Made by a program: the position numbers and the translations under genes. Shown here in pieces: positions 1 through 37,525 of a stretch of DNA of 37,525 nt. The notes under the pieces are model-generated. The model was given only the letters and a program-made list of their open reading frames with translations, was not told the DNA's origin and searched no databases. This DNA comes from Lachnospiraceae bacterium (GTDB taxonomy: Bacteria; Bacillota; Clostridia; Lachnospirales; Lachnospiraceae). Each line of letters begins with the position of its first letter. Position 1 is the first letter of the stretch. Location of the stretch: the NCBI GenBank assembly GCA_017962825.1, contig JAGCUO010000154.1, positions 1 through 37,525 of the forward strand. Reading direction: 5' to 3'.

Positions 1-36
1 CCCGGTGACAAAAATGAAACGTCCCCACTGTCACCA
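1..36. repeat. REP-like imperfect palindrome at the 3' end of the first gene
   Basis: The arms GGTGAC (4-9) and GTCACC (30-35) enclose a core containing AAAATGAAACGTCCCC. Elements with a GTGACA...GTCCCC...GTCAC pattern are, from memory, scattered as REP-like repeats in Firmicutes genomes, often near Y1 (REP-associated tyrosine) transposases. The right arm supplies the stop codon of the adjacent minus-strand gene. It may also act as a weak terminator. The left edge is cut by the window. Confidence 0.45.
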
Positions 37-675
37 GTCTTTGTCTTCAAGATATTCTTTCTTGTCTATAAAAGCCACGGTATCTTCTGCAGTACCGTTC
101 GTCTTATTCATCCTTTCCCTTTCTTCACTTTGGAATATAAGCTGCTCGGTATATTCGATCTGATCCTGAAGCGTGGTCATGTTTAACCTGGCCGCTATAT
201 TCCTGGCTTCGGGCTTGTCGGAATTGATGAACCACAACCATATGCATCTTCCGGCATAATAAACGCAAAACACCGAAAGTGCCGCAAAGACCGGCAGACT
301 CAGCTTTCCGTATCCCCACATCAAAAATACGATCAGGAAGCCTACCGCGCCAAATGCCACTCCGTTTCGTGCATTCAATCTATACTCTTCTTTCTGATAC
401 ATGTACAGATCAAGAAGCTTTCGCTGATGAACTTCATCTTTTTCTTTGGCTGCTACAAATTTGGATTTTCCGGGCTTGCGTCCTTCCACAACCTGCTTTG
501 TTTCGACTACCTGAACATTTTTCCTGCAGAATATAACAATAAAGATCACAGCGACGACAAGCGCTGCTATAAGAGGCAGATCTATATCGGTCGCTTTCTG
601 AAAAAGACCAAACAGACAAACTGCACAGATTAAAATACCTATGTATACCGAACCGGGTATGTGTACCTTTTTCAT
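31..675 (-). CDS. Hypothetical membrane protein with four predicted TM segments
   Basis: The protein is 214 residues from the ATG at 675, which has AGGGAG five bases upstream; an earlier in-frame start lacks a ribosome site. Two hydrophobic hairpins (about residues 8-50 and 95-150) flank a charged middle rich in Lys and Glu, and the tail after residue 150 is hydrophilic and cytoplasm-like. I do not recognise the family. It lies downstream of the alcohol dehydrogenase, but a U-tailed hairpin separates them, so it probably depends on readthrough or its own promoter. Its last codons and TGA stop fall inside the REP-like repeat, so the native C-terminus may have been altered by insertion of that repeat. 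Confidence 0.75.
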   Translation of the reverse strand: MKKVHIPGSVYIGILICAVCLFGLFQKATDIDLPLIAALVVAVIFIVIFCRKNVQVVETKQVVEGRKPGKSKFVAAKEKDEVHQRKLLDLYMYQKEEYRLNARNGVAFGAVGFLIVFLMWGYGKLSLPVFAALSVFCVYYAGRCIWLWFINSDKPEARNIAARLNMTTLQDQIEYTEQLIFQSEERERMNKTNGTAEDTVAFIDKKEYLEDKDW

Positions 676-690
676 GAATGCACTCCCTGA

Positions 691-720
691 GAAAAAGAAG
701 CCGGACATTTCCGACTTCTT
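691..720 (-). terminator. Rho-independent terminator after the alcohol dehydrogenase
   Basis: On the minus strand AAGAAGTCGG pairs with CCGGCTTCTT (one G-U pair) around a 6-nt loop. It is followed by a T-run and lies 20 bp after the dehydrogenase stop codon. Confidence 0.8.
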
Positions 721-739
721 TATATTACCACACCCGGTA

Positions 740-1888
740 TTAATATGCTGTTCTATAGAGTTTTATGATATCATCTATGGTTGTCTTTCTGGGGTTTACG
801 GCTATATTCCCGCTCTTCATGGCATCTTCCGCCATGGCCTCTATCTTACGTTCATCAACTCCGACCTTTCTGAGTAAAGAAGGAATTCCGAGTTCTTCAT
901 TCAGTGACCTGATCTCATTAACCAGCATACCGGATCTGAACGTATCCTTTGATACGGGATTTCTTGCTATTCTCTTGTAGATCTCATAATATTTTCCGGT
1001 ATCTTCCACCGCATTAAACTCCACTACCACAGGCAAAAGCACGGCATTAGCAAGTCCATGGGGAACATCGAAAAATGCACTCACGGGATGGCTCATGGCA
1101 TGTACATTTCCGAGTCTTGCATGTGAAAAAGCTATTCCCGCATAAAGCGAACCCAGAAGCATTCCTTCCGCCGCATCCGCATTCTTTCTGTCTGCTACGT
1201 AGGCTCTTATGTTTTTACCGAGAAGTTCAAGAGCTTGAATTGCACACATATCGGAAAAAGAAGACGATGCCAGCGAAATATAGCTTTCAAGAGCATGGAT
1301 CATTGCATCTACTCCACAGTAAGATGCCGTCTTTTCAGGAACCGTATATATCAGTTCCGGATCAAGTATCACCGCTTCAGGTAAGAGATAAGTGCTTCCC
1401 ACCGTCAACTTATAATTCCTGGAATGATCGGTGATGACGGAAAAAGATGTGACCTCGGATCCCGTTCCTGCTGTCGTAGGGATTGCAAGCATAGGCACAA
1501 CAGGACCGGGAACCTTACCTACCCCCTCATAATCGGTGATCTTACCGCCATAGCTTCCTATGACCGCTACGGCCTTGGCAACATCAAGAGGGGATCCCCC
1601 TCCGAAAGCAACGATCATATCGGCGCCGAATTCTTTAAAAAGCGCGGCTGCCTTTTCTACGGTATCCGTTGACGGATTACCTTCCGTTTCCGTAAAACTG
1701 ATACTTTCTATTCCCGCTTCCTTCAGCTTGGAAGCAATCCTGTCCACAAGTCCGGCCTTATACAGATGAGGTCCGGATACTATGAATGCCTTTGTCGCTT
1801 TCATCTTGCACACCGTATCCGGAATCTTGTCCAGAGCTCCAATTCCGAAGGTTATATTTTGCGGGACGGAAAAAGAAAACAGACTCAT
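740..1888 (-). CDS. Iron-containing alcohol dehydrogenase (group III)
   Basis: The 382-residue protein has the usual family length and the layout of NAD(P)-dependent iron alcohol dehydrogenases. Visible marks are the nucleotide-binding GGGSPLDVAKA (about 96-106), the TAGTGSEVT motif (139-147), and the metal ligands Asp194, His198, His263 and His277 in their canonical positions. It would interconvert an aldehyde and a primary alcohol or hydroxy acid in the cytoplasm. It begins 12 bp after the aminotransferase, so the two are probably co-translated. That pairing suggests reduction of an aldehyde made by transamination, for example succinate semialdehyde to 4-hydroxybutyrate, but the substrate is inference. 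It is the last gene before a terminator. Confidence 0.93.
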   Translation of the reverse strand: MSLFSFSVPQNITFGIGALDKIPDTVCKMKATKAFIVSGPHLYKAGLVDRIASKLKEAGIESISFTETEGNPSTDTVEKAAALFKEFGADMIVAFGGGSPLDVAKAVAVIGSYGGKITDYEGVGKVPGPVVPMLAIPTTAGTGSEVTSFSVITDHSRNYKLTVGSTYLLPEAVILDPELIYTVPEKTASYCGVDAMIHALESYISLASSSFSDMCAIQALELLGKNIRAYVADRKNADAAEGMLLGSLYAGIAFSHARLGNVHAMSHPVSAFFDVPHGLANAVLLPVVVEFNAVEDTGKYYEIYKRIARNPVSKDTFRSGMLVNEIRSLNEELGIPSLLRKVGVDERKIEAMAEDAMKSGNIAVNPRKTTIDDIIKLYRTAY

Positions 1889-1900
1889 CGCAGGTTCCTC

Positions 1901-3115
1901 CTAAACAAGTGCCTCCACAGAAGCCTTGATTATCTCGTATGCTTTATCACAGTCTTCTTCCGTGATAATAAGTGGAGGAACCATACGAATCACGTGATCA
2001 CCTATTGCAGTGATCAGCAGGTGTCTGTGGAGACACTCGTGCTTAACATCAACACTCTTTACGGTGTCGTCAAACTCAACACCGACCAAAAGTCCCTGAC
2101 CTCTAACCTCTTTTACGTGAGGAAGGGTCTTTAATTTATCCATGAAATATGTGCCCATCTTGGCTGCATTTCCAGCAAGGTCACGGTCAAGAAGTTCTCC
2201 TACCTGTGAAAGAGCTGCGGCACAGCTTACGGGATGACCGCCGAATGTGGTGCCGTGGGAACCTGCCGAGAATGCCTTGGAAACTTCCTCGGTCGCGCAG
2301 ATCGCACCTATGGGCATTCCGCCTCCGAGAGCCTTTGCCATTGATACGATATCGGGCTTGATGCCGTAGTGCATGAAGCTCATTACTTTACCGGTTCTGC
2401 ACCATCCGGTCTGAACTTCATCGATAAGAAGGAGCATTCCTTTTTCATCACAGAACTCCCTGAGTCCTTTCATGAATTCCATGGTTGCGGGATGAACACC
2501 GCCCTCGCCCTGAACAGGCTCGATCATGATTGCGATGGTGTTTTCGGTGCATGCATCCTTAAATGCCTGAAGATCATTGTAGGGTGCGTAAGAAAATCCG
2601 TACGTCATGGGACCGAATCCTACCTGGCATCCGTTTCCGGGCTGACCTGTTGCGGACATTGCGCCGAAGGTTCTGCCATGGAATCCCATCTTCGCGGTTA
2701 CGATGTGATATCTGTTGGGACCGTACTTTTCGATTCCGTATTTTCTTGCCATCTTGATCATGGCTTCGTTGGCTTCGGTTCCGGAGTTCTGATAGAAGAT
2801 CTTGTCCATTCCGATGGTGGTACAAACCTTCTCTGCAAGGAGTGCCTGAGGAATAGTGTATGGATAGTTAAAGGTATGCATCAGGGTCTTTGTCTGTTCC
2901 ACGACCGCTTCAACAACCTTTTCATTGCAGCTTCCTGCGGAGTTAACCGCGATGCCTGCATAGAAATCCAGGTAAGCCTCTCCTTTTTCGTCATAAAGGT
3001 ACTGATCCTTGGCAGTTTCAGCGAGAAAATCAAATCTCTCGTAGGTCTCGATCATGTACTTTTGTACCTTGTCCTTAATGTCCTGTGCGGTAAGTCCGGT
3101 ATCTGCCAATTTCAT
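1901..3115 (-). CDS. Class III PLP aminotransferase (ArgD/GabT-like)
   Basis: This 404-residue fold type I aminotransferase has the PLP-phosphate contact NSGTEANEAM (110-119), Asp232 in the LLLIDEVQTG motif (228-237), and the Schiff-base Lys261 in MAKALGGGMPIG. Family members transfer an amino group from an omega-amino acid (acetylornithine, GABA, beta-alanine or similar) to 2-oxoglutarate. No arginine biosynthesis genes are nearby. Instead the neighbours are an amino-acid importer and an aldehyde/alcohol dehydrogenase, which favours a catabolic role over ArgD. A GGAGG box lies about 7 bp upstream of the ATG. Confidence 0.9.
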   Translation of the reverse strand: MKLADTGLTAQDIKDKVQKYMIETYERFDFLAETAKDQYLYDEKGEAYLDFYAGIAVNSAGSCNEKVVEAVVEQTKTLMHTFNYPYTIPQALLAEKVCTTIGMDKIFYQNSGTEANEAMIKMARKYGIEKYGPNRYHIVTAKMGFHGRTFGAMSATGQPGNGCQVGFGPMTYGFSYAPYNDLQAFKDACTENTIAIMIEPVQGEGGVHPATMEFMKGLREFCDEKGMLLLIDEVQTGWCRTGKVMSFMHYGIKPDIVSMAKALGGGMPIGAICATEEVSKAFSAGSHGTTFGGHPVSCAAALSQVGELLDRDLAGNAAKMGTYFMDKLKTLPHVKEVRGQGLLVGVEFDDTVKSVDVKHECLHRHLLITAIGDHVIRMVPPLIITEEDCDKAYEIIKASVEALV

Positions 3116-3162
3116 TTTTTTATCCTCCGTAAAGTAAATTTCGGGTCCCGGAGGGGCCTGTT

Positions 3163-3834
3163 TTATTTCTTTTCCTGTGCGTGCTTTACACCGATATCAT
3201 CTGCGGTGATAAATCCTCTGATGATCAGGTACTGCTCAATGAGTTTTACGCAGGTTTCAATTCCCACTCTCTCACTGTTTAATGTCATGTCGTAATTGAC
3301 CGGATTGGTCCAGTAATTACCGTGTGTGTAGTATGCGTAGTAATCAGCCCTGTATTTATCCGTCTGAGTGATGGTTGCATTTGCCACATCCTCCGTAACA
3401 CCCATGTGTTCTATGGTTCTCTGAAGGCAGAACGCTCTCGGGGCCTCTATGTATACGCTGACCACATTGTCCCTGTCCTTCAAAACATAGTCCGCACACT
3501 TTCCGACTATGACACAGGATTCCTGATCCGCAAGATTTCTGATAATCTCACACTGATATTCAAAGAGCTTATCGTCCGAAACGAATTTCTCGTTCTTGGC
3601 AATATAGTTTCTAGATCTGGGAAGCCCTCTTAAGAATCCCGAAAAACCGCCGTTTGTTCTGATCTTCTCATTGACCGCATTAAATACATTTTCATCGAGT
3701 CCGCTGAGCTGGCTTGCAAGTGTCAGTATTCTGTTTTCATAACAGTGAATTCCAAGATCATGTGCCAGAAGTGATGCAATCTCTTTTCCGCCGGATCCGA
3801 ATCCTCTTGCAAAAGTAACAACAAATCTTTTCAT
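3163..3834 (-). CDS. Cytidylate kinase-like family protein
   Basis: The 223-residue protein starts with a variant P-loop, RGFGSGGKEIA (about 10-20), followed by the helix typical of the Cmk-like family often annotated as cytidylate kinase-like (AAA_26/Cytidylate_kin2). Further marks are the core strand CVIVGKCADYVL (about 107-118) and a lid-like arginine segment near residue 130. Family members are predicted nucleoside- or small-molecule kinases, mostly uncharacterised. It lies between the importer ATPase (22 bp) and the aminotransferase (48 bp), so it appears to belong to the operon. Its role there is unknown; a kinase for the imported compound or a regulatory function is possible. Confidence 0.82.
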   Translation of the reverse strand: MKRFVVTFARGFGSGGKEIASLLAHDLGIHCYENRILTLASQLSGLDENVFNAVNEKIRTNGGFSGFLRGLPRSRNYIAKNEKFVSDDKLFEYQCEIIRNLADQESCVIVGKCADYVLKDRDNVVSVYIEAPRAFCLQRTIEHMGVTEDVANATITQTDKYRADYYAYYTHGNYWTNPVNYDMTLNSERVGIETCVKLIEQYLIIRGFITADDIGVKHAQEKK

Positions 3835-3855
3835 CTAAACCGCCTCCAATATGCT

Positions 3856-4596
3856 TTATCCCGCAAGATATCTGCTTAAAAATTCTCTTGTTCTCGGGTT
3901 CTTCGGATTAGTAAAAAGTTCCGAAGGAGGAGCATCTTCCGCAACATATCCTCTGTCCATGAAGATTGTTCTCGTGGATACGTCTCTTGCAAATGCCATC
4001 TCATGTGTGACGATGATCATCGTAAGACCCGTTGTCGCAAGTTCTTTCATAACGTTCAAAACTTCTCCTACCATCTCGGGATCAAGTGCCGAAGTGGGTT
4101 CGTCGAAAAGTAAAACCTCGGGATTCATGCAAAGCGATCTTGCTATAGCAACTCGCTGCTTTTGTCCGCCTGACAGCTGAGAGGGTTTTGCATGAATGTA
4201 GGGAGCCATTCCGACTTCTTTCAGATGAGTGATTGCTCTGTCAAAGGCTTCTTCCTTCGAGATATGCAGAACCTTTCTGGTGCAGATCATGCAGTTTTGA
4301 AGTACCGTCATGTTGTTAAAGAGGTTGAAGGACTGGAAGACCATTCCAACCTTTGCTCGGTATTCATTGATCTCACGCTGCACATCCCTGATCTCTTTTC
4401 CGTGGTATAAGATCTTGCCGGATGACTGTCTCTCAAGCTTATTGATGCATCTTAAAAATGTTGATTTACCGGATCCCGAAGAACCTACGATGCATATGAT
4501 CTCTCCGGCATTTACATCCATATCTATTTTTCTAAGGACTTCGTGATTTCCGAATGATTTACTGAGGTCCTTGATACTGATAACCGTTTCTCCCAT
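3856..4596 (-). CDS. Polar amino-acid ABC transporter ATPase
   Basis: The 246-residue GlnQ/HisP-type ATPase carries Walker [10 protein letters not shown] (about 37-45), the Q-loop MVFQSFNLF, signature [15 protein letters not shown], Walker [14 protein letters not shown] and the switch His in IVTHEM. It energises import of a polar amino acid together with the permease 12 bp upstream and the binding lipoprotein beyond that. All hallmark residues are present, so it should be active. Confidence 0.96.
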
Positions 4597-4607
4597 AGTC
4601 CGTCTCC

Positions 4608-5378
4608 TTACTGATTGTCCATATATTCAACAGCCAGTGCGTAATCGTTTTTTCCTTTGAGTTTCTTCTCGAGCAAGTTGAAGATCTTGTTGAAGAAGAA
4701 ACACAAAACAAAATAGATAAGGGCAATTACGAGATAACTTTCGAAGTATTTGTAGTAGTTACCACCGACGGTCTTAGCCGCCATAAAGAGCTCCTGTACG
4801 GCTATAACATTCAGGACCGAAGTCATCTTAAGGTTGGTGAGGAATGTATTGGCCATTTCGGGGATGATGTTTTTGAATGCCTGGGGAAGTACGATGTAGA
4901 GCATTGTTTTCATGGGAGACATTCCCATTGCCCACGCACCTTCCCTCTGACCTATATCTATCGATCCGATACCTGCTCTTACGGTCTCAGCCATATAAGC
5001 TCCGGTATTGAGAAGTGTTACGAGAATTCCTGCAAAGACAGGCTGCATGTCGATTCCGACCTGTCTGATACCGTAGTAGATGATCATCGCCTGAACTATC
5101 ATCGGGGTATCACGGAATACTTCTACATATACTCCCGCGATCAGCTTCAGAATCCTTACAAGAAGCTTCTTCACCGGGTTATCTCCCTCACCGGCTTTCA
5201 TATCCTGGATTATGCCTATCACATAACCGAGTACGAATCCGAGGATCGTTCCGAGAACCGCTATGTACAGTGTCAACTTGGTGCCGTCCAGGAACATTTT
5301 CAGATATTTATTTGTCAGATATATCATCCACTCAAGGGATGTCTGAGGGTCTTCTATTCCCGAAAATAAGTATCCCAT
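4608..5378 (-). CDS. Polar amino-acid ABC transporter permease
   Basis: This is a HisM/GlnP-like inner-membrane permease of 256 residues from the ATG at 5378. A TTG two codons upstream is too close to the AAGGA box, so the ATG is preferred. It has about five TM segments and the EAA-type coupling loop near residues 146-172, with [21 protein letters not shown] contacts to the ATPase spelt in two overlapping parts (GAWAMGMSP and [11 protein letters not shown]). One permease gene is present, so the channel is probably a homodimer. A stable hairpin separates it from the binding-protein gene. Confidence 0.94.
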
Positions 5379-5399
5379 AGTCAATCCATCCTTTTTATA

Positions 5400-5429
5400 A
5401 GTCTGCCGGGATAAGCCTCCCGGCAGACT
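5400..5429 (-). promoter_or_regulatory. Intergenic stem-loop between binding protein and permease
   Basis: An 11-bp perfect stem (AGTCTGCCGGG / CCCGGCAGACT) with an 8-nt loop lies in the 62-bp gap. The following bases (TTATAAAAAGG) lack a clean U-run, so it is more likely an mRNA-stabilising or partial termination structure than a full terminator. Such structures commonly raise the binding-protein level relative to the permease. Confidence 0.7.
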
Positions 5430-5439
5430 GATCTAAGAC

Positions 5440-6378
5440 TTAGTTTGCAGCGGGCTGCTGTCCGATAACTCTTTCCATGAGTTCATCCATTGCTGCTTTG
5501 TCGTTCCAGCCGATCGCATCCATAGCTTCCTGGATCTTGTCGCGAAGCTCGGTGTCATCTTTTCTCGTAGCGATACATACGTTAACCATCTCATCATCAC
5601 CTACGAAACTGTCAGACTCGTCGAAAGTGATGATCATAAGATCGGGGTTGGTAAGGAGTGCGGACTGTGCGGTGGGAAGGTCAACGATGCAAACATCCGC
5701 AACGCCGTTTGATACTGCCATGAAGCACTCGGAAGTGGTCTCAAAGTTCATTCCGGTCTCAGCGCCTTCGATCTGGTCGAGAAGGGGGATCCATCCGGTT
5801 CCGAGCTGGGTGCTTACCTTACATCCTGTTCCGAAGAGATCGGAAAGTCCGGTAACACCCGAGTAAGGGCCATCCTTTTTAACTACGATGCAGTTATCTC
5901 TGTAGTAGTAAGGAGTGGTGAATGAATATGCCATCTCTCTTTCTGAGGTGCGTCCCATACCTGCGATGATGCAATCATAATCTCCTGCATCCATTGATAT
6001 TCCGATTGATGACCATTCAACCTTGTGGATCTCGAGATCCATTCCGAGCTCATCTGCGATCATCTGTGCAACCGCTACATCATATCCGTAGGTATAAAGT
6101 GTTGAATCGTAGATCTGAACCGCTGTGCTTCCGTCGGGAGTTGTCGCCGCATCCTGTGTCCAGTTGAAGGGAGGATATGCACACTCCATACCAACTCTGA
6201 GTACCGGCTTTTCTTCAGCGGGTGCATCGCCCTCGGTTACGGGAGCTGCAGGATCTGCCGAAGCGGGAGCAGATGAGGCAGGTGCAGGTGAATCACCGCA
6301 AGCCGCAAGTGCCAGTGTCATGGATGCTGCAAGTGCAGCTGTTAAAACGCTCTTTCCGAATCTGATCATTTTTTTCAT
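5440..6378 (-). CDS. Amino-acid ABC transporter substrate-binding lipoprotein
   Basis: The 312-residue protein has a lipoprotein signal peptide ending in LAACG (lipidated Cys about 27), an Ala/Pro/Ser/Glu-rich linker to about residue 57, and then a SBP_bac_3-type domain. That domain opens with LRVGMECAYPPFNW and includes the internal MAYSFTTPYYYRD segment typical of polar amino-acid binding proteins. It is anchored outside the membrane and delivers ligand to the permease. The ribosome site AAGGAGG precedes the ATG. A predicted promoter and an attenuator-like hairpin lie just upstream. Confidence 0.95.
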   Translation of the reverse strand: MKKMIRFGKSVLTAALAASMTLALAACGDSPAPASSAPASADPAAPVTEGDAPAEEKPVLRVGMECAYPPFNWTQDAATTPDGSTAVQIYDSTLYTYGYDVAVAQMIADELGMDLEIHKVEWSSIGISMDAGDYDCIIAGMGRTSEREMAYSFTTPYYYRDNCIVVKKDGPYSGVTGLSDLFGTGCKVSTQLGTGWIPLLDQIEGAETGMNFETTSECFMAVSNGVADVCIVDLPTAQSALLTNPDLMIITFDESDSFVGDDEMVNVCIATRKDDTELRDKIQEAMDAIGWNDKAAMDELMERVIGQQPAAN

Positions 6379-6426
6379 AATTTTTCCTCCTTGTCACGTT
6401 TTTGATAAAACATGGCTTTGTATCAG

Positions 6427-6464
6427 AAAAGGCGCCGCGAAATTTTTGTTTCGTCAGCGCCTTT
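6427..6464 (-). terminator. Terminator or leader attenuator between pucR-like gene and importer
   Basis: On the minus strand AAAGGCGC pairs with GCGCCTTT, with an inner CGAAA/TTTCG stem, followed by TTTTCTG. It lies downstream of the predicted promoter at 6492-6520 and only about 50 bp before the binding-protein start. It could therefore end the regulator transcript and also attenuate importer transcription. Confidence 0.65.
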
Positions 6465-6491
6465 GCTTGAAAAGGATTCTACGCAAAGATA

Positions 6492-6520
6492 AATATATTC
6501 ACAACGTGCGATGTGCACAA
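6492..6520 (-). promoter_or_regulatory. Predicted sigma-A promoter of the importer operon
   Basis: Read on the minus strand, the -35 box TTGTGC (6520-6515), a 17-bp spacer and the -10 box TATATT (6497-6492) form a good promoter. Two copies of TTGTGCA (6520-6514 and 6542-6536) lie 22 bp apart, on one face of the helix. The inner copy overlaps the -35 box, as expected for an activator site. Confidence 0.6.
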
Positions 6521-6544
6521 TCTGCATGAGCATTTTGCACAATG

Positions 6545-7741
6545 CTATAAAAACATAAGTCTTTTCACCAAAATGCAATTAAGAAGATCCAGATATTCCA
6601 TGTAATCCGTGAGTTCTATCTCAAGAAGTTCTTCGATCTTCTTCAGTCTGTAGATCAGCGAATTTCTGTGTATGAACAATGCATCCGCGGTCTTTGCACT
6701 GTTAAAGCCGTTCATGTAATAAGCAAGAAGTGTCTCCTGAAGAAATGTTCCGTTTGCATGATCATATTCTTCAAGTCTGTTTAATTTGTTGTTGCAATAA
6801 TTCAGTATTTCCCTCTGATCATTTCCACGGAACATGTACTTATATATTCCCATGGAACTTGAACTGAGGACTTTCTTACCGGATGGGTTGGGAAGCAGGT
6901 CTTTCTTGGGAATAAGACTCTTGGCTTCCTGATAGCTTTGTCCGTATTTGGAAGGGTCATTATAAGGCGTTCCCAATATGCATGTGCTGGAGATATGGCC
7001 TTTGAACATCGGCAATTCATCCAGTTTCTTAAGCATCTTTTCAAGTTCGTGCTCAATCTCTCTGTTTTCTTTTGCCTCGAAGAGAAGAACGAATTTATTC
7101 AGAAATTTCATGAACATTGGATGGCCCTTCATCTTCACGATTTCCTGATTCAGGCAGTTTGAATAGTATTCGTAGAGGTGCTCGTCCTGCTCAAGGTTAA
7201 TTCCGTATGTTCTGTCTACCGCGATGATTCCCGCTCTGTAAGGCTTACTGAAATCAAGTCCGAACTGACCGGAAATTTTCTCTACATATCTTCCGTTTAC
7301 ATCATATCCGAACAGCAGATTATAAAGATAATCGCCGGTTCGTTTATTCATGATCCCGGTTTCAAGGATCAGATTTCCGATACTCTGGTCTATGTCTACA
7401 AAAGTCGCACCTTCCCACCTAACATAGAAAAGAGGGAGTGAAAGGTCATTGGCTCTTTTGATGATCGATTTCGGAATGGGTTCTTTATCTTCAACAACGG
7501 ATATGGCAAGCCCGGAAATTCCAAGATCATTGAGCTCATCCATGCTCTTTCTGACTTCCTTGAAATTGAACCTCACATAATCAACAACTATCAGTGCAAA
7601 ATTCCCCCGGTTCATATGCTCTATATAAGGTCTAGTCTGGACATAATAGGTCCATGAAACTATACGGTTTAATCCGCTCTCTCCCGCTATCAGTTCCATC
7701 CCGTCCAGTTTCAGATTGTTAACATCCATGACAGTTACCAT
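6545..7741 (-). CDS. PucR-family transcriptional regulator
   Basis: The protein is 398 residues from the ATG at 7741, which has AAGGAGG eight bases upstream; an ATG six bases earlier is too close to that box. The N-terminal about 120 residues match the PucR ligand/sensor domain (DVNNLKLDGMELIAGESGLN). A variable GGDEF-like middle follows, and the C-terminal end has the PucR helix-turn-helix (NGFNSAKTADALFIHRNSLI, about 345-370). Members usually activate catabolic or transport genes for purines, amino acids or related nitrogen compounds. Its position directly upstream on the same strand makes the importer/aminotransferase/dehydrogenase operon the likely target. Confidence 0.9.
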   Translation of the reverse strand: MVTVMDVNNLKLDGMELIAGESGLNRIVSWTYYVQTRPYIEHMNRGNFALIVVDYVRFNFKEVRKSMDELNDLGISGLAISVVEDKEPIPKSIIKRANDLSLPLFYVRWEGATFVDIDQSIGNLILETGIMNKRTGDYLYNLLFGYDVNGRYVEKISGQFGLDFSKPYRAGIIAVDRTYGINLEQDEHLYEYYSNCLNQEIVKMKGHPMFMKFLNKFVLLFEAKENREIEHELEKMLKKLDELPMFKGHISSTCILGTPYNDPSKYGQSYQEAKSLIPKKDLLPNPSGKKVLSSSSMGIYKYMFRGNDQREILNYCNNKLNRLEEYDHANGTFLQETLLAYYMNGFNSAKTADALFIHRNSLIYRLKKIEELLEIELTDYMEYLDLLNCILVKRLMFL

Positions 7742-7761
7742 GCGCATTTCCTCCTTAACGC

Positions 7762-7799
7762 AAAAAAAGACAAAGAAGCCTTGGATTAAGACTTCTTTG
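7762..7799 (-). terminator. Rho-independent terminator after the nuclease-helicase gene
   Basis: AAAGAAG pairs with CTTCTTT, with an inner CTTA/TAAG pairing. On the minus strand it is followed by TGTCTTTTTTT. It ends the 7847-9343 transcript just before the pucR-like gene. Confidence 0.8.
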
Positions 7800-7846
7800 C
7801 CTTAGGATTCATTATAGCACAATCTCAGGTCATGGGCACCTACGGT

Positions 7847-9343
7847 TTATTTCTGCAAAATACGATACACCTGTTCCATCAGCATCATATTGCCCATTAT
7901 GACCAGTGCGATCTTCTTCTTGGCACGGCTGAGTCCATGGAACAGGTTCATGATCCTGAAGGTTTCGGATCCCGATTCGGATTCCCTGTTCCTAAGGAAT
8001 CTTTCATCGTCATAGTAAAAAGAATCATCAAGAAGCATCAGCACCTTATCGAATTCTTTACCGGTGACCGCTTCCGACTCGATGCGTGTGAGGGCTTCTC
8101 CGGGAAAGCTTTCCATGGAGCTTATGTCGCTTGAAATCCCCTTATCCCAGATGAACATATATCCTTCTTTTTCATAGAATCTGATTAGGTTCATCGCCTC
8201 TTTCGCATCGGCTCCGTAGGAGACAGATACATTCGGATAATCTCTCTTGTACATTTTTGAAGCCGATAGAAATGTCCTCAAAAAAGTCGACAGTTCATTG
8301 TTCATCCTGATCTTATTGGTCAGCTTGAAGCCTTTGAAATCCTCACGCTTTTCAAATACGGCGGAACCCATTCCAAGTCTTTCTTTTTCGGATACGCAGA
8401 GAGCATCATCGTAGGATATGATGATCGGCGCATTCCACACCCTGCCATATTCGAGGATCGAATCAAAAGTCTTCTCTCCCATGCCGTGGCCTTCATCGAT
8501 AAATATAGCCGCGTATTTTCCCGGCACATCAGGCACCGTATTCTTATCGCAATAATAGAAATCTATTCTCTTAAGGCGTTCATCAAGCTGCTGAAGCTCG
8601 CTTCTGTGGGACCCGAAATGGAACAGGCAAACCGGATTCTTACGGGACATACTCATCGCCATATCATACAAAAGGATGGTCTTACCTGTGCCGGGAAGAC
8701 CGGTAAAGCCCTGAAGAAAATGTCCGTCGGAGATATTCTTCATGATCTGATTCTTGATATCGCGCTGCTGGAAAGTAAGGAAATATTCCTGACGTAAGAA
8801 TCTTCCCGGATCCGTTATGGGAGAGATCAGATATCTGTCCTCTTTGAAGAGCTCCTCGATATCTCCCGTGTAGATCTCATCCTGACTGTCAAGGAGCACC
8901 CCCAATTCTTCGAAGGTGCTGTCGACAAGCCTTCCGCTGTTTGATAGCCTTACGAGTCTGTCCTGTCCGCTTATGTATGTGTAGTAGTAAACGGGTTTTC
9001 CCAGAGTTGAAAGGTAGTACCTGTTCTGTATGAGCTGGTTTCGTATCGCTTCATTTGATACATTACCGCTCTTGAGCTCTATATTGACGATCTGGCTTTC
9101 TGCGATACGGAGAAGATCGAATTCTTTTCCCAGCTTCTGCATCGTATAAGAGTAATAGAATGTCAGTGAACAGGCATCACTGCACACAGGCTGCAGTCTT
9201 TCCGAAAAAAGCCTGAGCCCTTCTGTTTCCCATTCACGGATCTTGATATTCCTTCCGCGTCCCGACATCTGTCGTTCAACCTTCGATATCAGCCCGGGAT
9301 CATTTAATCTTGTAAGCGCATAGATATTTATCGGTTTCATCAT
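7847..9343 (-). CDS. PD-(D/E)XK-like nuclease fused to SF1 helicase (DUF2075-like)
   Basis: The protein is 498 residues from the ATG at 9343; the ATG at 9340 is equally possible. An upstream TTG at 9376 lies inside the -35 box and is rejected. The N-terminal region contains EFD (about 74-76) and IELKSG (about 88-93), the D...ExK signature of PD-(D/E)XK/NERD-type nucleases. The C-terminal half is a superfamily 1 helicase-like ATPase with Walker A GLPGTGKT (about 215-222), Walker B IFIDEGH (about 280-286), an arginine-containing TNKIRMNNEL motif and a C-terminal FHGLSRAKKKIALV motif resembling helicase motif VI. It may act in DNA repair or anti-phage defence; the function is not established. 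Confidence 0.82.
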   Translation of the reverse strand: MMKPINIYALTRLNDPGLISKVERQMSGRGRNIKIREWETEGLRLFSERLQPVCSDACSLTFYYSYTMQKLGKEFDLLRIAESQIVNIELKSGNVSNEAIRNQLIQNRYYLSTLGKPVYYYTYISGQDRLVRLSNSGRLVDSTFEELGVLLDSQDEIYTGDIEELFKEDRYLISPITDPGRFLRQEYFLTFQQRDIKNQIMKNISDGHFLQGFTGLPGTGKTILLYDMAMSMSRKNPVCLFHFGSHRSELQQLDERLKRIDFYYCDKNTVPDVPGKYAAIFIDEGHGMGEKTFDSILEYGRVWNAPIIISYDDALCVSEKERLGMGSAVFEKREDFKGFKLTNKIRMNNELSTFLRTFLSASKMYKRDYPNVSVSYGADAKEAMNLIRFYEKEGYMFIWDKGISSDISSMESFPGEALTRIESEAVTGKEFDKVLMLLDDSFYYDDERFLRNRESESGSETFRIMNLFHGLSRAKKKIALVIMGNMMLMEQVYRILQK

Positions 9344-9347
9344 ATCT

Positions 9348-9376
9348 ATTATAAGATAATCGTATTTGACGGACAA
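9348..9376 (-). promoter_or_regulatory. Promoter for a probable leaderless nuclease-helicase mRNA
   Basis: On the minus strand the -35 box TTGTCC (9376-9371), a 17-bp spacer and a perfect -10 box TATAAT (9353-9348) end four to seven bases before the tandem ATG codons. Transcription should start at or within the start codons, and no ribosome-binding sequence is present. Confidence 0.65.
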
Positions 9377-9439
9377 ATTGAATACATTCCGATTACATTT
9401 CTGTGTTATGTTCTATATGTGCACAAACGGAGGCAGATC

Positions 9440-10123
9440 ATGATCGATATTTTGCTGATTGAAGATGACCCGGATATAGCTGATAACCTGCAGGAATACC
9501 TGACAAATGCAAGCGAAGGAAAATGGAGGATCCACATCGCGGATAACGGAGACGACGGTCTCGAACTTGCGACTCAGACCCTTTATTCCATGATCCTTTT
9601 GGATATCGGCCTTCCCGGTCGTGACGGATTTGAGATATGCAGAAGTCTCAGACGCAGAGGCAATCAGACTCCGGTTATCTTCGTGACAGCAAGGTATACG
9701 GAGGAAGATATTCTTAAAGGGTATGAATGCGGCGGTGACGATTATATAGTCAAGCCATTCTCCATGGCCCAGCTGTCCGCCAAGATCAAAGCATTCCTAA
9801 AAAGGTACTGCGAAACCGATAACGCATCTGTATCATATCTGGATCTTACCGCTGACGCAAAAGAAAGAAAACTTTACGCAGGCGGCAGTGAAATATCTCT
9901 TTTGCCGAGGGAATTCGACATACTCCTCTATCTCATGCAGCACCCGGAGAGACTGGTTTCCAGGGAAGAACTCCTGGTCCGCGTGTGGGGAGCAGAGAGC
10001 GATGCCATCCCCCGGAATCTCGACAACCCTATCAAGAACATACGAAAAGCCATAGCCTCATCCGAAGCGGTAATTGTCACGCAGCGCGGATACGGCTACA
10101 GGCTGGAGGCAGGAAATGTCTAG
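9440..10123 (+). CDS. OmpR/PhoB-family response regulator
   Basis: The protein is 227 residues from the ATG at 9440, which has CGGAGG seven bases upstream; a GTG seven codons earlier is not supported. The receiver domain has the acidic pocket EDD (8-10), phosphoacceptor Asp55 in MILLDIGLPG, Thr83 and Lys105 in YIVKPF. The C-terminal winged helix includes LLPREFDILLYLMQHP and ends TQRGYGYRLE, typical of the Trans_Reg_C domain. It overlaps the downstream kinase gene by 8 bp, so they form one two-component system. It is divergent from the nuclease-helicase gene across a short gap of about 100 bp. Confidence 0.95.
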   Translation: MIDILLIEDDPDIADNLQEYLTNASEGKWRIHIADNGDDGLELATQTLYSMILLDIGLPGRDGFEICRSLRRRGNQTPVIFVTARYTEEDILKGYECGGDDYIVKPFSMAQLSAKIKAFLKRYCETDNASVSYLDLTADAKERKLYAGGSEISLLPREFDILLYLMQHPERLVSREELLVRVWGAESDAIPRNLDNPIKNIRKAIASSEAVIVTQRGYGYRLEAGNV

Positions 10124-11801
10124 GATAAGAAAAAGAAAGCTTAACATAAAAGAAGAACCGAAGATCATTCTTTTTACGGCAGTGATATGTACTCTGCTGT
10201 GCCTGATCATGATCCCCTTTGTAAGAAACGCGGTGGTTTCCTTTGTCTACTCTCTGGAGGGGCAGACTTATGTCAGAAACTATATGAGAGAGTATCTGAG
10301 CCGTACGCAGAGCATTGAAGACGGAACTGCGGAGGAGCCCGGGTCCGACGCTTTCGAGTCTATGCAGGATATCGTAAATGTTTATTACAGTGCGTTTAAC
10401 GACAAGTCAGCATTTATGGATTCCGGGATCGGACTGCCGGGAGCACCTTTAATATCTTTCCCTCTGTACAAATACGGCGGAGCGGTCTGGATCGCTGACA
10501 GAAGCACCGGAGAGCTTGTCACAAGAGGCGATTACGTGGTTCTGAGAGAAGGCGGGAAAAGAATGCTCTGTGACATAAGGGCTTGTTTTTCCGAAGAAGA
10601 ATTAACCCGCATATGTGAGCTTTACTATGATCCCGTTGCAAAACCGGCATATCTGTATGACATCGATGAATTTGAAGATACTGTAGATACTTATATAGAA
10701 AAGTACGTCTTCAGAGACGGGATAGTCTATCCTCTTGTGATCACTTTTCGCGAACCTGAAGGGGATGTAAGTTTTTATTCGGATCTTCCCTTTGAATACG
10801 ACAGTTCCGAGGTTACGGAATCCGGGGAGTGTATATTGGCTGACGACCTGCTGGATCCCGGTGACCCGGCATATCAGATAGCCGCAAGTCTTGCAGGTGA
10901 ATACTACAGGAGGTTCACATCGGATCTCAGGCAGCTTCCCTCCGATAATATCCATGATTTTACCAGAGGATATATCACTAAGATAACGTCGGAGATGACA
11001 GACAGATATATCATCTGCCAGGCCGAAGTGATCAATTATAAGGGATTGCTGAATGTCGCCACAGCAGCCGCATGGTTTATCATCATCCTCATATGCACCA
11101 TCATCGCTCTTGTCCTTTGCAGGAAAGCAAGGCGCAAAAGAGAAAAAGCGGAATACGAAAGAAGCGTCACCAATGCCCTTGCCCACAATTACAAGTCATC
11201 CCTCATGGTCTTAAGGAGCTGTGCCGAAAACCTGATCTGTGGTGTATCCGGTGAAAAGAAAACAAAGTATGAACAGAAGATCATCTCTGAAACCGACCGC
11301 ATGAACGAAGCAACGGAAAAGATCCTCTCCTTCTACAGAACAGGAGATGCCGGATATAAAGCTGTTCAGGAAACAGTTGATACGTCAGCGGTATGCAGAA
11401 AACTGATAGAAAAATATGAAAATATATCCGCCGAAAGAAAGCTTGAATGGGAAATAAATGATGCGGATAAGTTCACAATCGAGGGAGATGCGGTACTGTT
11501 TTCCATGGCAATGGATAATGTCATAGGAAATGCCGCAAAATACGCCCTTCCCGGTTCCGCGGTCGTTATCAGGACAAGCAAAGCAGGTATTACTGTTGAA
11601 AATAAGTGGAAACCTGTAGATAAATTCATCAGAAAGCCCAAGCTTTTCTTCGATGCATTCGTTACAGGCGATGACACCCCCGGAAGAAGCAATTCAGGAC
11701 TTGGCCTCAGCGTGGCAAAAGACCTTCTTAAGCGGATGAAGCTTAAGATCACCGCAAAGGCAGATCACGAGAAAGTCACCTTCGAGATCAGAAATAAATA
11801 A
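10116..11801 (+). CDS. Membrane sensor histidine kinase with atypical H-box
   Basis: The protein is 561 residues from the ATG at 10116, which overlaps the regulator stop and has GGAGG six bases upstream. TM1 is about residues 17-40, followed by a roughly 270-residue extracellular sensor of unknown fold and TM2 at about 310-335. There is no clear HAMP domain. The presumed phosphoacceptor His is in LAHNYKSSL, where kinases normally have H-[DE]-x-[KR]-[TS]-P; the acidic residue is Asn and the Pro is Ser. The ATPase domain is intact, with NVIGNAAKYA and GLGLSVAKDLL. The partner is the upstream regulator; the signal is unknown. Confidence 0.9.
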   Translation: MSRIRKRKLNIKEEPKIILFTAVICTLLCLIMIPFVRNAVVSFVYSLEGQTYVRNYMREYLSRTQSIEDGTAEEPGSDAFESMQDIVNVYYSAFNDKSAFMDSGIGLPGAPLISFPLYKYGGAVWIADRSTGELVTRGDYVVLREGGKRMLCDIRACFSEEELTRICELYYDPVAKPAYLYDIDEFEDTVDTYIEKYVFRDGIVYPLVITFREPEGDVSFYSDLPFEYDSSEVTESGECILADDLLDPGDPAYQIAASLAGEYYRRFTSDLRQLPSDNIHDFTRGYITKITSEMTDRYIICQAEVINYKGLLNVATAAAWFIIILICTIIALVLCRKARRKREKAEYERSVTNALAHNYKSSLMVLRSCAENLICGVSGEKKTKYEQKIISETDRMNEATEKILSFYRTGDAGYKAVQETVDTSAVCRKLIEKYENISAERKLEWEINDADKFTIEGDAVLFSMAMDNVIGNAAKYALPGSAVVIRTSKAGITVENKWKPVDKFIRKPKLFFDAFVTGDDTPGRSNSGLGLSVAKDLLKRMKLKITAKADHEKVTFEIRNK

Positions 11802-11820
11802 TTCACAGACTAAGCAGTAA

Positions 11821-11853
11821 ATGACTTAATTACCATGCAATTCATTAAGTCAT
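11821..11853. repeat. Inverted repeat in the kinase 3' flank
   Basis: Perfect 8-bp arms ATGACTTA and TAAGTCAT are separated by 17 bp. It has no T-run and lies upstream of the terminator at 11866. It may be an RNA stem or a protein site; no function can be assigned. Confidence 0.5.
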
Positions 11854-11861
11854 CCCCTTAA

Positions 11862-11898
11862 AACAACGGCTCCCCGCAAAACGGGGAGCCGTATTGTT
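11862..11898. terminator. Bidirectional terminator between convergent genes
   Basis: A perfect 10-bp stem (ACGGCTCCCC / GGGGAGCCGT) has a 7-nt loop and flanking AACAA/TTGTT. It separates the plus-strand kinase from the minus-strand membrane-protein gene, whose stop codon overlaps its edge. Confidence 0.85.
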
Positions 11899-12400
11899 AA
11901 ACTCTGTTTTTACTCGTGACGTATATATGTCCTATTCCAAAAATAACCGCAAACAGGATCAATAGATAATGAAGCATTGCTATGCCGCTCAGCAAAAATA
12001 TACCCGTAGGAATAATAGCCAGCGCCATCTGCCTCTGATATGTTTTCTTTTTAAAAAACATCACCCAGATCAGCCAGTAAGAAATCAGTAATAATATGTT
12101 TCCAAACAGATAGACAAAAAAAGCTCCGACAGATGAAAATCCGAATTCCGCTATTCCAATGTTGAATACCATCAGAAACATGCTCCCATAACGGCCGATC
12201 TGCTCAAGAATATTCATGAGTTTATTTGTACATCTGTTTTCCTGATTCTTTTCCTTCAGAGCATATATAATATTAGGAATCAGCAACAACACTATAATTA
12301 TCAAGCCCAATATATTAAGCCAGCTTATTCCTATTCTTCCGGCCAGAAATATAGAAGCAGGTCCGTCTGCACCACCGATTACTGAAATACTGTCATTCAT
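11897..12400 (-). CDS. Small membrane protein with OadB-like N-terminal motif
   Basis: This 167-residue protein has about five hydrophobic segments. Residues 4-22 include SVIGGADGPASIFLAGR, which closely matches the conserved Na+-site segment (IGGADGPTSIFLAGK type) of the beta subunit of sodium-translocating decarboxylases such as OadB/GcdB. The rest does not look like OadB and is far too short (the family has about 370-430 residues). No alpha, gamma or biotin-carrier subunit is nearby. It may be a distinct family that borrowed or kept this motif, or a hybrid remnant. The product and role are unknown. Confidence 0.7.
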   Translation of the reverse strand: MNDSISVIGGADGPASIFLAGRIGISWLNILGLIIIVLLLIPNIIYALKEKNQENRCTNKLMNILEQIGRYGSMFLMVFNIGIAEFGFSSVGAFFVYLFGNILLLISYWLIWVMFFKKKTYQRQMALAIIPTGIFLLSGIAMLHYLLILFAVIFGIGHIYVTSKNRV

Positions 12401-12477
12401 ATAAAATCCTCATCTCCATAGAACAATGGAAGCTCATACCAGTACAAATCTTTATTCTGCTATTCAAACAAGCAAAT

Positions 12478-12786
12478 TTACGCCTTAATATCACTTTTCT
12501 TAACATATATCTCAAAAATACTGTTTTCCGTGCACGAAGATGCATCGATTATTTTATGATGATCAATAGGCAGCACCTTACCGATTTGGTCAAACAGAAA
12601 TGAGCTATAGCATTTATGTTCGGACATAATAAAGATCACAGTGTTATTCCCTACATCGACAGCAAGCCCCATATCATCATAAAATGGGCCTAAATCCGTA
12701 GTCATGATCACAATCTTATTAACATCCGATACTTCGTAAACATATTCTCTTGAATCGACAACTGCATGAATCTTACCATTCCTCAA
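12478..12786 (-). CDS. Conserved-looking hypothetical protein, 102 aa
   Basis: The only available in-frame start is a TTG at 12786 with no clear ribosome site, and an in-frame TAA lies directly upstream. The sequence (IVIMTTDLGPFYDDMGLAVD, then a short Cys-containing stretch) is compact, with alternating strands like a small alpha/beta protein. There is no signal peptide or TM segment. It may have lost its normal 5' end. I do not recognise a named family. It sits 56 bp after the 184-residue hypothetical gene, within a strip of small accessory genes. Confidence 0.6.
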   Translation of the reverse strand: MRNGKIHAVVDSREYVYEVSDVNKIVIMTTDLGPFYDDMGLAVDVGNNTVIFIMSEHKCYSSFLFDQIGKVLPIDHHKIIDASSCTENSIFEIYVKKSDIKA

Positions 12787-12841
12787 TTACTGTTACGGTA
12801 TAATAAGCATTGCCATAATCGTGGATTATCAGATCAGTCCT

Positions 12842-13390
12842 TCATTGATCAGGTTTTTTATATTTTTGTATTACCTTATCGCTCCATATATGGGCTTCTA
12901 TATACCTTTCCGGCCCATACTTTCCATCATCATTCCAGTCCTGCGGCATACCGTATTTCTGTATGATTTCCAGAATTTCGTCATACATATAGACCTTTTT
13001 CCTGTACTCCTTGCCATCATTCACACTATCACTGAATGTAGGCATTGAGTCGCCATAGGTAAATGAAACTGTCCGCAGGTCAAATTCTTCTACCGGAATT
13101 TTTATATATTTACACTCTTCATACCATGTTGATAACCATGGGCTGAATTCCAAAACCATATAGTGAGGCGAATCTATTTCCATAACTCCGCCCTTTTTTG
13201 CGAATGCTTCTCGAAGCATTCGCTCACAATTATGTCGATATTGCACGTATTTATCATGCCTGGCCGCACATTGAGAATTAGGGCGTTCTATCTTTATCTT
13301 CTCAATAACTTCCCGGGCTTCATCCTGAGGTATAGAAGTCAGACTTCTAAATGGACCTGACCTGGCATCATAAAAATGATATAAGAACAT
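12842..13390 (-). CDS. Conserved hypothetical protein of Clostridia, 182 aa
   Basis: The start is the ATG at 13390, with GGGAG six bases upstream; a TTG two codons earlier is not supported. The protein is soluble and has no TM segment. It contains recognisable blocks such as FLYHFYDARSGPFRSL near the N-terminus and SPWLSTWYEECKYIKIPVEE in the middle, seen from memory in uncharacterised Firmicutes proteins. No catalytic motif is evident. After its TGA the same frame stays open for 22 codons (ending VTVIEEW), which could be a lost extension or chance. Confidence 0.75.
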   Translation of the reverse strand: MFLYHFYDARSGPFRSLTSIPQDEAREVIEKIKIERPNSQCAARHDKYVQYRHNCERMLREAFAKKGGVMEIDSPHYMVLEFSPWLSTWYEECKYIKIPVEEFDLRTVSFTYGDSMPTFSDSVNDGKEYRKKVYMYDEILEIIQKYGMPQDWNDDGKYGPERYIEAHIWSDKVIQKYKKPDQ

Positions 13391-13414
13391 AATCAACTCC
13401 CAAACCGCAAATAA

Positions 13415-13554
13415 TTATCTTCCAAACGCAGACTTCATTTTATTTAGAAAATCGGCGTCTGCATATTTGATTGTCGGAATATGAATGAAGACAGCTCTCC
13501 CGGCAAATCTCTTAAGAACTTTCCTTTAAATCCAACAAAAAGAATTCTTTCCAT
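13415..13554 (-). pseudogene. Internally deleted remnant of a pyroglutamyl-peptidase-like (C15) gene
   Basis: A well-placed start (AGAGGG six bases before ATG at 13554) begins MERILFVGFKG. About 11 codons in, the frame shifts to one reading KVLKRFAGRAVFIHIPTIKY and ending SAFGR-stop at 13415. The first block resembles the N-terminus and the second the C-terminus (xFIHxP motif) of peptidase C15 relatives. The roughly 150-residue middle is missing. This looks like one internal deletion with a frameshift. Confidence 0.6.
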
Positions 13555-13567
13555 CTTCATCCCTCTT

Positions 13568-13936
13568 TCAAGAATTGCATTCTTTTTGCTGTCCGTTCAT
13601 ACCCCAGTTTTCTAAAGGTGGTTCATTGATAATGATAAAAACATCTCCCGGAGCTATCGATAGTCTGTTCTTAAGATTATCCGTGATCATTTCTATGGCT
13701 TTTCCCTTCTGTTCTTTCGTTCTTCCGGGGAATAAGGTCAATTCAATTATCATGAAATCTTCAGACTTAAACGACGGTATTTCAAAATTGCTCTTTTCGT
13801 ATTCCTCGATCCTCTGAAATCTGTCCCAATCTTCGATACCTATTGAATCCACAAGCCCGTCATGTATGCAGTCAAGAACAGTTTTCTTAAAATCATTGCT
13901 TTTTCCTTCAAGCATCTCAACTTTCACTAAAGGCAT
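13568..13936 (-). CDS. Tautomerase family protein (4-OT/MIF superfamily)
   Basis: This 122-residue protein starts MPLVKVEMLEG, so Met removal would expose the catalytic N-terminal Pro characteristic of the superfamily. The length and the second half (LTLFPGRTKEQKGKAIEMIT, then VFIIINEPPLENWGMNG) fit the Tautomerase_2 group, a fused pair of beta-alpha-beta units. It would tautomerise small keto/enol acids in the cytoplasm; the natural substrate is unknown. A strong GGAGGAG box lies about 5 bp upstream. It stands between two decayed genes. Confidence 0.9.
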   Translation of the reverse strand: MPLVKVEMLEGKSNDFKKTVLDCIHDGLVDSIGIEDWDRFQRIEEYEKSNFEIPSFKSEDFMIIELTLFPGRTKEQKGKAIEMITDNLKNRLSIAPGDVFIIINEPPLENWGMNGQQKECNS

Positions 13937-13982
13937 ACCAACTCCTCCGATATCGTAATATTCCGAGATAATGTTCTATCAG

Positions 13983-14168
13983 CTATGCTTTTAAAATATC
14001 ATTAATCACATCTAAAACCTCTGCATAGCCTACTACCGTCGCTCCATCCTGAAATGGAATCTTATCTCCAACTCTTAAAGTATGAAGATAAGCTTCAGGA
14101 GAGATGAATGCTTAACTGTTTATACTAAGAAAAGTTCTCTCTTCACCATTCTCAGTATCATTTCAGAA
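13983..14168 (-). pseudogene. Remnant of an EF-Tu-C-terminal-domain-like hypothetical gene
   Basis: The open stretch 14108-13983 encodes FISPEAYLHTLRVGDKIPFQ and then a Gly-rich strand and stop. That pattern resembles the last strand pair of EF-Tu domain-3-like small proteins in Firmicutes (FLSPEYH...GMEF...EG). No start codon is available, an in-frame TAA lies just upstream, and the same frame above it gives only a short Glu/Thr-rich fragment. It is most simply a decayed gene end. Confidence 0.5.
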
Positions 14169-14183
14169 AATCACCGAGCCGGT

Positions 14184-14990
14184 TCACAATTCATATCCCT
14201 TAGCGATAAATATTCCGTACTCCTTGGGCAGATCCACTACCCCGTTTACCGAATGTTCCATTATAATTTCTTTTAATCTTTCAAGCGGAATATCATTTAA
14301 TGCTTTTAGTGATGCTAAACTTCTAAGGTAATTCACAAGATCATCTATATCTGTAACATGAAGGGAGTCCGCATAAAATCGTGCTTCTACATTCGAAAAT
14401 GCAGCTCCTAATATCTGTTCTCCGTTCTGCATTGTGAAATTATGATTGGGATTGAAGTTCTCGCCGCTGAGTCTAAACCATTCAGCGAGTTTCTCTACGA
14501 AATTATTCTCTCCAAGTGTTGCGCAATAGAATGTTCCTTCATCCTTGAGTACTCTTCTAACCTCATTAATTCCTTTGTTAATGTCCGGAACATGATAAAG
14601 CATAGAATTAGCAATAACCATATCAAAGGAATTATCTTCAAATGGCAAATTCTGAATATCTGCAACCCGATACTCAATATTATTCCTGTTACCTATATTT
14701 TCACGAGCTGTATTTAGCATACCCTCTGAGAAATCTGTCAGAACCAGTTTGCCGAATGATCCCAGCACTTCATCACGTCCAATCCATAAACTTCCGGTAC
14801 CGCATCCGAGTTCCAATACCGTCATTCCATCAAATAATTCATAATTTGAAACTATCCAATTTCCATAGCCCTGCTTGTTAGTTGAATATTTATCGTGGAA
14901 AGATATCCTTATATCCAGACCTTTTGAGGTTTTGTACTGTTCTTTCACCTCGTCGGAATTATTTGAGCTTCCAATATTAATGTTTTTCAT
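14184..14990 (-). CDS. Class I SAM-dependent methyltransferase
   Basis: The 268-residue protein has motif I VLELGCGTG (about 57-65), the acidic end of strand 2 (LVLTDFSEGM), and the motif II/III region NSFDMVIANSMLYHV (about 120-134), typical of Methyltransf_11/25 enzymes. It is soluble with a C-terminal helical extension. The substrate cannot be told from sequence; neighbours (deoxyribosyltransferase, VanZ-like, GNAT) suggest a detoxification or accessory setting. AAAGGAA precedes the ATG at good spacing. Confidence 0.88.
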   Translation of the reverse strand: MKNINIGSSNNSDEVKEQYKTSKGLDIRISFHDKYSTNKQGYGNWIVSNYELFDGMTVLELGCGTGSLWIGRDEVLGSFGKLVLTDFSEGMLNTARENIGNRNNIEYRVADIQNLPFEDNSFDMVIANSMLYHVPDINKGINEVRRVLKDEGTFYCATLGENNFVEKLAEWFRLSGENFNPNHNFTMQNGEQILGAAFSNVEARFYADSLHVTDIDDLVNYLRSLASLKALNDIPLERLKEIIMEHSVNGVVDLPKEYGIFIAKGYEL

Positions 14991-15089
14991 TTCCGGTTCC
15001 TTTCATCTGTCATTACAAAATGGGTAAAACATATACTCATTATCAGCCTTTGATCTGTATCTGATCCGACATGCTCGATTTTTACATTT

Positions 15090-15542
15090 TCATGTAAGAA
15101 TTGTCTTACATTTGTTTCTGGGTTGATTATTCTCAACAGCCTTAAGAATCGTATCTTCAAGATCATCCTTAGAAGCATTATAAAAACTTCCCGCGGAGCA
15201 GAATGTCATAAGGCTTGTTTCATCATCAGTTATCTGTACAACAATTATGGGTTTCTTTTTAGCATACATATAGCCCTGTTCCCAATTGGTTCCGGCGGTA
15301 CCGTTCCTGCCCGGAGTGATCATAAGGAACATCTCTGCCCTGTCAAGAGCATTCAAGTCCGCCTCAAACACCTTCTGTGCCCAGTCTTCCTGTGAATAAT
15401 CCCAGGCATTTTCAATTTTAAGTTCAAAGGGGCAATATAACCTGTATCCGTTATCTCTTAATATCTTAGCTATCTTTTCCATTACCGGACGCTGGTCTTT
15501 TGAACAGCTTCCGGCCAGATATATTAATTTATCTTTATCCAT
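15090..15542 (-). CDS. Nucleoside 2-deoxyribosyltransferase family protein
   Basis: This 150-residue protein has the YLAGSCSKDQR N-terminal nucleotide-binding loop, the ADLNALDRAEMFLMI strand and TNWEQGYMYAKKKPIIVV, where the Glu of the WE-GYA motif is the family nucleophile (about residue 107). Family members cleave or exchange nucleobases on deoxyribonucleosides, and some relatives act on other N-glycosides. It lies 24 bp after the VanZ-like gene. The catalytic signature is intact; the substrate is unknown. Confidence 0.87.
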   Translation of the reverse strand: MDKDKLIYLAGSCSKDQRPVMEKIAKILRDNGYRLYCPFELKIENAWDYSQEDWAQKVFEADLNALDRAEMFLMITPGRNGTAGTNWEQGYMYAKKKPIIVVQITDDETSLMTFCSAGSFYNASKDDLEDTILKAVENNQPRNKCKTILT

Positions 15543-15566
15543 ACATATTCTCCATAAGACATGTTC

Positions 15567-16085
15567 CTACTTGCGCAGCTTTCGTATTGCAAACACAATG
15601 CACGCTCCGATCAGAACACCACTTGTATTTAATATCAGATCATCAATATCGGTATGTCTTTCCGGGCATAGCAGCTGGGTTAATTCAATAAGTAATGAAT
15701 ATCCGCCTCCCGCCAGTACATCCTTTTTTATGCTGTCTATTTTCCGAAAGCATATGGGCCAAACAACACCCACGGGAATGAACATTGCAATATTTCCGAT
15801 GATATTCATCATCCATCCGTCATACCTGTCAACAAGAAAATAAAAAGGTATACAAGAGATCATACTGGTAATATCACCGGTAATACCTATTTTCAAATCA
15901 GGAATCTTTCCATTTACAAGATGGAATCCGCAATAGACAAATCTTGAAATTACAGCAATGCAGATATATACAAGGAGCATCTGCAATTCACGTTTTATAG
16001 AAATCTGCCGGTTTTTTAAGCCAACCGCACACCTTATGATCACCCAAGAGATTGAGATAATAATTAACAGCTGTACATAAGTCAT
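15567..16085 (-). CDS. VanZ-like family membrane protein
   Basis: The 172-residue protein has four to five TM segments. Its C-terminal half carries the VanZ block: NIIGNIAMFIPVGVVWP, then LIELTQLLCPERHTDIDDLI and a final TM. VanZ of the vancomycin cluster gives low-level teicoplanin resistance, but most homologues have unknown envelope roles. No other van genes are here, so resistance should not be inferred. The ribosome site is weak. Confidence 0.9.
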   Translation of the reverse strand: MTYVQLLIIISISWVIIRCAVGLKNRQISIKRELQMLLVYICIAVISRFVYCGFHLVNGKIPDLKIGITGDITSMISCIPFYFLVDRYDGWMMNIIGNIAMFIPVGVVWPICFRKIDSIKKDVLAGGGYSLLIELTQLLCPERHTDIDDLILNTSGVLIGACIVFAIRKLRK

Positions 16086-16133
16086 TTGTATCAGGATAAT
16101 TCTTCTTTCCGAGCTAAATCCGGTTTAAATAAT

Positions 16134-16607
16134 TCAATCTAACGACTGGCATTCTATGGTTTTCATCATTTCACAGAATCCGTTCCGCTCATAGAAACGC
16201 ATCCCGTCGACATTCCCGGGAAAGACCTGGGTGCGGATGAAATCTACTTTATGCTCTTTACCATAGTCCTTGGCGGCGCGTATAAGAACTGATCCGATTC
16301 CGTTATTTCGCATATCTTCCCTAACACACAGATCCTGAAGATATACAACGCTTTGAGGTTTCAGGCACGAAACCTTCTTCTGCTGAAGGATCATAACATG
16401 TACAAATCCGACAGCTTTTCCATCGATATCCGCTACAAGGATATCCTGATCATCACCGTCAAAGACAGATTGAAAAAACTCCTCAGTTCTTTCTCCTATC
16501 ACAAAATGCTCAGGCTGATATCTGACTCCGTCTTCCTCCAATGCCAAATACAGTTCCCGGAGCGCTTCTATATCACTTTTTGTCGCTTTTCTGATAATAC
16601 ATTTCAT
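16134..16607 (-). CDS. GNAT family N-acetyltransferase
   Basis: The protein is 157 residues from the ATG at 16607, with GGAAGGG nine bases upstream; a TTG six codons earlier is less likely. It starts CIIRKATKSDIEALRELYLA and has the acetyl-CoA loop DLCVREDMRNNGIGSVLIRA (about 101-120, R-x-x-G-I-G) and a C-terminal FYERNGFCEM strand. It would acetylate a small amine or protein terminus; the substrate is unknown. It is the most upstream gene of the minus-strand accessory strip. Confidence 0.92.
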   Translation of the reverse strand: MKCIIRKATKSDIEALRELYLALEEDGVRYQPEHFVIGERTEEFFQSVFDGDDQDILVADIDGKAVGFVHVMILQQKKVSCLKPQSVVYLQDLCVREDMRNNGIGSVLIRAAKDYGKEHKVDFIRTQVFPGNVDGMRFYERNGFCEMMKTIECQSLD

Positions 16608-16769
16608 TATCGGTGTCCCTTCCAATGTAATATCCTTAAGAATCCGGTTAGTGAGTACCGCCTTTGATTATAACAGAATGAGACCGTGTTCTTCATGGTA
16701 TTTTCATCTTTATGAGAGATATTTTTATAAACCGTCCCGCATCGAGTTACTTATCTTATGTGAACCTGA

Positions 16770-16798
16770 TTGTCACGCTTCATCATTCAGTGTAATAT
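16770..16798 (+). promoter_or_regulatory. Strong sigma-A promoter of the ABC efflux operon
   Basis: The -35 box TTGTCA (16770-16775), exactly 17 bp of spacer, and the -10 box TAATAT (16793-16798) lie about 75 bp before the ATPase gene. The inverted repeat at 16797-16828 covers the expected start site. Confidence 0.7.
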
Positions 16799-16828
16799 TA
16801 TGATCGTGTCCAATTGTGCGATCATAAT
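16797..16828. promoter_or_regulatory. Perfect inverted repeat, candidate operator
   Basis: Ten-bp perfect arms ATTATGATCG and CGATCATAAT are separated by 12 bp that include CAATTG. It overlaps the -10 box and start point of the efflux promoter, the typical place for a repressor dimer. No repressor gene is adjacent, so the regulator would be encoded elsewhere. Confidence 0.65.
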
Positions 16829-16875
16829 CATTGCAATTTGAGGACATAAACTAAAAATCAGTCGGAGAAAATAAT

Positions 16876-17640
16876 ATGCTTGAAGTTAGTCATGTAACCA
16901 AAAAATATGGTAAGACCATCGCCTGCAACGATGTCTCTTTCACCTTAGATTCCGGAAGCCTTACGGTTCTATTGGGACCCAACGGTGCAGGAAAAAGTAC
17001 CATCATCAAATCCATAATCGGATTTCTGAAGTATAAGGGGGCTATAACCGTTAACGGAATTCCCAATAAGACTTCAGAAGCAAGAAAGATCATGGGATAC
17101 ATTCCTGAGATTCCTTCGCTTTATCCAACCCTTACAGTAGCCGAGCATATGGAATTCATCGCCAGAGCTTATAAGATGACTGACTATAAAGATAGGGCAA
17201 ATGAGCTTCTGGATCGTTTTGAGCTTTCTGATAAGAAAAAGAAATTCGGAGATGAGCTTTCCAAAGGAATGCAACAGAAACTTAATCTCTGTCTCGGACT
17301 CCTGCCCGATCCCCAGATAATTCTTCTAGACGAGCCTTTACTGGGACTTGATCCTCATGCGATCAAAGAACTTAAGAAATATATAGAGGAAATGCGTCAG
17401 GCCGGAAAGACAATGCTTGTATCCACCCATATCATAGACAGTGTTGATATGCTTTGGGACAGGTCCGTAATAATGCAGGGCGGCCAGGTAAGAGCAAATG
17501 TTTCAAAGAGTGAGATAGATGGCAGGAACATTACCCTGGAAGATCTTTTCTTTGAGGTAACCGAAGGAATCGAGAAAGAAGATGTAAGTTTGTCAGAAGA
17601 TTCCGACTCTGCAGACCAAAAGGAGGGTTCCGCAGAATGA
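16876..17640 (+). CDS. ABC transporter ATP-binding protein (ABC-2 type export)
   Basis: The 254-residue ATPase has Walker A GPNGAGKST (about 34-42), signature LSKGMQQKLNL, Walker B IILLDEPLLGLDP and switch His in VSTHII. The C-terminal tail is acidic and Ser-rich. It pairs with the membrane subunit, whose ATG overlaps its TGA stop by 4 bp. The substrate is unknown; related pairs export peptides, lipids or drugs. GGAGA lies 9 bp before the ATG. Confidence 0.93.
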   Translation: MLEVSHVTKKYGKTIACNDVSFTLDSGSLTVLLGPNGAGKSTIIKSIIGFLKYKGAITVNGIPNKTSEARKIMGYIPEIPSLYPTLTVAEHMEFIARAYKMTDYKDRANELLDRFELSDKKKKFGDELSKGMQQKLNLCLGLLPDPQIILLDEPLLGLDPHAIKELKKYIEEMRQAGKTMLVSTHIIDSVDMLWDRSVIMQGGQVRANVSKSEIDGRNITLEDLFFEVTEGIEKEDVSLSEDSDSADQKEGSAE

Positions 17641-19295
17641 GAACCTTTCTATACTATTCCGTTCATACGATCATAAACACAATAAAAAAATTATTTAAAA
17701 CCTGGCTTGTGTTTTTTTTCGCAGTATTTATCATTGCAGCGATTGTCGGTATCGGAGTCGGTACTGCCATCAGTAAGATTTCCGATACCATAGAGGAAGA
17801 AACTGCGATAGAGGAACAGGTGGAGGAGGATGAGGATACACCTTCCCAATTTGAACTCTTCATGGTGGAACACAACCTGGATAAAGCCGGTATTACAGAT
17901 CTTATCGTTACGGCAGCATTTTTCCTTCTCATTACAATGAGCATGATGGGAGCGGATAAATCCGGACAGTTATTTAAGCCTGCGGATGTAACACTTTTAT
18001 TCCCGTCACCGATGAAGCCGCAATCCGTGCTGATGTTCAGACTGTTGCTGAATCTCGGACTTAATCTGTTCCTTGCCGTATATATGCTGTTCCAGCTTCC
18101 GAATCTGATACATAATGCAGGATTCAGTGTTTATGGATCATTTTCGATAATCATTGCCTATGGCCTAGTAATGGCATTCAGTACTCTTGTACAGGTTACT
18201 TTTTATACCGTGTTCAGCAAGGGTGAGGGCAATGGAAAGAAAAATATCGGAAGGTTCCTTTTGGGATTTTATGTGGTATTGGGAATATCCTTAATTATTT
18301 ATCAGAAGGCCACAAATGTAGACATAGCAACTGCTGCTGTAAATTTCTTCGGAAGCAGGAATACATTCTGGATACCTTTTTACGGCTGGCTCAGAGGAAT
18401 GGTTTATTTTGCCGTAACAGGCGAAACTACAAAGTCCCTTATCTATATGGCTCTTTTCATCATTGCCTGTATCGTACTTATATTTGTCATTTGGAAGACT
18501 GATGCGGATTTCTATGAAGATGCCATGTATTCTGCGGAAAAGATGACAAAGCTTGTCGAAGAGTCTAAGAATTCCGCAAAGGGTGGAATCATAACAAGAG
18601 AAAAAAAGAGAAGCGATAAGATCGAAAGAGACGGATTCCATTACGGATTCGGAGCAAGTGTATTTTTCTATAAGGCACTCATGAACAGATTCCGATTTTC
18701 GTTTTTGAAAATTTTCTCAAAAACCATGATAATCGGACTTGCAGCTGCTATTTTTTCCGCATATCTTGTCATGGACAATAATATCGGATTAGATAAATTT
18801 ATCATTCCCGGATCGGTGCTTTTGATGATCACATTCTATCGTACACTCGGAAATCCGCTTAGTGAGGATCTGTCCAGAGAGTTCTTTGTACTTGTTCCGG
18901 ACAGCGAGCTTAAGAAGATATTCTATTCGCTGCTCGGATGCTTTGCAGTAAATGCTATCGATCTTGTTCTCCCTCTGGCAATCTCTGCAATAATGCTGAA
19001 GACCTCTCCCATTACCGTACTCTGCTGGTTTATTTTCATAATGAGCGTATCGGTTTTCGGAACTTCGGTGGGAGCATTTATAAATATATCCATACCTTTG
19101 GATAGTGCTCAGACCGTAAAAGCTATGGTCCAGATAATATTTATATATTTCGGAATACTACCTGCCGCTGTGTTTGTGGTAGTCGGAATAATACTTAAAC
19201 AAATGCTGCTCTTTGTAACACTGGGTGCTGTAGTCAATTGTGCTTTAGGTTTTCTCTTTATACTTATGTCACCCAGATTTCTTACAAATCGCTGA
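17637..19295 (+). CDS. ABC exporter membrane subunit
   Basis: This 552-residue polytopic protein has an N-terminal anchor (about 20-47), an extracytoplasmic acidic loop rich in Glu (about 50-75) and then about ten more TM segments. A large charged cytoplasmic region around residues 285-330 sits between two membrane halves, each opening with a similar hydrophobic block. It resembles the putative ABC exporter / ABC-2 permeases of Firmicutes. It is translationally coupled to the ATPase and followed by a terminator, so the pair is a two-gene operon. Confidence 0.88.
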   Translation: MRTFLYYSVHTIINTIKKLFKTWLVFFFAVFIIAAIVGIGVGTAISKISDTIEEETAIEEQVEEDEDTPSQFELFMVEHNLDKAGITDLIVTAAFFLLITMSMMGADKSGQLFKPADVTLLFPSPMKPQSVLMFRLLLNLGLNLFLAVYMLFQLPNLIHNAGFSVYGSFSIIIAYGLVMAFSTLVQVTFYTVFSKGEGNGKKNIGRFLLGFYVVLGISLIIYQKATNVDIATAAVNFFGSRNTFWIPFYGWLRGMVYFAVTGETTKSLIYMALFIIACIVLIFVIWKTDADFYEDAMYSAEKMTKLVEESKNSAKGGIITREKKRSDKIERDGFHYGFGASVFFYKALMNRFRFSFLKIFSKTMIIGLAAAIFSAYLVMDNNIGLDKFIIPGSVLLMITFYRTLGNPLSEDLSREFFVLVPDSELKKIFYSLLGCFAVNAIDLVLPLAISAIMLKTSPITVLCWFIFIMSVSVFGTSVGAFINISIPLDSAQTVKAMVQIIFIYFGILPAAVFVVVGIILKQMLLFVTLGAVVNCALGFLFILMSPRFLTNR

Positions 19296-19314
19296 TAATC
19301 TCAACTAAATAATT

Positions 19315-19370
19315 AAACTCCCTTATTCTTCAACCTTTCGATTGATGCATAAAGGGAGTTTATTTTTTCG
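19315..19370 (+). terminator. Rho-independent terminator of the efflux operon
   Basis: AAACTCCCTT pairs with AAGGGAGTTT across a 27-nt loop and is followed by TATTTTTTCG on the plus strand. Confidence 0.8.
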
Positions 19371-19409
19371 AAATAAATGAAACATGGTATGAAGTATCAG
19401 TCCCATTGT

Positions 19410-21134
19410 TCACGTCTGGGCCATCTGCATCCTGTAGTAGATGCCTTTCTTTTCCATAAGTTCCGCGTGGGTTCCGCGCTCTGCGATCTCTCCACTGTCT
19501 ATCACAAGTATCAGATCCGCATTCATGATGGTGGACAGTCTGTGGGCGATGGCGATTATAGTACGCTTACCTGCTATCTCGCCGATGGCTTTCTGTATCT
19601 CCCTTTCCGTAGCCACATCCACGGAAGCAGTTGCCTCATCAAGAATAATGATGGGGCTGTTTCTTAATATGGCGCGTGCAATGGCAACGCGCTGCTTCTG
19701 GCCTCCCGAAAGGCGCAGTCCCCTCTCTCCCACCTGAGTTTCGTACCCCTCAGGCATATGGAGGATATCCTCATGTATGTGAGCGGCCTTGGCTGCGTTT
19801 TCTATTTCCTCCCTCGTTGCATCAGGTCTTGCATATCCGATATTGTCCGCGATGGATCCGTTAAAAAGGAAAGTATCCTGAAGTACGGGCGAGATATTGT
19901 GACGAAGGCTTTCAAGCGTAACCGTCTTAATGTCCTTGCCGTCGATAAGGATCTTTCCCTCCACGGGATCATAAAACCTTGATATGAGCTGTGTGGCCGT
20001 GGTCTTGCCCACTCCTGTGGGGCCAACCAGAGCGACCATCATTCCGGGTTCGCACGAAAAGGAAACATGTTTCAGAACAGGGATCTCATTTTCGTAATGG
20101 AACGTTACATCATCGAAGCACAGAGCCCCCTTAACATCCTCAAGTGGTGTCGCATCTTCCGCGTTCTGAATGGCCGATGGCGTATCAAGTATGAGTGTGA
20201 CACGCTCCGCTCCCGCAAGGGACTGCTGCAGGTTTTCAAGCAGATTGGCAAGTCCCGAAACAGGTGCATAGAAAAGGGAAAGATACAGAACAAAAGCAAC
20301 TATATCGGCAACGGTGATCTGACCCCTGTAAGCCAGATATCCGCCGAAAAATACAACAAGAACCGTTCCCAGAGATGAAAGAAGTTCAACGCTCGGGTGA
20401 AAGATCGCACTTGCCTTAAGAGCTCTGAGCATTGCGACAACCTGCTCCAGACTCTTTTTCCGGACACGCTCTCCCTCATAGCTTTCCTGACCGAATGCCT
20501 GAATCTCGTGGAGTCCGGAAAGTGAATCCTGGAGCTGAGCGTTGAGTTCGCCCATCACCTTCTGAGATGCCTTAAAATAGGGCCTTACCACTTTGGCAAA
20601 GATAACTCCGGATATAAGGATGAGGGGTATGGGACAGCAGGTTATAAGAGCAAGCTTCCAGTTGATGGTAAGAAGGATGATGAGCACACCCGCAAACGTC
20701 ACGATATTGGTGATGATATCAGGGATCATGTGGGCGTATAGAAGCTCGAAGTCCCTGGTGTCATTGATCACACGGCTCATAAGATCACCGGTCTGCTTAT
20801 CGTGGAAGAATGTAAGATCTAGACACTGGAGTTTGTCATAGAGGCGGCTCCTTAAGTCTCCCACAAGATACCACGCTGCTCTGTGTGCGAGGTAATTGCT
20901 CAGGAATCTGAACAGAACCCTGAGAAGATAAAGCCCGAGCAGGATAAAAGCAAGATTTCTGATCCGGATGAGTGCACTTTCGTCAACTCCCTTTTCCACC
21001 AGTCCCGTCATGGAGGACAACACCTTGGGTGCCGCCAGATTGATCAGCGTGAGCCCGAATGTGGAAAGTATTGCGATCACATACAGCCCCTTGTAACGGG
21101 CTGCTTCCTTAGTCAGTTTCCAGAGAGTCTTCAT
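19410..21134 (-). CDS. ABC exporter, fused permease/ATPase half-transporter (MsbA/LmrA type)
   Basis: The 574-residue type I ABC exporter subunit has six TM helices in residues 1-310, followed by the ATPase with Walker A GPTGVGKTT, signature [15 protein letters not shown], Walker B IIILDEATASVD and switch His in IAHRLS. It should homodimerise and export lipid-like or amphipathic compounds. Its ATG is two bases after the stop of the upstream 66-residue gene, and its ribosome site GGGAGG is formed by that gene's last codons, so translation is coupled. Confidence 0.94.
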   Translation of the reverse strand: MKTLWKLTKEAARYKGLYVIAILSTFGLTLINLAAPKVLSSMTGLVEKGVDESALIRIRNLAFILLGLYLLRVLFRFLSNYLAHRAAWYLVGDLRSRLYDKLQCLDLTFFHDKQTGDLMSRVINDTRDFELLYAHMIPDIITNIVTFAGVLIILLTINWKLALITCCPIPLILISGVIFAKVVRPYFKASQKVMGELNAQLQDSLSGLHEIQAFGQESYEGERVRKKSLEQVVAMLRALKASAIFHPSVELLSSLGTVLVVFFGGYLAYRGQITVADIVAFVLYLSLFYAPVSGLANLLENLQQSLAGAERVTLILDTPSAIQNAEDATPLEDVKGALCFDDVTFHYENEIPVLKHVSFSCEPGMMVALVGPTGVGKTTATQLISRFYDPVEGKILIDGKDIKTVTLESLRHNISPVLQDTFLFNGSIADNIGYARPDATREEIENAAKAAHIHEDILHMPEGYETQVGERGLRLSGGQKQRVAIARAILRNSPIIILDEATASVDVATEREIQKAIGEIAGKRTIIAIAHRLSTIMNADLILVIDSGEIAERGTHAELMEKKGIYYRMQMAQT

Positions 21135-21136
21135 CG

Positions 21137-21337
21137 TTACCTCCCATCCAAAAGTTTACAAATGTATGCAGGGGTAACAGATACCTCAGTATCAGGCATC
21201 GGATATACCCGGTTTATCTTTTTATCTTCTGTCAAAATATGGATTCTGTGACTGCCGTCATTCTCTATTTTGACAAACCAATAGTAGACTTTGTCATTAT
21301 AGATGATTTTACGCTTTCCTTTTGTATTTATCGCCAC
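21137..21337 (-). CDS. Small conserved hypothetical protein coupled to the ABC exporter
   Basis: This 66-residue protein has a GTG start and GGAG seven bases upstream. It is soluble, basic at the N-terminus (NTKGKRKIIYNDKVYYWFVK) and appears to form a small beta-sheet with a short C-terminal helix (TPAYICKLLDG). From memory, similar short proteins occur in other Clostridia without assigned function. Its 3' end holds the ribosome site of the exporter gene, so the two form an operon. It might be a small regulator or transporter partner. Confidence 0.7.
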   Translation of the reverse strand: MAINTKGKRKIIYNDKVYYWFVKIENDGSHRIHILTEDKKINRVYPMPDTEVSVTPAYICKLLDGR

Positions 21338-21352
21338 ATCTATACTCCTGCA

Positions 21353-21382
21353 GGGGTGGGTGTCACCCCGATTAAAAGAACC
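21353..21382. repeat. 30-bp direct repeat, copy A (tRNA-Pro 3'-end-like)
   Basis: It is identical over all 30 bp to 22362-22391, 1,009 bp away, with the toxin-antitoxin pair between. It contains GTCACCCCGATTAAA, matching the 3' end and flank of the nearby tRNA-Pro in inverted orientation. Confidence 0.85.
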
Positions 21383-21394
21383 AATGTTGGTTCT
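21373..21394 (-). terminator. Terminator-like perfect hairpin at repeat A
   Basis: AGAACCAATGTTGGTTCT (21377-21394) is an 8-bp perfect palindrome followed on the minus strand by TTTT. It mirrors the layout of the tRNA-Pro terminator but no tRNA precedes it. Confidence 0.55.
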
Positions 21395-21478
21395 CAGAAA
21401 CCCAGTAAAATCAACGCTTTGGAAGAGACTCTACAAAAAAGACACGATAAAGACACGATTTTTATGATGAATTCTTCT

Positions 21479-21510
21479 AAAAAAATGGAGGAAATTTCAC
21501 AATTTCCTCC
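21479..21510 (-). terminator. Rho-independent terminator of the toxin-antitoxin operon
   Basis: GGAGGAAATT pairs with AATTTCCTCC around a 4-nt loop. On the minus strand a T-run follows. It lies 10 bp after the toxin stop codon. Confidence 0.85.
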
Positions 21511-21519
21511 CCAAAAAAA

Positions 21520-21867
21520 TTATTCCGCCCAATAGTCTATTGATTCCTGAGTCCTTCCGGATACTCCGAATAGAATCATCATAAAATCCTCTTTTTCATT
21601 AAACATCTGAACTACTATGACTTTCTTAGGTTCGATTCTATATACTAAATAATGCTGATGTGTGAACAGATACCAATATTCCGTTTCTACATCATACATT
21701 TCAGATATATTAGTTCCCAGTTTTGGATTATCCGAAAGCAGATCAGCATCCGATATTATTCCCGTAAGAATGTTCTTAGAAGCCTCTTCATCAAAATGTT
21801 CAATCAACCATTTTTTCAAAGACTTCAATTTATTCCTAACAAGAGGTGAGTATTCAAGCTTTTTCAT
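21520..21867 (-). CDS. RelE/ParE superfamily toxin
   Basis: The 115-residue protein opens KKLEYSPLVRNKLKSLKKWL, the usual ParE/RelE strand-helix start, and ends with the core strands YLVYRIEPKKVIVVQMFNE. It is slightly long, with a C-terminal extension after the last strand. RelE members cut mRNA on the ribosome and ParE members poison gyrase; which applies here cannot be told. It starts three bases after the antitoxin stop, the usual antitoxin-first order. Confidence 0.88.
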   Translation of the reverse strand: MKKLEYSPLVRNKLKSLKKWLIEHFDEEASKNILTGIISDADLLSDNPKLGTNISEMYDVETEYWYLFTHQHYLVYRIEPKKVIVVQMFNEKEDFMMILFGVSGRTQESIDYWAE

Positions 21868-21870
21868 TAA

Positions 21871-22125
21871 TCAGATACCAAGCTCCTTCTTTAGGTCTTT
21901 GGATGAAATTGTACCTTCTTCAAGAATTGAGCGTTCGCCCTTCTCCATTTCAAGCTTGAACTTATACAAAGCCAGCTGTCTTTCTAATTCATCAAGTTCC
22001 TTGGAATTGATCATAGTTATCTGATCGTATCCATTTTTAGTCAGATAAACTCGGCTTCCATATTTAACATTTTTAACAACATTTGTGTAGTTTCTAAGTT
22101 CTGAAACAGGCATGATAGTAGGCAT
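21871..22125 (-). CDS. Phd/YefM family antitoxin
   Basis: The 84-residue protein has the N-terminal Phd/YefM DNA-binding fold (MPVSELRNYTNVVKNVKYGS) and strand YLTKNGYDQITMINSKEL. A charged helical C-terminus (LEMEKGERSILEEGTISSKD) should wrap the toxin. AAGGAGG precedes the ATG. It would neutralise the toxin and autoregulate the operon; a candidate operator, CAATA-2-TATTG at 22152-22163, lies just upstream. Confidence 0.9.
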   Translation of the reverse strand: MPTIMPVSELRNYTNVVKNVKYGSRVYLTKNGYDQITMINSKELDELERQLALYKFKLEMEKGERSILEEGTISSKDLKKELGI

Positions 22126-22258
22126 ATTAAACCTCCTTGTGTCTATAGAGCCAATAAGTATTGTTCAAAATAATCGTAATATATCGCGCAGGCTTTTGCA
22201 ACGTAATTTGTAGATGAATTTTACAGCACTTTTTTTCTGTAAACTCCACTCGAGAATA

Positions 22259-22391
22259 AGAGCCCCTTAGTCGCCACGTTCGACACAACCTGGGGGCGTG
22301 GGTGATGTCACCCCGATTATAAAAGCCCCTAAGTCGCCGAGTTCGACAAATCGTGTGGATCGGGGTGGGTGTCACCCCGATTAAAAGAACC
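22259..22391. repeat. Degenerate tandem repeats built on the tRNA-Pro 3' end
   Basis: Two units of about 62 bp (22259-22320 and 22321-22382) share AGCCCCT-AGTCGCC, GTTCGACA and TGTCACCCCGATTA. The second ends in the 30-bp repeat copy B (22362-22391), which also folds as ATCGGGGTG-5-CACCCCGAT. The CGGGGTG/CACCCCG pairing equals the acceptor stem of the adjacent tRNA. The stretch 22126-22438 has no convincing gene; a weak open frame here is repetitive and lacks a start signal. Confidence 0.75.
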
Positions 22392-22431
22392 TCTATTGCT
22401 CGGAGTAGCGTCTCCTTCGCAAAGAGGTTCT
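22382..22431 (-). terminator. Terminator of tRNA-Pro
   Basis: AGAACCTCT and AGAGGTTCT pair, with an inner GGAG/CTCC stem, and TTTT follows on the minus strand. It begins 8 bases after the tRNA end. Confidence 0.75.
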
Positions 22432-22438
22432 AATTTAA

Positions 22439-22513
22439 TCGGGGTGACAGGATTCGAACCTGCGACCCCCTGGTCCCAAACCAGGTACTCTAGCCAAGCT
22501 GAGCCACACCCCG
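22439..22513 (-). tRNA. tRNA-Pro (anticodon TGG)
   Basis: The minus strand folds as a cloverleaf: acceptor CGGGGTG/CACCCCG, D-arm region GGCTCAGCTTGG, anticodon stem CCTGG/CCAGG with loop TTTGGGA (TGG at positions 34-36), and T-arm GCAGG-TTCGAAT-CCTGT with discriminator A. CCA is not encoded. The mature 3' end recurs in the neighbouring repeats. Confidence 0.97.
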
Positions 22514-22592
22514 AAAAACAGTAAGATTATACTATCAAAAGCAGTTCAAAACAAGCCACAGACTGTTTTAGGTCAGGAATCTTTTATTAGTC

Positions 22593-22621
22593 TTCCGCGC
22601 TTTTATACCGAGTGTTATAAT
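22593..22621 (+). promoter_or_regulatory. Promoter of the lipoprotein gene at 22651
   Basis: A perfect TATAAT (22616-22621) with the extended TG at 22613-22614 is preceded, 17 bp upstream, by a weak -35 box TTCCGC. Confidence 0.6.
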
Positions 22622-22650
22622 ACTGAACAACAGATTTATCGGAGAATACT

Positions 22651-23208
22651 ATGAAAAAACTACTTTCCATCATCTCCGCCGTTGTTTTGGCAATGATCAT
22701 AACCGGATGCGGTTATAAAGCTGGAACGGTCAAAGACGGGGTGTATACCAACAAAACTTTCGGAATAACCATCCAATCCACTGAGGGTATGATCTTCATG
22801 GATGATCCCACAGAATGTGCGGACTACGCGGTCGCATACAGTTATTGCATACTTCAGGGTGAGAAGGATTCTTTTAAGGCTGAATATGCACTAGAAAGCA
22901 TTCCCGGAGGCCTGATCGTAGTTTCCGAAGACAATCCCGGAGATTTTACGGCAGATAAATTCGTCGAAAATATAGAGGCTCAGCAAAGCGAAAAACTCTT
23001 CTGGACCTACAAAACCATCATCAACGAAGATGTCACAATAAACGGAGCTTCCTTCAGACAACTGACCTTCGACAGTGACGGTAATCATCAGACTTTTCTG
23101 ATAAAGGTCACTTCGGACAGGATCCTTTTTATTTATATCTCAACATCCAAAAACGGTGTGGACTCGGGACTTGAAGAGGAACTTATCAATTCGATTTCTG
23201 CCATATAA
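22651..23208 (+). CDS. Hypothetical lipoprotein, 185 aa
   Basis: It has a classic lipoprotein signal: basic start MKKLL, hydrophobic core, lipobox ITGC with Cys20. The mature part is a single roughly 160-residue soluble domain with alternating strands (FGITIQSTEGMIFM, ASFRQLTFDSDGNHQTFLIK, ILFIYIST), reminiscent of PsbP/DcrB-like lipoprotein domains, though this is only fold-level similarity. It should be anchored on the outer face of the membrane. It is a single-gene unit with its own promoter and terminator. GGAGAA precedes the ATG. Confidence 0.8.
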   Translation: MKKLLSIISAVVLAMIITGCGYKAGTVKDGVYTNKTFGITIQSTEGMIFMDDPTECADYAVAYSYCILQGEKDSFKAEYALESIPGGLIVVSEDNPGDFTADKFVENIEAQQSEKLFWTYKTIINEDVTINGASFRQLTFDSDGNHQTFLIKVTSDRILFIYISTSKNGVDSGLEEELINSISAI

Positions 23209-23212
23209 CTCA

Positions 23213-23242
23213 AAGAGCCGGAGGAATTCTCCTCCGGCTCTT
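23213..23242. terminator. Bidirectional terminator between convergent lipoprotein genes
   Basis: A perfect 12-bp stem AAGAGCCGGAGG / CCTCCGGCTCTT has a 6-nt loop and lies between the 22651 plus-strand and 23249 minus-strand genes. Confidence 0.88.
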
Positions 23243-23248
23243 GTTAGT

Positions 23249-24688
23249 TCAGCCAAGATCTATTGAATCTGAAATGTAATACATATAGTTGTGCTCTTCG
23301 CAGTAAGCTTTGATATCGTTTCTCAGAGATCTGTATTCGGGTATATCATCCAAGTATTCCAGCAGGAAGATTTTCGCACCCTGATTACCGTATCTTTCGA
23401 TGTACTCTTTAAAATACTCTCTGTCATCGTCGTAAGCATATGTAAGAGCTCCGGTGTCCCAATCGATCCTCGAAAAGACACTTTCCTGATTTATGCCGGT
23501 GATAACATCTCTCCATGAACCATAGTTTGCGCAGTAAGCATTCAGGAAATAATCTCCGCCGTTTATGATAACGTCACATCCCATGCTCCTGAGACCTTTC
23601 ATAATAACGGCAAGACCGTTTAAGATCTCCGCGGATTCATAGTTATAGAAGACATCGCAGTTATCTACGAAAAATCCGTTAATCCCCTTTGAAAGAAGTT
23701 CGGGTGCAAGCTCATTAAGAATGAAGTTTTGCCATCTTTCGTCGGATACATCCACCCATTCTTCTCCGTCCCAGTTCTCATATTCTCCCAAAGTCAGGTC
23801 ACAGTAATCATTGTAATAATCCCTGAAATCTTCAAGGGAGCCGACATTAATATAACTGTATACATACTTCTGAGATCCGGAATTAAAAGAGGTGATCTCT
23901 TCCCTTGTGCGATACTGGGCATCGATGACTATGTAGTTATAGTCACTCAGAGCACTGAGACTTCCTTCATAGTTCAGGAATACTCCGTACTTGATCTCAT
24001 TTTCTTCAACGTCTCCGGCATCAGGATCAAAGGTCTCTCCGTTTTGCCAGATTGTTTTGTAGGTATCACAATAATCTATGAATTCATAAGGAAGATTATC
24101 ATAGATCACACTTCTCATATCATTGAAAGCCCTGTTATGAGGGCAGAAACCGCCGCAGGATTTATACACATTTCCGTCCTTATCATAAATGATAAGCCAG
24201 CTGAATCCGCCGTCCATGGTTTCATCGGGATCCGCTTCCTCTGGGTCCAGTTTGTAGAGTTTTTTCAGATCAATAGCTTCTTCGATATTCCCATACTGCT
24301 CTTCGGTAAGGTCAAAATATCGGACATCCGCATAGTCTTCCCCGTTTGCCAGCTTATAATCAAATTGAACCTCAATACGGCCGTCATATCTGACCTTGGC
24401 TATGACAGTAGGTGCATATTCCAGGAAATCTCCGGTAAAATAGTCAATTCCTATGAGATATTCATCACTGAGCCGTGATTCATCAAAGGGTTCTTCGGAT
24501 GGTTTATCTTCATTGTCAGGCTCATCCTCATTTGACGCTACTGCGTTTGTATGTACGACTTCGCCGTCTCTTTCGTTATCATCGGCTGTCGTAACGGGTT
24601 CATCCGGTTCCACCGCTGAATTTCCGCATCCTGCCAGAGTTCCTATCATAAGTGCTGTCATTATTCCAAATATGATCTTCTTTTTCAT
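23249..24688 (-). CDS. Lipoprotein with GH114-like (endo-alpha-1,4-polygalactosaminidase family) domain
   Basis: This 479-residue lipoprotein has lipobox LAGC (Cys21). An acidic low-complexity linker runs to about residue 75, followed by an unassigned roughly 130-residue beta-rich domain (IAKVRYDGRIEVQFDYKLAN onward, with a CGGFC motif), and then a TIM-barrel-like GH114/TM1410 domain from about residue 215. In the barrel, NYIVIDAQYRT, YSYINVGSLEDFR, INGFFVDNCDVFYN and DVIINGGDYF mark successive beta strands, with acidic residues at the strand ends. It may cut galactosamine-containing exopolysaccharide at the cell surface; activity is not shown. GGAGTAAGAT precedes the ATG. Confidence 0.82.
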   Translation of the reverse strand: MKKKIIFGIMTALMIGTLAGCGNSAVEPDEPVTTADDNERDGEVVHTNAVASNEDEPDNEDKPSEEPFDESRLSDEYLIGIDYFTGDFLEYAPTVIAKVRYDGRIEVQFDYKLANGEDYADVRYFDLTEEQYGNIEEAIDLKKLYKLDPEEADPDETMDGGFSWLIIYDKDGNVYKSCGGFCPHNRAFNDMRSVIYDNLPYEFIDYCDTYKTIWQNGETFDPDAGDVEENEIKYGVFLNYEGSLSALSDYNYIVIDAQYRTREEITSFNSGSQKYVYSYINVGSLEDFRDYYNDYCDLTLGEYENWDGEEWVDVSDERWQNFILNELAPELLSKGINGFFVDNCDVFYNYESAEILNGLAVIMKGLRSMGCDVIINGGDYFLNAYCANYGSWRDVITGINQESVFSRIDWDTGALTYAYDDDREYFKEYIERYGNQGAKIFLLEYLDDIPEYRSLRNDIKAYCEEHNYMYYISDSIDLG

Positions 24689-24707
24689 ATCTTACTCCTT
24701 ACCGGAA

Positions 24708-24741
24708 AAATAAAACCGTCCCTACAAGCGTAAGGACGGTT
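24708..24741 (-). terminator. Rho-independent terminator after the phosphodiesterase gene
   Basis: AACCGTCC pairs with GGACGGTT and is followed on the minus strand by TTTTATTTTT, ending the 24757-28067 gene run. Confidence 0.82.
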
Positions 24742-24756
24742 CCCAAAGCTTTTTCG

Positions 24757-25254
24757 TCACATCATACCGTCATCCATATAGGCTACGGTGAAATGATCCT
24801 GACCCTTATCATCAATCTCCCAAATGAGATAACTGGGCTTTCTGCCATCCTGTCTGGGATAGGTTAAGGAGCCGGGATTGATCACCGTGCAGTCCTCGGA
24901 ATAGCTTACCGTCGGTCTGTGGGTATGTCCGAAAAATGCAATGTCACATCCGCGGCTTGCAGCCTCCTGTCTGAGGATTTCCGTAGAGACACTTACACTG
25001 TAGAGATGTCCGTGGGTTACAAAGATCTTATGTCCGAAGACGGTCTCTTCAAGCTCTCTCGGAAGGGCATTGAAATAGTCACAATTTCCGGCAACCATAT
25101 ACACGGGGATCTTGACGTTGCATCTGATATCATCCTCTCCCGATTCCACGTCGCCGCAGTGAATCAGGCATTGTGCGTCCGGATGCATTTTCAGTACTTT
25201 ATGAAGATTTGCGTTATTTCCGTGAGTATCACTCACAACAAGTGCTTTGTTCAA
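24757..25254 (-). CDS. YfcE/MJ0936-family metallophosphoesterase
   Basis: The 165-residue protein has all calcineurin-like phosphodiesterase motifs: SDTHGN (8-13), HCGDVES, the AGNCDYF loop, THGH and FGHTHRP. These are the dinuclear metal ligands of the YfcE/Vps29-like group, which hydrolyse phosphodiesters. The physiological substrate is unknown. Its start overlaps the rdgB stop by 4 bp; pairing of these two genes is common in Firmicutes. Confidence 0.93.
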   Translation of the reverse strand: MNKALVVSDTHGNNANLHKVLKMHPDAQCLIHCGDVESGEDDIRCNVKIPVYMVAGNCDYFNALPRELEETVFGHKIFVTHGHLYSVSVSTEILRQEAASRGCDIAFFGHTHRPTVSYSEDCTVINPGSLTYPRQDGRKPSYLIWEIDDKGQDHFTVAYMDDGMM

Positions 25255-25841
25255 TCAAATAACTCCGTTCTCATTTTCCTAAGAGCCTTACCTCTGTGAG
25301 ATATCTTATTCTTCTCAAGCTCGGGAATCTCACCGGTCGTACATCCGATCTCAGGGCAATAGAAGATCGGATCGTAACCGAATCCGTGCTCTCCTTTTTC
25401 CTCGTATCCGATGCGTCCTTCAACGGTCTCTCTTACGACCTTTTCGGTTCCGTCGGGTAAAACAGCGGCTATGGCGCAGACGAATCTTGCCGTTCTCTTT
25501 TCATCGGGAACTCCCTCAAGGCGCTTTATGATCTCATTGTTCTTAACGGTGTAGGGAGTATCCTCACCGAGATATCTGGCGGAATAGATTCCGGGCTCTC
25601 CGTTTAAAGCATCAACCACAAGTCCCGAATCATCGGCAAGTACTATGGAATCGGGAAGTAGTGCATGTACGGCTCGTGCCTTGATGATGGCATTTTCCTC
25701 AAAAGTAGTACCATCTTCAACGATCTCGGGATCGACACCCGCTTCCTTCATGGAAAGGATCTCATATCCGGAACCATCCATGATCTCGCGGATCTCACGC
25801 ATTTTTCCCATATTGCCGGTTGCAAAAACAAGTCTTTTCAT
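25251..25841 (-). CDS. rdgB: RdgB/HAM1 family XTP/dITP diphosphatase
   Basis: This 196-residue house-cleaning nucleotide pyrophosphatase starts FATGNMGKMREIREIM and carries LADDSGLVVDALNGEPGIYS with the metal-binding acidic pair, the FVCAIA strand and GEHGFGYDPIF. It removes non-canonical XTP and dITP from the nucleotide pool. It overlaps the phosphodiesterase by 4 bp and abuts the amidase-like gene (no gap), so the three genes form an operon. Confidence 0.96.
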   Translation of the reverse strand: MKRLVFATGNMGKMREIREIMDGSGYEILSMKEAGVDPEIVEDGTTFEENAIIKARAVHALLPDSIVLADDSGLVVDALNGEPGIYSARYLGEDTPYTVKNNEIIKRLEGVPDEKRTARFVCAIAAVLPDGTEKVVRETVEGRIGYEEKGEHGFGYDPIFYCPEIGCTTGEIPELEKNKISHRGKALRKMRTELFD

Positions 25842-26936
25842 TTAAATATCTCCCATCATTCCGGCGGCTTCCAAAACAGCTTCGTATATACCGTTTGCCA
25901 GCCGGTCTCTGTATGAATCCTCCGTAAGAAGCGCATATTCGTCGGGATTGTCACAGTTTCCGACGCTTATAAGCGTTGCCGGAGCATTTATCTCATATAA
26001 TACACTCCCCTCAGGTGCCTCACTTATACCCAAGGCTCTGTTCGATACGGCGATGGCTGTGTTATTAAGGCAGCTTTCGCTGAGCTCGATACTTCCGAAA
26101 CCCGGAATGTAATACAGAGGATCGTAATAGGTCCTGATACCGTGGTATACCTCACCGTCATGGGATACGTCAAGTCCTATGTATATATCCGCACCGGATT
26201 CTTCCATGAGTTCTGCGGTAGAAACGGCATCTTCGGATTCGAGGGAGTTATTGGTCAGATATACTCTGACTCCCTCCTGATACAAAAGCTGAGCCGCTCT
26301 GTCCGCAACATCCCTGCATACGCCTGCTGCCTCGTCCGCATCCCCCGGGTCGAGGACCACCACATATTTATACAGGTTACCGGGTTCCACAGCTTCCATG
26401 GTAACAACATTTTCATCCATGGTGAGCTTATACTCACTTATACGGACCATGTCAAAAATAAGAAGCACCCCTGCTTTGTCATACAAAACTGAGGCTCCTT
26501 CCACGAATCTCTTGTCTCCGCTTATCCTGCCCGCATCAACCGAAACACCTGCTTCCGTCACTGAGCCGTAGTAAGAATCCGATTCGGTATTGATATGTAC
26601 CAGGAACTTCCTCTCATTGTACAGATTTTCCGTTACTATATCGGATGCCTGTACTCCTTCGGGTACTGTAAAAGAAATACGTCCCGTAGGCAGAGTCCCG
26701 ATCACCGACAAAGGTACGGTTTCTTTTTCCTCAAAATGCATGACTTCACTGACGTTTGCACTGGTTATCACCACGGGCTTGGTCATGGAATAATATACGC
26801 ATACTCCCATGCAGAGCGCAAAGATAAGCACCCAGAAAAAGCATGTATATGCCCTTCCGGGAATCTGGGGAGTCTTATCGTTAAGTTGAGGATCTGCGTA
26901 TTTTACAAGCGGAATACGCTTAACTGAAGCAGGCAT
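25842..26936 (-). CDS. Amidase_3-like protein lacking the zinc ligands, membrane anchored
   Basis: The 364-residue protein has a short cytoplasmic start, one TM segment (about 31-50), an extracellular beta-rich region and a C-terminal domain (about 190-360) patterned on N-acetylmuramoyl-L-alanine amidases. The hallmark DPGHGG is DPGDAD (196-201), the SIHAN motif is GLDVS with Asp257 in place of His, and the E-x-G-F motif is SVGN with Ser325. All expected zinc ligands appear lost, so it is probably a non-catalytic wall-binding or regulatory protein. It abuts the rdgB and methyltransferase genes. Confidence 0.75.
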   Translation of the reverse strand: MPASVKRIPLVKYADPQLNDKTPQIPGRAYTCFFWVLIFALCMGVCVYYSMTKPVVITSANVSEVMHFEEKETVPLSVIGTLPTGRISFTVPEGVQASDIVTENLYNERKFLVHINTESDSYYGSVTEAGVSVDAGRISGDKRFVEGASVLYDKAGVLLIFDMVRISEYKLTMDENVVTMEAVEPGNLYKYVVVLDPGDADEAAGVCRDVADRAAQLLYQEGVRVYLTNNSLESEDAVSTAELMEESGADIYIGLDVSHDGEVYHGIRTYYDPLYYIPGFGSIELSESCLNNTAIAVSNRALGISEAPEGSVLYEINAPATLISVGNCDNPDEYALLTEDSYRDRLANGIYEAVLEAAGMMGDI

Positions 26937-28088
26937 TTATTTCTTCCTTGAAGGCGGCTTGGGCCCCCTGAATTCGTAATAATATGTCTTCATCATTCCG
27001 TTGTAGATCTTACGGTTCTTATCGGCTTTTTTGCCGACATCGTTCTGAACCCTTTCGTATGAGCTGATGATATACATGCTCCAGCTGTCCAGAGCCTTAT
27101 ATCTCTCGCCCAGGGTTCTGTAAATATCCGCAACCGCTTCCTTATCCATGAGTCTTTCACCGTAAGGAGGGTTGGTTATGATAAATCCGTACTTTTTGGG
27201 ATGCGAAAGATTTGCCACATCCCTTGCCTGGAAATGGATCATACCGTCAACTCCGGCGTCCTTGGCATTTTTCCTGGCGATGCTCACCATCTCTTCATCG
27301 ATATCATAGCCCTGAATATCGGTATCATTAACGATTTTGACAAGGTCTCCGGACTCTTCGTATGCATCATTCCACACCTGCTTGGGGATCAGATGCTCCC
27401 ATGAGCAGGCATTAAAGAATCTGTTCATTCCGGGAGCAATATTAGCTGCGATCATTGCAGCCTCAATGGGAATGGTTCCGCTTCCGCAAAAAGGATCCAC
27501 TAAGATCCTGTCCGCTCTCCAGGGGGTAAGTGAAATAAGACCTGCCGCAAGGTTTTCCGCAATGGGAGCCTTGGCGGTAAGCTTCCTGTAGCCTCTCTTA
27601 TGGAGCGAATCACCGGTTGTATCGAGTCCTATTGTGACCTCATCCTTCATTATGAATACCCTGAAGGGAAAAGAATCTCCGTCCTCGCTGAACCAGTCGG
27701 TATGATATACACCCTTAAGTTCTTCTACCATGGCCTTTTTGACGATGGACTGAATATCGGAAGGGCTGAAAAGCTGTGATTTAACACTGGATGCCTTTGC
27801 TACCCAGAATTTTCCGTCCTTGGGGATGAACTCCTCCCAATGAACGGCCTTAACCCCTTCAAACAGCTCGTCCCATGTACATGCCTTAAAAGAGGCTGCC
27901 TTGATAAGCAGCCTTTCAGCAGTTCTCGAACCTATATTGACCCTGGCGACTGCCTCGGCATCACCTTCAAAGGTCACTCTTCCGTCGGATACATTTGTAA
28001 CTTCGTATCCCAGATCGATTATTTCTTTTTTCAGTACCGACTCCATGCCGAAATGACATGGAGCCATTATTTCTATGATCCTGTTAAT
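26937..28088 (-). CDS. THUMP-domain class I rRNA methyltransferase (RlmL/YpsC-like)
   Basis: The protein has a THUMP RNA-binding domain (about 60-165), then the N6/N2-type methyltransferase fold with DPFCGSGTIPIEAA and the catalytic IITNPPYGERL. It likely modifies a guanine of 23S rRNA. The first ATG (28067) lacks a ribosome site and would clip the first strand. An in-frame ATT at 28088 with AAAGGA six bases upstream, just after the previous gene's stop, restores the family-like start NRIIEIMAPCHFGMES, so I extend to it (383 residues). If ATT is not used, the gene is 26937-28067. Confidence 0.88.
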   Translation of the reverse strand: MNRIIEIMAPCHFGMESVLKKEIIDLGYEVTNVSDGRVTFEGDAEAVARVNIGSRTAERLLIKAASFKACTWDELFEGVKAVHWEEFIPKDGKFWVAKASSVKSQLFSPSDIQSIVKKAMVEELKGVYHTDWFSEDGDSFPFRVFIMKDEVTIGLDTTGDSLHKRGYRKLTAKAPIAENLAAGLISLTPWRADRILVDPFCGSGTIPIEAAMIAANIAPGMNRFFNACSWEHLIPKQVWNDAYEESGDLVKIVNDTDIQGYDIDEEMVSIARKNAKDAGVDGMIHFQARDVANLSHPKKYGFIITNPPYGERLMDKEAVADIYRTLGERYKALDSWSMYIISSYERVQNDVGKKADKNRKIYNGMMKTYYYEFRGPKPPSRKK

Positions 28089-28090
28089 GA

Positions 28091-30478
28091 TTAGTCCTTT
28101 CTCCAGGTCAGGCGCATATCCGTCTTGCTGGGATTATCCATAATTCGGATGAAATCCTCCTCGGACATGGGTCTGTAAAAATAATACCCCTGGATCATGT
28201 CGCATCCCGCATCAGAGAGGAATGCAAGTTGTTTTTCAGTTTCTACGCCCTCGGCAACTACATCGGCACCGAATGCATGGGCCATGTTGATGGTCGACCT
28301 GATGATCGTTTCCGCCTTGGGGCTCTGGTCTATTTTACGGATAAATCCGATATCCAGCTTTATTGTATCGAACTCGTAACTTTCGAGTGTCGAAAGGGAG
28401 CTCATGCCGCTGCCGTAATCATCCAGCATTATCCTAACCTTCTTTTCCTTCATGGTCCTGAGAAAGTCAAGGGCATTTCTTTCAAGATTGGCATACGCGG
28501 ACTCGGTGATCTCTATCTTAGCGGCGCCTTCGGGGAAGTCCCTTTCTTCCAGTATCTCCTTAATCCTTTCCAGAAGCGAGGGATCGTAGAAATCCACTCT
28601 GGACAGATTAATGGAGATGGGAACGATGGGCAGTCCCTCCCTTGCGTTTCTTAGGAGAAGTCCGAACACGTTCTCTGCCATATAAAGATCCACTCTCGAA
28701 ACCTTACCCGACTCCTCCAAGGCGGGGATAAAGAGTCCCGGAGAGACCATACCCATATCACGATGCTTCCATCTGATAAGTGACTCGGCCGAAACTATCT
28801 TATGGGTATAGGTATCAACAATGGGCTGATAATAGGAAATAAGCTCGTTATGTCTGAGTGCATCCCCAATATCAGAGACAAGGATCATATGGTTTACATA
28901 ATCCTTGCGCATCTTATCCGTATAATCCGTATACAGAACCGAGTCGGTTTCGGACAGATTGGCCTCCGCCAGTTTAGCCCTGTCTATCATAATGCCCACG
29001 GATACTCCCGTATCGTCAATATGATAAATACCACAGGTGACGGTAAAATCAAACATCTTATATTCGGTACGGAAGGTCATCTGAGTGATCTTGCGCATAC
29101 GGTTATTCTTGATAAGGTCATTTTTGACGATGGCGACAAAATGATCGCTTTCCAGTCGTCCGATAACGATAGGTTCCAAAACCTCGACTATCTTATCCCT
29201 TACCATGAATATTACGCTGTCACCGCTCTCTTCACCGAAGAGGTCGTTGATTGTCTTAAATCCCCGGATATTGGTATAGATAAGGGAATAACCGACGCTT
29301 AAGTCCAGTCTCTTCAGCATTCTTTCGGCATCTCTTAAAAATCCGGTCCTGGAAAGGATATCCGTCATCCAGTCCCTGTCGATGATCTCCGTGATATCCT
29401 GAATGATGCAGATATCTTTGGTCGGATCTCCCACAAGGTGCTTGATCCGGACATCAAGTGCTCTTCTGTAACCGCCTCTTTCAGTATGAACGGTCCTGCA
29501 GAAATTTCCGAGCCTTTCTATCTCCCCTTTTATGATCTCGGGAGTGAAATGCTCAAACATGGACTCTCTTTCATTCTCGACCACTATTTTATTAGTGAAG
29601 TCATTGATGAATTTTCCGAAGGTTTTTGAATTTGTAACACTGACGTCATATTTATTGAGAAAACCACTGGAAAACTTAGGTATAATCTCAAGTGTGGAAA
29701 GATTTATCTCAAAAACAGAAATAAACCCTTGTGTCATAACGGCATTCCAGTCATTTTCACTGACAGCCGTATCAACAGTACGAATAGTGCCGTTTTCAAG
29801 CGCTTTTCCGACCCCATAGAACTTTGTGACATCACCGTCAATCAGGAAATAACTTCCGTCATCCAACAGATAAAAACATCTTCCGACACTGTCAGGGAAA
29901 ACCACATCATCTATAAGGTTCTTCCCCTGGATATACAGCGTTTTAAGCGCCGAAAAATGGGGAATTATGGATATATCGGTAAGGCCGAGACCATCCGTAA
30001 ACTTCTCATAGTTAAGATCCGCAACCTGCCCCTCGTATTCGGGAACAAGATAAGCGTTTTCGGCGCAGTTTGTACTGCCGCAGCCCATGGCTATTATGAT
30101 GCCCGGATATCCCACAAGAAGATTTTTGAGCATTATCTTCTTAAAAAATGCATTCTGAATATTGCCGTTACCGCCGCTGAGTATTATCACATCGGAATTA
30201 CGGACAAGCTCAAATGCATTGTCCATATTGGTATTATCAAGAGTTTTTATGGATGATGTGGTAAGTCCTGCCAGATTAAAGGCAATATCGAACCGCTCTT
30301 CGATTATTTTATTTATCCTGTCGGCATCCGGATCGGAAGTTATTATCAAAATGGACGAATTCTCACGCCAGTACCCCTTTAGATTGTCTACAAATCCGTA
30401 GTCATCAATAAGATGTACCGGTCCGGTCTCTTCATCAGGCCTGTATTCCAAAAATAAACTTGTAAGGAATAGAACCAT
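28091..30478 (-). CDS. S51-peptidase-like / degenerate GGDEF / EAL fusion protein
   Basis: The 795-residue protein has three parts. Residues 1-230 resemble the peptidase S51 / type 1 GATase-like fold (DVIILSGGNGN, MGCGSTNCAENA, IIPHF with His174), but the GxSAG nucleophile elbow is reduced to GCGS, so peptidase activity is doubtful. A PAS-like stretch (about 270-365) leads to a GGDEF domain whose signature is LESDHF (442-447), an inactive site. The EAL domain (about 540-785) keeps ESL, SINLSR, ITESA, LDDYGSG, KLDIGFI, VAEGVET and MIQGYYF, so c-di-GMP hydrolysis is likely. No TM segment is clear. The N-terminal domain is probably a sensor. Confidence 0.85.
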   Translation of the reverse strand: MVLFLTSLFLEYRPDEETGPVHLIDDYGFVDNLKGYWRENSSILIITSDPDADRINKIIEERFDIAFNLAGLTTSSIKTLDNTNMDNAFELVRNSDVIILSGGNGNIQNAFFKKIMLKNLLVGYPGIIIAMGCGSTNCAENAYLVPEYEGQVADLNYEKFTDGLGLTDISIIPHFSALKTLYIQGKNLIDDVVFPDSVGRCFYLLDDGSYFLIDGDVTKFYGVGKALENGTIRTVDTAVSENDWNAVMTQGFISVFEINLSTLEIIPKFSSGFLNKYDVSVTNSKTFGKFINDFTNKIVVENERESMFEHFTPEIIKGEIERLGNFCRTVHTERGGYRRALDVRIKHLVGDPTKDICIIQDITEIIDRDWMTDILSRTGFLRDAERMLKRLDLSVGYSLIYTNIRGFKTINDLFGEESGDSVIFMVRDKIVEVLEPIVIGRLESDHFVAIVKNDLIKNNRMRKITQMTFRTEYKMFDFTVTCGIYHIDDTGVSVGIMIDRAKLAEANLSETDSVLYTDYTDKMRKDYVNHMILVSDIGDALRHNELISYYQPIVDTYTHKIVSAESLIRWKHRDMGMVSPGLFIPALEESGKVSRVDLYMAENVFGLLLRNAREGLPIVPISINLSRVDFYDPSLLERIKEILEERDFPEGAAKIEITESAYANLERNALDFLRTMKEKKVRIMLDDYGSGMSSLSTLESYEFDTIKLDIGFIRKIDQSPKAETIIRSTINMAHAFGADVVAEGVETEKQLAFLSDAGCDMIQGYYFYRPMSEEDFIRIMDNPSKTDMRLTWRKD

Positions 30479-30608
30479 AAATCCCCCGTTTTGGAGCCCA
30501 ATACCTATGTGTTATAAAGAATTCTATCACGAAACCGATATGCAAACTACTAAAATATGCTTTAAGGACCGATTAAGCCAAATATCCGAAGTCCCCTGCA
30601 ATAAACGA

Positions 30609-31907
30609 TCACAGATCCCCGAACAGCTGCATCAGGGAAAGTGATCCGAACACCACATACACATCTTCGGGACCTGCGTTATTCGTATCCGAAAGAGCAT
30701 CCTTAAGGCAATCTGCCTTACCTATATGTTCCGTCTCCGGAACCTCGGCTCCTTTACCGTATAACTCCTCCGAGATCTCAAGTACCGCATCACAAAGTTC
30801 TTCCTTAGGCAGTCCTCTCACAGGATCGGGTAGATCGATTGCCGTGAAGGATACGGTACCCGGAAGCATAATCCTAAGTATCTCCTTGTAATCCTTATCT
30901 TTAAAAACACCCATTATTAAATGTATTTTTTTATCGATGGGGAGTGTCGCATCAGAATCGAGAGCTTCTTTCAGTGCTCTTGCCGCACCAGGATTATGAG
31001 CACCGTCTCTTATGATAACAGGCGATACTGAAAGTTTCTCAAATCGTCCGGGATGCCGTGTTTTAGCGGCTCCGGCCATAAACGTATCAGATGTTATAGA
31101 TTTGCCCGGGAAGGATTTTGCAAGTGTTCCTTCAAGAATTCTGAGTGTCCAAAGTGCGGTATTCAGATTGTCATTCTGATATGAAGCAGAAAGAGGATTA
31201 ACAAATCCTTCGGGAATGATCTCCTCCTCCGTCCTGATACAGACGGCCCCTTTTTCCCCGGCTTCCCTTTCCAATATCCCTGCGGGATCATAATCCTTTC
31301 CGTCGCAAAAAACATGAGGCATTTTAGATATAATAGCAGGTGTATTTCTTCTCATGATACCCGCTTTATTGACAGCTATCTCCTCCGGTGTCGATCCCAG
31401 AAATCTCATATGATCCATACTTATGGAAGCGAATACCGTCGCAAGGGGCGAGTCAAATACATTGGTGGCATCATCCTGTCCGCCCATGCCGCATTCGACT
31501 ATCGCAACATCTGTTTTTTTATTTTTAAAGAACCAGAATGCCGCAGCAGTTTCCGCCTCAAATCCGGTTGGGGGTATTTCCATTCCCTCAGTCGCTTTTC
31601 TGACTACGGTGACTGCCTCGGCATATTCTTCCTCGGTAATATTCCGAAGACCGATCTTGATCCTTTCCAGGAAATCAAATACTGAGGGAGATGCATATCT
31701 TCCCACATTAAGTCCGCATTCCGAAAGGGCGTATTCCAGATATGAGCATATGGAACCTTTTCCGTTGGTTCCTGCCACATGAATTACCTTAAGTTCCTTC
31801 TCGGGGTTATCAAGTCTTCCCAGGAGTTCTTTTATCACATCGGTCCCGGGGATTATTCCCGCAGATCCGGTATTTTCCGTATAGTTTTTTGCTTCAGTAA
31901 AGTTCAT
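30609..31907 (-). CDS. folC: Folylpolyglutamate synthase / dihydrofolate synthase
   Basis: The 432-residue Mur-ligase-type enzyme has the P-loop HVAGTNGKGSICSYLEYAL, YASPSVFDFLERI with folate-binding residues, IVECGMGGQDDATN, and the C-terminal domain start GRFEKLSVSPVIIRDGAHNP. It adds glutamate to folates (and perhaps dihydropteroate) in the cytoplasm. Length is normal for the family. No ribosome site is present; a TATAAT box six bases before the ATG suggests a leaderless message. It is divergent from the Rrf2 gene and separated from the EAL gene by 130 bp. Confidence 0.95.
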   Translation of the reverse strand: MNFTEAKNYTENTGSAGIIPGTDVIKELLGRLDNPEKELKVIHVAGTNGKGSICSYLEYALSECGLNVGRYASPSVFDFLERIKIGLRNITEEEYAEAVTVVRKATEGMEIPPTGFEAETAAAFWFFKNKKTDVAIVECGMGGQDDATNVFDSPLATVFASISMDHMRFLGSTPEEIAVNKAGIMRRNTPAIISKMPHVFCDGKDYDPAGILEREAGEKGAVCIRTEEEIIPEGFVNPLSASYQNDNLNTALWTLRILEGTLAKSFPGKSITSDTFMAGAAKTRHPGRFEKLSVSPVIIRDGAHNPGAARALKEALDSDATLPIDKKIHLIMGVFKDKDYKEILRIMLPGTVSFTAIDLPDPVRGLPKEELCDAVLEISEELYGKGAEVPETEHIGKADCLKDALSDTNNAGPEDVYVVFGSLSLMQLFGDL

Positions 31908-31913
31908 ATGTTC

Positions 31914-31922
31914 ATTATATCA
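31914..31922 (-). promoter_or_regulatory. Extended -10 box of folC (leaderless start)
   Basis: TGATATAAT on the minus strand (TG plus perfect TATAAT) ends six bases before the folC ATG, putting the transcript start at the start codon. No good -35 box is visible at 17 bp. Confidence 0.6.
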
Positions 31923-31958
31923 TCTTTTGAAAAAAAGGCTCTCAAATGGTCTTCATTA

Positions 31959-31987
31959 TTGAAAACCTACTAAACTAGTTGTATTAT
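31959..31987 (+). promoter_or_regulatory. Promoter of the Rrf2 gene with palindromic spacer
   Basis: TTGAAA (31959-31964), 17 bp, TATTAT (31982-31987). The spacer contains the 8-bp palindrome AACTAGTT (31973-31980), a candidate autoregulatory site. Confidence 0.65.
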
Positions 31988-32020
31988 AGATTAAGATTTT
32001 TGTTATTTAGGAGGCTCTCT

Positions 32021-32434
32021 ATGCTCATCTCAACCAAGGGAAGATATGCGCTTCGCGTCATAATCGATATCGCAGCTCACGATCAGGATGAGTTTATCCC
32101 TTTGAGCGAGGTTGCGGAAAGACAGGCTATCTCCAAAAAGTACCTTGAAGCCATCATCAAAGATCTGGTTCAGGCTGGCATCGTGAAAGGCGTTCGCGGA
32201 AAAGGCGGCGGATATAAGCTTAATGTGAAGCCCGAAGAATGCACCGCATGGGATGTTATTCACGCTACCGAGGATAATTTGGTCACCGTCTCTTGCGTGT
32301 CCATGGAGAATTTCGATTGCCCTCAGAAGTCCGCGTGCAGGACTATGCCGATGTGGACCGAACTTGATAAGACGCTCAAGGAATTTTTCAGCAAATATAC
32401 CATTAAAGAACTGCTTGAAAGCGGATCATACTAA
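32021..32434 (+). CDS. Rrf2-family transcriptional regulator
   Basis: The protein is 137 residues from the ATG at 32021, with GGAGG about 6 bp upstream. It has the N-terminal winged helix MLISTKGRYALRVIIDIA, the recognition region AISKKYLEAIIKDLVQAGIV and wing GVRGKGGGYKL. Three Cys (92, 100 and 106; C-x7-C-x5-C) are placed like the [2Fe-2S] ligands of IscR/NsrR-type members (though CymR-type regulators lack them), so cluster binding is possible. It may sense iron-sulfur or redox state. It is followed by a terminator and then the MntP-ZIP gene. Confidence 0.9.
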   Translation: MLISTKGRYALRVIIDIAAHDQDEFIPLSEVAERQAISKKYLEAIIKDLVQAGIVKGVRGKGGGYKLNVKPEECTAWDVIHATEDNLVTVSCVSMENFDCPQKSACRTMPMWTELDKTLKEFFSKYTIKELLESGSY

Positions 32435-32440
32435 GATCAC

Positions 32441-32471
32441 TAAAAGTCTTGCCAAGGCAGGACTTTTTTAG
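32441..32471 (+). terminator. Terminator between the Rrf2 and MntP-ZIP genes
   Basis: AAAAGTC-T-TGCC pairs with GGCA-GGACTTTT, followed by a T-run. The MntP-ZIP ATG is only about 25 bp further, so that gene may be controlled by readthrough here. Confidence 0.8.
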
Positions 32472-32495
32472 TGGATTTAAAAACATAGGTGAAAC

Positions 32496-33875
32496 ATGGG
32501 TTTAGGTGAAGTATTACTCTTATCTGTGGGACTGGCCATGGATGCCTTTGCGGTTTCCGTATGCAAAGGTCTCTCTCTCAAAAAAGTAACTATTAAAGAA
32601 GCATCCGTATGCGGTATCTGGTTCGGTCTCTTTCAGGGCATCATGCCCCTTTTGGGATACCTGCTGGGTTCCGGATTTGCCTCTTTCATAGACAGATTTG
32701 CCGCATGGATCGCATTTCTGATCCTTACGATACTCGGCATTAATATGCTCAGGGAAGCCTTCGGATCCGATGAGGATGATGAAGAAGCCACTCCTGATCT
32801 GGGATTTAAGGTAATGCTCGGTGCTGCGGTAGCTACAAGCATTGATGCAATGGCAGTCGGTGTTACTTTTGTGGCTGTTCCCGTTAGGATCTTTTCCGGA
32901 TCTGCCCTGATCAACACTTTCTTGGCTGTAGCATGCATAGGTATCATCACCTATGTGATATCGGCATTGGGTGTCTTCATAGGAGGATACTTCGGTGCGG
33001 CATACAAGTCCGGTGCGGTTGCGGCCGGCGGAAGCATCCTCATATTCATCGGTCTAAAAGCATTAATGGATAAATACGATATCACGGGGGCCGGTAACGA
33101 TAATATCTTCTGGCTTCTGCTTCCTTTTGCGGGAACTGTTCTCGGTGCGCTGCTTGTATTCTTCCGCATAAATACTCCGGATAAACTCAAAAAATGCCTC
33201 ATTGCTCTGTCCGCAGGCATCATGCTCTCCGCATCCATATGGTGTCTTATGACTCCTTCGTTTTCGCTTCCTTTCTTCGGATCCGTGAAGCCTTTTATAG
33301 TCGTCTTTATCGGTTTCTGGGTGGGAATGCTCTTCCAGTTCGGTCTGGACAATCTTGTTCCTCACACTCACGGATTCTCGGGTGAGACCGAAGGCCTCAG
33401 ATCCGAAGCCGACAAGCCGGTTAAGATGATGATGGCGATGATAATCCATCATATTCCGGAAGGCATTGCCATAGGTGCGGTTTATGCCGGATTTTTATAC
33501 GGTGAAGGAATTATCTCCCGCTATTCCATGATAGCTGTAACAGTCGGAATGTTGATACAGAATTTCCCGGAAGCTGCATTTCTCTCGGTTCCCGTCAAGG
33601 AAGAGGGACGCAGCAAAGGAGCATCCTTTTTCTATGGTATGATGAGCGGCGGCGTGGAGCCCATCATCGGAATCGTAACCGTAATAATCGCGGGACTTTT
33701 CCCTCCCATCTTACCCTATGTGATGTCTCTCTCGGCCGGAGCCATGATCTATACGATAGTCGAGTCCATGATCCCCGAGATGATAGAAGGAGAAGTAAGT
33801 GACAGAGTCGTATTAGCCTTCGCGGCAGGCTTCTCACTTATGATGCTCCTTGCCTATGGACTGCCCATGCTGTAA
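32496..33875 (+). CDS. MntP manganese exporter fused to ZIP-family metal transporter
   Basis: One uninterrupted 459-residue frame. Residues 1-192 are a complete MntP-like exporter, with the paired acidic membrane motifs LAMDAFAVSV (Asp16) and ATSIDAMAVG (Asp117) and six TM segments. After a short loop, residues 205-459 form a ZIP-like domain of about seven to eight TM segments with HHIPEGIAIG (317-326) and QNFPEAAF (355-362), equivalent to the ZIP metal sites HNIPEG and its second half, plus a His-bearing loop VPHTHGF. MntP exports Mn2+ while ZIP members move Zn, Fe or Mn. The direction of the combined protein is unknown. AGGTGAAAC precedes the ATG. No yybP-ykoY leader is visible. Confidence 0.9.
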   Translation: MGLGEVLLLSVGLAMDAFAVSVCKGLSLKKVTIKEASVCGIWFGLFQGIMPLLGYLLGSGFASFIDRFAAWIAFLILTILGINMLREAFGSDEDDEEATPDLGFKVMLGAAVATSIDAMAVGVTFVAVPVRIFSGSALINTFLAVACIGIITYVISALGVFIGGYFGAAYKSGAVAAGGSILIFIGLKALMDKYDITGAGNDNIFWLLLPFAGTVLGALLVFFRINTPDKLKKCLIALSAGIMLSASIWCLMTPSFSLPFFGSVKPFIVVFIGFWVGMLFQFGLDNLVPHTHGFSGETEGLRSEADKPVKMMMAMIIHHIPEGIAIGAVYAGFLYGEGIISRYSMIAVTVGMLIQNFPEAAFLSVPVKEEGRSKGASFFYGMMSGGVEPIIGIVTVIIAGLFPPILPYVMSLSAGAMIYTIVESMIPEMIEGEVSDRVVLAFAAGFSLMMLLAYGLPML

Positions 33876-33914
33876 GTTCAATCATCCCTGACTTTTATTT
33901 TTTCGAATCTGCAG

Positions 33915-34230
33915 TTTTACAGCCCCGAAGCAGGATCAACCTTCATTCCTGCCTTCGGGGCTGTAATTTTTCCTGAAACCTGCTCTTTTACAGTCCCCGG
34001 TGCATGATTTACCCTTTATTTCCGCCTTCGGGGCTGTAATTTTATCTGTAATCTGCCATTTTACAGTCCCCGAAGCTGGATTTACTCTTTATTTCCGCCT
34101 TCGGGGCTGTAATTTTTCCTGATACCTGCTCTTTTACAGTCCACGAGGCAGGATTTGCTCTTCATTTCCACAGAATGGACTGTAATTCTTCTCAAATCCC
34201 GCTGTTTTACAGCCCCACTCTTCATATCGA
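33915..34230. repeat. Array of tandem 71-73-bp hairpin repeats
   Basis: Five units begin with TTTTACAG at 33915, 33986, 34059, 34132 and 34205 (periods 71, 73, 73, 73). Units 1-3 fold as long hairpins with arms TTACAG(T)CCCC and CTTCGGGGCTGTAA followed by a T-run. Unit 4 has changed arms that still pair (TTACAGTCCA / TGGACTGTAA). Unit 5 keeps only the left arm. This fills the gap between the convergent MntP-ZIP and xylanase genes; no open frame is supported here. The units could be stacked terminators or small RNA modules. Confidence 0.88.
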
Positions 34231-34274
34231 GCAGTTATCAGCCTCCTCGGTTACTTTATCAGCGCTTTCGGTCG

Positions 34275-34317
34275 AAACAAAAAATCTCTCCGGTCACAGC
34301 TATGACCGGGGAGATTT
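34275..34317 (-). terminator. Rho-independent terminator of the xylanase gene
   Basis: AAATCTCTCCGGTCA pairs with TGACCGGGGAGATTT (one mismatch). On the minus strand it is followed by TTTTTTG. It lies 12 bp after the xylanase stop. Confidence 0.87.
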
Positions 34318-34328
34318 GAATAAGTCTG

Positions 34329-36467
34329 TTATTTCTTTGAAGTTTCTTTGGACTCTTCCTTAGCTTCGTCCTTAGAATCGTCTTTGGATTCTTCCTCAGC
34401 TTTGCCCTTAGAATCTTTACCGGAATCTTCTTTGGATTCGTCCTTGGATCCTTCCTTAGCTTCTTCCTTCTTACGATTCTGTCTTGAAAGAGCTACGGAT
34501 GAAAGTAAGAGGACTACTATTGCGGCAGTTCCGGCACCATGGTTTCCGTTGCTTTCGCCATCCTGAGTTTCACTCTGTCCATCCTCATTACCTGATGCTT
34601 CTGCACCGGTTTCATCTGCTCCGTCACCGTCAAACCCTTCGGCTGCATCGGAACCGTCCGAAAGTGCAATGCTGAAATCGTCGATGTAGAAGTCTCCGCT
34701 TCCGTCGGTTTCAAAGAACAATGCCGCAGTATCCAGATCTTCGGGAAGTTTCAAAGTAGCTTCGATAAGCTGCCAGTCTTCTCCGGCAATGTCATACTCT
34801 CTTACTCCGCCGTCCTCATATCCGTCAACACCCATGAAAAGCTTGGTATCGGAAGACTTGTAATAATATGAGATCTTTATGGTATGTCCGATGAATCTGG
34901 TAATGTCATATCTGAGAGTTGCATCTGCTTCAGAACGTCTTACCTGAAGCGAGAATCCGGGATTGGCTCCCTCTGTGTGATTCTCTTTGATCTTGAGCAT
35001 TATGGAAGCCTGATGTCCCGATCCGCGGCTTACAAAGCCAAGTTTATCGGGAACCTGAGGAGTTGAAGTTCCATCAACGATGACCGGCTCAAAATCGATC
35101 ACCATATCCTCTGCTTTGCCGATTCCGGATGTATCGGTAAGGGTAAATTCCTCACCTTTTCCCGCCATGATAACTGCCTCATATGCAGGCTTTCCCGTAA
35201 GATCCTGATAGAAAAGAAGGGGTTCAGACTCTTTTCTCCAGGAACTGGTATCGGTAAGTCCCCACAAGGTTACCGAATTGATATTCGCACCTGCATCCTG
35301 ACAGTCGCAGAGCATCTTGAAATAATCATAGTAGAACTTAGCCTGCTTAAACTCACCGGCTTCTCCGGCTACGGCTTTTCCTACATCAAGCTCGGTTACC
35401 TGAAGATTGTTAATAGCAGCGGAATACTTCTCGATTGCATCCTTATACTGATAAAGCGAATCGGATACGGTAAGATGACCCTGAAGTCCTATTCCATCGA
35501 TAAGTCCGTCTCCGTAAATGGTTCCGTCTCCGTCAGGATTGATGACATCACTCTTAACCATTGTATGTCCCGCATTAAACTGAGTCTCTGTCAGGAAAGC
35601 AATGATGGCATCACACTTTTTGGGGAACCACTCATTGTAGTCATTATAGTAAAGACCCGGAGTGATGGAAGAAAGATCTCCCTCGGGATCAAGACCGTAA
35701 AGATCCGCATACTGAGCGGCATACTTGGTCTCTGCTTCTCTTGCATAAAGAAATGCATAGTACAGGAAATCGGGACCGATGATCTTGTACCAGTAACTCT
35801 TTCTCATACCGTCAGCCTGGCTCTCGTCGGCTGCTTCATTTACTACATCCCATGCATAGATCACGTCAGCATAACCGTTTGCATAAGTGTACTCGATAAC
35901 TCCGTTTATGTACTTCTCAAGTCTGTTAAGAAGCTCATCTCTGCTAACAAGACAATCTTCATCAAGGGTTGCATTATAATCCCTTGTAGGCTTGCCTGAA
36001 ACAGTAGCAGTGAAGTCCTTGGCAAAGATCGAAGGATCAACCTGAGAGTGCCACACAAGTGTATGTCCTCTTACAGGTACTCCGTTTTCCTTGGCCCAAT
36101 CAAGAAGCTCTTCAGCTGCTCTGTTTACGGTAAAAAGAGAATCGGACTCTGCGTCAAAATTATACGCAGGCTTGAACTCATTACCGAATGTCATTGAATT
36201 GAACTGACTTGCTATGAACTGCTCTTTGCTCGGGTTACCGATCTCGGCAGACTGATCACCCCAATGGCTGATAGCCTGAACGGCAACACCCACCTTAAAT
36301 CTGTCGGCATATACATCTTTTAATACACCAACCGCTTCATAGTCACTTACCCCTTCGGCTCTGACAACATTTACCGATCCGGCAAATCCCGACAAAACCG
36401 TTGCCGCTGCCATGCTTAACCCCAGCACAGCGGCACAAATTTTCCGCGCCAATACTTTCTTTCTCAT
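34329..36467 (-). CDS. Secreted, membrane-anchored GH10 endo-1,4-beta-xylanase
   Basis: The 712-residue protein has a signal peptide (about 1-37, ending VRAEG), then a complete GH10 barrel (about 45-435) with acid/base Glu211 in DVVNEA and nucleophile Glu359 in VTELDV. A beta-sandwich, CBM_4_9-like carbohydrate-binding module covers about 455-605. An acidic linker, one TM segment (GTAAIVVLLLSSVAL, about 645-660) and a roughly 50-residue Lys/Glu/Ser/Asp tail follow. The TM plus basic start of the tail should fix the enzyme on the cell surface with the tail inside. It hydrolyses xylan backbones. It overlaps the upstream gene by 4 bp, implying coupling. Confidence 0.94.
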   Translation of the reverse strand: MRKKVLARKICAAVLGLSMAAATVLSGFAGSVNVVRAEGVSDYEAVGVLKDVYADRFKVGVAVQAISHWGDQSAEIGNPSKEQFIASQFNSMTFGNEFKPAYNFDAESDSLFTVNRAAEELLDWAKENGVPVRGHTLVWHSQVDPSIFAKDFTATVSGKPTRDYNATLDEDCLVSRDELLNRLEKYINGVIEYTYANGYADVIYAWDVVNEAADESQADGMRKSYWYKIIGPDFLYYAFLYAREAETKYAAQYADLYGLDPEGDLSSITPGLYYNDYNEWFPKKCDAIIAFLTETQFNAGHTMVKSDVINPDGDGTIYGDGLIDGIGLQGHLTVSDSLYQYKDAIEKYSAAINNLQVTELDVGKAVAGEAGEFKQAKFYYDYFKMLCDCQDAGANINSVTLWGLTDTSSWRKESEPLLFYQDLTGKPAYEAVIMAGKGEEFTLTDTSGIGKAEDMVIDFEPVIVDGTSTPQVPDKLGFVSRGSGHQASIMLKIKENHTEGANPGFSLQVRRSEADATLRYDITRFIGHTIKISYYYKSSDTKLFMGVDGYEDGGVREYDIAGEDWQLIEATLKLPEDLDTAALFFETDGSGDFYIDDFSIALSDGSDAAEGFDGDGADETGAEASGNEDGQSETQDGESNGNHGAGTAAIVVLLLSSVALSRQNRKKEEAKEGSKDESKEDSGKDSKGKAEEESKDDSKDEAKEESKETSKK

Positions 36468-37399
36468 ACTCTCCTCTTTGCAGCCCCCGCAGCTGCCTGA
36501 TTTTTAATATCTCTTAATGATGTTTCGATCTTATTTCTTACCAGATTCCTGTATTCGGGTTTTACAAGAAAATAAATGTAAGAATCGATCGTATAGCTCT
36601 CAGGCATTCCTCTGCCTGCGATCTTAAAATGTCTGAACCCCCTCTCTATGTATGAATGAATATCCGTATCTTTAATAAATGCCGGTCTTTCCATGCACTC
36701 AGAAAATGTTCTGGGAGTTTTGATATTCGGACAGGGAAAGGGAGTAGCATTGTCAAACTCAAGCTGACATCTGGATTGCTGTGCATAATGCTCCGCACGC
36801 TTGGGACAGTTCGGGTAGCACACTTCATTAACAAGTATCTCGCATCTTCCTGCGTTACCCGAAGATACGATCCTTTCAAGTGCATCCTCATCGTGATTAA
36901 GATCATAATCCAGAACCACAAGAGCATAATCCTTATCAAACTCTTCAAGCAGTTTGTTCTTATTCGTTATTCTCTTGGTAGTAGACGAAATGATCTTATA
37001 GGAAGGATATTTTTCCCTTATATACTTCTCCAGTGCGGGAGAATTTACCAGCACCTGATTAATGCCGTTATCCGCAAGTCTCATTATGAGATTGCAATAA
37101 GTGTCGTAGCACTCTTTTTCTCCGATAAGAGAATTGGTCCATGTAAATCTCACCGGAACATCTCTTCCGGCATATATACCGAGTATCCCTTCGATCTGCT
37201 GTTTTGTGGCGGATCCCACAACAGCTCTTCCGCCGTTCCAGATGGCACCGGGGAATGTTCCGTATGAGGAACCGATCGTATATCCGTCGTTAAAATAATC
37301 CGGATGGGACTTCATGATATTCATGACAACCTGATTAAGGATCCTGAATACGCAAAATCCGGGTAAATGCCAGTATATCTTATCGTCTGTATATTCCAC
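36464..37399 (-). CDS. U32-peptidase-like hypothetical protein
   Basis: The 311-residue protein uses a GTG start with AAAGGAG six bases upstream. The region EILVNEVCYPNCPKRAEHYA (about 188-207) with two more Cys further on resembles the Cys-rich segment of U32 (collagenase-like/YhbU-type) proteins, some of which bind an iron-sulfur cluster. The first half shows barrel-like alpha/beta alternation (VPVRFTWTNSLI, GINQVLVNSPALEKYI). No signal peptide is present. It lies 3 bp after the upstream gene and overlaps the xylanase by 4 bp. The specific function is unknown. Confidence 0.6.
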   Translation of the reverse strand: MEYTDDKIYWHLPGFCVFRILNQVVMNIMKSHPDYFNDGYTIGSSYGTFPGAIWNGGRAVVGSATKQQIEGILGIYAGRDVPVRFTWTNSLIGEKECYDTYCNLIMRLADNGINQVLVNSPALEKYIREKYPSYKIISSTTKRITNKNKLLEEFDKDYALVVLDYDLNHDEDALERIVSSGNAGRCEILVNEVCYPNCPKRAEHYAQQSRCQLEFDNATPFPCPNIKTPRTFSECMERPAFIKDTDIHSYIERGFRHFKIAGRGMPESYTIDSYIYFLVKPEYRNLVRNKIETSLRDIKNQAAAGAAKRRV

Positions 37400-37402
37400 T
37401 AC

Positions 37403-37525
37403 TTACTCCTTTGTTGGAAGTATAAATGACTGAGGCTTTGGTTTTTGAACCATGATCAGTTTATTTCCTACAAGTGCAGTATAAAGTTTAAGTCTGAAGG
37501 TACCCTGATGCTCGGGTTTTATCAG
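37403..37525 (-). CDS. 3' end of an unidentified gene (cut by the window)
   Basis: An open frame of 40 codons enters from the right edge and stops at 37403, reading VGNKLIMVQKPKPQSFILPT near its end. It runs directly into the ribosome site of the next gene (3-bp gap), consistent with one operon. Too little is present to name a family. Confidence 0.7.
   Translation of the reverse strand: MIKPEHQGTFRLKLYTALVGNKLIMVQKPKPQSFILPTKE

Follow-up and report, generated by a model that had tools for sequence, protein, structure and literature searches.

Metal exporters and importers are normally separate proteins that are separately regulated, and the locus described here raises the question of what it means for one of each to be found within a single gene. 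The locus lies in a 37,525-nucleotide stretch of DNA from a Lachnospiraceae bacterium (contig JAGCUO010000154.1, the whole stretch being termed the window), in which a single open reading frame of 459 codons and zero internal stops contains both a manganese exporter of the MntP type and a metal transporter of the ZIP type. The two are complete, are joined in one frame by a short linker, and the fusion is confirmed. Its parts are as follows.

32496..33875, + strand: MntP-ZIP fusion gene, 459 aa from ATG to stop, recognized by Pfam and phmmer and present in 27 genomes
32496..33071, + strand: MntP half, residues 1-192, six predicted helices, Pfam Mntp match over the cut-off
33072..33107, + strand: linker, residues 193-204, predicted to be extracellular from the junction alignment of 27 proteins and from charge bias
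33108..33872, + strand: ZIP half, residues ~205-459, eight predicted helices

The sole in-frame start codon in the junction of the window is the ATG at residue 191, and no Shine-Dalgarno-like match precedes it in the window junction that was inspected; a loose match of this kind occurs at the junction in nine of the 27 fused genes. The junctions of the window, L006, L049 and L036 are alike in having D-x-[ST]-G-A. Purifying selection is strong on both halves, and as strong on ZIP as on MntP.

The first-pass annotation of the window had recognized a complete MntP with both Asp motifs, and this was borne out by a Pfam Mntp (PF02659) match over residues 31-190 (E = 7e-39, 133.5 bits against a cut-off of 24.4) and by the presence of the two aspartates.

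32541..32543, + strand: D16, Asp motif of the MntP half
32844..32846, + strand: D117, Asp motif of the MntP half

Both are invariant across an alignment of 61 sequences, 27 of them from fused proteins and 34 from MntP. The family match, the Asp motifs and six helices within residues 1-192 are common to the window protein and the Mn2+ exporter MntP (YebN; LysE superfamily, PF02659, TC 2.A.107), from which the window protein differs in having an entire second transporter at its C-terminus. The NCBIfam MntP equivalog PRK11469 scored 102.5 bits, under its cut-off of 214, and no match to the MntP half was found among solved sequences at E values up to 1 or among the rows of the fold comparison, which barely probes this half. 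Members of the MntP family are described as having ~200 residues and six TMSs, and the words fusion and fused are absent from the available part of that text (PMC4608589). The first AlphaFold2 model of the window protein was poor (pLDDT 49, pTM 0.41) and was used solely to obtain helix limits for a charge-bias analysis of topology; it places the MntP helices at residues 3-27, 33-60, 62-88, 104-127, 137-165 and 171-193, a 3+3 arrangement, while residues 33-89 run together in a second model. The charge bias is consistent with the native topology of the MntP and ZIP halves and predicts the linker to be outside. The product would be one membrane protein of 14 helices, six from MntP and eight from a ZIP of the GufA/BbZIP type, each half having both of its ends outside. 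Homology between the two halves was considered and rejected, the profile-profile probability being 18.6% at best, and stretches matching the ZIP profile inside the MntP half had i-Evalues of at least 1 in the four proteins inspected.

A complete ZIP in the same frame, with HHIPEG and QNFPEA motifs, had also been claimed at the outset, and both motifs are indeed present in a region (residues 204-453) to which phmmer aligns BbZIP with an E value of ~1e-20. The Pfam Zip (PF02535) match to residues 312-453 gave E = 9e-8 and 32.1 bits for the protein alone against a cut-off of 35.1, and 37.3 bits in a genome search that included in-frame neighbours, while the NCBIfam ZupT equivalog PRK04201 scored 72.6 bits, under its cut-off of 252. 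The ZIP half matches the fold of BbZIP in a model comparison, and this match, together with invariant ligands, supports the expectation that the protein has two intact metal sites. The residues of the ZIP half that bear on metal binding are the following.

33447..33452, + strand: H318 and H319, equivalent to BbZIP H177 (an M1 ligand) and N178
33558..33572, + strand: QNFPE, with Q355, N356 and E359 equivalent to BbZIP Q207, D208 and E211, invariant in 27/27 fused and 42/42 standalone ZIPs
33657..33659, + strand: E388, equivalent to the M2 ligand E240 of BbZIP, Glu in 13/27 fused ZIPs, replaced by Val, Ile or Thr in the other 14
33348..33371, + strand: D285, H290 and H292, equivalent to D144, H149 and H151 of the cytoplasmic M3 site of BbZIP, invariant in 27/27 fused ZIPs

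These sites were numbered from the phmmer alignment to BbZIP and the available part of PMC11549095, and were compared between the ZIP halves of 27 fusions and 42 standalone ZIPs; the latter are mostly high-scoring Lachnospiraceae sequences and not a census. All five M1 ligands (M243, H318, E322, Q355 and E359, corresponding to M99, H177, E181, Q207 and E211 of BbZIP) do not vary in either set, nor do the equivalents of D144 and H149, and the H151 equivalent is found in 27/27 fused and 41/42 standalone ZIPs. The position of BbZIP Asn178, which adjoins the key histidine, is His in every one of the 27 fused ZIPs and Asn in every one of the 42 standalone ZIPs, a fusion-specific change that the first-pass annotation did not contain. 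The M2 site of BbZIP (N178, D208, E240) is not matched, the window protein having His, Asn and Glu at these positions. Because M2 plays an auxiliary part and varies within the ZIP family, this mismatch does not exclude membership. Compared with BbZIP and GufA-type ZIPs, the fused proteins have His in place of Asn178, Asn at the D208 position (as do the 42 standalone relatives) and, in 14 of the 27, a lost E240, and the ZIP half of the window protein is preceded by MntP. The E276 equivalent is Ser only in the subclade of four fused proteins to which the window belongs, which together with the loss of the E240 equivalent points to a partly relaxed ZIP pathway. In addition, as M2 is auxiliary in the ZIPs that have been studied, H319 may matter little. 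Standalone ZIPs of the same genomes, such as L002 on contig C55 of the genome from which the window comes, are 43% identical to the ZIP half and share its M1 site, but have HN where the fused forms have HH, and ZIP relatives from viral contigs have HN in 7/7 cases. The DNA pattern for I-H-H-x-P-E-G was matched in 14 of 190 family genomes and 8 of 177 class genomes; eight of the 23 loci are ZIPs, all eight of them inside fusions, and the other 15 are without a ZIP or MntP match. This pattern requires Ile before the histidine pair where the standalone consensus has Leu, and hence standalone forms with LHH would be missed by it.

What such a protein does, which metals it carries and in which direction, and whether its halves cooperate, are matters on which we infer from sequence, with evenly balanced confidence, that this genuine fusion most likely exports Mn2+ via the MntP half and imports Fe2+ or Zn2+ via the ZIP half, setting the ratio of the metals. 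The MntP half would pump excess Mn2+ outward, and a second divalent metal, Fe2+ or Zn2+, would enter down its gradient by way of the ZIP half; a single gene product would in this way lower Mn and raise its competitor. The histidine that adjoins the key ZIP His, found only in fused forms, would retune the two-metal site of the importer. According to the portions of the sources available, E. coli without MntP suffers a Mn overload that leads to less free iron and stalled haem synthesis (PMC4361602), and in the bacterial ZIPs characterized so far metal moves inward down its gradient, with M1 being essential and M2 auxiliary (PMC7949119). A bolder version, in which the MntP half and the ZIP half, with the fusion-specific second His in its binuclear site, are functionally coupled such that Mn2+ efflux and Fe2+/Zn2+ influx would be adjusted together by a single-protein regulator of the metal ratio, is tentative and rather doubtful. 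The coupling to another metal, the bidirectional gate and the sensor half suggested in the first-pass annotation are likewise hypothetical.

Alternatively, the ZIP half might be a sensor that does not carry out bulk transport, with the MntP half gated by metal bound either to the altered site or to the cytoplasmic M3 loop. This would be in keeping with a binuclear site that is altered alike in all fused forms (H319 in 27/27), with the changes at the E240 equivalent in 14/27 and at the E276 equivalent in the window's four, with an M3 loop (D285, H290, H292) that is invariant and whose metal binding drives conformation in BbZIP, by the available text of PMC11549095, and with the presence of a standalone ZIP for uptake in the same genome. 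It is unlikely, however, given that the five ligands of M1, the essential transport site, are invariant in 27/27, that selection on the ZIP half equals that on MntP in strength, and that the linker is short and predicted to be outside.

The proposed exporter-importer is, as far as our searches show, a new combination of known parts, with one active-site change linked to the fusion, and is undescribed in the open-access literature searched. No description of the MntP-ZIP combination was found in that literature, which does not cover subscription papers, and the related literature, by its titles and abstracts, deals with separate proteins only. An exporter and an importer kept in one chain over a long divergence, with a ZIP site change that tracks the fusion, constitute a natural experiment on ZIP specificity and on how a cell balances Mn against Fe or Zn. 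The carriers of the fusion are some gut and rumen bacteria, and the altered ZIP residue that they share hints at a single metal-balancing device.

A search for the same architecture, as proposed in the first-pass annotation, found full-length matches in one frame in 27 distinct genomes. They were present in 15 of 143 close relatives (the window's own genome counted), 11 of 397 genomes of the family, 5 of 295 of the order (all of the window's family), 4 of 391 of the class (three from another family) and 1 of 398 of the phylum (the own genome), these draws being overlapping. The 27 comprise 24 genomes of the window's family, representing 12 genera, and three of one genus of another family; 12 of the 24 belong to the window's own genus, which has 31 genomes in the close-relative sample. 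Hence the fusion is sporadic, most of the genomes searched having no full-length copy. The window protein is 46-95% identical to 14 aligned fused proteins, and the fusion in G002 extends to the end of its contig. L036 stops at a contig end within the linker and is probably a 28th fusion, which was kept among the standalone MntPs in the trees and the site alignment. Carriage on plasmids or phages was considered and rejected: a tblastn search matched 275 plasmid and 33 phage records, in none of which did one place cover 80% of the query.

An artefact of assembly or binning, or a frameshift that hides a stop, might be suspected because the window's own genome is a MAG that is 81% complete and in 204 contigs. 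In addition, nearly identical fusions (L014, G022:C90, and L074, G824:C6) occur in genomes assigned to different orders, reflecting either a recent transfer or a 3.5 kb contig that was mis-binned. Such an artefact is next to impossible and was rejected, since independent assemblies carry the same fusion: several of the 27 genomes are near complete and have the junction well inside long contigs, and the four fusions in named records include KL370861 (Lachnospiraceae bacterium P6A3, 917 kb), which is not labelled as a MAG. The initial concerns that a stop codon had been lost or a frame shifted, or that homologues would prove to be separate only, are thereby dispelled, although separate MntP and ZIP genes also occur in close relatives.

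Among the 15 close-relative genomes, ten have the fusion and one standalone ZIP, two have the fusion only and one (G003) also has a standalone MntP; G034 and G022 have a third match beyond the matches listed. The own genome, at 81% complete, has one Mntp gene, which is the fusion, two Zip genes and one DtxR, and no Nramp was found in it. Its second, standalone ZIP means that import does not depend on the fusion. The replacement of the ordinary standalone MntP by the fusion in 12 of the 15 genomes, with the ordinary ZIP retained, together with P-type ATPases near two of the fusions, could be taken to mean that the MntP and ZIP halves move metal the same way, ZIP serving as an efflux or broad-range exit route in a two-module exporter. 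Since the bacterial ZIPs characterized so far carry metal inward (PMC7949119, available text) and the M1 site and fold of the ZIP half are of the importer type, this is very unlikely.

In the trees, all fused ZIP halves fall on one side of a 100/97 branch, opposite the standalone ZIPs, L002 included, and a tree without two long rows has the same split at 100/99, although that run came with warnings about long branches and a bootstrap that had not settled. For MntP, placing all fused halves in one clade is rejected, both with six rows left out (p-AU 0.0062) and for residues 1-145 (p-AU 0.0066), because five standalone MntPs of the same genus, which are encoded at the same locus, group with the window's four fused proteins (100/99); hence the history is not one simple inheritance. 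These five (L017-L020 and L025) are ~60-64% identical to the MntP half and, unlike the window protein, terminate at the MntP stop. Four of their loci have folC adjoining (L017, L018, L020, L025), three have an Rrf2 gene upstream (L019, L020, L025), which is absent in L017 and L018, and the downstream xylanase-like gene is found in two fetched same-genus stretches and in L037, a longer record of L019. No ZIP remnant was seen in 1.2 kb translated downstream of these MntPs. Species of the same genus with the MntP half alone at the same locus provide a ready matched comparison.

The same five loci indicate that a ZIP half can come or go without destroying the locus, as would be expected if two independent transporters had been joined on one transcript by a lost stop, by chance adjacency and without functional interplay. 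That is distinctly unlikely, however, for a fusion that has been kept among sequences as little as ~46% identical, spread over 12 genera in one family and one genus in another, with a ZIP lineage and a ZIP residue that are found only in fusions. For the fusion itself, an ancestral origin followed by loss of the ZIP half and independent gain both fit, the former being favoured by the ZIP tree, by the junction and by H319, which all fused forms have in common. Grafting of a ZIP half by recombination onto a resident MntP is a possible origin alongside gain and loss. Identity between the window's four and the same-genus standalone MntPs falls over the last residues (split at residue 159, permutation p 0.0074), where the standalone MntPs diverge from all groups. 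The tree of the C-terminal part of MntP still unites these four and the same-genus standalone proteins (85/90, not starred), but does not reject a clade that joins the four to the remaining fused proteins (p-AU 0.27). A clade made up of the five same-genus standalone MntPs is not rejected either (p-AU 0.192). The fusion is genuine and has been maintained vertically and horizontally.

The first-pass annotation also pointed to an Rrf2 gene behind a terminator as a possible point of control, and the signals upstream of the fusion are these.

32021..32434, + strand: Rrf2-family regulator with Cys-x7-Cys-x5-Cys, Pfam Rrf2 E = 3e-36
32445..32469, + strand: hairpin resembling a terminator, with a T run, in the gap that separates rrf2 from the fusion, conserved in 4/4 aligned loci of the subclade
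31959..31987, + strand: promoter-like TTGAAA, 17 bases and TATTAT, 5' of rrf2, read from the sequence and conserved in 4/4 aligned loci

The regulator scores 133 bits with NCBIfam rrf2_super (cut-off 73) and 116 bits with the IscR equivalog, under its cut-off of 208, and its cysteines are presumably of the kind that bind Fe-S clusters in Rrf2 proteins. The gene and the hairpin stand for the window's subclade, but a link specific to the fusion does not, as the same Rrf2 gene lies upstream of standalone MntP in L020, L025 and L019/L037, and the fused genes of other clades sit in other neighbourhoods, gene order differing among 25 loci. In L017 and L018 the promoter-like TTGAAA/TATTAT stretch that precedes rrf2 in the window lies directly 5' of mntP, as if rrf2 had been deleted.

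Neighbours were listed for 9 of the 25 loci and 10 proteins were scanned, the other 16 loci being clustered by neighbours only. Five of the nine have metal genes near the fusion (FeoB, DtxR and HMA; P-type ATPase; FeoB-associated-like), and none was recognized in the other four. For the exporter-importer proposed above, these iron-linked neighbours (FeoB, DtxR, Rrf2) make Fe2+ our first guess for the substrate of the ZIP half and Zn2+ the second. The extra His by itself would favour Zn2+, because His substitutions, at a position different from H319, shifted the preference of ZIP8 towards zinc (PMC10372143, available text). In L080 (8585-13962), FeoB, a DtxR-type regulator, a phosphoglycerate-mutase-like gene, an HMA protein and the fusion form one same-strand row, with a standalone ZIP ~4 kb beyond it, and in L089 (6477-8843) the frame of a P-type ATPase has a long masked (N) run. 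The yybP-ykoY riboswitch is a Mn sensor that precedes mntP genes, but its presence here was rejected; the window has no Rfam match at gathering except one tRNA, and none was found in 20 related loci, a subset of those collected.

Repeats occur at three places in the window. Just 3' of the fusion (33915-34212), a 73-base unit that has CCCCGAAG...CTTCGGGG arms and T runs is repeated in tandem about four times; the array could consist of terminators separating convergent genes. Short-period repeats at 34345-34469, at the 3' end of the xylanase-like gene (minus strand), give rise to a tail rich in Lys, Glu and Ser. Finally, two copies of a 63-base repeat at 22256-22383, beside tRNA-Pro (22438-22514, minus strand), resemble the sequence of that tRNA.
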